Shown one piece after another: positions 1 to 64,000 of a stretch of DNA of 64,000 nt. Both the position numbers and the translations under genes were made by a program. A model generated the notes under the pieces. The model saw only the letters and a program-made list of their open reading frames with translations, made no database searches and had not been told where the DNA came from. The first letter of the stretch is position 1; each line of letters opens with the position of its first letter. The stretch is taken from contig NC_091228.1 of the NCBI RefSeq assembly GCF_040958095.1, positions 12,664,340-12,728,339 on the forward strand, read 5' to 3'. The stretch comes from Procambarus clarkii (Eukaryota; Arthropoda; Malacostraca; Decapoda; Cambaridae).

Positions 1-895
1 TGGTAACTGTAGGTGAACGAAAAATTAAATTCCAAATTGATTAGATGTTTTTCTAAATATAAAGATCGACCTGAAGGAATTTTATGAATTATGGACTAAT
101 TAAACAAAAAAATAGGTAATTTTACTTGAAGAACAGATACCAGAGAATAGTTAGTGAGTACATTTATATTGTATAATGGGAGAAAGCCCCTGGTAGCCGC
201 GAATTAAAATAACCACCTACATTAATTGATAACTAGGAAATAGTATCTGGAAACTTTATCTGAACGAAAACACAATACCAATTTGTTTAGATGTTTTTCT
301 TAATATAAAGATCAACAGTAAGGAATCTTATTCATTATGGACAAATTAACAAAAAAAAACGATAATTTTCATTGAGGACCATATATTAGAGCATACTTAG
401 TCACTTATATATTAAAAGTATTGTGTATTTTGAACCATTGGGGTTGTAAACAAACAGAACGGCCTACCCGAAAAGTCGTAACATAAAATGTTGCCTATGT
501 TTGCTAATTTATTATTTGATAAATGATTATTATTAATTTACGACAACTATAGAGGTTTCCCATTAGTTAAATTACTGTAGTCTGACTAAATGCTACTACA
601 AAACATATATAAATCCTGGGAAAGTCACAATGACCAGCGACATTAAAGCATGGAGGGTTAAATAGTAACAGGCAACTGTCGGCGAACGAAAAATTCATTT
701 CCAAATTTATTAGATGTTTTCCTAAATATAAAGATCGATAGGCTGGAATTTTCTGGATTATGGCCTAATTAAGGCAAAAATATATATATTTTTACTTGAA
801 GAACAAATATCAGAGCATAGTCAGTGAGTTATAGAATAATAAGAGTGTGGTATTTCATTGTATAACAAGAGATAGTCCATGGAAGCGAAAATAGA
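1..895. repeat. three diverged copies of a ~200 bp repeat
   Basis: Three stretches, about 1-195, 225-425 and 671-895, share the same order of words: gaacgaaaa, then tagatgttttt, then aatataaagatc, then a variant of attatggactaatta, then ttactt.gaagaac and agagcatagt. The copies are clearly diverged from one another and are spaced irregularly. No coding content is visible. It could be an old satellite or a dispersed repeat; I do not recognise the family. Confidence 0.7.
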
Positions 896-968
896 CGTAG
901 TTTTACACAAAATAACGTCCAAAAACAGCCGTAGAGTCAAACGGCAAATGTTGACGTTCTTTTTAAGA

Positions 969-2645
969 GGACAGGTTGCGCATATGCCGCAGACGTTATT
1001 CTTTTTATGTGGGCTTCAGGAGACAGGTTTGGTGTGATATCAACTCCTAGATCTTTCTCTCTGTCCGTTTCATTAAGTACTTCATCTCCTATTCTGTATC
1101 CTGTGTCTGGCCTCCTGTTTCCACTGCCTAGTTACATTACTTTGCATTTACTCGGGTTGAACTTCAACAACCATTTGTTGGACCATTCACTCATCAGCAA
1201 ACAGCATCATCAGCAAACATTGAGAGAAACGATTCTATACCCTATGGGAGGTCATTTACATATATCAGAAACAGTATAGGTCCAAGGACTGACCCCTGCG
1301 GGACTCCACTTGTAACGTCTCGCCAATCTGAGACCTCACCCCTTACACTGACTCGTTGTCTCCTGTTGCTTAGGTACTCCTTTATCCAATGGAGTACCTT
1401 CCCTTTCACACCGGCCTGCATCTCCAGCTTTTTCACTAGCCTCTTGTGTGGTACTGTATCAAAGGCTTCCTGACAATCCAAAAATATGCAGTCTGCCCAC
1501 CCTTCTCTTTCTTGACTGATTTTTGTTGCCTGGTCGTAGAATTCAAGAAACCCTGTGAGGCAGGACCTGCCATCCCTGAACCCATGTTGATGCTGTGTTA
1601 CAAAGTTCTTTCGCTCCAGATGTTCCATTAGCTTTCTTCGCACAATCTTCTCCATCAGCTTACATGGAATGCAGGTTAGGGACACTAGCCTGTAATTCAG
1701 TGCCTCCTGTCTATCCCCTTTCTTGTATATCGGGACTACGTTAGCTGCTTTCTAAATTTCTGGCAGTTCCCCTGTTGCCAGTGATTTGTTGTACACCATG
1801 GGGAGTGGCAGGCACAGTTCTTTTGCTCCTTCCTTTAGTATCCAAGGGGAGATTCCATCTGTGACTATAGCCTTTGTCACATCCAACTCTAGGTAACACT
1901 TTCTTACTTCCCTGCTAGTAATCTCAAACTCTTCCAGTGGTTCCTGGTTAGCTATTGCCTCTCTTATCTCTGGGATTTTTCCTTGCTCTAAGGTGAAGAC
2001 CTTCTGTAATTTCTTATTCAGTTCCTCACACACTTCCTTGTTGTTTGTAGTTAATCCTTCTTCCCCTATTCTTAATTTCATAACCTGTTCCTTTACTGTT
2101 GTTTTTCTCCTGATGTGGCTATGCAACAATTTAGGCTGAGTCTTTGCCTTGCTTGCAATGTCGTTTTCGTATTGTCTTTCTGCCTCTCTTCTCATCATGA
2201 CATATTCATTCCTGGCATTCTGATATTTTTCTCTGCTCTCAAGTGTCCTGTTACTCCAATAGTTTCTCCATGCCCTTTTACTTTGCAGCTTAGCTAGCCA
2301 ACATCTCTGATTAAACCATGGGTTTCTCATCTTCATTTCACTGTTTTCCTTTTGGACTGGGACAAACTTGTTTGCTGCGTCCTTGCACTTTTGCATGATG
2401 TAGTCCATCATGTCTTGGGCCGTCTTTCCCCTGAGCTCAGTTTCCCATGCTATATCTGTTAGGAATTTTCTTATCCCCTCATAGTTTCCCTTTCGGTATG
2501 CTAACCTTTTGTTTTCGGTCTCCCTCCTCGAGTTCAATAACCCTTCTTCAATCAAGTACTCAAACACCAGTACACTGTGGTCGCTCATTCCTACTGGGGC
2601 GTCAAAACCGATTTCTCTTATGTCGGGGTCGTTCAGAGTGAAGAC
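969..2645 (-). pseudogene. LINE reverse transcriptase, 3' part (decayed)
   Basis: The minus-strand frame 2681-1752 gives the end of the endonuclease (GMSDHSVLVFEYL, the SDH catalytic motif) and the region leading into the RT (PWFNQRCW, TDGISPWILKEGAKEL). A TAG replaces the tryptophan expected in ELPEI(W)[13 protein letters not shown] near 1754. The frame continues at 1685-1242 with the RT palm: [37 protein letters not shown] and [20 protein letters not shown]. Near 1195-1210 about 80 bp that should lead into the FADD box are deleted relative to the copy at 55995-57288. Best match within the window is that copy. It is a dead gene. Confidence 0.92.
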
Positions 2646-2650
2646 TAGGT
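2646..2650. other. target site duplication, left copy (TAGGT)
   Basis: The five bases TAGGT immediately precede the 5' LTR and recur at 12882-12886 directly after the 3' LTR. They restore the interrupted LINE endonuclease reading frame. Confidence 0.95.
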
Positions 2651-4262
2651 TGTTGGAAATTTCCAACACCGAATCCAACACTGTTGTATTCTCATTAATT
2701 ATTACTAACTCTACTAATTATTGTAGTAAGTAAAATTAACACCACGTAGAATTCTCATGTACTAATAATTTCATCTGTGCAGTAGGCTAGAATTCTCACG
2801 TCATCCGACGCCAGTATTGCGTCAGATTTTATTACAATAAACACATTATATCCAATGTATCTGAGAATTAAATTCGATTCTCTATAACCAAGGCATTCTG
2901 TATGATAATTAATTACAGATAAATTGACTTCCAACTAAGAGCCGAATAGAGCGTTAGAGTCATAGCGATTATCGAGTAATAAAAGTTAACGTCTCGAGTG
3001 AATGCCATGGGGAGACATTAATTCCTCTCCCTTATACGTTTACTATCACTAAACTGGCAAATAATAATATTTCCCTCTTCTAAATAATAAACCCGTCCAG
3101 TCTCCAACATTTCAAGCATAAATGCGAGAAATATTAATGTTCGTGACAATAACTTGTTTAATGAACGCGGGATGCGGCGTGGGTGAGGAGGACCAAGCCA
3201 GTACACGTGGAGGGAAGCTCTGAGGCAGACCTACCCGTATTGTGCTCACGAGGAGACGCCATTGCCCAGCCATCAGGGTAGACGTTATCCATCCTCAGAT
3301 GAAAGTCGCCACTGTGAGGCGTGAACAACCTCGCAGATAATATCTTCAACTGGTGCTGGTGTAACATAAGGAACCTTTTTAATCTGGTTCCTGACTACAC
3401 GTGACTGGCCAGGGAAGCGCGCCATTATCCAGGATAGGCTGAAGCCAGAGCCTGGGGACGCGAATTTCGGCAATCTTAAAACTTATACAGTGCCCATATT
3501 AGCTAAGTATCTTATCTTTATTCGATGCATCTGGTAAAGTGTAGTATAGTAGCTGGGTGATTGACCGTGACGACGCATGATAACACCAAACCACAGGTGA
3601 TTACTTATTATCACCTGTAACTCTTAAATTCTTGAATATAGAGATTCAGTAGTTTAATTAGTTGCTACTGTAAATATTTGTCTTGCAGCACGTGAGAAGA
3701 ATTCTCCCTGCCGCCTTCTCCCATGTTAATCCATCCCATTCGTCAGCCAGCCGAGCCCAGGGAATTAGAGGAAGCGTCGTGGCTTACATAAAGGAATCGT
3801 CTTTAAGCTAAGATTCTTTGTATTCATTCATGAACTTTCTGAATTACTTACATGCAGAATTCCTCAGGATTAACATGTGTTTATTGTGACTATCATTATT
3901 ATACATATAATCTATGTTCCCATTTATGGTAATGACATTAGTTTCACTATAATTCATAGGATTAGCTTATTATAATTTGGATTAGTGAACGAACCACACT
4001 AGTTCCTGGATGTACTGACTTCCAGTAATAACCCCCCAATGTAGGTGTTTGAGGGTTTGATTCATTTAATTATACAGCCCATTAATTATTTCTATGATCA
4101 TATTCTCTAGTATTTTATCCATAGTTACTGGTTCATCTAGGAATTATCTAATGATCAGAAATTCTTAGTTTTCCTCTTTACTATAAAAGCGGGTGGTCCT
4201 TCGTAATTTAATTTACTACATTAATATTTAAATAATCAGATTCAAGCCCCAAATGTCCCACA
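2651..4262 (+). repeat. 5' LTR of BEL/Pao element
   Basis: The 1612 bp repeat starts with the short palindrome-like tgttggaaatttccaaca and ends aaatgtcccaca. Compared with the 3' LTR it has 12 extra bases at 2670-2681 and one extra base near 3902. A TATAAAAG box lies 74 bp before the LTR end. Small ORFs of 60-69 codons occur in both LTRs on the minus strand but show no motif and are not called as genes. Confidence 0.95.
4182..4189 (+). promoter_or_regulatory. TATA box candidate in 5' LTR
   Basis: TATAAAAG followed by a GC-rich stretch (cgggtggtcc) is the only strong TATA match near the 3' end of the LTR. The placement implies transcription starting about 30 bp downstream and a very short R/U5 of roughly 50 bp. 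The position of the start is inferred. Confidence 0.5.
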
Positions 4263-4265
4263 TTA

Positions 4266-4282
4266 TGGTCCTTCGAACCGGA
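4266..4282 (+). other. primer binding site, tRNA-Tyr type
   Basis: Three bases after the LTR, tggtccttcgaaccgga is complementary to the 3' end of eukaryotic tRNA-Tyr (acceptor end ...TCGAAGGA plus CCA), with one mismatch over 17 positions. The tRNA comparison is from general knowledge of conserved tRNA-Tyr sequence. Confidence 0.75.
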
Positions 4283-4432
4283 TAGGCATTAAATTTATAA
4301 TTAAAATATTAATCATTAATAACTAATCCTTGTGTGATAGAAGCTAGACTAACTATTTAATTAATTGAGTCAACTAACAGTGTAACACATCAGTTAGCCT
4401 AGATCACACTAACATATTGCTACTTTCACCTC

Positions 4433-4979
4433 ATGTATAAGGTAGCTTTAGTGGGTCATAGCCAATTACCCACAATACTTAGACCTATACCTCACACAGA
4501 GGTGAGAATCTTTAGGTCACCAGGAGCAACAGCTCATAACATTTATAATAACCCCCACCCTAACACCTGCGTTAGAGTAGCCTCACCATCTAACCATTAT
4601 ATACTTAGGTGGTAATGACATCCACCCCACTTGTCATCCAGCCGAGGTGATCAAACACCTCAAAGCCATAATTTCTTCTTTCAAGCTTATCAGTGAATCG
4701 GTAGTATTCACATTAGTGGAACCTCGCCAACCAAGTCAAGATAATCGTTGGGGAGTAACCCCAGAATACTACCTGAGAGCAACTAAGTACATAAATTTCA
4801 GGCTGAAAAAACGAGTGAGATTGGATGCCACATATATCCAATTTACAGCCAGACCTTACAGACAGAACCTGACCAGAGATAGTGTACACTTGTCAGGGGA
4901 ATCTAGGTTGCATGTGGTTGACAAGTTAATTAACACCATCAACCATCACAAACGGCTGTGGCTAGCAAGCCAAACTTAA
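4433..4979 (+). pseudogene. accessory ORF with SGNH/GDSL-hydrolase-like motifs, upstream of gag
   Basis: Two frames joined by a one-base shift near 4580-4592 make a protein of about 180 residues. The first part (4433-4590) opens MYKVALVGHSQL, which fits the SGNH block I (G-[DH]-S), and has FRSPGATAHNIY, the usual second block. In the other frame, from about 4581, TIIYLGGNDIHP gives the GGND block. The end, near residue 160, reads RDSVHLS, matching the D-x-x-H block carrying catalytic Asp and His. The predicted role is a small serine hydrolase/esterase fold; activity is unproven. It sits between the primer site and gag, with no other ORF before gag. SGNH domains are known from CR1 LINE ORF1 and Ngaro/DIRS-type elements, but I know of no established BEL/Pao example. 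The frameshift makes this copy non-functional as read. Confidence 0.7.
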
Positions 4980-5524
4980 CTGTACATAATTGTTTCACCT
5001 GTGTGTGCAAGAGCACTCTTATAAAACAAAAAAAACAAAAATACAGCACAACTATACTCACCTTACTGCACCACAATAATCTTTACCCATGTTAGTAGGT
5101 AGAATTTAGGCTGAGATTGTGCTGAATTTGGTACAAGCCCAGATTAAATAATTTTATAGTTCTTAGTTAGGAATTATTACGACTAGACCTAAGTTAGTCA
5201 GTGTTGTATGTATTATATTATTTGTGCTGACCCTATACAGGGTGGGATTAAATTTTGAGATAACTCTGATTAGAGTGTCTCCATAATATTTCTCTTGTAT
5301 GCATTATTTTTGTGTATCTATTTTGTGTATTGCTGGATAATCTCCATTAACTCTGATGGTGATATAGATGAGCTAACTGGACGAGAACTAATGGTGAAGT
5401 TCAGACAGTGCACAAAATATCTAGCTATTTGTTGTTAGGTAGGTAGGTACATTCAACCTCAAGTGAGGAAAAACATAAAGTAGTCACCTTAAATTAGGCT
5501 ACATTTAATGTTACTTGTCCACTA
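4980..5524. other. BEL leader between accessory ORF and gag
   Basis: About 545 bp, AT-rich, contains a short A-rich patch (aaaacaaaaaaaacaaaaata near 5025). No ORF, hairpin or splice pair could be supported by eye. Confidence 0.6.
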
Positions 5525-7520
5525 ATGAACAAGTACCCAAGCTTCATTAGTAATACATATATTGACACTGTGAAGTTTGAACCTAAGCCCAACATGGCTA
5601 CTCCTGAGCAATTGAGGAGAACCTACATTAGCCTTAAAGGTCATTTGACCAGATTAATTAATAAGGCTGAGGGCTTAACTAAAGATACTCCCATTGACTC
5701 TTATCACTTAGAGACATCAGTTAGAGTAGCTGAACTGAAATTTGATCAAGTCAGATCTGCAGGTAAATCTTACCTTGATCTACTAAATACTGTAGAAACT
5801 GATCCTGATGAAGCAAGTCAAATTGTAGACGACATCTCCCAATATGAAGATGAGACTCAGGATATAATTATCTCAATTAGCAAAACAATCTGGATCCAAT
5901 ACCAGTAACACTGGGTCTCACTTCAATAATCAACTACCAGAGGTTCGTTTACCTACTCTAGACTTGCCTACATTTTCAGGATTAGATACAGAAAATTGGG
6001 ACAATTTTTGGACTTCCTTTGAAGTTCACATCCATAAGAAACCGTCTCTAGACAAGGTTTCTAAATTTTCATACCTACTTAGTCTTCTCACAGGAGAGGC
6101 TAAAAAGGTCATACATAACCTTACTCTTAATGAGAGTAATTATGAGGAAGCTATAAAACTCCTGAAGTTGAACTATTGCAACAAAGAGTTAAGTATAGCT
6201 ACCCTCTATTATCAATTGCTAGATCTGAATGCACCAAATAGTAGACCAGAGTCACTTCAAAGCTTCAGACTAGAAGTAGAGTCTCTAGTAAAGGCCTTAG
6301 GTACTAAAGTTAATATACCTGCTTCAGAATGGTCTATCAAGCTACTATTACAGAGGAAACTACCTCGAAATGTCTTGACAGAGCTCTGCTCACATTATAA
6401 TACCGAGTTTCTCACTCTTGACCAAATTTTCGAGGAATTGAGGATCACGGTTTACAGGTTAAAGACTCATGATAAAATTAAACCTGAGTCTAAACCAACT
6501 AGTACTGATATTTCAGTCAAACCTAAACAGACTCAGAGTAAGTCTAATAAATATAAATCCAAACCTGCTCCATCCACTGGGAAAAGAAGTGGAAACGTAG
6601 GTACATATTCGGTGTCTCCTTCAGAGATAACCAATGACTTATTTATTAAAGAGACTAAGTCTATTAATCAGAGAAAGTGTCTGTTCTGCAATCAGGGACA
6701 CACCACTTATCAATGCTCTGTTTATCCTACTTATAATGTTAGGGTTAAAAGGTTACAAGAGTTGCACAAGTGCACCAAGTGCATGGGCTCTCATGATCCC
6801 AAGAAATGTGCAGTGCAGCTACGTTCCTGCAACCGCTGTAACCAAGGTGTACACCACTACGCCTTATGTAGAAAATCTTCTACACCAACCATGACCACTG
6901 GAGAGAATTCTACTGCAGTGCAATATTGCAAAGTGCATCACGAAGTAAATGTACTTGCTACTGAGTCAGGCAATAATACTACTCTGCCTACAGCTCAACT
7001 TAAACTAATAAACCGAAGATCTAGAATTAACACTAGAGGTCTTTTTGACCAAGGTTCACAGAAAACCTTCATTACACAACAGTTGGTAGATGAGTTAAAT
7101 TTAAAACCTGCCAAAAGTGTGAGGTTAAATATTTCTGGTTTCTTGTCAAATAGTGGACCTCGTGACTACAAGGTAGTTAAAGTATTAGTAAGACTAGGAT
7201 CTTCTACTAGTCCAATCCAAGCGGTAGTAGTGGATAAGATTCCTACAGACCTACAGGTCACAGGATTAGCTCGCACTGCGAGACACCTTAAACGAAACCG
7301 CATGAGGCTAGCAGATTATAAAATAAATTCTGACTGCCTCACAGATATTGGAATACTTATAGGCGCGGATCATTATTATAAGTTTATAACTGGATGCACT
7401 AGGCAACATGGTATGAATTTGTTGTCGTCCGCAGGAGGCAAATTGCTCACAGGACCAGTGCTTTTCAGACAAGGTCCAGCGTCCACAAACCAACAATCCA
7501 ATAATGTAATTGTGGCGTGA
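5525..7520 (+). pseudogene. gag and protease region of BEL/Pao polyprotein (interrupted)
   Basis: Frame 5525-5908 gives the N-terminal part; a methionine at 5594 (MATPEQLRRTY) is the more likely start because family members start close to this point. A one-base shift near 5880-5890 leads to the frame that runs to a TGA at 7518. Domains in order: a DUF1759-like capsid region (LPTFSGLDTENWDNFWTSFE, from about 5968), CCHC-type zinc knuckles (CLFCNQGHTTYQC near 6679, then CTKCMGSHDPKKC and CNRCNQGVHHYALC), and an aspartic protease of DUF1758 type with active site FDQGSQKTFI near 7045. Gag packages the RNA and protease cuts the polyprotein. The TGA is in the same frame as the pol segment downstream, so it looks like a point mutation in a single gag-pol ORF; programmed readthrough is possible but less likely given the other lesions. 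Confidence 0.93.
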
Positions 7521-10500
7521 CTAGGCTTAGAACAGTCACCACTACGCTTCAGGGAAATATCTGAGGATATTGAGTCTGACCCACCAATACATCGTTTGAG
7601 GGATTTAGACACCTTAGGCATCATCCCTGAGCAACCAAGTCCTGATGATATGTGGACTTACCAGCAATATCTGGATACAGTTGTCTACTCAAATAAACAA
7701 TACTGGGTAAGACTCCCATGGAAGTTGGATCATCCACAACTTCCAGTGAATTATTTTATGGCAGCCTCACAATTGCAGTCTCAATTAACACGACTACAGA
7801 AGCAGCCAGACAAACTGAACATGTATCATCAACTTATCCAACAACAACTTAACAATAAGTTCATTGAAGTTGTCGAACACGATGACCGAAAAACAGGTCA
7901 TTATTTACCTCACCACGCTGTGGTGAAAGACTCATTGACAACACCTATTCGTATTGTCTTTAACTGCAGTGCTAAAGTAAAGCCAAGCAGTGTGTCTTTA
8001 AATGAATGTCTCCAAACGGGACCTAGCCTAACACAAAGGCTACATGATGTGTTGTTACGATTTCGCACAGGCATGGCATTTTTGCCTATACAGCTGATAT
8101 CAGCGAAGCCTTTCTCCGAGTAGGGTTACAGAAGGAAGAGCGTGACTACACAAAATTCCTCTGGTTTAAGGATCCACTGGATCCTAACAGTGAAGTAATC
8201 ACCTATCGTTTTGCCTCAGTATTATTTGGAGCTACGTCCTCACCGTTTCTTTTGCAAGCAACATTAGACACGCATTTGAGGAAATCAAACAGCCCTTATA
8301 AGGCAGACATTAGCGACAACTTGTATGTCGACAATTTCCAGGGGACAACTAATGATCAAGCTGATCTGGTAGAAATCTACCATGAGGCTAACCGTGAACT
8401 GTTAGGAGCCAATATGCCACTACAATCATGGGCCTCAAATAATAAACTGCTTAACCAGGTAATCGAGAAAGAATTTCCAGATTATCAGGTACCCAGTCAA
8501 TTAAAGGTTCTAGGCGTGGAATGGAACACCAGCACTGACGAGATGAATGTCAAGTCAGTGCAAACTGATAATTCAACCCTTACCATGAGAACACTGCTCT
8601 CATTTGTCAGTCAACCATTTGACCCTTTAGGCCTACTTAGTCCTATATTAATAAGGGGCAAACTCCTAATGCAGGAGTGCTGGCAGAAACATATGGGATG
8701 GGATGATCCATTACCAAGTGAGTTACAAGCCAAATGGCAAATACTCTCAACGGATTTTAATCAGTTAGGCGTTTTGAAATTTCCTCGTAATGCTTCTGGA
8801 CCAAACTTACCCACCAATTTGCACGTTTTATGCGATGCTTCTGGCAAAGCATATGGCGCAGTAGCCTATTTAGTTAACAGTGCACAATCAATTTTACTCA
8901 CATCTAAAGCAAGAGTTGCTCCCATTAAGAAGAGATCTTTACCTCAGATGGAGTTGACTGCATTGCTAGTGGGAGTAAGATTGGCTCATTGCCTGGCAAA
9001 AACACTCAATAATATCCACTTTGGTGAGATTGTAGTGTGGTCAGACAACGAGGCAGTCTTACAATGGGTAAGAAACAATAACAACAAAACTCGTTACGTC
9101 AGTAATCGCGTCAGGGAGATTCATGATTTATCTGCTGGATATAAATTTCGACATGTTCCTACTAAGGACAATCCTGCAGATTATTTATCTCGAGGGTTAA
9201 CATTAAAACAACTTGCCAAGTCTTCGCTGTGGTTCAATGGACCTTCATGGCTTGTTGGTGGTCAGTGGCCCAAACAAAAGCCACAAGTCATAGTGACATA
9301 TATCACCACTCCCATGAAAGAACCAGAACCTCAACGAACATTAGCCATTGATCCTCACCATTATTCTAACTTAAGCAAATTGTTACGAGTGACTGCACAC
9401 GTGTTTGATTTCCTTGCTAAGGTAGGAATTCGACATAAGTTTCCCAATCCTATCCTCTACTGGATCAAACGTGCACAACAAGAGACATATGGAAGTGAAT
9501 ATGAGAATCTTCCAGATAAATTAACTAAGTCTCTAGGCATCTGGTACGATGCCAACACTCATGACATACTACGATGTGGAGGACGTTTGCTACATGCAAA
9601 AATTGACTTGGACACAAAGAATCCAATTCTTCTACCTCGTCACCACATCATCACTAAACTTCTTGTCTTACACCACCATCAATATGGTACCTTACATGGT
9701 GGAGTTTTAGATACTCTCACCGACCTTAGACAAAAGTACTGGCTTCCTCAAGGTCGTCAGACTGTTAAGACAATTATTAAATCTTGTGTAATCTGTAAGA
9801 GATACGACGCTAGAGTATGTCCTTACCCAGGACCTCCACCACTCCCAGAAGAGCGAGTGGTTCATCTTCGTCCTTTCGAAACCACTGGTGTTGATTATAC
9901 AGGAGCCTTACTCCTCACTGGTAACCCAGATAATATACCAGTGAAGGCGTACATTTGTCTCTTTACGTGTGCTACAACCAGAGGCGTACACTTAGAGGTC
10001 ACTCCAGACATGAGTGCTGAAGCTTTCATTCAAGCTTTCCGCAGATTTGCTGCCCGCCGATCGTGTCCTAAATTAATGATATCGGACAACGGTTCTAATT
10101 TTGTGGCAGGAGAAAGTTGTTTGCGAGAAGTCTGGAACCACCCAGAAGTACAGTCAGTCCTACAGAGACGACAATGTCACTGGAAATTCATAGCACCGAG
10201 AGCCCCTTGGCAAGGTGGGTTCTATGAGCGAATGGTAGGCACAGTCAAGAAGTGTCTAAGGAAAACTTTACACCGACAAAAGGTCAGTTACTCAGAACTC
10301 CAAACTATTGTTGTGGAAATCGAGGCGCAAGTCAATAACCGCCCAATAACCTACCTGTCTGATGATTTCACCCAGAGAGAACCCCTGAGCCCCTCACACT
10401 TGATCCATGGAGGTCTACTGCGCCCTCTCATCCCTTTAGCCGAAGAGGACCCTGTAGACCCATCACATGTGACCAGAGGAGACTTGGTGGAAAGCTACCA

Positions 10501-10927
10501 GCATCTTTCTAGAGTTATTAACAGGTGGAATGAGGTGTGGACTCGAGAGTACCTCACAGCTCTACGAGAGTACCACTACGGAGCTTCGAGTCCTTACAAT
10601 AAGGTGCAATTAAAACCAGGAGACCTAGTACTAGTCGACAGTGATGGACCAAGGTCAGAGTGGCCTATAGGTAAAATTGTTACCATTCATCCAGATCATC
10701 AAGGTGTCCTAAGAGTAGTTAAAGTTTTATGCCGAGGCAACACTACTCTAAAAACTTTAGAGAAGCTGGTTCCCCTTGAACTGACTGAGCAAGAATATCA
10801 GCCAGATCCAGTTTCTCCAATAATTTCCGAGGGTAATAATTCTGATCCTCCAAGCAACCGCCCCACTAGAGCTGCTGCTCAACAATGTAGGCGGAATTTG
10901 CAAGCCTATTACAACTCTGAACAATAG
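7521..10927 (+). pseudogene. pol of BEL/Pao: RT, RNase H, integrase, DUF5641 (interrupted)
   Basis: The RT begins near 7700 (QYWVRLPWKL) and continues through HAVVKDS, RIVFNCSA and SLNECLQTGPSL. A one-base shift in the T-run near 8080-8086 moves the frame; the next segment reads ADISEAFLRV and, at 8324, YVDNF, the BEL form of the catalytic YxDD box. RNase H follows at about 8822 (LCDASGKAYGAV, PQMELTALL, WSDNEAVLQW). The integrase has the HHCC zinc domain (HHHQYGTLHGG...CVICKR, 9670-9800), then catalytic D near 9890 (GVDYTG), D near 10085 (ISDNGSNF) and E near 10225 (GGFYERM). The C-terminal DUF5641-like part ends at 10925. Order and length are normal for BEL/Pao. At least one frameshift plus the upstream TGA block a full polyprotein. 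Confidence 0.95.
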
Positions 10928-11282
10928 TAATTTCCTTCACATCCCACTTAGATAACTATGATGATGCTGCGATATGATATCACGTAACAAAACATTACAC
11001 GTCACTATGACCCAGGATATCCCATCACAGTAGATTCTGTTATTTTAAATTGTGTGAGTTAAAATCTATAAATATTGTGTAGGCTATAAGCAACATGTTT
11101 CATTTGACATGTAAATAGCAAGACTCAAGTTCTGGTAAGTCCTTGTTAAATCCGGGACGTTCGTTATGTGTGTACTAACATACTAACATATTAACATACG
11201 AATGTACTAATCTTAACGTCACTTCGGGATAGGTCAGTACTCCACAGTACACTACGACCCTAGAATCCTCGCCCCGGAGTTA
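10928..11282. other. BEL 3' internal region without env
   Basis: Only 355 bp separate the pol stop from the 3' LTR. No ORF of note and no membrane-protein signal. The expected polypurine tract just before the LTR is weak (cccggagtta). Confidence 0.7.
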
Positions 11283-12881
11283 TGTTGGAAATTTCCAACA
11301 CTGTTGTATTCTCATTAATTATTACTAACTCTACTAATTATTGTAGTAAGTAAAATTAACACCACGTAGAATTCTCATGTACTAATAATTTCATCTGTGC
11401 AGTAGGCTAGAATTCTCACGTCATCCGACGCCAGTATTGCGTCAGATTTTATTACAATAAACACATTATACCCAATGTATCTGAGAATTAAATTCGATTC
11501 TCTATAACCAAGGCATTCTGTATGATAATTAATTACAGATAAATTGACTTCCAACTAAGAGCCGAATAGAGCGTTAGAGTCATAGCGATTATCGAGTAAT
11601 AAAAGTTAACGTCACGAGTGAATGCCATGGGGAGACATTAATTCCTCTCCCTTATACGTTTACTATCACTAAACTGGCAAATAATAATATTTCCCTCTTC
11701 TAAATAATAAACCCGTCCAGTCTCCAACATTTCAAGCATAAATGCGAGAAATATTAATGTTCGTGACAATAACTTGTTTAATGAACGCGGGACGCGGCGT
11801 GGGTGAGGAGGACCAAGCCAGTACACGTGGAGGGAAGCTCTGAGGCAGACCTACCCGTATTGTGCTCACGAGGAGACACCATTGCCCAGCCATCAGGGTA
11901 GACGTTATCCATCCTCAGATGAAAGTCGCCACTGTGAGGCGTGAACAGCCTCGCAGATAATATCTTCAACTGGTGCTGGTGTAACATAAGGAACCTTTTT
12001 AATCTGGTTCCTGACTACACGTGACCGGTCAGGGAAGTGCGCCATTATCCAGGATAGGCTGAAGCCAGAGCCTGGGGACGCGAATTTCGGCAATCTTAAA
12101 ACTTATACAGTGCCCATATTAGCTAAGTATCTTATCTTTATTTGATGCATCTGGTAAAGTGTAGTGTAGTAGCTGGGTGATTGACCGTGACGAAGCATGA
12201 TAACACCAAACCACAGGTGATTACTTATTATCACCTGTAACTCTTAAATTCTTGAATATAGAGATTCAGTAGTTTAATTAGTTGCTACTGTAAATATTTG
12301 TCTTGCAGCACGTGAGAAGAATTCTCCCTGCCGCCTTCTCCCATGTTAATCCATCCCATTCGTCAGCCAGCCGAGCTCAGGGAATTAGAGGAAGCGTCGT
12401 GGCTTACATAAAGGAATCGTCTTTAAGCTAAGATTCTTTGTATTCATTCATGAACTTTCTGAATTACTTACATGCAGAATTCCTCAGGATTAACATGTGT
12501 TTATTGTGACTATCATTATTATACTATAATCTATGTTCCCATTTATGGTAATGACATTAGTTTCACTATAATTCATAGGATTAGCTTATTATAATTTGGA
12601 TTAGTGAACGAACCACACTAGTTCCTGGACGTACTGACTTCCAGTAATAACCCCCCAATGTAGGTGTTTGAGGGTTTGATTCATTTAATTATACAGCCCA
12701 TTAATTATTTCTATGATCATATTCTCTAGTATTTTATCCATAGTTACTGGTTCATCTAGGAATTATCTAATGATCAGAAATTCTCAGTTTCCCTCTTTAC
12801 TATAAAAGCGGGTGGTCCTTCGTAATTTAATTTACTACATTAATATTTAAATAATCAGATTCAAGCCCCAAATGTCCCACA
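11283..12881 (+). repeat. 3' LTR of BEL/Pao element
   Basis: This 1599 bp copy matches the 5' LTR throughout with about 15 substitutions seen by eye, and has the same TG...CA ends and TATAAAAG (12801-12808). It is followed by TAGGT, the right copy of the target duplication (12882-12886). Confidence 0.95.
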
Positions 12882-12886
12882 TAGGT

Positions 12887-13540
12887 CGAGTCTCGCTTGT
12901 TCATCATTTCCTCTCATCTTTGTGGGTTCTCTGACATGCTGGGTTAAAAAGATTCTAGTCACCACCTCCAATAGTTTGGCTCTCCACGTATCCTCGCCTC
13001 CATGCTGTTCCTTGTTCTCCCAGTTAATCTTACCGTGATTGAAGTCCCTCATGATGAGCAGGTGGGATCTATTTCTACAGGCAGCAGAGGCTGCCCTCTC
13101 AGTTATAGTGTTAACTGCCATGTTGTTGCTTTCATACTCTTGATTGGGTCTTCTGTCATTTGGTGAAGGGTTATATAACACTGCTACTACTATTTTCGGT
13201 CCTCCCATTGTCATGGTGCCTGCTATGTAGTCTCTGAAACCCACACAGCCCGGTATTGCCATCTCCTGAAAACTCCATTCCTTTCTCATGTGTAGGGCCA
13301 CTCCACCTCCTCCCCTACCTTCCCTCTTTTTCCTTATTACTGTGTACTCCTGGGGAAACACGGCATTCGTTATGATTCCAGAGAGTTTTGCTTCAGTGAG
13401 TCCGATTACATCTGGGTTAACTTCTTGTGCCCTTTCCCTTAGTTCACTTGTCTTGCTTGTGATCCCATAATTTTCGAGTACATTACCCTGAAACTGACTC
13501 TCTTCTGCTTCTCCTCTGGGGGGGGGGGGGGGGACCTGTG
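12887..13540 (-). pseudogene. LINE AP-type endonuclease, 5' part
   Basis: The minus-strand frame carries NPDVIGLTEAKLSG (catalytic Glu), RGGGGVALHMRKEW, and RDFNHGKINW, where the usual GDFN has become RDFN. It ends GNDEQARLDL at the BEL insertion; the frame resumes at 2645 with FTLNDPDIREIG and the SDH motif. The enzyme nicks target DNA to prime reverse transcription. The N-terminal end runs into a proline-rich stretch encoded by the G-rich tract, so the true start of ORF2 is unclear. Confidence 0.88.
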
Positions 13541-14092
13541 GGATCTGGGGTGAGCAGGAGCTGGGAGGATCTGGTATGGGGAGACTGGTGGAGGAGGAAG
13601 GGCTTGGGAGGGGTGGGGGGAGGGGGGGTAAGGGGAGTGGGTGAGAGGGGGGAAGGGGGGGTAAGGGGAGTGGGTGAGAGGGGGGAGGGTAGAGGGGGGT
13701 TGAGAGGGTTGGGGGGTGAGAGGGCGAGAAATGGAGGAGCATGGGGGGAGGGGAGGCTTGGGGGGATGGGGGAGAAGGGGGGGCAGAAAAGGGGGGAGGC
13801 GTGGGGGGGATGGGAAGGCTGAGGTGGGTGAGGAAGAGGGAAGGGTTTAGGGGAGTGCTGGAGAGAGGAAGGCTTAGATGGGGTGGGATTAGGGGGGCGG
13901 GGGAAAACGGAGGGCTTGGGGGTGGGAGAGATGGGAGGGCATGAGGAGAAGGGAGGGCTTGGGGGATGGGGGAGAAGGGAGGTCCTGGGGCGAGGGGGGA
14001 GTGGGAGGAGGGGGGTGGGTGGGGGTAGAGTGCCTTAGGTGGGTACTTAGTGGGGGCTGACAGGGGACGGGGCAGGTAGGGTATCTGTTGGG
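13516..14092. repeat. G-rich low-complexity tract (C-rich on LINE sense strand)
   Basis: About 580 bp dominated by runs of G with aggagg and gtgggg words, including an uninterrupted G run near 13518-13533. On the LINE sense strand it codes a proline-rich linker in several frames. It lies between ORF1 and the endonuclease and has probably expanded by slippage. Confidence 0.85.
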
Positions 14093-14245
14093 TAGAATGT
14101 GGGTGTGGTGCCCCACTCCCTGTGGCTATTGCACTGTTTGAGGAGGATTCCCCACTCCCCTCTGAGAATGAAGGGTTTGGGGTTGTGGTTCTCTGATTCC
14201 TTTCTCCCTGTGATCCTTCCTCGCGTCTGCTGCCTGCTTTCTCTC

Positions 14246-14958
14246 TTACCTTGTTATATCCCTCTTCAGGAATATTTTTTTGAACTTCTGTACATTTGCT
14301 AGACCGCTCTTCCTTGTTAACAGTTCCTCTTTCATGATTTCGCTCATGAAGACCACTTTTATCATCCGGTCTCTGTCCTTGTTGTACTTTCCAAGCCTGA
14401 AAACCTTTTCAACATTTTGTTCATTTCCCTCCATCCTTACCTCTTTAAGGATCTCGGTAACTATGTTTTTGTCCTTGTCTCTCCGCTCCTTTGGGCTAGT
14501 CCCTGTTTGCTCTTTAATGCCTGCTACTACTACTGCTCTTTTTATCTCTATCAGCCAGCTAGTACATCTAGCTGCTTCCTGAGAGGAGCCACTTCCATGG
14601 CAACTTCCCTAACTGCAGACCTAGCTTCAGGACTCTTTTTAAGCATTTCAGCAAATGAGAGCTGTGTTGTGGAGGTCCCCTCCACAGTAGCATTCCCATC
14701 TCCCTGAGGTACGGCTTGTGTCTGGTATTGTGGAGAAGAAGTCTCCTTCAGGCATCTTATCTCCTCCTTTGCTGCCCTTAGTTCATCCTGCAGGTAGGCT
14801 ACTGTCTCCCTCATTACCCTCAGTCCTTCACTGAATTCATCCCACATTTGCTGGAATACTCCCTTCATCCAGGCTTCCTGTTCCATTCCATCCTCTGAGT
14901 TTGTTCCAGCCGTGATTGTCATCCTGCGTTTGTCACCCCGAGTTCGTGCCCCTTCCAT
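14246..14958 (-). pseudogene. LINE ORF1 protein, coiled-coil type (frameshifted)
   Basis: The frame from ATG 14958 gives MEGARTRGDKRRMTITAG, then a helical heptad-like segment (WDEFSEGLRVMRETVAYLQDELRAAKEEIRCLKE, roughly residues 40-75), then SFAEMLKKSPEARSAV. After a frame change near 14450-14550 a second frame gives EGNEQNVEKVFRLGKYN, MIKVVFMSEIMKEELLTR and LANVQKFKKIFLKRD, resembling the RNA-binding end of CR1/L2-type ORF1 proteins. These proteins trimerise and bind LINE RNA. There is no zinc knuckle. The (GA)n array begins within 10 bp upstream of the ATG, so the 5' UTR is missing or replaced. Confidence 0.75.
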
Positions 14959-14964
14959 GTTTAC

Positions 14965-15590
<626 letters not shown>

Positions 15591-15592
15591 GG

Positions 15593-16655
15593 GATTGATT
15601 GATGATTGATAAAGATTAAGCCACCCAAGAGGTGGCACGGGCATGAATAGCCCGTAAGTGGTACAATTTTTTTTTCTCAGTATTCTGAGGTTGCATTTAA
15701 CCATCAAGCTGTTATCGCGGAGGAGGATACTGCTTCACAGTCTTTATAAGGGTGTCCAGCTGCTGGACACCTTTGTTGACCAGGAGAGTGGCTGTGTTGA
15801 TGGCTTCAGGGTGGCCACTACATGATTCAGGAACTCTTAAAGCTCTTCTAAGGTCATTGGTTGCTTCACATTCCAGAAGAGAGTGAAGTAATGGCTTTTC
15901 TGTGACAGTTTGGCAGAAGATGCACTCTCTCTGTCGGGGTTCACCAATCTCCCAGTTGCATCTGTAACCTAGACGTAGTCTATATAGCCTAACTGCTATT
16001 TCCCTGTGGATTCCTTTTGGGATATTTAACCTTTCTAATTTGGTTGCCTGAAGATACCATGTTGCAGATGGCGAACCTTCAGCTATTCTCTGGTGCAGGT
16101 AGGCTTTGTTGAAATGTGAGAGTTTTTTGGTGATGATGTTTTTTATGTTCTCTAGGCTGGGTTGAATTGTTTTATGTATCACTGGATGACGAGTTGCCAA
16201 TTTAGCAATTTCATCAGCTTTTTCATTTAATGGGATTCCAATATGGGATGGGATCCAGTTTAAAGTTATGTTGAGTCCTTTACCTTTAGCGACTGCTCCA
16301 AGATACAAAATGGTGGTAATTATTTCCACATTATCTTTCCATACTGTTTTTGTCCTAGTATTTGAAGTGCAGCTTTTGAGTCTGTGTGTATGATTGCATT
16401 TTGAGTGTTTTGTGCAATCACATATGCGAATGCCTGTTGTATGGCAAACAGCTCAGTTTGGGTTGATGATACTAGTCCTCCCAGTCTCCAATATGCCTGT
16501 ACGCTGGTCGTGCAAAGAGCAGCGCCAGCACTCTCATTTTCTGTGTCCACCGATCCGTCTGTGAAGATGTGGGTGGCTCCTGCTACTGCTATGCTATACA
16601 TTTGCTCTTCTATTATGCGCCTTAGGATTGTCGGATCATAGGCAGCTTTTTTCAT
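15593..16655 (-). pseudogene. LINE 3' end: RNase H domain and C-terminal zinc motif
   Basis: Two minus-strand frames, 16655-16320 and 16329-15712, join by a frameshift near 16325. The first has the RNase H catalytic set: HIFTDGSVDTE (Asp), STQTELFAIQQAF (Glu), IIHTDSKAALQIL (Asp); the second adds LNWIPSHIGIPLNEKADEIA (His/Asp). A C-terminal C-x2-C...H...C motif follows (CIFCQTVTEKPLLHSLLEC). This arrangement is known from I-group and some Jockey-type LINEs. The RT itself is absent, so this is a 5'-truncated insert. The sense-strand tail ends in tcaatcatcaatcaatc near 15593-15610. Confidence 0.9.
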
Positions 16656-17518
16656 TGGGGGGAGGGAGAGAGAGAGAGAGATGTGTGTGAGTGTGCATGG
16701 GGGGGGGGTGAGGTGGAAGAGAGGGAGGGGATGGTGAAGGTGTGTGGGGCGGATTAGAGTGGGAGGGTTATGGGAGGGTGTGGACCATATGGTTGGGAGG
16801 CTGTGTGTACTGTTGTTGCTATGATGGGAGAGGGTGGGGGTGAGAGAAGTGGGTGGGGAGTTGTCTCGGTGTAGGGTAAGGTGTTTTTTTCACACTTCGG
16901 TGCCACAAACTAGTTCCCACATGAGCCGAATATTTCCTTTGAGGATCGTTTCCGTTTGTTAACTTATATCCAAGACTAACTATTAATAAGCAATAACACT
17001 GAACACTGTTTGACTGACTGCCTTTGTGAGAGGCCTTACCTTACCATCAATTCAAAACATCCCACAGCACAAACAGGTGTTAAAAGTACTGTTGACAGTC
17101 GGGTGTAGGACTGCTGTCCCCATCCACGCCGCTGCCAGGCGTAGGTCCCTCCAACTTGTCGCTATCTATCACCAGTACTCTGCTTCTTGTTCCTCTTAGC
17201 ACCGATATTGTTCTAATGCCACACGTTTAGATTCACTTCTTCACTATCCTATTCACTATTTGGTATGATCTTCACTATCGCATCTAGTTGTGTACACTCT
17301 GACCATGCAGTGGCCCACGTGCTTGTCCTGGCACTGTTGTCGTACCCCTGATCTTGTCTAATATTCCCTATCGGACACAATCCATAAATATGCTAGTTTT
17401 TAATTGGTGTGTGGCATTTTGTATTATCACTGAACACCGAATTTCACGTGTATCCCTCTGATGTCCCGAAATATGAAGCCTCATTGGCGAGCGCGGCGTA
17501 ACGTGACCACCTCCCTCT
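16656..17518. other. G-rich then unassigned sequence
   Basis: 16656-16880 is G-rich low-complexity (gggaggg, gtgtgg words). 16881-17518 is mixed sequence with no ORF above 60 codons and no repeat I could match elsewhere in the window. Confidence 0.5.
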
Positions 17519-17542
17519 GTGTGTGTGTGTGACACACACAGG
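17516..17542. repeat. (GT)n/(AC)n palindromic microsatellite
   Basis: A short GT run followed at once by gacacacacag forms a self-complementary stretch of about 25 bp. Confidence 0.8.
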
Positions 17543-17710
17543 TGACCACACCTGTATGTGTGTATGAGTACTTACTCGGCTAAATGTACTTCCTGGGTCA
17601 TGCATCAGCTCCTGGCCACCAGCTTTCTGTAACTTTATACTTTATTTAAGTGACTGATCCGTTTTTCTAATCGTGTTCATAACCTGTAAGAGACAGTAAC
17701 TGTACTGAGA

Positions 17711-18470
17711 AACGAACTGTGTGAGCAATGAGAGAGAGAACCGTGTGAGCAGTGAGAGAGAACTGTGTGAGCAGTGAGAGAGAACTGTGTGAGCAGTGAG
17801 AGAGAACTGTGTGAGCAGTGAGAGAGAAAACCGTGCGAGCAGTGAGAGAGAACCGTGTGAGCAGTGAGAGAGAGAACCGTGTGAGCAGTGAGAGAGAGAG
17901 AACCATATGAGCAGTGAAAGAGAGAACCGTGTGAGCAGTGAGGGAGAGAACTGTGTGAGCAGTGAGAGAGAGAACTGTGTGAGCAGTGAGAAAGAGAACT
18001 GTGTGAGCAGTGAGAGAAAGAACCGTGTGAGCAGTGAGAGAGAGAACCATATGAGCAGTGAAAGAGAGAACCGTGTGAGCAGTGAGATAGAGAAAACTGT
18101 GTGAGCAGTGAGAAGGAGAACTGTGTGAGCAGTGAGAAAGAAAACTGTGTGAGGAGTGAGAGAGAGAACCGTGTGAGCAGTGAGATAGAGAAAACTGTGT
18201 GAGCAGTGAGGGAGAGAACTGTGTGAGCAGTGAGAGAGAGAACTGTGTGAGCAGTGAGAGAGAGAACTGTGTGAGCAGTGAGAAAGAGAACTGTGTGAGC
18301 AGTGAGAGAGAGAACTGTGTGAGCAGTGAAAGAGAGAACTATTTGACAAGTAGGAGAGAGAGAGAGAGAGAGAACTATTTGACAAATTAGAGAGAGAGAG
18401 AGAAGTATGTGAGCAGTGAGAGAGAAGTTTGTGAGTAGTGAGAGAGAGAACTGTGAGAAGGGTGAGGAAC
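17711..18470. repeat. minisatellite, ~22-24 bp unit (gtgtgagcagtgagagagagaac)
   Basis: Roughly 33 head-to-tail units of ctgtgtgagcagtgagagagagaa, with small length variation from the GA run and substitutions such as accgtgtg and accatatg. The right end decays into plain (GA)n near 18355-18400. Peptides in several frames (HTVLSLTA and SSERENCV types) follow from the repeat and are not genes. Confidence 0.95.
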
Positions 18471-18706
18471 ATCTCTGAGAGCAGTGACAAGTGTAAAAGA
18501 TGAGGGATATCAATTCTCTTATTCCCAAATATATTCAGTCATTGATTCTCGAAATCAATGACTTTTAGACATAGATATTGAATAATTTCTTCGCAATTCC
18601 ATCTAAACTTTACCCTTTGTGTTTTTTAATTCATCTTGACTTTGAATGAAAAAAATGCGTTGTCGACACCATCCCTCCTGCAGTCATAAAAATATGGGCA
18701 TTCAAG
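18471..18706. other. no recognisable feature
   Basis: About 235 bp of AT-rich sequence between the minisatellite and the solo LTR. Confidence 0.5.
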
Positions 18707-18711
18707 TCTTT

Positions 18712-20415
18712 TGTGGGAAATTTTTACCCACCATATCTAATAATCATCTAAGAAATGTATAATTTCTATATTATATCTATATCATATCAAAATCGTATCA
18801 AATCATATCAAAATCATATCCGAATCATAATAGATTCATTATACAGCTTGATCCTAGATGACAATGCCACTATGATCCCGTACGCCATAGGGCCCTATAG
18901 ATGCCTACGTGACATAGTGCATGATCTCTCATGGATCCAGAAGCTTCTAAAAGGATTGGTTAATTGAAAAACTATTGGAACATTGATTCGTTTCCGGTAG
19001 AGATTACAAATCGAATCCTTAATAAGAATCAGTAGTACTATCAAGTACTACTTTTAATCTTTATATCCCATTTCTAATTATATTATAATCACATCTTATC
19101 TCAATCACAAGTCTAAACTGTAAAAATAATCAATCAATACTTATAGAAGACTTCCGTGCTCTGAGGGCATGGGAGGGGATCTGGGGGAGAAGCGCCCTCG
19201 AAGCCCGACAGCACCACGCGTTGTTGACAACTGTGAACAAGTGTGATGGATCCTTAGCGAACATTACCAGTTCAAGGACACCTTATCTAATATTATTATC
19301 ACCAGTGAACACTCTCTAGAACTGGGGGAGTACCTGGACAATATCTACAAGGAAAATCCTAGAACATTTATATAAAATAGGAGTATATAGTGAAGCTCAT
19401 AGTGACACGGTTTCCACCACCTTCATTCCTAATCTTCATCAACTATCATTCTTCTGCAACTGCAGGGTCAATCACGTAGCAACGCTACCAGATCATCATA
19501 CAGCAAAGCTGTGATATAAAATATCGTGCCTAAACTCAACAAGAGAAAGTTAATCAGTCTGGCACCCTGTCAGACAGGCACTCCGACTGGCAGAGAAGTA
19601 TATTGAAGGTTATTTTGGTATATGATTGGCCAATTGTATGCTTGTGTGACTTTAATATCCTATAAATCTGTCTGTCGGTTAAAAAACGAGGCAACGCCTC
19701 ATTTTTCAGTAAGTTTATTAATATTGTAGAAGAGCAGTAGGTCCTTATCCAAGCACTAGATCTCATGAGTGTCCATTTGTGTCAGAAAAGATTCAGCCGC
19801 AATGCATAAATAAAGCCTCATGAGTGTCCATTGTGAGGAAAAGGATTCAGTCAAGCTGACTACATAATCATATAAATTGAATATAAATATGTCTGCATAT
19901 ATACTTGAATATATAAATTAAGTTAACAATTGCTTGCTTAGTTATTTTATAAGTTATCATATAAGTTCATTGAATTGAATATAATTTTAGTACTTAGAAT
20001 ACATTTAAAGTCATTTATTATACTTTTACTATTTAAATTGTTGTTTATAGTATAAGTACATATTGGCTGTTAATGGTTATGGTGCTAGGTTAGACTATGT
20101 ATGTTTAAATCCCTGATTTAAACTGAGCCAGTGTTCAGTCATATAACTAAATTTATCAAATCTTATCCTTGTATAAAATACAAGCTGATGTGAGATCCCT
20201 GTCTACATGTGGACTGGAACGTGTATCAACTAATTCATTCACCCCACCTGTCCCTTACAGCCTACAATCTGTTATTAGGAAAAGAGGAGCTAGGATTTAC
20301 AACCCTAGCTAGAGATTTTAGATGAATTAATTTGCAGACAGTAATTTTTTAATTTAGTTCAGTACAAGTCCCTAGTAGTCTCCTCTTATATCAATCCCAG
20401 CAGGTTTTTCCCACA
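18712..20415 (+). repeat. solo LTR (probably BEL/Pao-like), with TCTTT target duplication
   Basis: The 1704 bp unit begins tgtgggaaatttttaccc and ends gtttttcccaca, and is flanked by TCTTT at 18707-18711 and 20416-20420. A related copy lies inverted at 30348-32391. Both ends resemble the BEL LTR of this window in style (TGTxGGAAATTT... and ...TCCCACA), hence the superfamily guess. A TATA-like tataaaata is at 20172-20180. No internal retrotransposon genes adjoin it, so it is a solo LTR left by LTR-LTR recombination. Confidence 0.85.
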
Positions 20416-20506
20416 TCTTTTGTATAGATATGTGAGAGTGAGAGATGTTTGGGAGCTATAAGAGCTCGTATATCATTTTATGCTGAAGTTCCCTTTGTTT
20501 TCTCAG

Positions 20507-20578
20507 CCTGTGGAGCCACCCCAACCTACACAACGGGACGTGCCTATCCGGAAGACTGACGAGCCCAGCAAGGTGTAG
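20507..20578 (+). CDS. possible terminal coding exon (unidentified)
   Basis: A strong acceptor-like sequence, ttccctttgttttctcag, is followed by an in-phase stretch of 23 codons and TAG: PVEPPQPTQRDVPIRK then TDEPSKV. It is the only acceptor plus clean short ORF of this quality I noticed outside A2M. No partner exon is seen and the protein is not recognised. It may equally be chance sequence or part of an old element next to the solo LTR. Confidence 0.18.
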   Translation, partial: PVEPPQPTQRDVPIRKTDEPSKV

Positions 20579-21305
20579 CCAGCAGTCTATCTAATGAACT
20601 TTCACCTCGTCCTAAGGGACTATACCAGCTTCTGCTAGATATTTTCACAGCTTCTGAAGCTTTACGACAACGGCAGATTCACAGGCTAGCCTGGATCACA
20701 GTTCTTTGAACACACAACTCATGTACCAAGGATCTAATTTCGACATTACTGTATTTAAATTGCTTGCACACAAGCTATTCATAGTTACTAACTCGTTAAT
20801 AATATCCAGTTATCCCTACTGATTTATTGTTTTATTCTCTCCTGTAAACCTGCTACACCATTATACACATCATTCATTCATATCTTGTAATTTCTTACAT
20901 CTAAATTTATATTTCTGGCAAAGATTGAGTGGCCAGTGTTATGAACTCATGTAGCCTCATATATAGGAAAGTTTACCAGTGAATAATTCCTTTGTATTTA
21001 TTTAGACTAAATTTAATCTCTGATATTTAATTATTCTTTCTAAGCAGACTGTATATTTTATTAGTAATCTTCACTGATAAACTTCCACTTCATACAATTT
21101 AAGGATTTATAATTTCAACCACACGAAAATTAATCAATGAGTTATTATTATTAGTTGGATTAATTATTGTAAAGTCATATTATTTCAATCTACCAACGTT
21201 ATGGGTATTATTTAAAACATATCACAGCTTAGCTGTCATAGTAGAAGTTCTGAGTATCCAAGCCGGACTCTATTCAGTCACGTGGATCATGGCGTCGTTA
21301 AGATA
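20579..21305. other. no recognisable feature
   Basis: AT-rich sequence, no ORF of note and no match noticed elsewhere in the window. Confidence 0.5.
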
Positions 21306-23303
21306 CAGGGGCCAGATTCACGAAGCAGTTACGTTCGTACTTACGAGCGTTTTCCTTCTTAGCAACTTTCTTGCGGCTACGTCGGTATTCAGGTTGGCAT
21401 TTAAGTATGAAAATCTTCGTAAGTACACACCATCGCGCTAAGGACACTCTCGACCACACGTAGCTTTACGTAAACTAGATATAACTCAATTGTTCTTTAC
21501 TATACAACACGGAGGATCAATTTTATTATAAATAAACATTTTAGCTGGAGAGTCTCATCAAGAAGGAGTCCTTATTGTTAGCTATATAAGCATTCTCAAC
21601 TTGAAACTTGTAGTAAATATGTCTTTTATGATAGTACAATTAGTTTTATAATAGCAATATATTATACCAGTAGTAATTAAAGTAAATAAACACTGATGAA
21701 CATGAAATATTAGAGGTGATGATCCCGTGCTAGTGGGAGCATTTACCACCACCAAATGCCCCTGTTCACCTAGCAATAAGTATAGCTATCGGTGTACTTT
21801 AGCTATACATACCCATTATTAATTGATTTTGTTTGGTTTAATTTTTAAATTAAATCTGGGTGAGACATAAAAGAAAAATTATGCTGCACACATGATGTTA
21901 GGTAAGGCTAAAAATTTCAAAAACTTTTGTCATTGAATACCTAGGCATATAATTATGACTACATATATGGACTATTATGGCTTGTTAAAAAAGAGAGAGA
22001 GAGGGGGGGGGGGAAGAAGCAGGGGTCCAAGACCTCTTCCTGTTACACAATTTGGCTGTGTGTAACAATAAGTAATTATCAAAAGAAGGCACCAAGCCGG
22101 GAAGGCTATGTAGCAGCATTGTGTGTAACAATAAACCTTTTTTTTTTTTTAGCAGATAATGCACCTGTGAGTAAAACAAATCCTGTCAGCTGTAAAAATA
22201 TTGATCCAGTTATTAACATAAAAGATATAATGCAACAAATTTTTAGTTTTTTTTTAAACTATCATTTCTACTGTATATCCAAAGAAGTGAAAAATTGAGA
22301 CATACTGCACAATTTAATGATTCAAAAGAATACAGTATTAATAACATTGTCGTCGTCTTTTCATCTTCTAGTGTGTCGTTTGGTCAACATTACTAACATT
22401 ACATATCAATATGGGATCTTAATGATCCATGGTTAACATTTATGATTTAATAAGGATAATATTGGTAATAATAAATATTAGCCCCCACTAGCAAAATCTT
22501 GGTACAGCACAAGAATATCTTCCAATAATCTTGAGTGTATGAAGTAATTACAGAGCTCAAAGTACCTCATACCATTTGGACTGAAGTCACTGATAACAGT
22601 GAAATCACAAATATAGTGTTGGAGAGTATGTCCACTTAAGTAGGACTGAAAACATGTTTTTTTCACCCAGAGGTTTATAAACCCATTGAACTGCCTAAAT
22701 GCTGAAGCCGTTAATGCCAAAATCCAGCTAGAAAATATCATTAGGACAATTGGCGGGACCTTGAAAAACGAGGTGGCTTGTTTCTGTCCTCGTCGAGGCC
22801 ACTAGATAGTTTGTGGCCCTTGGGTAAATTTAGGTAAATGTATACGTAAATAAATACCATCGCTTCTCAAGTCTTGGAAGCGAAAAGGAAAGCCACACAA
22901 TATCTCTTAGAATTACGTAGGTAAAAAAAAATATATAACATATTTGTTTACTGCAATGACGGTGCTGGCTGTAGAAGTTGAAAAACCTAGTTTTACTTCA
23001 AAATGTACAAATTTTATAAGAAAATTTGATGTAAATATGTGGCAATTGAACACGGGTAAGCTCCGATATGTCAGCGTCATGATTGGCTACAGCTGTAAGG
23101 TGAAAAATGCTACCTTCTCTCTGATTGGCCAAACGAAACGCCCTAGTGACCTCTAACGAGACTTAAGTGAAATTGCTAAAATCTTCGTAAGTACATCTTT
23201 CTGAACTGGACGTAGGAACGTCCTTAGGCAATACTTAGGAACCTTCATAGCACACTTACTTACGAAGACATACATGGAGCTTCGTGAATCTAGGACCAGA
23301 TCC
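21306..23303. mobile_element. MITE-like element with inverted ends
   Basis: The left end caggggccagattcacgaag and the right end, read on the other strand (tctggtcctagattcacgaag), share agattcacgaagc as an inverted terminal word. Each end continues with serial tacgaag/cttcgtaagtac motifs (21395-21430 and 23175-23275). The ~2 kb interior has no transposase. It could be a non-autonomous DNA transposon, or two short related MITEs bracketing other DNA. No clear target duplication was found. Confidence 0.5.
22015..22135 (+). repeat. dispersed repeat shared with 48040-48145
   Basis: The core aattatcaaaagaaggcaccaagccgggaa...ctatgtagcagc also occurs in diverged form near 48090-48135 in the same orientation. 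It sits inside the MITE-like interval. Family not identified. Confidence 0.6.
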
Positions 23304-24677
23304 GGACAAGAATCAGTCATGTTGTTTCGTTTCACTAGATAATGTTCCACATTAGTAACTTCCACAGTCTCACTTTACCTGTTAACACGTAACACCATAA
23401 AATCTACTACTATAATGTATTCAGTTTCTATGAATTATTCAAATAATATAACTTTTGGGATGATATTAAATTTGGTTATCCTTTGGTGTTATTAGGCATA
23501 CATTATAACCGCTACAGTATATAAATAAATGAAAGAACTCTAACACAACAACATTGAACAGAAAATGACTTCCCAGGAACCGATGGTGTCAATCTGAGCT
23601 GCTCAGCTCCACGAGAATAACTTGTAGATCACAATACTCGGGATGTCAGCTGACACATTAACACAGTTCCATTTTCAATATGGCTTCTTCCCCTCCCTCC
23701 TCGGGCATCACCTCATGAGAAAAACGACTATTGGAAAAGTGGGAGGACGAATAGTAGTGTGTCTCGGAGAGTGACGACGAAAAGGGGTGACCTGAAGCCA
23801 GTTGGGTGGTCGTTTCGTGATGGTCCACTGTGTTAGGGCCAAGAAGAGGCCTCTATGTAACCTTCAAGATGATCGTTTGGGCAGGTGAACATCTGGTACC
23901 TGTGCACTGACCCCCTCCCCCCGCTCCCACACTCAAGTCAACACATAAAAAAGTCAACAGTGACAGTCAAAATTAACTTGTATGGGCCACTTGGAAGAGC
24001 GCCTTTTTTTACGTCGACCAGCAAGCGTCATCAAGTCATTATTTTGCGGTAAGAGCCTTTTAAATTACCATAGGTTGCCTAATGCATAAATATCAAGTTC
24101 ACAGTGATTGTGTGTGAAGTGTAAATTAAAAATGTTTGCATAAATAAGGAGATTATATAAGGAGTTTAAAATGAAATGACATGATGAAGGCGGGAGCGAC
24201 ACATGCTTGTGCAGCGGTAGTCGGTGATTGACTGATGGGGGTTTGCAGGCACGTGAAGATTTCTGATGCAGACCGACTGGTGATGTTCGGGTTATAAGAA
24301 GAGTTTTATTTAACAACTGTATAGCGGTTTTTGAAATTATATTATTTTGTTACGATAAAATTACAGGTTCATAAATGGTGGACGCAGTTCGTTCATGGTA
24401 GAGGCAGCATCGATTATGTGGGACTTGAAGAGGACTGTACTTACTCGAGGCCAAACTGATAGATAGTTCTGGTGTTGATTCGCAGGAAGATTAATCACTA
24501 AAGAGGAAACCTGTTGGCTAACAAGAGGAATAAATACATGTGGTATGCCTGACGCAGTGAAAAGTGAGAGTATTGATTTATTATGATTATTAATTTATAT
24601 GTGTGGAAGCCAAGCTCAGATTACGAAATTACGAATTGCTAAGAAAGGGCGAGCAGCTGCCTAATGAAGAAAATTAT
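23304..24677. other. no recognisable feature
   Basis: About 1.4 kb. Small ORFs only, no splice-bounded coding stretch and no repeat matched within the window. Confidence 0.5.
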
Positions 24678-24927
24678 GTTATCTTGAGGTTATCTTGAGT
24701 TGATTTCGGGGCTTTAGTGTCCCCGCGGCCCGGTCCTTGACCAGGCCTCCACCCCCAGGAAGCAGCCCGTGACAGCTGACTAACACCCAGGTACCTATTT
24801 ACTGCTAGGTAACAGGGGCGTTCAGGGTGAAAGAAACTTTGCCCATTTGTTTCTGCCTCGTGCGGGAATCGAACCCGCGCCACAGAATTACGAGTCCTGC
24901 GCGCTATCCACCAGGCTACGAGGCCCC
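24678..24927 (-). mobile_element. tRNA-derived SINE, near full length
   Basis: On the minus strand the element opens with a tRNA-like head (ggggcctcgtagcctggtgg, then box B-like gcgggttcgattcccgc, with CGT in the anticodon-loop position, Thr type). The core has caaatgggcaaagtttcttt and acctagcagtaaataggtac, then tgacgggctgcttcctggggg, and it ends in repeats of aagataacctc. About 250 bp. The head is the RNA polymerase III promoter. A related core occurs at 43740, 46990, 53004, 54663, 57903 and 62962. Confidence 0.9.
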
Positions 24928-24939
24928 GTTAAGTTAAAT

Positions 24940-25460
24940 TCCCCTGCAGTTTTCAAAATGCGATTCCTCTCAGAAATATAACTCCTGAACGTTATTTACG
25001 GGGAGAATTAAGGGTAATTGCACGAATTTAGAATTTTAAATTACGACTTTTTATACCAAAAATATGCAAATTAGTGAAAACGGAGATTGGTCAGAATTTC
25101 CCCAAATCCTCTTGCAGTTTTAAAAATACGATGAATAATATGGGCTATACAAGACTGTAATTACCATAATTGTATCCTCACATTCCTTATGTACATTCTT
25201 GTATATGCATAAATAAATAAATAAATAAATAAATAAATATGACGCTTCAGCGTTATTTCTGCCCGGAATTCAGGGTGATTGCACGTATTTGGAGTTTTAA
25301 ATTACGACTTTTTAATCCGAAAATATGCAAATTAGAGAAAACAGTGATTGGTCAGATTTTGCATAAGTCCCCCTCCAGTTTTCAAAATACGATGCCTATA
25401 GGAAATATGACTCCTGAGAATTATTATTTTTTTTTTTGTTAATTCACGGTGATTACACGT
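24940..25460 (+). repeat. satellite-like ~180 bp repeat, two units
   Basis: Two units share gattgcacg, tttggagttttaaattacgac, atatgcaaatta, gattggtcagat, cagttttcaaaatacgatg and atatgactcctga in the same order. They are separated by a short insertion containing an (AAAT)n run at 25209-25238. Further units lie at 27495-27645 and, on the other strand, at 43330-43700. Confidence 0.85.
25209..25238. repeat. (AAAT)n microsatellite
   Basis: About seven tandem taaa units following an AT-rich tail. Confidence 0.9.
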
Positions 25461-27494
25461 TCTGCGTTCCATGGATCCTAGAGCAGTCAAGCAGGGAATT
25501 GAAGACAGGGGCGAGGATGCAGAAATCTTGAACTAGGAACTAGAGACAAGTCGAAGAGGGGGGAGAAAATTCGGTGGCCCAACCACAGTGGGTAAGAATT
25601 GCATCTGGCGCTGTGGTTTGGTGGTAAAGTGGAGTTTCTCATGGTTGCTCGCTGATGTGTCTTAAGGAGGCAGGGCTTCTCGTCGCGGCGTTCTTTATAG
25701 CATTTCGTCGGTGTTCTTCTGTTTACTTGATTTTCTCAGGTGTAGATCGTCGGTGTTCTACTTCTTCTTCCCAGGCTTCCTGGCCGGTCTGTTGGTCTTG
25801 CTATGCGTTGACATGGTGAGGCTATCGTTGGAGGTAGTGTCCAGCAGGAAATCTTCGGTTGTGTTGGGGTGCTTCCGTGGAGGTAATGGTGTTCCAACCG
25901 AGACGTCCTCATCCGATGAGTCGGCTGACTCAGAAGCAGAGGTGCTGGATCTTGAGGGATGAGTTCTTGCTTGTTGAGGCTTGATGGGACCTGCAGCTGA
26001 TGTAGAACATTCAGAGGGTTCACACATGATAGGTGGAACTGTGGCAGTTGTCGATGGAGGAGGCGTCGGCGTCTGGGTGGCTAGTGATAATGTTGCTGGA
26101 GGAGCCGGCGTTGCAGCTGTTGATAGTAGATCCGTCAGCACGGCGGCGTTCACGGTGATGTCCGAGACCGGATCCGGATCTTGAGAACTAGTGGTTGAAG
26201 TGGTGTTGGTGTAAACTTCATCAGGAACGTTGAAAGCTGGGAGACCATTTGCTTTGTAGAGAATATTTAGAATTCTAACATATACTTGGGGGTTATTGCC
26301 AACTATCATACTGGCCGCTGATGTCAACGCTTGAACTGTGCTGTATAGTGATTGGTCGGGGTGGGCTGGAGGTGGCAGTGGCTGGCTCGATGTGTGGCTG
26401 GTTGGTTGGGAGCTGGGCTCCCACTGGCTAGTAGAAGTAGCAGTAGCAGTGGGTCGTTCTCCCGGAAGCTCTGGGAAAATGGTGGCTTGGACGTTGAAAT
26501 TTGAAGTTGAGGTGGTCGCTGATTGGTTGGTTGCATCAGAGGTACTAGCTCCGGCAGAAGATGTGGTTTTCTCCATGTTCTTGATGACTTCTTGTCTATG
26601 AGGACAACGAATGAAGATTGCAGGATGATCGCCGCATAGTGTTTCTGACGTGCAGATAGAATAATGGTGATCAGCTGAGAAGAGGCTACACTTCTGAATA
26701 CGCTGATTACACATGCTGGTGGAGTGGGTGTACTCGTAGCACCGGAGGTACTGGTTAACGATGTGGAAACGTTCCATCTTCACACGGAATTGAGGAATGT
26801 GGATACCGAAGCTGTAAACACCATTTCTGATAGCCAGAGTAGCCGAATCTACGGTCTGGAAGGTCAGCTTCAAGGAGTGATATCTGTTGATGAAGTTAGC
26901 TTCCTGGAGCCATAAGCCCGGGTTGGATTCATTGAAGTCGTTCATGAATGCACTTTTATCTCCTAGATCTTGTTCTGCGATCCACTGGCTGAGATCATGA
27001 ACAATGACAAAGCGTGCAGCAAGGTACTGACGTGGGAAGTTGAGATGAAGGTGATGTCTGAGAAAAGGTGGGGCTGTAGAACAGAACTTTGTCGAGGTCC
27101 TCCTCACTATAGAAGAAGAAGAGGATGTCAGTGCCTTCCTGTCTGATGTCGTTGGGTGTCACTTCTGTAAATTCTCTAAATACCTTCAGGAGAGATGTAT
27201 TGGAGAACGGGTGCTCGTCAAGGGGCGTTCCCCGGACCTTGTAGCGTTTGTGGCGCATGGTAAACTTCCTGGTGGACGATGGGTCTCCCCTCAAAGACTA
27301 CACGTCACTGGAGATGGCCTACCGTCTCTACTCGGCATTAAACACCAAGTTGAGATGGGGGGGGGGGTCGGACCGTCTTGAGTGACGCAAGTCTTGATGC
27401 CAATTATTTACCCATCTGGCAGTGCTAGGTGCGAGAGTTAGAGCTGGAGCAACGAGAACACGTCCGGCTGTGACGGTTGCAAGTTGCTGATCAT
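25461..27494 (-). mobile_element. LINE fragment carrying a gag-type ORF1, inserted in the satellite repeat
   Basis: The ~2 kb insert separates neighbouring satellite units. It is bounded by gattacacgt (25451-25460) and gattgcacgt (27495-27504), a likely 10 bp target duplication with one mismatch. It holds ORF1 only; no endonuclease or RT frames are present. Confidence 0.6.
25758..27294 (-). pseudogene. LINE ORF1 (gag-like nucleic-acid-binding protein), frameshifted
   Basis: The N-terminal frame (27294-26995) gives KRYKVRGTPLDEHPFSNTSL and EVTPNDIRQEGTDILFFF; the frame from 27107 continues FVIHDLSQWIAEQDLG and PQFRVKMERFHIVNQYLRCY. A zinc-knuckle block follows near 26620-26720, with RCYEYTHSTSMC, KCSLFSADHHYSIC and CGDHPAIFIRCPHRQ, the layout of Jockey/I-type gag proteins. 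The first knuckle has lost cysteines (CYEY for CYxC). The rest is a Ser/Thr/Pro-rich low-complexity C-terminal region and the basic end PARKPGKKK. It would bind LINE RNA in a cytoplasmic particle. One frameshift near 27050-27110 breaks it. Confidence 0.82.
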
Positions 27495-27645
27495 GATTGC
27501 ACGTATTTAGAGTTTTAAATTTCGACATTTTATACCGAAAATATGTATATAAGTTAAAAATTGTGATTGGTCAGATTTTGCCCAAACTCAAATGCAGTTT
27601 TTAAAATACGATGCCTGATGGAAATATGACTCTTGACAACGCATC
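27495..27645 (+). repeat. satellite-like repeat unit, right of LINE insert
   Basis: Same words as 25270-25440 (cacgtatttagagttttaaat, gattggtcagattttgccc, aaaatacgatgcctgatgg). It continues the repeat interrupted by the LINE fragment. Confidence 0.85.
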
Positions 27646-28787
27646 CTCCTGTTTAGATAGTACCTATAGTGACAATTGGCAATAGTCATGAATCGTACGT
27701 TCTTAGCTTTCAGAAATTATTATAGGAATTAATGGAAAAATAATTATTTTTTTGGTACTTTTGCGGTTTGGTAAAAGAACATTTAGATATATGTATGTTG
27801 GTACAATTTTTTTTTTGCGGTTTGATATATGAACTTTACTGAAGTTTTCAACTCTCTTGGATCATAGATAAATGTTCTGTTTGTAATCTCATGTCATGAA
27901 ATATTAGATATGCGCTTTTGAATGTGGTGAGCTTATGATCCTTTTTAAATGTTATGTTATCTAGGCTAAAAATAGCGATTTTCTAAACGATTTAAACCGC
28001 TTTTATAGTTGCATCCTGTCGGAGTACAGTAATTTACCTATCGGAAGCCTTAATAGCTCTTAGTAATTAATAATTAGTATTGAATAAAGGATTAACCTTC
28101 AAGAATTTTATAACCTGTAAGCAATGTAATATAGATTAGGTTGTGCTTTGCTGCATACACTATTAGTTGCAGAAAACGGTTGTGAGGTAACTGTTACAGA
28201 AAACGGATCGGGCAGAGCCCTGGGTGAATTTTATTTGTTTTTCAGTTGGTAATGCAGTGGCAATTGTTTGAGACTGAAAATAGCAAAAGTTTTGCACTTG
28301 TATCAAATGAATAAACATGGACACACACGAAAGTCATTCGAGGTTTGGAAGTATCCCGACATCGTACTTAATGCGGTTTTCTTCTACTTCACTTTGGGCC
28401 TAAACCTAAGAACGCCAGCATTATTGTGTGTGAGCTGCAATTTATTGTGCGCCCTAGTGCTGTCATAGAGAAGAAGCACAACCTGTGACTGCCAAATACT
28501 CACATCTAGTCTAACTCTAAGAAACACTATTGAAGCATCAAGATTGACGCGAGACTGTGATGCGTTTCATAACATCTCTTTTCTGTGTAATTATCCTGAA
28601 GGAAAATGCTACACACATACTGCGCCTTTCAGTATTATGTTTATAGATTAAAGACCTATAAATGTGCCGAGTGTGGCAAAATATTTAGAGATCGAAGAAC
28701 ATCACGTTTTTATTTCTGTTTATTTTTTTATGTGATATGATTTTCATGTAAAATAAATGTGTAGTTGGCTGTGTGGTCACGTAGCGT
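27646..28787. other. no recognisable feature
   Basis: AT-rich sequence with small ORFs only. Confidence 0.5.
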
Positions 28788-29932
28788 GTGGACATGTGCC
28801 TGCTGCTGTCCACCCAACACCTCGTCGTGTCCCCACCTCAACCTTCAAGTTCAAATATCTTGGACAACAGAGGAACTGGTTACTCCCACAGCAATATTGA
28901 CATGGACACAACCTCAGAAAGTAGCCAATCAGCAATATATAAGGATTATCAGGAAGTGTTAACCAAGGGACAGAAGAAACGGAGAAGACAATATCTTAGG
29001 CATAGTGTAGACAGTGATAATGAAACTAACGGTAAAGACAAGAGAATGAAGAACAACGCTGAGAATGATCAAACTAGTGTCGACGAAACCATAGCACAAC
29101 TATCACAAGCTTTCCCAGGAAGGTGACGGTGAGTGGAGGTGGAGACTTCTCTTCCCTACCTCACGCACAATGACCTACCAACAGAAGCTGCTGTGGACAG
29201 TCAACATAGGAAGAGAGCACCGAAAGTTCGAGCCATTGTTGTGAAGGAGGGTGTGAACAGACCTCACTTAACGGTAGTCAACAGCCTGTGGAGGCTGTCG
29301 TGTGTCTGACCCGTCAAGAATATCGTGAAAATGTCGTAAAAATATGAGAGGAGAATGAGAAACTGACAAGGTGATTGTTTACAAATACCCTCAGATTCCA
29401 AACCCCCGAATTCATCCTTGACGACCAACGATTTGTGTGGGCCAAGCGTCACCTTATTAAAGGTGAATCTAGGAATCAGTTGGTGGCTCTAGTGAGAGGT
29501 AAAGTTTCCGAGAAAGTGTTCATCACCGGGGCTGGCTACAGGCATGTGGCAAAGTATGTGGAAGAGCCCATAATATGTCTGCAATGTTGCAGAAGGGGGC
29601 ATAAATCTTGGAGCTGTCAACATTATCTATGATGTCATTTCAGCAGAAAGTCTCACCTCTCTGATAAGTGCAGAAACAAACTTCAGCTGGGTGAGAAAAT
29701 AGTTCCCCCGATCCTGCAACTGTGGAGGTGTTCACAACGCTAGCTCAGCTGTGTGTAGCAAGAGGCCGAGTATGGATGTTCCCCGGTTGGCAAATGTTAC
29801 AGAGCAGGCAAGAGCTCTTACTCAGACACCGGGAGAACAGCAGAAAGGTCAGCATCAAACAGCACCAGTGAACCGGACGACTGCGTGGTCAACCGAGTGA
29901 CCTTTAATTCGTCAGGCTCAAGCAACAAGCAG
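28788..29932 (+). pseudogene. second gag-type LINE ORF1, heavily decayed
   Basis: Frame 28788-29126 gives a hydrophilic N-terminal region (QKKRRRQYLRH, DSDNETNGKDK). Frame 29375-29632 gives a structured region (EFILDDQRFVWAKRHLIKGE) and the first knuckle CLQCCRRGHKSWSC. Near 29648-29760, in other frames, KSHLSDKCRN and CNCGGVHNASSAVC complete a three-knuckle Jockey/I-type gag. Several frameshifts and a TGA at 29630 show it is dead. No RT follows. Confidence 0.72.
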
Positions 29933-29958
29933 CCATACCAACACTCAGGACTCCGGCA

Positions 29959-29985
29959 GTGACAGTGTAACGGTTACACTGTCAC
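29959..29985. other. perfect 27 nt palindrome
   Basis: gtgacagtgtaac, one central g, and gttacactgtcac form 13 bp inverted arms. A run of related cggtaac words follows to 30010. Confidence 0.9.
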
Positions 29986-30129
29986 GGTAACGTGACAACG
30001 GTAACGGTAAGCTTTGGTTACTGAGGCTCAGAAAGATGGCCAGAATGGCATTGTCCAGAATTTGAGGCCTGAAATAAGGGAAAGTTTGTAACTTCCTTCG
30101 AAATCTTGGGCAGAGAATTGAGTCCAGTG

Positions 30130-30330
30130 AGGCAAAAATTACCCTGTCTCCCTTTCCCCTCATCCTCTCTCCCTTCCCCTCATCATTTTTCCCTTTCCCC
30201 TCATCATATCTCTCTTTCCCCTCATCCTCTCTCCCTTCCCCTCATCCTTTTTCCCTTTCCCCTCATCATATCTCTCTTTCCCCTCATCCTTTCTCCCTTT
30301 CCCCTCATCCTCTCTCCCTTTCCCCCCATT
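30130..30330. repeat. C/T-rich minisatellite (ccctttcccctcatc)
   Basis: About nine units of roughly 20-23 bp, ctctcccttcccctcat and variants with catatctctctttcccc. Confidence 0.9.
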
Positions 30331-30347
30331 CCATCATCCGCTTGCAG

Positions 30348-32391
30348 TGTGGGAAAATTGTCGGGACAGATATGAGAGGAGAACTACTAGGGACTTGTAC
30401 AGTACTTAATTAAAAAATTACTGTATGCAAAATTAATTTAACTAAAGTCCCTAGCTAGGGTTATAAAACCTAGCTCCTCTTTTCCTAATGACAGACTGTG
30501 GGCTGTAAAGGGCAAGAGGGGGTCCCTAAGGGTGAATGGAGAAGTTGATTGAAGATCCACAATCCACCTGCAGAAAATTTTACACATCAGCTTGTATTGT
30601 AAATACTGGGATAAGATTTAATAAACTCAGTTCTATAACTTAACACTGGTGCTGTTTAAATCAAGGATCTAAACATGTACACAGGTTACAAAATGCACCT
30701 TACGACACTGGAAGACAGAAGAGTAAGGGAGACATTATCACTACCTACAAAATCCTCAGGGTAGTCAACCGGGTAGACAAGAATGAACTATTAAACACTG
30801 GTGGTACGCGAACACAGGTGGAAACTGCGTATCCACATGAGCCACAGGGACGTTAGAAACAACTTTTTCAGTGTTAGAGTAGTTAACAGATGGAACGCAT
30901 TAAGCAGTGATGTGGTGGAGGCTGACTCCATACACAGTTTCAAATGTAGATGTGAAAGAGCCCAGTAGGCTCAGGAATCTGTGCACCAGTTGATTGACAG
31001 TTGAGAGGCGGAACCAAAGAGCAAAAGCTCAACCCCCTGCAAGCACAAATAGGTGAGTACAGTCCAGCCTAGCACCATACCTATAACAGCCAGTATTCTT
31101 AATCTAATAAACAACAATTAGTATTATAGAGGTATGATACAGTGTATGTGAATATGCAATCAAATGACCTTAAATGTGGTCCAAATACTATTAACTAAGT
31201 ACAAGACAATATATTCAATATGATAAACGTATATGATAAAATAAAGATAACTAAGTTAGCAATTGTTAACTTAATGTATATTATATATATACAGATATAT
31301 ATTCAATTTATATGAAGAGATTCAGTTGAGCTTGACTTGACTTTCAATGACAATGACACTCATGAGTGTCTATATACATTGAAAAGCTTCAGTCACTGTA
31401 ATATTAATAAAAACTTACTGAAATATGAGGCGTTGCCTCGTTCTGTAACGACAAACAGACTTATTGGATATATCAAGGTTATACAAGCATGCAATTGGCC
31501 AATTAATACATCAAAATAACTCAATATACTTATGTCTGAGTGCCGGGTGCCTGTCTGTTGAGTTGCCAGACTGCTTAACTCTCTTGTCGAGTTTAGGCAC
31601 TATATTTTATGTCACAGCTTCGCTGTTTATTATTCTGGTAGCGTTGTTAATTGATTATGTCCATAATTGCATTTGCAATCGGATAAGATAGGTGTGGTGG
31701 AGGCGGCGTTACTTGGTGTGCTCCACTCGACACTCCTATTTATCAAAGTACTAGGATTTTTCTGTGTAGATATTGTCCAAGTACTCACCCAGTTCTAGAG
31801 AATAATCACTGGTGATAATGATATGTTATAATGGCGTCCTTTTCAGTATAATGTTCGCAAGGCACCGTCACACGTTTCCACTCTATATGTAAACAAACGC
31901 TTTATGCCCCGGAGCGTCCCATAGGTCGCATCACTCAGGAGTTGGCTCCTCCCTCTTTCCTAGAGAGGATAGCTTCCAATGTATATTTATTGATTATTTT
32001 TACTCTCCAAACATATGATTGAGATAAGATGTGATTATAATATAATTAGATATGAGATTTAAAGATTATATGTAGTACATGCTAGTACTATTGCGTTTTA
32101 TTAAGGATTTAATTTAATCCTTACCAGAAATCGATTGATTGTTCCAATCGTTTTTTTAATTAAGATATTCTTCTCGAAGTTTTTAGATCCTTGAGAAATC
32201 ATGCACAAAGTAACGTAGACACCTTGGGCCCTAAGGCATTTGTGATCATAGGCATTGTCATCTAGGATCCAGATGTAGGATATAGTGAATCTGTAGGGAT
32301 TCTGAGATGATTTTAATATAATTTATATATGATATAGAAATAATACATTTCTTAGATAATAATATAGATATAGTGGGTAGAATTTTCCACA
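30348..32391 (-). repeat. LTR copy, inverted relative to 18712-20415, with LINE insert
   Basis: The reverse complement starts tgtggaaaattctaccc and ends gacaattttcccaca, and aligns along its length with the LTR at 18712-20415 at a similarity I judge to be 75-80%. A LINE fragment at about 30690-31065 accounts for the extra length. The 5 bp on each side (tgcag and tcttc) differ, so no target duplication is visible. It could be a solo LTR that lost its flank or one LTR of a rearranged element. Confidence 0.8.
30690..31065 (+). mobile_element. LINE 3' fragment inserted in the LTR
   Basis: Matches the C-terminal end and 3' tail of the CR1/L2-type copies at 54-61 kb: ctggaagacagaagagta, cacagggacgttagaaaca, gtggtggaggctgactcc, and the tail gttgagaggcggaaccaaag ... 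aggtgagtac. Confidence 0.9.
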
Positions 32392-33213
32392 TCTTCCAGA
32401 GGGAGAGAACTGGCACAGAGTCTAATATTAAGGACAATGTGAACCCCAGGTATCCTGCTGAATAGAGTCTACCAAGTGAGGGTTATTCTGCATACCTGAC
32501 CAGAAATTAGGAGGTCAGAGGAAGAAAAAATATTAGGTAAACGACAGTGAGTGACTTAAAAGCATACAAGCAGAGGATGAGCATCTTATGAAAATTAAAG
32601 AGAATAAAGTGTCTGCATTTTGCCACAGTCGTCGGGAATGGATGTACGTCACTGTCTCCTGGGAAGATAGATGAATACTGTTCTGGATAAAGTGTATGAG
32701 TGAAGGCTACAGTGTACAACTGGGGAGGAAGCTGCCGAGGACGTGACGGACGTCATTTATCAGTATTTATGAAGATATTAGAGACAGCCTAGTTGGTGGT
32801 CTTGCCTGTGTGGAACTCTAATGTGTTATATAATCGAGTGGAGGAGAGTAAGCAGGTATTTTTGTGTGAAGCCTGCCAGGAGTCTTTGTGTACTCAAGTC
32901 AGGAGGAGATAAGCTGTGAGAGGCAGACCTGAAGTGATTTTGTTGGGCTGCCAAGAGTGATGCCATCTTGGAGCATCAGAGGGCAGATGCCCTCACTTCC
33001 CTAATTCTAAAGTAAGGTCATTTGATTAGTTGGTAGAATATTTGCCAGTGCTTGATCGTGTGCCCAGCGATCATAGAGAATGTATATGAATATAGGGAAG
33101 ATATTCTATTGAGACAGTGGGCTAATATAAGGAGTTATAGATAAGTGAACATGCTGGAGAGAGGAGCAACACATCCTCACTTGCTGGAGGTTAATGAGCA
33201 ACTAAGGGGAGGC
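32392..33213. other. no recognisable feature
   Basis: No ORF or repeat that I could support. Confidence 0.5.
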
Positions 33214-33448
33214 TGAGTACCCAAATAAGCCACAGAGACATTGGAAAGAACTTTTTCAGTGTCAGAGTAGTTAGTAAATGGAATGCACTAGGAAGTGATG
33301 TGGTGGAGGCTTACTCCATACACAGTTTCAAATGTAGATATGATAGAGCTCGAGAAGCTCAGGAATCTGTACACAATTAGATTGACGGTTGAGAGGCGGG
33401 ACCAAAGAGCTAAAGCTCAACTCCCACAAGCACAAATAGGTGAGTACA
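33214..33448 (+). mobile_element. LINE 3' fragment
   Basis: Starts in the C-terminal coding end (ccacagagacattggaaag, gtagttagtaaatggaatgc) and runs through the tail ggttgagaggcgggaccaaag to aggtgagtac. Same family as 54-61 kb copies. Confidence 0.92.
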
Positions 33449-33757
33449 CTACACAACTGTGTGTTTGCGGGTGTTTCACACAGCTGCTGTATGTAAACAG
33501 CGTGCAGGAGGCTCACCACGGTAGCCCGCTGCTGGTCATTTACTGTTAGTCAAGTATTAAAGTCGGTAACCAAACAATGGCTTTATGTCAACCCAACAAC
33601 CAAGACCATCCACAACAACACAAAACACCACAACTCCTAAATAGTTTACATTGTTTTTTCTTTCAACAGTGTAATTTGACTGCATTTTATATGTTGTGTC
33701 TGTTTTGATATTTTCGTTTTCTCCATGGCACAGTAGCTGAAATTTATTCATTAAACG

Positions 33758-34260
33758 TCATATTATTTTCATTGACCTATTGAAAGACCTAAAAGATTGG
33801 AGGTTTGCTGTGTCCTCTATACAGTCTACTCCCATGAAAATCGTCATGTCATCTGCAAATGATGATGCATTACTGTAGTTTATATCCTTGTCTATATCTG
33901 ATATTAGGATGAGAAAAAGTACCGGAGCAAGTACGGTACCTTGGGAGACTGAGCTTTTCACTGTAGATGATACGTATTTTACTGTGTTGACTATTACACT
34001 TATCATTTTGTTCTTTAGGAAGTTAAAGATCCAACTCCCTACTTTGCCAGTAATTCCTTTTGCATGCATTTTGTGTGCAACAACACCATGGTCACAGTTG
34101 TCGAAAGCTTTTGCAAAGTCTGTGTATATTACATCAGCGTTTCGCTTGTCTTCCATGGTACCTAAGGCCATGCCACAGTGGTCAAGCTATTGTGATAAGC
34201 AGGAGTGCCTGTTCTGAAGTTATGTTGGCCAGGGTTATGTAGACTGTGATTCCTTGTGTT
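33758..34260 (-). pseudogene. LINE reverse transcriptase fragment, different family
   Basis: The minus-strand frame 34171-33758 has RT palm motifs: VIYTDFAKAFDNCDHGVV, VKSSVSQGTVLAPVLFLI and SFADDMTIFMG, where QG is retained and the F-ADD catalytic pair is present. The region upstream to about 34260 reads like the approach to the palm (aacatcagaacaggcactcc on the minus strand). It is distinct from the A2M-intron LINEs. No flanking domains remain. Confidence 0.85.
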
Positions 34261-34830
34261 TTGTGATCTTACTTGTTAGTACACCTTCCAAGTGCTATAT
34301 AGACGTAATAGCTTAGCGCTTTCTCCTGATAGTTCGTTCCCTTCTCTGATGCTGTATTAGTAGAATATACAACCTGAGCAGGAAAGCATTATGACGTCAC
34401 ATCTTGTGCATACAATATATAAAACACACAAATTGTTCTTGTATTTCTGTTTGATTAGTTTGGGTTGAGTTAGGCTTACTTAAGAGTAGCTATGACAAAA
34501 TGGTGGAAATGTTTTCATTCCTATGACCCGAGAAGTATGTGGGCTTCAAACGGTACGGGCTTTAGGGCCTGTAACTAGTTTTTTTGTGATTTTTTAATAA
34601 TGGAATTCCAGGAGTCTGGGCCTGGTGCATAGTGCATATCTATGGCTACTTCAATGTCCAGCGAGATTAGGTGACATTTATCACACGTCACCTATGAGTT
34701 AAGGTTTGAGTTGCGTCCAAAAAAAGATGTGTTGTCAATCTTCAGTGTGTTTAGAGGTTCACTGAAAACAGTCGTACTATCACCCTAGCTCGTTGTGCGT
34801 GTGTGTATTTGAATGTGTGCAATTACCTAA
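34261..34830. other. no recognisable feature
   Basis: Mixed sequence between two LINE remnants with no supported content. Confidence 0.5.
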
Positions 34831-34834
34831 GAGT

Positions 34835-35290
34835 AGTTAGATGATGAGAGCTCCTCTCCTGGTGTCCCGTCTTCCAAGCATTCTTTGCTATATAACACTT
34901 TGAAACTACTGATTGTTCTGGCATCTAGCGCCTTCTCACATAATATCTTCCAATCGTCTATCACTGTTTACAAAAGGAGAACGTTCTTATATTTTTCAGT
35001 AACCATTTCTTTATGATCTCATGATTCTGACGTTGCATGTTCAACAAAGTTTCCTTTGTCAATTTCCTCGATTTCCATTCCTATTCTGTATGTAGCGGTC
35101 ATGTGCTTTCTTGGTATATTCTAGAAATACCTCCTCAAGCCTCTCCTCATCGCTCGTGTTCTTAAAGTTCCAGCAGCCATTTTGAGGCATGGCTTTGCAC
35201 TCATTCTAATATGTTTATGTGAACCTTGAGATATGGGCACCACACCACTGCTGCATATCTCAATTTTGATACTGTTAGCTGCCTGTCAAT
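34835..35290 (-). mobile_element. LINE-like 3' remnant, low certainty
   Basis: On the minus strand the sequence can be read, with breaks, as a hydrophilic C-terminal region (YRIGMEIEEIDKGNFVEHAT). The left edge (ctcctctcctggtgtcccgtc, tatataacacttt) recurs at 62824-62900 in diverged form, supporting a dispersed repeat. Family uncertain. Confidence 0.35.
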
Positions 35291-36288
35291 GATTCCGAGG
35301 ATCAACGTTGCCGGCTGCCTGGTCTCTGACGATGCCCCCTGCAGTTGGTGATCTGGTCATCCAGGCTGCTCGATGTAGCTGTTCGTAGTCTGATATAGGA
35401 GTCACAGCTGGTTGCTTGAAATTTCTTTAATTATTCTCCGTCCATATATTTAAACATTGTTCTGAAATTTGCTGGTCAAGTGTAGGCTCCTCCCAGGATG
35501 CCTTGAAGAGTTTGCTGCTGGCCGCAGGACGTGCCCATGTATTGGTCCTCAGTCGACGAGCTTGGCGTGGAGTCGGTGGTTGGGTGCCTGTTCCGTGTCC
35601 CGTGTGGTACATGGAGTGGTGGTGGTGGAAGCGGTGGTTTTTGGGTACCAAGTACAAAGAGTGGTTGCCCCTTGCCAGTTTTGGAATGTCAGTCCCGCAC
35701 TGGTGCCAAAGGTCGTGAGGGGCGTGACTTGCGGATGATGTTGAAGAGGGGTGTGCTTGCCAAGCCTCTGGGTGATTCCCCTTCTCTGAGCCCCTCATTC
35801 TGCCTGATTCTGTTGATGATTCCCTGAGTGATGTTCCAGTTACAGTCGGAGCTCCCGTCGCCCGATAGTTCAGCCTGTTCTCGCATACGAAGACCCAAGC
35901 TAGTTAATCCAGCCGCCAAACCTCCTGTTTACGAATGAGAAACGGTTTACACATGACTCACAACTGATTTCATTCAAACACTTCCGGAACAAGTGTTTCA
36001 CTGACGAATTTTGTTCGAACCACAATGCTGTAAATGCTTCACCCACGTACTACAAATACAAATAATCGACAGTTGAACCTAAACACCTAATCTAACCTAA
36101 CCAGTGCCTAAATATGTACAATTTGCTAATATAAAATAACATTAGTTTATATTTGAGAAAAGTTCAGTCATGAATGAACAGAATGTTAAAATTGATGAAT
36201 GCGTGTTTGGGGTCGACCACTGGATAGAATGGACTTGGTCCGAGAACGGGTTGATGCTGCAGTGTCCCGACGTTCATGAACGGTGAGC
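35291..36288. other. unassigned, GC-richer segment with small ORFs
   Basis: Overlapping ORFs up to 123 codons on both strands (minus 35919-35427 is the best) are hydrophilic and His/Pro/Ser-rich, without motif. It may be part of a decayed element; I cannot name it. Confidence 0.3.
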
Positions 36289-36879
36289 TTTGAATGTCTA
36301 AAGGAAACGTAGTTTCCCTTGTATTTTGGATTGGTATAAAGAGAAGTGGAAGAGGATGTTTATTGTTGAGATTTTGTTGTGTAAAGACCAGATTCGTGGA
36401 GTTGGAGGAGATGGCCGCGGGGGTGCAGGTCCGAGCTAGGGTGGTGGAGCGGTTGTTTGGGGAACGTATTTCACAGTTCTTGCTCTAAAAAGAAGAGGAG
36501 GATCGTGAGTCGGTGTTGTTGACTAGTCTTCGTATGCCTGATGGTTCAATTTTGTCGAATACGGATGGTGTGCTTTTGTATGGTCGGCGGTAGCTTGAAA
36601 AACGTTATAGGAGGGTCGAGGGGGAGGGGGGACCAGAGTATGGAGGAATTTGTTCTTGGGTTTGGTTCTCCTGGGTTGTCGTCGTTGGACTCTTCGTTTT
36701 TTGGAGGGTGAGGTTGGTTTTACAGAGGTCTAGGATGTAGTACGGTCCTTGAGAAAGGGCTAGGTGCCTGGGTTTGATGGGGTGTCGGCTGAGTTTTATG
36801 TGACATGTTGGGATATTATTGGAGCTGATTTCAGGGAGGTGGTCCAGTTTTGTTTTTCGCACATGCGGTTGGTGGGGTC

Positions 36880-36891
36880 CAATCGCTTGGA
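36880..36891. other. 12 bp target duplication, left copy
   Basis: caatcgcttgga here recurs exactly at 38912-38923. Removing the insert and one copy restores the L1/Tx1 RT frame. Confidence 0.92.
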
Positions 36892-36965
36892 GAGTTTTGT
36901 TGCCTGCTTGGCTGCGTTGACGTGGCGGTACTGACTTTGGGGGCCATCTTCCTCCTGTTCAGCGT

Positions 36966-38647
36966 GTGAACTCCGTGGGCCTGGAGTTCACTTGTAAGGC
37001 TGGTTATACGACCATCGAGACGGTAATGTGTGACATGCTTCGTATCCCGGTGGAAGCTATCTACGGTGTGGAGCTTGTTATGGCCCACCGGGTTGTTATT
37101 AAGTTCATGAGGGAGGAGAAGTACCGGGACTTGCTCCGTCGGTACGGGGGGCATACGTTGCCGTTGCCAGATGATGCCAGCTCTGTGGCGATTTCGGACC
37201 GCAGTGGTGCCCTGACTTATGTCCGTGTACATGGTGTGCCCCTGGAGTTCCCTGATGACCTACGGTGTTACTTCGGGGGGTTTGGTACTGTTGTCAGTGT
37301 GCGGGTGAACACGCTCTCCTCCGGGTAGTATGCTGGGAGGCGAGCAAACATTCGCACGTTGGGGATGCGCCTGCGGTCGGATATACCTTCTTCTGTCTGG
37401 CTTATGGGATACTACGTCCGAGTGTATTATGCCCGGCAGCCCTCGTACCTGTTTCCGGTGTGGCCTGTTGGGGCATCAGGCTGCCGGTTGCTCTGAGGGC
37501 CCCAGCTGCTCCTGTCAACTTGTTCCGAGACGAGGATTTCCCGCCGCTCCCTGTGGAGGCAGTCTCCGGTGATGATGATGAGGGGGTGCGCGTCCTGTTT
37601 GCTACTGCAGCTCCCACGGCGGCGCCTGACGTTCCTCCGGTTGTTGCCGGCCCTCCTCCGGGTATTGTGGTACCGTCGGTTGGTCTGCCTGAGCCTGTTG
37701 CTGTCCCAGCTGCTCTCGTGGGCCTTCCTGGAGCTCCCTGTGTGACGTCACTGTCTTCTCCCTCGTCTTCTGACGCTGCGCCTGGCTTTGTGTCCGTGAC
37801 TCGGGCCCCGGATGTGCTGGGTGCTGGGGTGGCTGCGGAGCCTCCTGCTGTGTGTGGCCCGGTTCCCCCTGTGGTAGAGGCTGCTGCCGTTCTGTGTCGG
37901 GCGTCGGTTCATCCGGCTCGTGGTACCCGTCTTTCTGGGTCATTTAGCGGCTCTGACGATATCCGGCCAGTGCCCAAACGTTCCCGGCGGTCGTCTTCTG
38001 CTTGGGCCGACGTTGGTGACTTCAGTGACTGCGAGTCTTTGGGTATTGACGGTGTGGATACTGATACGTCGATGTTTCCGCGGTTCGTGGTGGCGGAGGT
38101 CCATGTGCCGGCTGGTGCTGGTGCCTATGTCTCGGACGTGCCTTCGGTTCTTACTCCGCCGGGGGACTCTCCGCAGTGGAGGGTGCTGGCTTCCCTTGCC
38201 AGGGATGGTGTGGACTCTGGTGCTGAGCGTGGCCTGGTGGTGACGTTATGGAAGGATGCGCGCTGTCCGGGTTCCCTGCTGTTCTCTGGTGGTGTGCCCG
38301 GGGCCGCGGGTACCCCTGTGTGAGGGTGTGCGTTGGGGCCCTGGGGGACGTGTTGCCGGCGTCTGTGATGCCGCCGGGTCACTGGTCGAAGATTTGCTGA
38401 GTTACTGCTGTCTGACAGACTGGAGTACTTTCATGGTAGGCAAGTTCCCTTGCTGTGGGCGCGAGTAGCGACTTCTCGCCTCATGAGTACTACCATCTGG
38501 GTCCCCAGTTTGCAGGTGTTTGTTGCCCCGGTTCCGGATGTTATGGCATCCCCGGTGGATGGATGGGACCCTTTGCAATGGGTGTTCTGGGAGGCGTTCA
38601 ATGTACGGTTCCCGTGGGCCAGGTTCCCGGGCAAGTATGTGCTCTGA
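36966..38647 (+). pseudogene. ORF1 protein of L1/Tx1 type, RRM-like plus zinc knuckle (frameshifted)
   Basis: Three frames follow one another. 36966-37328: VGLEFTCKAGYTTIETVMCD ... LTYVRVHGVPLEFPDDLRCY, an RRM-like fold region. Then near 37440-37490: RTCFRCGLLGHQAAGC, one CCHC knuckle. Then 37510-38323: FRDEDFPPLPVEAV, a long Pro/Ala/Val-rich region, and VPKRSRRSSSAW. A last frame ending at 38645 gives TTIWVPSLQVFVAPVPDVM and WEAFNVRFPWARFPGKY. The same blocks in the same order occur at 45105-46694, including the C-terminal end. The protein should bind its RNA. At least three frameshifts. Confidence 0.82.
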
Positions 38648-38890
38648 TTTCCTGTGTATTTGCTCTATGACATGCTGTGTGCCTCTCTGACTGTTTGTTT
38701 GCCCTGTTATATTATGTGCTTCTGCCTCTCCCTTTGTGCGTTTCTTTGCCATGTGGCATATTCGTTTCTAGTGCTTCGCGTCACTCGTTTCGCATTTTGG
38801 CTTGGCGTTTTGCCTTTCCTGGCTTCGCGATTCACCCTTCCCGGGTACGCTGGGGCGCATCCGATCCCACGATCGTCGTCGCTTCTAACT

Positions 38891-38911
38891 CAACAACAAC
38901 AACAACAACAA
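38891..38911. repeat. (CAA)n tail
   Basis: Seven caa units directly before the right target duplication; the 3' tail of the ORF1-only element. Confidence 0.9.
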
Positions 38912-41249
38912 CAATCGCTTGGAATTGTGCGGCTCTTTTCTAAACCTGGCGACGTGTTCCTTGCTAATTGGCGTCCAATAATGCTTCTCAATTAGGATTA
39001 CAAGATCATATCAAAACTGTTAGTGAATCACTTTCAGTCAGTGGTGGGCTCCCTGCTTTTATGGGAACAGTTTTGTGGGGTGTCGGGTAGGTAGTTGGTA
39101 CATTGCAACACCTGGTCCGGGATCTGATTGTCTATATGTTGCAGTCTAGGGGTTTGGCAGCTTTGATCAAAATGGACTGGTCCAAAGCCTTCGACCATGT
39201 GGTCATTGATTTTGTATTGTGGGGTTTTGAGAGGCTTGGCGTTGCCCCCCCAGTTTAAACATTAGGGGCGTATTTGTTGTATGCGGGGTGTTGTAGTCGA
39301 GAGTGTATGTGGATGGGTTGTTTAATACTCCGTTTTCCGTTGGGTGCTCGGTTCGGCAGGGTTTCCCCCTGTCGATGCTTATGTATGTAGGTAATATTTC
39401 AGGAACAGTTGTTTCGAGCGGTGCGGGCCAGTGGCTCTATCGTCTCTCCACAGTTGCCCAACAGGTTTAACCTGAGAGTGGGTGGGTATGCTGATGATAC
39501 GACTGTGTTTGTGGCTACAGTGGATTCAGTGGTAGGTGTGCAGGACGTGGTGTATAGTTTTGAGCTGGCCACAGGTGCTGTCACCACTCGCCAAAAATCT
39601 TGTATTAGGGGGCTGGGTAGTTGTGCTGGTCGGGATTTGTGGGAGGGGTCGTGGCTGCCGGAGGTGCGATCAGTTCGTATGCTGGGAATCACATGGTTTG
39701 TTTCTTATGAGGAATTTTTGTTGCATAATTAGGTGGTGGTTGCTCGCTCAGTGGAGGGGGCGGTGGGGATGCTGTCCAAGAGGGTCTTTACGATTTTTCA
39801 GCAAGCGCTAATAGTCTATTGTCGAGTTCTTTCTAAGGTATGGTATTTAGCTCATTGTTTCCCATTGATCAGGGCCCGTGCGCTGGATTTAGAAAAGATT
39901 GTTTTTCGGTATGTGTGGTGTGGCCGCTACCACCCGCTGGTTCGCAGGTCTTCCTTGTGTCAGGGTCTGGCGGAAGGTGGGATAGTGCTGGCTGATGTGC
40001 ATGTAAAGTTGATGGCTTTTTTTTGGGTGATGTTTCCTAGAGTGCTTGAGTTAGGGAATGGTCTCAATTCCCTGGCTCTGTACTTCAGTTCCATGCGGGT
40101 GAGTTATCTAATGGGGGTGCCAGTCTGTATGGACGTAGCTTTCGTCACGCTGTCGGTCTACTCCTGTGCGGTACTCATCCTTCACCCCTTGTCATGGTAT
40201 CATGGGTATGTCTTTTGGTTGTCGGAAGGTGTATCGGGTGCTTTTGAATCGTGTGGCCCACCGTTTGGAAGGGTTGTACCCGTTATTTGATTGGGGGGCG
40301 GAGTGCGGCTCTCTGCGGGCGCCGTTTCTGGCCCCTAAATAACGTCAGTTGATGTTTCGATTTCTTCATGAGCTTCTGGCTACCAATGAGCGGTTATTTA
40401 TGTTAGGTATTGTGGGCTCAGCTGGTTGTGTCCATTAGGGGGGCGGGCGAGACTCAACTTCGTGTGTTTTACTTTTGTCGGCGGGTTTCTTGTTTGGTAG
40501 ATTGGGTTCGGGGTATGAATGTTACCTTCTGTGGGTCGGATTTGCGGGTAGATTTGCTGCGATTTTTCTTCTTCTCGTTTCCGGGAGGGAATAGTAGAGT
40601 TTGTAACATATTAGGGATATTGGCGTCCGACTACATTTTTTGTTTGTGGGTCAGTAGATTAGAAAGGTACGATGTGACTCAGTTATTTGGGTCCTTGAAG
40701 GGTAGGCTGCACTACACGATGTGGTGGCTACAGCGATTCGAAGGTTCTCTCTCAGTGGTTCACAGCGGCTTATGTTGCTGCTGCTCGAGTCTTATAGGGT
40801 TTAGCAGGCGGCGGCGTTAGTCGTTGTATTGTTTTCTTAACCCGTGGGTTGAGGCTGCGTCCTCACCCTTAAATGATTATATGGGTTTCCATAATCCTGT
40901 TATTTTGATTGGATATTTGTGTGAATCGGCTGATGTAGGTTTTATTGTGTTAGGCTTTGTTACTGGACCCTTGAGTTGGGTGTCCGCCCTTGCTTGTCAT
41001 GCTGCTGGGTGGTGTCCAGCCTTGCCATGAGAACTGCAATATGTATTTTTATTCTTGCCATTGTGTGGGCTGGTCCATTTTCTATATTAGATTTCCCTTG
41101 TAGGGATTTATTATGATGGTATGTTTTCTGTATTTGTTACGTATCTTGGTGGGTGGTAACGGCCTCCGTTAGTTGAGGACGATTGTGTATGTTATTATGT
41201 CTTATGATTTCTGTATATACTGTTATGTGTTTTTAGTGCTCTGTTTTTA

Positions 41250-42687
41250 CGGTACCTTATTTGTGTTCCACTAGTGTGGTTGTTGTGGTACCTTGTGTGT
41301 GTTCCACTAGTGTGGTTGTTGTGGTACCTGATCTGTGTTCCACTAGTGTGGTTGTTGTGGTACCTTATGTGTGTTCCACTAGTGTGGTTGTTGTGGTACC
41401 TTATCTGTGTTCCACTAGTGTGGTTGTTGTGGTACCTTATGTGTGTTCCACTAGTGTGGTTGTTGTGGTACCTTATCTGTGTTCCACTAGTGTGGTTGTC
41501 GTGGTACCTTATCTGTGTTCCACTAGTGTGGTTGTCGTGGTACCTTATCTGTGTTCCACTAGTGTGGTTGTTGTGGTACCTTATCTGTGTTCCACTAGTG
41601 TGGTTGTTGTGGTACCTTATCTGTGTTCCACTAGTGTGGTTGTTGTGGTACCTTATGTGTGTTCCACTAGTGTGGTTGTTGTGGAACCTTATCTGTGTTC
41701 CACTTGTGTGGTTGTTGTGGTACCTTATATGTGTTCCACTTGTGTGGTTGTTGTGGTACCTTATATGTGTTCCACTAGTGTGGTTGTTGTGGTACCTTAT
41801 GTGTGTTCCACTAGTGTGGTTGTTGTGGTACCTTATCTGTGTTCCACTTGTGTGGTTGTTGTGGTACCTTATCTGTGTTCCACTTGTGTGGTTGTTGTGG
41901 TACCTTATCTTTGTTCCACTTGTGTGGTTGTTGTGGTACCTTATGTGTGTTCCACTAGTGTGGTTGTTGTGGAACCTTATCTGTGTTCCACTTGTGTGGT
42001 TGTTGTGGTACCTTATATGTGTTCCACTTGTGTGGTTGTTGTGGTACCTTATATGTGTTCCACTAGTGTGGTTGTTGTGGTACCTTATGTGTGTTCCACT
42101 AGTGTGGTTGTTGTGGTACCTTATCTGTGTTCCACTTGTGTGGTTGTTGTGGTACCTTATCTGTGTTCCACTTGTGTGGTTGTTGTGGTACCTTATATGT
42201 GTTCCACTAGTGTGGTTGTTGTGGTACCTTATCTGTGTTCCACTAGTGTGGTTGTTGTGGTACCTTATGTGTGTTCCACTAGTGTGGTTGTTGTGGTACC
42301 TTATCTTTGTTCCACTTGTGTGGTTGTTGTGGTACCTTATGTGTGTTCCACTAGTGTGGTTGTTGTGGAACCTTATCTGTGTTCCACTTGTGTGGTTGTT
42401 GTGGTACCTTATATGTGTTCCACTTGTGTGGTTGTTGTGGTACCTTATATGTGTTCCACTAGTGTGGTTGTTGTGGTACCTTATGTGTGTTCCACTAGTG
42501 TGGTTGTTGTGGTACCTTATCTGTGTTCCACTTGTGTGGTTGTTGTGGTACCTTATATGTGTTCCACTAGTGTGGTTGTTGTGGTACCTTATGTGTGTTC
42601 CACTAGTGTGGTTGTTGTGGTACCTTATCTGTGTTCCACTTGTGTGGTTGTTGTGGTACCTTATCTTTGTTCCACTTGTGTGGTTGG
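41250..42687. repeat. 36 bp minisatellite, about 40 copies, with higher-order structure
   Basis: Unit: gtggttgttgtggtacctta then t(c/g/a)tgtgttccact(a/t)gt. The unit length is a multiple of three, so two plus-strand frames stay open for over 470 codons; the peptide repeats are by-products. Variants are ordered: the rare gtggaacc variant occurs at 41681, 41969 and 42365, spaced 8 and 11 units, each time within the same run of neighbouring variants. This shows multi-unit block duplication. Each unit carries a GGTACC and many carry ACTAGT. Confidence 0.97.
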
Positions 42688-43039
42688 AGTAAATTTAGTG
42701 CGCAACTATCTAATGTGCCCTTGGAACCGGTGTTTTGTATTAACGTTGTGTATGTATTTTTATTTTTTGTGTATTGGTATGGTGAATGTTTGTATCTTGG
42801 TTTGGTTCACTGTTTCTCCCACTGTGTCTGGTGGTGTTTGTGTACCGCAATGTTCTTTAGTAGCTTTCCTTTTATTGTAATTATTTTATAATTTTATATT
42901 ATAAAAAAATGTTTACTATTCAGAATCACCCCAAAACTTTGTCACAGGTGTTTATTATCTTTTCACATAATGTGTAGGTTGTGTTTGGCCTGTTTTCCGC
43001 TATTCTGCATTCCATTTTATTTGTTTACATAATGGAATG
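42688..43039. other. no recognisable feature
   Basis: AT-rich sequence with no supported content. Confidence 0.5.
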
Positions 43040-43275
43040 AGATACATAATCAATTCGCCATGTATAGCTACACTCACTCACTTTGTCATGATCATTTTGG
43101 AGGTCAATACAGTCTTCTAATTCCCAAACTCTCTACTCCAATGTTGCATCATCTGCAAACATATAATGTTGTATGCCCTCTAGCAGATATCCATTTATAT
43201 AGTTAATACACATTACTATTGGTAGTGAACTATATGGTACTCCGCTGGGGACATTTCCAGTCAGATAACTTTCCT
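43040..43275 (-). pseudogene. LINE reverse transcriptase remnant
   Basis: On the minus strand: GNVPSGVPYSSLPIVMCINY, then INGYLLEGIQHYMFADDATL, then DCIDLQNDHDKV. These match the palm of CR1/L2-type RTs (SGVPQGS... FADDAK), with the QG pair replaced. Too decayed to place in a subfamily. Confidence 0.72.
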
Positions 43276-43329
43276 TTAATTACTGATCGCATTTGTCTTT
43301 AAAAAGTCTTCTCATCCATTGTGAAACTT

Positions 43330-43700
43330 ACAAATGTGTGCAACTACCCTGAATTACACTACAAAAATTGCACTAAAGCATCAGATTTTAAATAGCCATC
43401 ATAGTTTTGAAACTTCAGATCAATATGGGTAAAATATGACAAATCTCTATTTTCACCTATAGTCATATTTCCCATATAAAAAGATGTAATTTAAAACTTC
43501 AAATATGTGCAATCACCCTGAATTACAGTAAAAATATAACGGTAAGGAGTAATATTTCCAATATGCATCGTATTTTCAAACTGGAGGTCGATTTGGGTAA
43601 AATGCAAGACATCTCTGTTTTCTATTTTTTCCATTTCTATATAAAAACTCAACTTCAAACAGTGTTCAATCACCTTCAAATATGCGCAAAAATAGCACTC
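43330..43700 (-). repeat. satellite-like ~180 bp repeat, two to three units
   Basis: Reverse complement of the family at 24940-25460: cagggtgattgcacatattt, agttttaaattacatc, atatgactataggtg, gattgcac and ttttcaaaatacgatg variants in order. Landmarks recur at about 43334, 43517 and 43670. Confidence 0.8.
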
Positions 43701-43739
43701 GGCATAATATTTTAAGTTGATTTACCTGATAGAGACTTT

Positions 43740-43910
43740 AGGGTCCTGGTAGTACAGTCGGGTTCGTTCCCGACTCACAATCGGGAACTCCGAGAATCAC
43801 CTAATGACTCTGTTCACCTAGCAGTAAGTAGGTACTCAGTAGTTAGTCAGCTTCTTGTGGGGCTTCATCTTGGGAAGGGTCAGTAGTTCGACCCCGGGGG
43901 GATGGGGAGG
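43740..43910 (+). mobile_element. diverged tRNA-derived SINE
   Basis: Head-like gtcctggtagtacagtcggg and gggttcgttcccgac, followed by the SINE core cacctagcagtaagtaggta and agttagtcagct. It differs strongly from the other copies in the head, so it is another subfamily. Confidence 0.65.
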
Positions 43911-45020
43911 ACCTCGATATAAACCTATATAATAAATATACTCTGGCTGTCTGTCCCCCGACACAATGGATTATTAACTTAAACTAACTATACAAGGCAA
44001 TGAACGAATGAGCTCGATATTATACATTGTGGAGACTATACTCTATGAATTAGTTTAATTAGAGACGTTAGTCTTGACCAAAAATCTGTACCTCTTACTC
44101 TAAAATTACAATACCTCTTCATCAACTATTTCGACTAAAGTTCCAAGTAGGATTAAGTTCACTGGTACAGATGGAAACACCAGGTTTCTCTCTATAGGTC
44201 AGTGACAAAACTACAAATCTCAATATTCTCAATTTTGGCTGCAACAAATATTTAGCCTTATACCTGCAAAGGTTTAAGACAGCACAGGATCGGAGCAAAT
44301 GGAAAGACTTGCTGTGGTTGCCAAAAACTAGAGGAGTTATGTATAATAAATGGCATTTCCGGAGAAGGATTATACTATTTTTTGACAAAAACTGTTTAAT
44401 TGTTCCAGTTGCAAACAATAAGGCACATGTTTACTCTCACTCAGAATACACACAACTGATACTGCTGATATACGTACGTGTAAACAGACTTTTCATTAAC
44501 GATGGAAAATTAAAATGCACAATAACCAAAAAAGACATGAGATAATACATACACAAGTAACTGGCAGATGTCCCTTTTGATTGGTAATAAAATGATAGGC
44601 AAACATTATTGCAAGGCAAACAGATAATAACGGAGAGATGATAACTGTAGGATGAAGTCGGATGTGTTCGTTAACATAGTCCACCACTTTTGCAACGTTG
44701 GAATCTTCTAGAAATTTATGAATGAATGAATGTCAGTCTTAGCATCAGTTGTTATCCCAACACAAGCTATTGATCCTAGCATTATTTTAGTATACTAGGA
44801 ATACTATCAGAAGTGTATGTCCTAGCGGCACTCAGTTGGAGGAGGAAGCGTGTAGCTCTGCAATGAGAGAAGAAAATATATATTAATATTTTGGTTGTGG
44901 TAAACTACGACCATATAAATAATAAAGTTGAGTCTATTGAACCAGTTTCACCTCTTTCACCTATTACTTCTCACCTTTCACAGCAACGTCTACCATTTTT
45001 TACAAACTCCTCACTGCATC
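43911..45020. other. no recognisable feature
   Basis: AT-rich. ORFs of 60-98 codons on both strands at 44122-44687 have no motif. Confidence 0.5.
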
Positions 45021-45104
45021 AGAGTTTTCAGCGATTGGGTGATTGTTGGTTGCCCTGACGGGTGGTTGTTTGCCACTGCAGGGTGACTGTTTTTCAGTCT
45101 CAGT

Positions 45105-46694
45105 ATGGGGACTTACGTGCCGCCACTAAGGAGGAAGGACTCGGCTGGCCTGACATTTACCTGTCGGGTGGATATTGACGTCATCAGCAACACTCTGTTT
45201 GCGGTTATGGGTATGAAAGTGGAAGATCTCGTCGGTCTACAGGTTGTTCGTGACGACAGAGTAGTTGTGAACTTCGCCGAGAGTGGCTTGTTCCGGAGGT
45301 TTCTCGACCAGTATGAGGACAAGGTGGTGGGGCTGAGCAACGGTCTTGGCTCTGTGACTGTGACGAATTTGAGTGTGGAGTACACATACGTGTCTATTAA
45401 GAATGCGCCATTTGAAATGTCTGAGGATCTTCTCCGTCAGGCTCTTGCCAGGTATGGGCGTGTAGACTCTATTTGTGCTTGTAGATACACAATCGGGGAC
45501 GTCAAAGGGCTCGGTAATGGTTACAAAACGGGTAAGATGGTTCTTCATGGGAATGTGCCTTCTTCTCTCGCGCTTGCTGGCTTTACGGTCTGCTTCTCCT
45601 ACCGTGGGCAGACTCGGACGTGTTTTAAATGTGGCCACGTTGGACATTTGGCTGCTGCCTGCGACACTCAGATGTATGATCGGGTAAATGTGTTTCATGA
45701 AGTGGATTTTCCTCCCTTGCCCAAGCGTGAGGATGTATCAGTTGTGGATGGTACCCCTTGTGAGAGGACAGTTACGGTGATTGGTGCCGCTCCAGTTAGT
45801 GCGGTTAGTGGTGTGGGTGTCGGGGTGGTGGGGGGTGCGGACCCGCCCCCGCTGTCGGCTTCCTCGCCTTCGCCGGCTCCTTCGCCTCCGCCGGCCCTGT
45901 CTCTGGCTCCTGTGTTGCCTGAAGGGTGTGGGCCTGTACCCCCTGTGGGTGAGGCTGATGTTTTTTACGGATCGTGTGTTGCCTAGTGACTTGTGGCCAG
46001 CCGTGGGCTCTACTGGGATGCCTCTTGCTGCGGGCTACAGTTTGGATGATCAGCGGCCTCTGTCCAAGCGTTCCCGGAGGACTAGGAGTGTGTCGCCCCT
46101 TCGTGGGTGGGCTGCAGAGTGTGAAGTTGCGGAGGATGATGTGATGGAGGGGCCTGTGCGGCCTCCTGTGGCGCCTACGACGCCTGCTGCTAGTGCCTCC
46201 CCTCCTTGGGAGGTTGCCCCTAGTGGTCGTAACCTTGTGGTGGTCCTCACGAAACCTGTGCGCCGGGAGCCCTCTGATCCTATGCCCGGTGGTAGAGGCC
46301 CTGGCAAATGTGCATTCCCTGTGGTCCCCTGTGGTCCCCTCTGGAATAAAGAACCGTGTGACTATCAATACGGACCTCTGTGGCTACCCTTGTCCGTCCC
46401 CTGGTGCTCGAACCCCTCGTGCTGCACCCCCTCCCTGTGGTATCGGCCAATGGAGTCCCGCTCGATGCGTCGCAGACTTTGGAACTTACTGTGGATAGCT
46501 GGGTGTATCCGGTGCCGTGGTGCCCCTATACTATTTGGGTACCGAGGGTGCAGTGTTTTGTTTATGGGGTGCCGGAGCTGATGCCTCAGCCTTGTGCATC
46601 GCCTCGTAGACCAGTGTCTGATGATGTCAAGCTCGTTTGGGAGGCATACTGTTTGCGGTTTCCGAAGAAGGAGTTTCCCGATAAATATGCGTAG
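45105..46694 (+). pseudogene. ORF1 protein of L1/Tx1 type, RRM-like plus zinc knuckle
   Basis: From ATG 45105 a 293-codon frame gives AGLTFTCRVDIDVISNTLFA, VEYTYVSIKNAPFEMSEDLL, LARYGRVDSICACRYTIGDV and the CCHC knuckle RTCFKCGHVGHLAAAC near residue 175, then NVFHEVDFPPLPKRED. The frame stops at 45984 in a Pro/Ala-rich stretch. Other frames continue with QRPLSKRSRRTRSV (about 46050) and end with YTIWVPRVQCFVYGVPEL and WEAYCLRFPKKEFPDKYA at 46692. The first ATG is well placed after a leader with no upstream frame. Block order equals the 36966-38647 copy. Two frameshifts break it. Confidence 0.85.
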
Positions 46695-46889
46695 TTTTGT
46701 GCTTGCATTACGTGCTCCCGGAACGTTTATAACTTATTGTATTGTCTGCTATGTGGTTGTTTTGTTTGCCTAGTTTAGACCTTTGTGTACATTGTTTTTG
46801 TGCTTTGTTCATACTGTAATGTGTTTTCCTTGTGTGTTACATTTATCTTCTGTGTTGTGTTTCTCATGGTGTTCTGTGTTTCACCTAGT

Positions 46890-47167
46890 TGTTTTCACCT
46901 AGTTGTGTTTGCGGGGGATGAGCTTTGCTCTTTCGGCCCGCCTCTCAACTGTTTACTAACTACTTTTTTTTCCACACCACACACACACACACACCCCAGG
47001 AAGCAGCCCGTGACAGCTGACTAACTCCCAGGTACCTATTTACTGCTAGGTAATAGGGGCATTCAGGGTGAAAGAAACTTTGCCCATTTGTTTCTACCTC
47101 GTGCGGGAATCGAACCCACGCCACAGAATTACGAGTCCTGCGTGCTATCCACCAGGCTACAAGGCCC
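46890..47167 (-). mobile_element. SINE with LINE-derived 3' tail, composite copy 1
   Basis: Read on the minus strand: tRNA-like head (ggggccttgtagcctggtgg), SINE core, then ggggtgtgtgtgtg, a run of A, agttagtaaacagttg, and the LINE-like tail gagaggcgggccgaaagagc. The same order occurs at 57785-58083. Confidence 0.85.
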
Positions 47168-47634
47168 CTTCCTGTGTGTTCCGGTCGAATGATCGCGTGT
47201 TTCTGTACTGTGTGTGCCGGGTGTTCCATGGGTTGTGTGTGTGTGTATTGTACTTTTTTTAACTTTGTACCTTTGCTTCTAAATGTTTAATTTTTCGCCA
47301 TTGTGTGGTTTTTAATGTATGTAACTTGGCGCGCCTCCTCTGGGTTGTGCAGTTTAAATTTGTGTTTTCTAATGAATTTTGCTTTGTTCCATGGATTCTC
47401 ATTTACGTTTTGCACTATGAAAATTGTCCACTGTGTTTTTATTGTGTTCACGGATGTTCAGCTTTGGTGTGTCATCTGTATTGTATTTGTTTTGTGTTGC
47501 TTGCATGTCATTTGGTGTTATGTTGCTGGTTGGTGTGTGCTGGTGTAAGGTTTTTCTTTTGGTGCTTCGGTGCCTTAATGTTGTAATGTTTTCCTTGTCA
47601 AGTATTTGTTTTATAAATAAAAATAGAAAAAATG

Positions 47635-48039
47635 TCAAGATAACATGCATTAGTATCCAAGAGCATCACCAAATGGCAGCTAAAGTCAGCTTAGTGTTTG
47701 TTTCACTTGCGAGTCCGGCTGACTCACATAGCTGGCCCCAAGACGCTCTTTTGTAATGACCATCATTGTTGTCTAACATAGGAGGAGTTAACGTTACTTG
47801 GGACATATATTGTCTTTATCTTATGGGGTATGGGGCAGATAGCTTCCTTAGGTTTATTTGTCATTACTTTTCACGATTGTGGTTCAGTTAAGAAGAAAGA
47901 AGTAGGAAGGATGTAGTTCGCCCTGAATGTATTTCAGATTTATCTTCCCTGACATCAGCTCGTTTCCTGTTTCTGCAGCAGAGCTATCGTCTTATAGTGT
48001 GGGCTTCAGTTGCCCCGGTGTCTGAATAATACTTGGTTC
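47635..48039. other. no recognisable feature
   Basis: No supported content. Confidence 0.5.
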
Positions 48040-48145
48040 CTCAACCCAGACTTGTTGAGGGGAGATTCTAAAGGTCCTTGTGCACACAAATAATTATCAA
48101 AGTAGCCGCCAAGCCAGAAGTCAATGTAGCACCGTCTGTGTTGCA
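48040..48145 (+). repeat. dispersed repeat shared with 22015-22135
   Basis: aaataattatcaaagtagcc, gccaagccagaag and atgtagcaccg match the block at 22070-22115 with about 20% difference by eye. Confidence 0.55.
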
Positions 48146-48796
48146 AGATTTTCAAACGGAGCATTATATCACTCAAGATGCCAATACGAGAACAAAAGGG
48201 GCCTAAGGTGAACGATATCAATGGTATGGAATTCACCAATGATTGTAATCAGAGACAACGACTCCTAGAGAGATTAGGAAAGGAAGACACACGAACAGCC
48301 AGAAAATCAGGGCAATCGACAAGGAGGTTTAAGGCTGGACATGGACAACGCAGTTTGGACAAGAGAGAGCAGGACGTTGTTCCATTAAGTGAACACAAGT
48401 CAGGTAGGTGTGCCTTGTGTGCATATTTTGTTTTGTTTTCAGTATATTCGTGCTTCGTCGTGCCTTGTTTAACGATGTATCTTGCTCGTTTATACGATTC
48501 CACTTGAGTGGAAGATATGGATTCGTGGGATTGATATCAGTGGCACCGTCTACTTTTTCCTCGTTTGTACTTTCTTGAGTTGGCCCACGCTCCCCTTGTG
48601 TCCGGTGCGTCTGGACGTTTATTAATGAATCACCCATATAGTTCCCATTGGGATTGGGTGGCTGGTTAACCAAACATTTTTCATAATAATGTTTTGTATG
48701 TTTTGGGATTTTCTGTATCATTTGATTCGTTAATACAAGCAGAATTCACACACAGAGATCACACTAACGTGATGCATCAAATGAACAAATCCACAA

Positions 48797-48836
48797 AGGC
48801 CGTGACGAGGATTCGAACCTGCGTCCGGGAGCATCA
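48797..48836 (-). mobile_element. tRNA-like SINE head, partial
   Basis: gccgtgacgaggattcgaac then ctgcgtccgggagcatc is the reverse complement of the T-arm half of the head at 48988-49064. Confidence 0.75.
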
Positions 48837-48987
48837 GAGTGTGATGATGTAAGGGCGAAGAGGGAGAACAGCCTATTGACATAGCTCGGGTGCAGGGGGG
48901 TGGGGGGCATTGTGTAAAAGCCTGGTTTGTGCCTCGGAGAGGCTATGGAATCCAGTAAGTTCAGTAGAACTTCGGTTTCAACCCTTT

Positions 48988-49064
48988 TACCCTGTCGTAG
49001 CTCAGTCGATTAAGGCAGTGTCTGGGATGCTCCCGGACGCAGGTTCGAATCCTCGTCACGGCCC
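48988..49064 (+). mobile_element. tRNA-like SINE head (Ser GCT-type anticodon position)
   Basis: cctgtcgtagctcagtcgat contains a box A-like D-arm, the middle is tctgggatgctcccgga, and caggttcgaatcctcgtc is a box B. The acceptor ends do not pair and there is no CCA context, so it is a SINE head, not a tRNA gene. It faces the partial head at 48797. Confidence 0.72.
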
Positions 49065-51122
49065 TTGTGGATTTGCAAGCAGTATTAACTCGGTTAATGC
49101 TGCTTGCAGCTTTCAGGGAAGCAAAATTTGTTGTTGCTATTTGTTTATGTTGGCTGAGCCGCCCTCCAGGATGACAGCATCAGACACTTATTGTACTCCA
49201 TCCAGACACCTCAAGGTTTTGGCTTTTGCAAGTCTTCAATTGTGGCCAACACTGTGGGAGGCGAGCCTCCTCTTTTTTAAGAATCCTGAAGTTTTGGTAT
49301 GCTGACTTGAGTTAAATTCTTTGTTTTACTGTCTGGGGCTGGGAGATCGGCTGGCATCTTTATTTGCCTCTGCCACCGCCTTTGATAAGGGTTATTAAAC
49401 AACCTTGGCCTCAGACTTCTGCTGTTTCTGACATATTAGCGGTGGATCCTTGTGGGGTAAGTGACGGTATTGTAGAAGCCTAGTCCCTTCTTCTGAGTTC
49501 GTCCATTGTGTTTGTAAAACGATGGGAGTTCGTTTCCCATCGAATCAAACTTTCCTATCATCAAACCCCACCAAGATGGTTTCCCATCAACCCCCCCTCC
49601 CCCCAACTTTTGATGGAGGGGGGGGGTCAAGGTTTTTATAAAAGACATTTGTACCCATCCTCCCTCCGTTATGTGTGGAGGACGGGGGATTAGGGTTTTA
49701 ATAGAGGGCATCTACTCCTCCTCGTTCCCTTTGTGGGGGTGAAACACCATAAATTGTTTTATTTACGATATTCACTGAAACAATTAGAGTCAGTTCAGGA
49801 ATTGTGTGGCGACGGTCTGTCGGTCCTTGAGAATAACAGTCACACTTTTTGATGCGCTAATGTTTACATGTTGGGTATAGGTCAGGTTGTGTCAGGTGAC
49901 CTTGTCCTCTACTATACTGATACCTGCAGACAGTGTTGTAATCTTTCCCTCATACAAGCCGCTGTCTAGGTGTGATAGTAAGATATTTAGAGCTGTGTGC
50001 TGTACACTTTCGAGCTGTGGGTTGAAGACGCTATTACAGTGTTGGCTGCTCGTTATCTATTGCATATTGCTAGTCCCTCGCCTTGTCTGTGGACCTGGGA
50101 TACCTTTATCAGCTGTTCGTTCCCCCAAGCTCTGTGGTCCCGGCCTCTCACCCCTCACTGGCCAGCCTTTCATCTTTGTGCTTCTTTATAACTCTCTCTT
50201 GCAGCTCAAAGTTGGTTTTCGTCACTAAGTCTGCCCGAAACGCTTTGCGTAATAGTGGCTTTAGGCATTGTATGTACTAGCTCTATCTATAAATCCATCA
50301 ACTTTTGTATCTCACCCTGTATGTATGTACTTTACCTGAATAAATATTTGTATTTGGAAGGCGTTGTTGGGTATTTGCTCCGGAAAGCTACCGAAGACCA
50401 GCCCAGAAATCAAACATTTAAAGTCATGAAATTCGCTTGTTTGGGCGGCCTCGTTTGCTCCCTGTTCCTGTAGTTGTTCCCTGTGTTGTTCGGGGCTGCT
50501 TTAAGGCGGCTCGTAGTATGTTGGCATTCAGCAACCAACTTCTTCCCTTGTTTCCTGTTCTCTCTCATAATGACACCCAATTTGTCTTCGTTCACAAGTA
50601 CTTCCTGGGCTGTATTTACCGATTATGAGGTTACTCTAGGATCCCTATCGCCACTATGAGCTCACCAGATTATTTTCCTGTGTCTGGGTGGGTGGGAACA
50701 AGTCCAGAGGTGTGACGGGTCAGTAGTGCCGGGGCCTGGCAAGCTATTTAGGCCGCCCAAAAAGGGCCATTTCGTTACATTCAACCCATAATTATACATA
50801 AGCTCTAAGAGATCTGTAAGTACAATTTCGGTCTAGCTATAACGTAGGAGTGCTATGAAAGAATACATGAATAGTTCAAAAGCTACAGAGCAAAATCAAT
50901 TTGTACTGAAACTGGAAACTATTCCAGTAATAAAAATGTGATGCAATACATTTTAAATAAGACAAATTTAATTATTACAAAAAATTATATTCTATCGGAA
51001 AGTCAATTCATTTAATTTCATTTTTTTATATTTAAGTTATAAATATTTAGCAGAATAAAAAATAGCATTTTGCTGTTGAGGAAAGATGAGGAAGGAAAGA
51101 CAACCCGGAACGATGGACTGAC
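49065..51122. other. A2M 3' side flank, no other gene recognised
   Basis: Contains a C-rich and G-rich patch near 49590-49630 and short ORFs only. The last A2M exon is expected downstream of 51123 on the minus strand but I could not identify it here. Confidence 0.45.
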
Positions 51123-51524
51123 CTTTGAGATCTGGAACTCTGGCTGATAGTAGTCATAGAGACGCACTGTGCCGGGCTTGACCTCCTCCACCTCTATGTC
51201 TCTTATTACACGGAAGTTTGCACAAGTGTCTTTAGCAGTTAATTCTTCAATATAGAAAGCTATCTTGCTGCCATCTACATCATATCGCTTTATATTTTTA
51301 TCCTTTTTAAGAAGTTCCTTCAGATCATCTTTCTCTGGGATGTAACCGGAAATGAGATTGACCTCAATGACGGCCATATTGGACTTGCCGTCCGGGAGGC
51401 GGTAGGAGGCGCACACAGTGATGCGCTTAGTGACGCACTTGTCATCCGGCACGGTGTTTGTGTTGACGGTCATGTCGAAGGCGTCACTCGCCTCAGCCTC
51501 AGGAATGTTGTACCGCAGAACAGC
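51123..51524 (-). CDS. alpha-2-macroglobulin, exon for receptor-binding domain
   Basis: A 402 bp exon (134 codons, phase 0 at both ends) follows the acceptor ttgtttcag and ends at the donor caaag/gtcagt. It begins AVLRYNIPEAEASDAFDM, which continues directly from QGCAVLQ at the end of the other exon. Typical receptor-binding-domain blocks follow: DDKCVTKRITVCASYRLPDG, SNMAVIEVNLISGYIPEKDD, YIEELTAKDTCANFRVI and KPGTVRLYDYYQPEF. A2M is a secreted thioester protease trap of haemolymph; this domain is exposed after cleavage for receptor uptake. The frame is intact and the exon looks functional. The short final exon with the C-terminus is not seen. Confidence 0.95.
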
Positions 51525-51607
51525 CTGAAACAAATTGTTAATGCAATAATTATCAGAATGCACTAAGCCTGCATGTCAATTGTTACAATCTCGCAGCTCA
51601 TTACTTG

Positions 51608-52128
51608 GCTTGCCTTTGGCCTCATACTCGCCAACTTCCACCATGAGAAGCTGGCAGTCAATACCACCTTTATGAACCTTTGGCCTCGTACTCGCCAACT
51701 TCCACCATGAGAAGCTGGCAGTCAATACTACCTTTATGAACCTTTGGCCTCATACACGCCAACTTCCACCATGAGAAGCTGGCAGTCAATACCACCTTTA
51801 TGATCCTTTGGCCTCATACTCGCCAACTTCCACCATGAGAAGCTGGCAGTCAATACCACCTTTATGATCCTTTGGCCTCATACTCGCCAACTTCCACCAT
51901 GAGAAGCTGGTAGTCAATACCACCTTTATGAACCTTTGGCCTCCTACACGCCAACTTCCACCATGAGAAGCTGGCAGTCAATACCACCTTTATGAACCTT
52001 TGGCCTCGTACACGCCAACTTCCACCATGAGAAGCTGGCAGTCAATACCACCTTTATGAACCTTTGGCCTCATACACGCCAACTTCCACCATGAGAAGCT
52101 GACAGTCAATACCACCTTTATGAACATG
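51608..52128. repeat. 64 bp minisatellite in A2M intron, about 8 copies
   Basis: Unit: cctttggcctcatactcgcc, aacttccaccatgagaagct, ggcagtcaataccaccttta, tgaa. Copies are 95% or more alike by eye and begin 80-90 bp upstream of the exon on the gene strand. Confidence 0.95.
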
Positions 52129-52189
52129 AGAACAAGAATTAAGGACGTTGCAGAAGGACTATTGCCTCACTCGTGGCAGCTCCTGTTTA

Positions 52190-52640
52190 TATTCACCCAA
52201 CCTCTTCTATCTATGTCTATCCTACGCTTGAAACCATCAAGGGATCCCACGTCTAATATGTAACCTGGTACTTTGTTCCACAAATCAACAACTCTGTTTT
52301 CAAACTAGTATTTACCCAGGTCTTTTATAAATTTAAACCCATTCAATTTATATCCATTATTTCGTGTTCTATTTTGCGTTGATATATTTAATAGCTTATT
52401 ACAATCCTCCTTGTTACGCCCATTCATTTCTGTCACTCTTAACTCTTCACTTTTCTACCGAATGTAAACTAAGTTTTTCAACCTTTCTGAATATGGAATG
52501 TTTCTAGTTTGTGGGATAAACTTAGTTATCCTTCGCTGAACTCGTTTAAGTGAATTAATGTTAATCCTAAAGTATGATGACCAAAACTGTACTGCATAAA
52601 TCATACATTTATATACAAATTGTTTGGCTTTAAATATATA
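52190..52640 (-). pseudogene. LINE C-terminal remnant, older family
   Basis: The minus strand, with breaks, reads AVQFWSSYFRI, LKRVQRRITKFIPQTRNI, PYSERLKNLSLHSVEK and NRVVDLWNKVPGYILD, the C-terminal region of CR1/L2-type LINE proteins. No tail and no close match to the other copies. Confidence 0.7.
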
Positions 52641-52856
52641 CTAACCATGACCCCCCCCCAGATATTCTTTGTAATAAACTGCTAAAAATAAACAAAACAA
52701 GAGTGAAAGTAATTTAGCGAAACATGGTCTGTTCTTAGTGAAACTACATTGTGTTTCATTTATTAATTTATGTTTTTAAAGACACACAAATGAATTTTGT
52801 GATTATAATTTCAAGCAATGTACCTACAATGAATATTAAGCTTGCTTCTATCGCTG

Positions 52857-52920
52857 TGAGCACACAGCCACAGACATACGCACACGCAACCAAAGACATA
52901 TGCACACCCATATGACAGCA
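52857..52920. repeat. CA-rich tract
   Basis: cacagccacagacatacgcacac-type words, the same as the arrays near 59-61 kb. Confidence 0.8.
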
Positions 52921-53780
52921 GCGTACTCTACACTGGCAAAAGTTAGAACATCATTCAGAAACCTAAGCGAGAAGGCTTTTAGGGCACTTTTCACTGCCTA
53001 CGTTATCTTGAGGTTATCTTGAGATGATTTCAGGGCTTAGTGTCCCTGCGGCCTGGTCCTCGACCAGGCATCCACCCCCAGGAAGCAGCCCGTAGCAGCT
53101 GTCTAACACCCAGGTACCTATTCACTGCTAGGCAACAGGGGGCATCAGGGTGAAAGAAACTTTTTGCCCATTTGTCGCTGCCTCCACCGGGGATCGAACC
53201 CGGAACCTCAGGACTACGAATCCGAAGCGAAGTCCACCCAGCTGTCAGGCGCCCCATTGGTACGTGAGACCAATCTTAGAGTATGCTATGCCATCATGGA
53301 GTCCCCACCTGAAGAAACACGTAAGGAAACTGGAAGTTTGCGACGAGGCTCGTTCCAGCGTTAAGAGGAATGGGGTATGAAGAGCGCCTGAAGGAACTGA
53401 GCCTTATGACACTAGAAAAAAGAAGGGAGAAGGGGGATACGATAGGAACGTAGAAAATATTTAGGGGAATTGACAAAGTGGAAATAGATGAAATGTTCCC
53501 ACGTAATAGTTACAGAACGAGGGGACATGGGTGGAAGCTGGAAAATCAGATGAGTCACAGAGATGTTAGGAAGTATACTTCTAGCGTGAGAGTAGTGGGA
53601 AAATGGAATGTTCTTAAGGAGCAGGTTGTGGAAGCAAACTGTATTCATAATTTTAACACTAGGTATGATAGGGAAATGGGACAGAAGTCATTGCTGTAAA
53701 CAACCGATGGCTAGAAAGGCGGGATCCAAGAGTCAATACTCGATCCTGCAGGCACAAATAGGTGAGCACAAATAGGTGAG
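52921..53780 (+). pseudogene. LINE C-terminal fragment, subfamily B, split by a SINE
   Basis: 52921-53003 (gcgtactctacactggcaaa ... cactgcctacgt) and 53261-53780 (tacgtgagaccaatcttaga ... aggtgagcac) are contiguous in the copy at 59231-59825. The coding end reads RDVRKYTSSVRVVGKWNVL and MGQKSLL. A TAG, frameshifts and deletions are present. Confidence 0.9.
53004..53256 (-). mobile_element. tRNA-derived SINE inserted in LINE
   Basis: Minus-strand head ggggcgcctgacagctgggtgg and box B ccgggttcgatccccgg, CGT in the anticodon-loop position, core acctagcagtgaataggtac, end in aagataacctc repeats. The LINE word tacgt occurs on both sides, a probable target duplication. Head type matches 62962. Confidence 0.9.
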
Positions 53781-53896
53781 TACAAGTAGGTGAGTATAAA
53801 TAGGTGAGTACACACATGCACATACACACGCACACACAGCCAAAGACATACGCATACCCAATCACAGACATATACACACGCAGCCACATACACTTC
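53781..53896. repeat. aggtgag repeats and CA-rich tract
   Basis: Several aaataggtgagtac-type units, the LINE tail in tandem, run into cacacatgcacatacacacg. Confidence 0.85.
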
Positions 53897-54656
53897 AAAC
53901 CAGGTAAATGTAAGGTAATGAAACTAGGGGGAGGAAATAGGAGACCAGACACATGATACAGAATGGGAGATGAAGTCCTTCATGAAACGGACAGAAAGAT
54001 CTAGGAGTTGATATCACACTAAACCTGTCTCCTGAAGCCCACATCAAAAGAATAACATCGGCAGCGTATGCGAGGCTGGCTAACATCAGAACTGCCTTCA
54101 GAAACTTGTGTAAGGACTCTTTCAGAACCTTGTATACTACATATGTAAGACCATTCCTGAAGTATGCGGCCCCAGCATGGAGCATGTACCTTGGATGAAA
54201 CTGGAAAAAGTTCAGAGGTATGTCACTAGACTAATCCGAGAACTAAGAGGCATGAGTTACGAGGAAAGGCTGAGGGAACTGCACCTCACGTCGCTGGAAG
54301 ACAGAAGAGCTCGGGGAGACATGATCACCACATACAAGATTCTAAGGGGAATTGACCGGGTAGACAGAGATAGATTATTTAACATGGGATGGTGCACGCA
54401 CAAGGGGACACAGGTGGAAGCTGAGTACCCAAATGAGCCACAGAGACATTAGAAAGAACTTTTTCAGTGTCAGAGTAGTTAGTAAATAAAATGCATTAGG
54501 CAGTGATGTGGTGGAGGCTGACTCCATACAGTTTCAAATGTAGATATGATAGAGCCCAGTAGGCTCAGGAATTTGTACACCAGTTGACTGACAGTTGAGA
54601 GGCGGGACCGAAGAGCCAAAGCTCAACCCCCGTAGGCACAACTAGGTGAGTACAAC
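53897..54656 (+). pseudogene. LINE 3' part, subfamily A
   Basis: Starts at the region after the FADD box (KCKVMKLGGGNRRPD-like), continues through thumb and C-terminal blocks (LRGMSYEERLRELHLTSLED, RARGDMITTYKILRGIDRVD), then the 3' tail to caactaggtgagtac at 54656. Two stops and a frame change near 54180 are present. 5'-truncated. Confidence 0.9.
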
Positions 54657-54662
54657 TATCGC

Positions 54663-54829
54663 GGGGGCCTGATAGCTGAGTAGACAGCGCTCTGGACTCG
54701 TAATTCTAGGGTCCGGGTTCGATCCCCAGTGATGGCAGAAACAAATGGCAAAGTTTCTTTCACCCTGATTCCCCTGTTACCTAGCAGTAAATAGGTACCT
54801 GGGAGTTAGACAGCTGGTACGGGCTGCTT

Positions 54830-54832
<3 letters not shown>
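54663..54832 (+). mobile_element. tRNA-derived SINE, 3' end replaced by (GT)n
   Basis: Head gggggcctgatagctgag, gactcgtaattctagggtc, box B gggttcgatccccag, core acctagcagtaaataggtac and gggctgcttcctgtg, then directly (GT)n at 54832-54884. Confidence 0.9.

Positions 54833-54884
<52 letters not shown>
54832..54884. repeat. (GT)n microsatellite
   Basis: Pure GT run between the SINE and the reverse-oriented LINE tail. Confidence 0.95.
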
Positions 54885-54885
<1 letters not shown>

Positions 54886-54887
<2 letters not shown>

Positions 54888-55975
54888 CACCTAGTTGTAC
54901 TCACCTAGTTGTGCTTGCGGGGGTTGAGCTCTGGCTCTTTGGTCCCGCCTCTCAACCGTCAATCAACAGATGTACAGGTTCCTGAGCCTATTGGATTCTA
55001 TCATATCTACACTTGAAACTGTGTATGGAGTCAGCCTCCACCACATCGCTTCCTAATGCATTCCATTTGTCAACCACTCTGACACTAAAAAAGTTCTTTC
55101 TAATATCTCTGTGGCTCATTTGGGCACTCAGTTTCCACCTGTGTCCCCTAGTGCGTGTGCCCCTTGTGTTAAACAGCCTGTTTTTATCAACCCTGTCGAT
55201 TCCCTTGAGAATCTTGAATATGGTGATCATGTCCCCCATAACTCTTCTGTCTTCCAACGAAGTGAGGTTTAATTCCCGTAGTCTCTCTCCTCGTAGCTCA
55301 TACCTCTCAGCTCGGGTACTAGTCTGGTGGCAAACCTTTGAACCTTTTCCTGTTTAGTCTTATGCTTGACTAGATATGGACTCCATGCTGGAGCCGCATA
55401 CTCCAGGATTGGTCTGACATATGTGGTATATAATGTTCTGAAAGATTCTTTACACAAGTTTCTAAAGGCCGTTCTTAAGTTAGCCATCCTGGCATATGCT
55501 GCTGATGTTATCCTCTTGATATGAGCTTCAGGGGACAGGTCTGGCGTGATATCAACCCCCAGGTCTTTCTCTCTCTCTCTGACTCTTGAAGTATTTCATC
55601 TCCCAAATGGTACCTTGTATCTGGTCTCCTGCATCCTACCCCTATCTTCATTACATTACATTTGCTTGGGTTAAACTTTAACAACCATTTGTTCGACCAT
55701 TCCTGCAGCTTGTCCAGGTCTTCTTGAAGCCTCAAGCTGTCCTCCTCTTTCTTAATCCTTCTCATAATTTTGGTGTCGTCAGTAAAAATTGAGAGGAATG
55801 AGTCTATACCATCTGGGAGATCATTTACCTTTATCAGAAACAGGATAGGTCCAAGTACAGAGCCCTGTAGGACTCCACTGGTGACTTCGCGCCAATCTGA
55901 GGTCTCACCCCCTCACTGTAACTCTCTGCTTCCTATTGCTTAGGTACTCCCTTATCCACTGGAGCGCCCTACCAG
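54886..55975 (-). pseudogene. LINE 3' half, subfamily A
   Basis: The 3' tail (tactcacctagttgtactca on the plus strand, gcctctcaaccgtcaatcaa) lies at the left, then frames 55257-54988, 55487-55269 and 55765-55508 give the C-terminal, thumb and post-FADD regions (RTAFRNLCKESFRTLYTTYV, WSNKWLLKFNPSKCNVMKIG). The left part of the palm reaches to about 55975. Frameshifts and a stop interrupt it. Antisense to copies at 53.9 and 60.1 kb, sense to A2M. Confidence 0.92.
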
Positions 55976-55994
55976 TTAATGTGTGTATTGTGTG

Positions 55995-57704
<1,710 letters not shown>

Positions 57705-57784
<80 letters not shown>
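57705..57784. repeat. (GT)n microsatellite
   Basis: Pure GT run. Confidence 0.97.
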
Positions 57785-58325
<541 letters not shown>

Positions 58326-58485
58326 ACACACGCAGCCACAGACATACGCACACAGAGCGACAGACACACGCACAGACATACACTCACACAGCGACAGATT
58401 TACGCACACACAGCGACAGACACATGCACACACATATGCACACACATACGCACACACAGCCACAGACACACGTACACAGACACAC
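58326..58485. repeat. CA-rich array
   Basis: cagccacagacatacgcacac-type words following the LINE-like tail. Confidence 0.9.
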
Positions 58486-59825
58486 TATCACTGACAAGCA
58501 TCCCCTGCAAAATACTTGAAAGAATAATTAGGCTAAGACTTGTTGAGCACCTGGAGAGCATTGGGTTTGTAAACAAGCACCAACATGGGTTCTGGACAGG
58601 TAAATCATGCCTAACAAACCTTTTAGAATTCTATGACAAAGTAACAAGGATAAGGCAGTACAGAGAAGGCTGTGCAGACTGCATATTTCTTGACTGCCAA
58701 AAGGCCTTTGATACAGTACCGCAGGAGTACACAAACTTGAGAGGCAGGCAGGAGTAAGCGGAAAGGCCCTAGCATGGGTGAAGAACTACCTAACAGGAAG
58801 GAGCCAAAGGGTAATGGTAAGGGGCGAAAAGTCGGACTGGCGAACAGTAACGAGTGGAGTACCTCAAGGATCGGTGCTGGGCCCAATCCTCTTTCTAATT
58901 TACGTAAATTATATGTTTACAGGAGTGGAATCCTACATGTCTATGTTTGCGGATGACGCAAAATTAATGAGAAGAGTTGTGACAGATGAGGATTGTAGGA
59001 TCCTCCAAGAGGACTTAAACAGGTTGCAGAGATGGTCAGGGAAATGGCTACTGGAGTTCAACACTAGTAAATGTAAACTTATGGAAATGGGATCAGGTGA
59101 TAGGCGACCAAAGGGACAGTACACAATGAAGGAGAACTGCCTACTTGTAACGAATCGAGAAAGAGACCTGGGAGTGGATGTGACACCTAATCTAACTCCT
59201 GAGGTACATATAAATAGGATAACGACAGCAGCGTACTCTACACTGGCGAAAATTAGAACTTCATTCAGAAATCTAAGTGAGGAGGCTTTTAGGGCGCTTT
59301 ACACTGCCTACGTGAGACCAGTCTTAGAGTATGCCGCACCATCATGGAGCCCCCACCTGAAGAAACACATAAAGAAACTAGAGAAGGTTCAGAGGTTTGC
59401 GACGAGGTTTGTCCCAGAGTTACGAGGGATGGGATATGAGGAGCGTCTGAGGGAACTGAACCTTACGACACAAGAGAAAAGAAGGGAAAGAGGTGATATG
59501 ATAGGAACATATAAAATACTTAGGGGAATTGACAAAGTGGAAATAGATGAAATGTTCACACGTAATAATAACAGAACAAGGGGGCATGGGTGGAAACTGG
59601 AAACTCAGATGAGTCACAGAGATGTTAGGAAGTTTTCTTTTAGCGTGAGAGTAGTGGAAAAATGGAATGCACTTGGGGAACAGGTTGTGCAAGCAAACTC
59701 TATTCATACTTTTAAAAGTAGGTATGATAGGGAAATGGGACAAGAGTCATTGCTGTAAACAACCGATGGCTGGAAAAGCGGGATTCAAGAGTCAATGCTC
59801 GATCCCGCAAGCACAAATAGGTGAG
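58486..59825 (+). pseudogene. LINE RT and C-terminus, subfamily B
   Basis: Frame 58275-58757 contains from 58486 SLTSIPCKILERIIRLRLVE, HQHGFWTGKSCLTNLLEFYD and IFLDCQKAFDTVPQEYTNL; a small deletion and shift near 58725 lead to frame 58778-59758 with [60 protein letters not shown] and the C-terminus MGQESLL. Here the C-terminal motifs differ from subfamily A (RFVPELRGMGYEERLRELNL, GIDKVEIDEMFTRNNN). The tail ends aggtgagtac near 59828. Nearly intact from palm to C-terminus. Confidence 0.94.
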
Positions 59826-60067
59826 TACACGCACACACATACACTCACACAGCGGCAGACACATGCACACACATACGCACACAAAGCCACAGACACACGC
59901 ACACACATACACTCACACAGCGACAGACACACGCACACACACACTCACACAGCGACAGACACACGCACACACATACGCACACAGCCACAGACACACGTAC
60001 ACACATACACTCACACAGCGACAGACACACGTACACACACATACACTCACACAGCGACAGACACACA
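59826..60067. repeat. CA-rich array
   Basis: Units such as acacatacactcacacagcg, acagacacacgcacacacat. Directly follows one LINE tail and directly precedes the 5' truncation of the next LINE. Confidence 0.92.
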
Positions 60068-60918
60068 GCTTGAGGCTTCAAGAAGACCTGGACAAGCTGC
60101 AGGAATGGTCGAACAAATGACTGTTAGAGTTTAATCCAAGCAAATGTAATGTAATGAAGATAGGGGTAGGAAGCAGGAGACCAGATACAAGGTATCACTT
60201 GGGAGATGAAATACTTCAAGAGTCCGAGAGAGAGAAAGACCTGGGGGTTGATATCACGCCAGACCTGTCCCCTGATGCTCATATCAAGAGGATAACAGCA
60301 GCAGCATATGCCAGGTTGGCTAACATAAGAACGGCCTTTAGAAACTTGTGTAAGGAATCTTTCAGAACATCATATACCACATATGTCAGACCAATCCTGG
60401 AGTATGCGGCTCCAACATGGAGTCCATATCTAGTCAAGCATAAGACTAAAATGGAAAAGGTTCAAAGGTTTGCCACCAGACTAGTACCCGAGCTGAGAGG
60501 TATGAGCTACGAGGAGAGACTACGGGAATTAAACCTCACTTCGTTGGAAGACAGAAGAGTTAGGGGGGACATGATCACCATATTCAAGATCCTCAAGGGA
60601 ATTGACAGGGTTGATAAAGACAGGCTGTTTAACACAAGGGGCACACGCACTAGGGGACAGAGGTGGAAACTGAGTGCCCAAATGAGCCACAGAGATATTA
60701 GAAAGAACTTTTTTAGTGTCAGAGTGGTTGACAAATGGAATGCATTCGGAAGTGATGTGGTGGAGGCTGACTCCATACACAGTTTCAAGTGTAGATATGA
60801 TAGAGCCCAATAGGCTCAGGAACCTGTACACCTGTTGATTGACAGTTGAGAGGCGGGACCAAAGAGCCAGAGCTCAACCCCCGCAAGCACAACTAGGTGA
60901 GTACAACTAGGTGAGTAC
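60068..60918 (+). pseudogene. LINE 3' part, subfamily A
   Basis: Begins LRLQEDLDKLQEWSNK, a TGA replaces the expected Trp, then frame 60154-60813 runs MKIGVGSRRPDTRYHLGDEI to the C-terminus SFKCRYDRAQ. The tail contains two aactaggtgagtac units at 60890-60918. Confidence 0.94.
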
Positions 60919-61735
60919 ACACACACACACAACCACAGACACACGTACACACGCACTGACATACACTCACACAGCGACAGACACACACACACACATACGC
61001 ACACACAACCACAGACACACGTACACACACATACACTCACACAACCACAGACACACGCACACACAACCACAGACACACGTACACACGCACAGACATACAC
61101 TCACACAACCACAGACACACGCACACACAACCACAGACACACGTACACACGCACTGACATACACTCACACAGCGACAGACACACACACACACATACGCAC
61201 ACACAACCACAGACACACGTACACACACATACACTCACACAACCACAGACACACGCACACACAACCACAGACACACGTACACACGCACAGACATACACTC
61301 ACACAGTGACAGACACACGCACACACAACCACAGACACACGTACACACGCACTGACATACACTCACACAGCGACAGACACACACACACACACATACACTC
61401 ACACAGCCACAAACACACGTACACAGACACACTCACACATACACTCACACAGCGACAGACACACTCACACAGCCACAAGCACACGTACACAGACACATGC
61501 ACACACATACACTCACACAGCGACAGACACACGCACACACACATACGCACACACAGCCACAGTCACACGCACACACAACCACAGACATACGTACACACGC
61601 ACTGACATACACTCACACAGCGACAGACACACGTACACAGACACATGCACACACATACACTCACACAGCGACAGATACACGCACATACACATACACTCAC
61701 ACAGCCACAAACACACGTACACAGAAAGACTAACA
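60919..61735. repeat. CA-rich array with ~198 bp higher-order repeat
   Basis: The block tgacatacactcacacagcg ... through cacaaccacagacacacgta is present at about 60957 and again at 61156, each built from ~32-34 bp subunits (cacaaccacagacacacgca and cagcgacagacacacg types). Confidence 0.92.
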
Positions 61736-61747
61736 GAGTAAGCTCAC

Positions 61748-61983
61748 CTGCAAGACAGCACATCCCTGGCCCTCCATAGTGATGGAGACCTTGGTGGGAA
61801 CAGTGGGCAGCTTTACCAACTGCTGCAGCAGTTTGTTGTCGTCGGTGACGGTGAAGGGGTGTGCCAGGCCGCTAGCTGTCACCGTTGCCACCACGTTCAG
61901 AGGTCCCTGGTACAAGTGGGTCTCGTACAGTGCCAGCGCCTGGAGGGCCACCACCGTATCCTGCGTATTGGGCACAAAACGTC
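61748..61983 (-). CDS. alpha-2-macroglobulin, exon for end of thioester domain and linker
   Basis: A 236 bp exon follows acceptor tttgctaacag and ends at donor ttgcag/gtgagc. After two bases finishing a split Gly codon it encodes 78 residues: RFVPNTQDTVVALQALALYE, then GPLNVVATVTASGLAHPFTV, DDNKLLQQLVKLP and GQGCAVLQ. TQDTVVALQAL is the highly conserved end of the thioester-containing domain in A2M proteins. The end phase (0) fits the exon at 51524, and vertebrate A2M has the same junction region. The frame is intact. Upstream exons (thioester GCGEQ, bait region) must lie beyond 64000 or were not recognised. Confidence 0.95.
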
Positions 61984-62961
61984 CTGTTAGCAAAGACTTT
62001 TTCAATTATGATTTTCCCCTAACATTCACGATGCTTCCTTTAACTGAAAATATGTTTCATTGTGTACCTATGTATCAGTTTCAGATTCAACACCATAGAT
62101 TTGGAAAAGTTTCAGTAAACATAATTCCGTTGAACAATTACAAGTAATATATGTACAGGTGCAAGTATTGTGTAATGTCAATCACTTGCTTCGCACAATC
62201 CCCTCTTCATGCTGATATTCTCAAAGTACTTGTGTTTCTCATATTACCTAACCCACAGCTCTCACCATCAAACTACCCTAACTCTTACATTTGGTTAGCA
62301 ATATTAATTTCTTAATTAGCTAAGGTTCCATTCGTTTTTAATATGCAGACAAATTTCACAAATGTAATATCCATCTTGTTCATACAAACATGTTTTGCAG
62401 TCAACCTTAAACGTTTTTCACCTAAACACTATCAAGACAAGGAGCTAGTGTTGTCTCAGCAACACAACTCACAAAATACGGCCAACTTCTCACTGTTGCC
62501 ACATCCCCAAGTACCGCTCCATTATGTAAATTTAATTAGTAGAATAGAGGGACCTCTTTAGTATTGTTTACAGTTATTCTAGACATGTGAGGAGATGTGG
62601 TGCGCCCGTCACGTCCCGAGTACAGGCAACACACACACCTGAAGCACCACCTGCAACAAGGCTAGTCCTGCCTGTGTGTGACGAGACATCCCAGGTACAG
62701 GCAACACCCACACCTGAAGCGAGGACCCAGACAGGAGTCGAAGGGGCTGATATTTTATCTGTATACTCAGCGAGAAATCCAAGTAACAGTGAACACCAAC
62801 CAGTGGACGGGATAATTATCTAAGTGTAATTCCAGGAGGAGAGTTACACTCGTGGTATCCCGTCTTCCCAGTACTCATTGTCGTATAACACTTTCACACA
62901 ACTTCGGTATAAACTTTATGCCTACATCATGCCTAGCTATCAGGGCGCCATTATGCCTGTC
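61984..62961. other. A2M intron sequence, mostly unassigned
   Basis: Upstream intron on the gene strand. 62824-62900 resembles the left edge of the repeat at 34835. 62590-62740 contains a short duplicated caggcaacacacacctgaag / caggcaacacccacacctga motif. Confidence 0.5.
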
Positions 62962-63222
62962 AGGCACCTGACAGCTGGGTGGACAGCACTTCGGATTCGT
63001 AGTCCTGAGGTTCCGGGTTCGATCCCGGTGGAGGTGGAGACAAATGGGCAAAATGTTTCTATCTCCCAGATGCCCCTGTTACCTAGCAATAAATAAGTAC
63101 CTGGGAGTTAGACACCTGCTACGGGTTGTTTCCTGGGGATGTGTAACAAAAAGGAGGCCTGGTTGAGGACCGGGGAGCGGGGACGCTAAGCAACGAAATC
63201 ATCTCAAGATAACCTGAGAATA
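62962..63222 (+). mobile_element. tRNA-derived SINE, near full length
   Basis: Head caggcacctgacagctgggt, cttcggattcgtagtcctga, box B ccgggttcgatcccgg, core acctagcaataaataagtac, then gaggcctggttgaggaccgg and the end atctcaagataacctgag. Same head type as 53004-53256. Confidence 0.92.
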
Positions 63223-63654
63223 GATCATATATTTCACAAAACATGGCAGGCAACACGTGAATAACGAACGAGTTTCCTACTCCACTTAAGAGGAGAGCAT
63301 GGATAAAGAACTCCAAAAGTCAACTACCGGTGGCAGGTCAGAATGTAAGGGGCCCCTCATGAAACATGGCAACCATCAAGACTATAGTGAAGCACTCGAG
63401 TCCCACCGCCAGTAACACCAGACCCCTGATTTCCTTATTTAAGGTTACAAATCTAACTCTAAACACAAATAACGGGAAGAAGACAGAAAAGCAGCACAAA
63501 ACAGTGGCTTCCACTTATCCTAACACATCCCTAAAACACATGAAGGAAACCGCAGAATAAAGGCAAGGCTCAGACTCCGCCACTACCACCACCGAGGGAG
63601 CAACACCAGACAGCCGTCTACTGCGCCTTAACATCTGGAGCTCGCGGGGACTGT
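63223..63654. other. no recognisable feature
   Basis: Mixed sequence, small ORFs only. Confidence 0.45.
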
Positions 63655-63945
63655 GGAACAAGGACTTAATACACTGGGGGTTCTGTGGTATAAGGACTTA
63701 ATACACTGGGGGTTCTGTGGCACTAGGGATTAATACACTGGGGGGTTCTGTGGTACAAGTGCTTAATACAATGGGAGTTCTGTGGAACAAGGACTTAATA
63801 CACAGGGAGTTCTGTGGTACAAGGACTTAATACACTGGGGGTTCTGTGATACAAGAACTTAATTAATACACTGGGAGTTCTGTGGTACAAAGTCTTAATA
63901 TACTGGAGGTTCTGTGGTACAAGGACTTATTATACTGGGCTGCTA
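63655..63945. repeat. 32 bp tandem repeat, about 9 copies
   Basis: Unit: ggttctgtggtacaaggact then taatacactggg. Spacing between ttctgtg landmarks is 32 bp with single exceptions of 33 and 36. Confidence 0.95.
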
Positions 63946-64000
63946 CATAGAGGACCGCCCAGAAATATGTTTTTCCGCTCCACAGTGCTCAACTTGTGTA

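Follow-up and report, generated by a model that had tools for sequence, protein, structure and literature searches.

In one clade of BEL/Pao retrotransposons of the crayfish Procambarus clarkii, the first long open frame is a captured gene for an SGNH hydrolase, located in the interval between the primer-binding site and gag. The protein is under strong purifying selection, more so than the first part of gag when both are compared within one set of copies, and as far as the clade was sampled the gene is present throughout it. From sequence and comparative analysis we infer its catalysis, substrate and role in replication. The reading that we consider probable is that the gene was captured by this clade and strongly selected, and that its product would be a cytosolic, low-turnover esterase or thioesterase aiding Gag particles, either in trans or in a lineage-specific way.

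The window, i.e., the whole stretch of 64,000 nucleotides of P. clarkii DNA that was analysed, contains a BEL/Pao element at 2651–12881 with LTRs, a short target duplication, gag and a Pao-type pol; in Pfam, the element matched PF05380 (E 8e-43) and PF03564 (E 2e-23). The LTRs, of approximately 1.6 kb, are identical at 1574 of 1590 aligned positions, with one gap. By eye, the left LTR is about 12 bases longer than the right near its start (window 2652–2685), next to the palindromic TGTTGGAAATTTCCAACA. The gag-protease region, pol and the leader ORF each lie in two frames, and the window copy is therefore damaged. The primer-binding site is presumably complementary to the 3' end of tRNA-Tyr; its first 11 bases are exact in 13 of 45 other copies and changed in the remainder. 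Table 1 summarizes the features.

Table 1. Coordinates of the BEL/Pao element and its parts in the window
Feature	Position	Strand	Basis
Target-site duplication TAGGT, left copy	2646–2650		flank sequence; same 5 bases at 12882–12886
5' LTR (TGTTGG...CCCACA)	2651–4262	+	LTR alignment; ends set by eye
TATA-box-like TATAAAAG within LTR	4182–4189	+	sequence
Primer-binding site TGGTCCTTCGAACCGGAT	4266–4283	+	sequence
SGNH hydrolase ORF, one frameshift in window copy	4433–4979	+	frames, Pfam, intact relatives (181 codons + stop)
SGNH block I, GHS, residues 8–10, Ser10 presumed nucleophile	4454–4462	+	sequence and copy alignment
SGNH block II, SPGAT, residues 29–33, Gly31	4517–4531	+	sequence and copy alignment
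SGNH block III, GGND, residues 59–62, Asn61	4608–4619	+	sequence and copy alignment
SGNH block V, DSVHLS in window, DGVHLS in family, Asp149, His152	4878–4895	+	sequence and copy alignment
Leader 3' part, non-coding, 8 ATGs	4980–5593	+	copy alignment
gag + protease, two frames in window copy	5594–7520	+	ORFs, Pfam; gag start 5594 likely, set by eye
DUF1759 in gag	about 5985–6398	+	Pfam
pol, two frames in window copy: RT, Pao peptidase_A17, RNase H, integrase, DUF5641	7521–10927	+	Pfam
3' LTR	11283–12881	+	LTR alignment; ends set by eye
Target-site duplication TAGGT, right copy	12882–12886		flank sequence

The element is inserted within an opposite-strand LINE, endonuclease-like and RT frames of which lie on either side (minus strand, 1242–2645 and 12887–14408); the family match of the endonuclease-like frame was below cutoff. 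Elsewhere in the window, open frames at 13400–15700, with Pro-rich, Leu-Ser or Glu-Arg repeats, are a purely mechanical product of long simple-sequence stretches. On the minus strand, tRNA-Thr-like (CGT) sequences were predicted at four places spread over the window (24854–24924, 47095–47165, 53179–53252 and 58010–58080); they may be copies of a tRNA-derived SINE.

An earlier note on this DNA, made from the sequence alone, had described two adjacent SGNH frames between the primer site and gag. Both frames are present, at 4433–4612 (VGHS, SPGAT) and 4581–4976 (GGND, DSVHLS), and the place is right, as the primer site begins at 4266 and gag likely at 5594. However, there are two frames only because the window copy is damaged: it has one base more than the intact reference copy, and among the other copies of the 46, L004 alone also has one inserted base. 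Likewise, Ser, Gly, Asn and Asp/His occur in order in blocks I, II, III and V, as in SGNH/GDSL hydrolases, but DSVHLS is not a family motif, since 60 of 61 copies have Gly at residue 150 and only the window copy has Ser. Across the copies, the catalytic positions are S10 in 59 of 60, G31 in 60 of 60, N61 in 60 of 61, and D149 and H152 in 61 of 61.

The assignment to SGNH hydrolases was examined by profile, homology and fold searches. In the case of the broken second frame alone, PF13472 was the best Pfam match (E 0.011, below the curated cutoff), and the frame retrieved no homologue from the protein database; neither broken frame had a match in NCBIfam or PHROGs. The intact crayfish protein scored 23.0 bits against PF13472, for which the cutoff is 32.9, and retrieved three homologues from the protein database, all on short metagenome contigs of 1.1–2.0 kb. 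P0123 and P0124 align over 94–100% of the query at about 40%, and P0125 lacks the N-terminus; P0124 (37.2 bits) and P0125 (34.5 bits) exceed the PF13472 cutoff and P0123 (21.6 bits) falls below it. The serine is present in P0123 and P0124 (P0125 starts past it), and the N, D and H in all three. A single-sequence search of the PDB gave only a weak ribosomal-protein match. The PDB profile search returned SGNH matches, together with a weak match (E 0.96) to a LINE ORF1 chain, 4c1b, which we take to be ZfL2-1. The AF2 models reached a pTM of 0.72 for the crayfish protein and 0.66 for P0124 and have the flavodoxin-like alpha/beta SGNH fold, as also seen in the Foldseek and VIA lists for the crayfish model; the 50 best Foldseek rows were all SGNH-type. 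The active-site loop (138–153) has pLDDT under 50, and the catalytic geometry is of low confidence in the model. Viral contigs yielded no relatives of the SGNH alignment A3, of P0002 or of pol, whether pol was used by itself or in alignment A1, and prokaryote contigs yielded none of pol or A3.

The P. clarkii genome holds about 3,000 first-look SGNH candidates. When 45 other copies were retrieved using the gene's own protein as query (codons 1–49 lie outside the query), the ORF was at the same position in 45 of 45 and intact in 38 of the 46. The intact copies read both window frames as one ORF, which rejects a chance frame; the presence of a mostly intact ORF at the same place in other copies rejects a private insertion; and a host gene beside the element is rejected because leader flanks the ORF on both sides in 45 of 45 copies. 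A deeper sample was obtained with P0124 as query, for which the best 150 of 3217 candidates were scored; by hand count, 130 of these 150 had no stop, and 16 of the 150 were retrieved. The SGNH proteins of these 16 subfamily copies are 89–93% identical to the intact L007 (frame at 1354–1896; L071, 96%), and their SGNH DNA is 81–89% identical to the window (L071, 95%). Their 5' leader, unmatched in L058 and L061, is 71–80% identical to that of the window (L071, 94%); their 3' leader, unmatched in L069, is 73–85% identical (L071, 96%), in some copies over part of the length.

Loci were also chosen by pol rather than by SGNH. In all five loci taken from the P0003 pol query, found by eye in neither SGNH list, SGNH sequence occurs as far from pol as expected; it is intact in two, frameshifted in two, and in one only the last third lies within the stretch. 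Among the matches listed for this query, pol occurs at 79–80% identity in 41 places. SGNH lies 2.86–3.18 kb upstream on the same strand in 16 of them and 4.5–20 kb upstream in 3, and for the other 22 no upstream SGNH was among the best 150 matches of each SGNH list (33 rows entered, the rest compared by eye). The earlier note's view, in which a BEL lineage took up an esterase-like gene that adds a protein upstream of its usual ones, is supported.

Selection on the protein was measured in 36 intact ungapped copies, in which mean pN was 0.0087 and mean pS 0.0982; dN is lowered in the main copy samples because these were ranked by SGNH similarity. Against a neutral expectation of 2.3–3.2 changing variants per silent one, 25 silent and 4 changing variants were common to at least four copies, 10 and 6 were found in two or three copies, and 41 and 29 were singletons. 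Within codons 1–49, outside the query, variants in at least two copies were 9 silent and 4 changing and singletons were 11 silent and 14 changing, the neutral ratio being 2.66. Mean pairwise distances were lowest in the ORF (0.034), compared with the leader on its two sides (0.049 and 0.048) and with two segments of gag (0.059 and 0.051).

Across subfamilies, dN/dS relative to L005 ranged from 0.036 to 0.110 in 16 comparisons with dS of 0.28–1.33, and the ratio of means was 0.085 for those pairs whose dS exceeded 0.2, 92 out of 136 (stops, present in 4 of 15 subfamily copies, were skipped, and L071 was excluded for an extra codon). When the sequences were instead read in either wrong frame, the ratios were 1.5 and 1.8. 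In seven copies with the same gag type, dN/dS was 0.094 for SGNH versus 0.260 for gag codons 1–90. The five pol-picked loci agree, with dN/dS of 0.05–0.11 relative to L005; as they form one closely related group, they amount to nearly one independent comparison. Among themselves they show few differences and ratios of 0.15–0.44 where defined, as expected if copies drift after insertion. Thus, the purifying selection for which the earlier note had suggested looking is evident.

The 16 subfamily copies differ in gag, which is 66–85% like that of the window in eight, 36–40% in six (L059, L064, L066, L067, L068 and L070) and absent from the stretch in two. The switch lies just past a TTAG-GTAGGTA motif, about 150 bases ahead of the gag start. 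The pol of three divergent-gag elements was compared with that of the window and was 88–90% identical in L059 and L067 and 84% over 164 residues in L066. The same SGNH leader and a closely related pol, in the three checked, thus accompany a different gag, so SGNH and pol stayed together while gag changed. By their sequences, the subfamilies with divergent gag represent a natural gag exchange.

A phylogeny built on about 480 residues of pol unites the window element with three further SGNH carriers in a clade (support 0.997), to which P0003 is sister, followed by P0004 and then P0006. Two copies of the P0004 family, which has 69% pol identity and 44 listed places at 99–100%, were read, and neither has a match to SGNH at E<1; the leader of L055 is about 700 bases. 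The P0006 family (56% pol identity; 41 places listed at 99–100%) lacks the gene in the two copies read, L051 and L052. In L051 the gag-protease frame (7514–8947), noted alongside L052, has no DUF1759 match and looks truncated in its N-terminal part, and pol is open; this family may rely on the Gag of another element.

In the case of P0003, for which at least six places exceeded 90% (among the 47 scored of 29122 candidates), two copies at different sites, L078 and L079, are 91% alike over 931 columns and share an internal deletion. The first seven SGNH codons are kept (with the ATG in L079, without it in L078) and are followed by leader-like sequence; by eye, the joint lies just past the position of the SGNH stop, and the BLAST match to the window's 3' leader begins 44 (L079) or 118 (L078) bases into that sequence. 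A third member, L077 (C62), has simple repeats at the place of the leader and is uninformative. On the simplest reading, the gene would already have been present before P0003 and the SGNH clade diverged, and P0003 would have lost it. Since P0003 lost the gene and the P0004 and P0006 copies read are without it, BEL elements in general do not need SGNH. The earlier note had held that related BEL copies lacking the ORF would mark it as private or accidental. Such copies do exist, but only beyond the clade (P0004 and P0006) or by deletion (P0003), and the ORF is therefore lineage-specific rather than private.

The leader itself contains further features. By eye, a block at window 5350–5455, ending in TTAGGTAGGTA, past which some subfamilies have the other gag, seems better conserved than its surroundings in 13 aligned copies and is partly found in the SGNH-less P0003 family; it could be a packaging signal, a splice acceptor region or an internal promoter. 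The TTAG preceding GTAGGTA near 5440 is a candidate splice acceptor. Past the SGNH stop, at 5020–5045, lies an A-rich tract that may be a trace of capture by way of cDNA; copies without the gene have such a tract too.

Transcription would start about 30 bases past the TATA-like box. The RNA predicted for L005 and L009 has one or two very short frames between this box and the SGNH ATG, which by the initiation-context rule stands in a weak context, and the gag start lies past 8 further ATGs downstream of the SGNH ORF. The SGNH protein would most likely be made on full-length RNA, at its 5' end. It has 181 residues, 21 kDa and a pI of 10.2 (24 K/R versus 12 D/E); its highest 19-residue hydropathy is 1.38, with no membrane span predicted, and strand 1 of the AF2 model begins at residue 2. 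Small, basic, without a membrane span and with a strand beginning at residue 2, it is therefore most likely cytosolic. There, acyl groups on membrane lipids or acylated proteins near Gag assembly sites may be the target of its esterase or thioesterase activity, which would have low turnover, and Gag particles may be helped to assemble at, or move along, membranes. Such help would be given in trans or in a lineage-specific way because the gene was lost from one sister family and is dispensable to other BEL families. In a stronger form, to which we assign somewhat less than an even chance, the esterase, captured separately and catalytically complete, is a core protein made first from the RNA, kept through the gag swap and lost only in the sister family P0003, of which few copies are detectable. 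If so, lipid or acyl chemistry would be a step in LTR-retrotransposon replication, independent of the LINE esterases.

Other explanations were weighed against the same evidence. An unlikely one is that the fold is kept, as in Oskar, for binding RNA or acidic lipids and not for catalysis. The very basic composition given above suits this, as do statements in the available parts of one study (PMC3905857) that name Oskar as a non-catalytic SGNH protein and report that the ZfL2-1 esterase binds negatively charged phospholipids and has low turnover. Mere binding is at odds with the catalytic positions, which are kept almost without exception in the crayfish copies and, where the sequence reaches, in the homologues of about 40% identity. 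Conservation of the frame as a hitch-hiking piece of leader, acting in packaging or translation control and not as protein, is hardly credible. Non-coding blocks of the leader also look conserved, but dS is about 1 while amino acids remain 89–93% identical in 15 of 16 subfamily copies, the ORF is less divergent than the leader on either side of it, and the five pol-picked loci speak against it as well; the wrong-frame controls, with ratios above one, reject conservation as RNA only.

Viral haemagglutinin-esterases offer a model of receptor-destroying activity, and the protein might be an envelope stand-in of this or a membrane-penetrating kind, serving passage from cell to cell. BEL/Pao elements are known to capture foreign envelope genes (PMC7642597, available part), an env-like role has been discussed for ORF3 of bdelloid elements (PMC5408684), and no plus-strand frame of at least 80 aa lies between the end of pol (10927) and the 3' LTR (11283). 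This role is nevertheless very improbable: in the model, a strand beginning at residue 2 would leave no room for a signal peptide, the hydropathy maximum predicts no membrane span, and the bdelloid study, in the part available, reasons likewise against an env role for its own GDSL ORF.

Kapitonov and Jurka (2003) are reportedly the source for the ORF1p esterase domain of LINE-type elements. In CR1/L2, RTEX and some Penelope-like elements, ORF1p contains an esterase domain, and the zebrafish enzyme of ZfL2-1 is active in hydrolysis, binds phospholipid and has low turnover (Schneider et al. 2013, PMC3905857; this and the other papers cited were available in part), which for the crayfish protein serves as an analogy. 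Like these esterases, the crayfish SGNH lies upstream of the polymerase gene and keeps the catalytic set. However, theirs is a domain of a coiled-coil RNP protein of non-LTR elements, whereas the crayfish gene is a stand-alone frame of 181 residues before a true gag in an LTR element. Moreover, the ZfL2-1 clade has a His (H191) four residues before the block III Asn, where the crayfish copies have Tyr57 in 60 of 61 and His in one, and the homologues have Tyr (P0123) or Trp (P0124, P0125). Thr occupies residue 93 in 60 of the 61 crayfish copies, the column match of this residue to the transposon-specific Ser of ZfL2-1 (S228) being uncertain.

Vesta LTR retrotransposons and Athena elements of bdelloid rotifers carry a GDSL ORF3 (Rodriguez et al. 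2017, PMC5408684). Vesta likewise is an LTR retrotransposon that gained an SGNH/GDSL frame, but there, by its name, ORF3 follows gag (ORF1) and pol (ORF2) in retrovirus-like families, whereas the crayfish frame stands ahead of gag in BEL/Pao. The bdelloid ORF3 showed no significant departure from neutrality intragenomically, in contrast to the strong selection found here. Ngaro-like elements also have an extra SGNH frame, but they use a tyrosine recombinase, have split repeats and carry SGNH after the recombinase (PMC9210276); the window element has no such downstream arrangement, its SGNH gene lying upstream of gag.

In its LTRs, 5-bp duplication, DUF1759 gag, peptidase_A17, RT, RNase H and integrase, the crayfish element resembles BEL/Pao as surveyed by de la Chaux and Wagner (2011, PMC3118150), the available text of which contains neither the word esterase nor hydrolase. 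The BEL/Pao captures named in the text available are envelope genes, env or a chuvirus glycoprotein (PMC7642597), and none is an esterase as in the crayfish element. Among the matches listed, mainly from non-subscription literature and without Repbase, no paper described an esterase in BEL/Pao by title or abstract; the earlier note likewise knew of no described BEL/Pao member with such an ORF. That retroelements pick up SGNH esterases is known, and one in BEL/Pao appears to be new. The benefit of such esterases to LINEs, Penelope-like, Ngaro and rotifer LTR elements is unsettled in the literature available. P. clarkii offers many candidates, selection on the protein, intact copies, a gene-deleted sister family and subfamilies with different gag, and the use of the esterase to a retrotransposon is therefore open to direct comparison and enzyme work.
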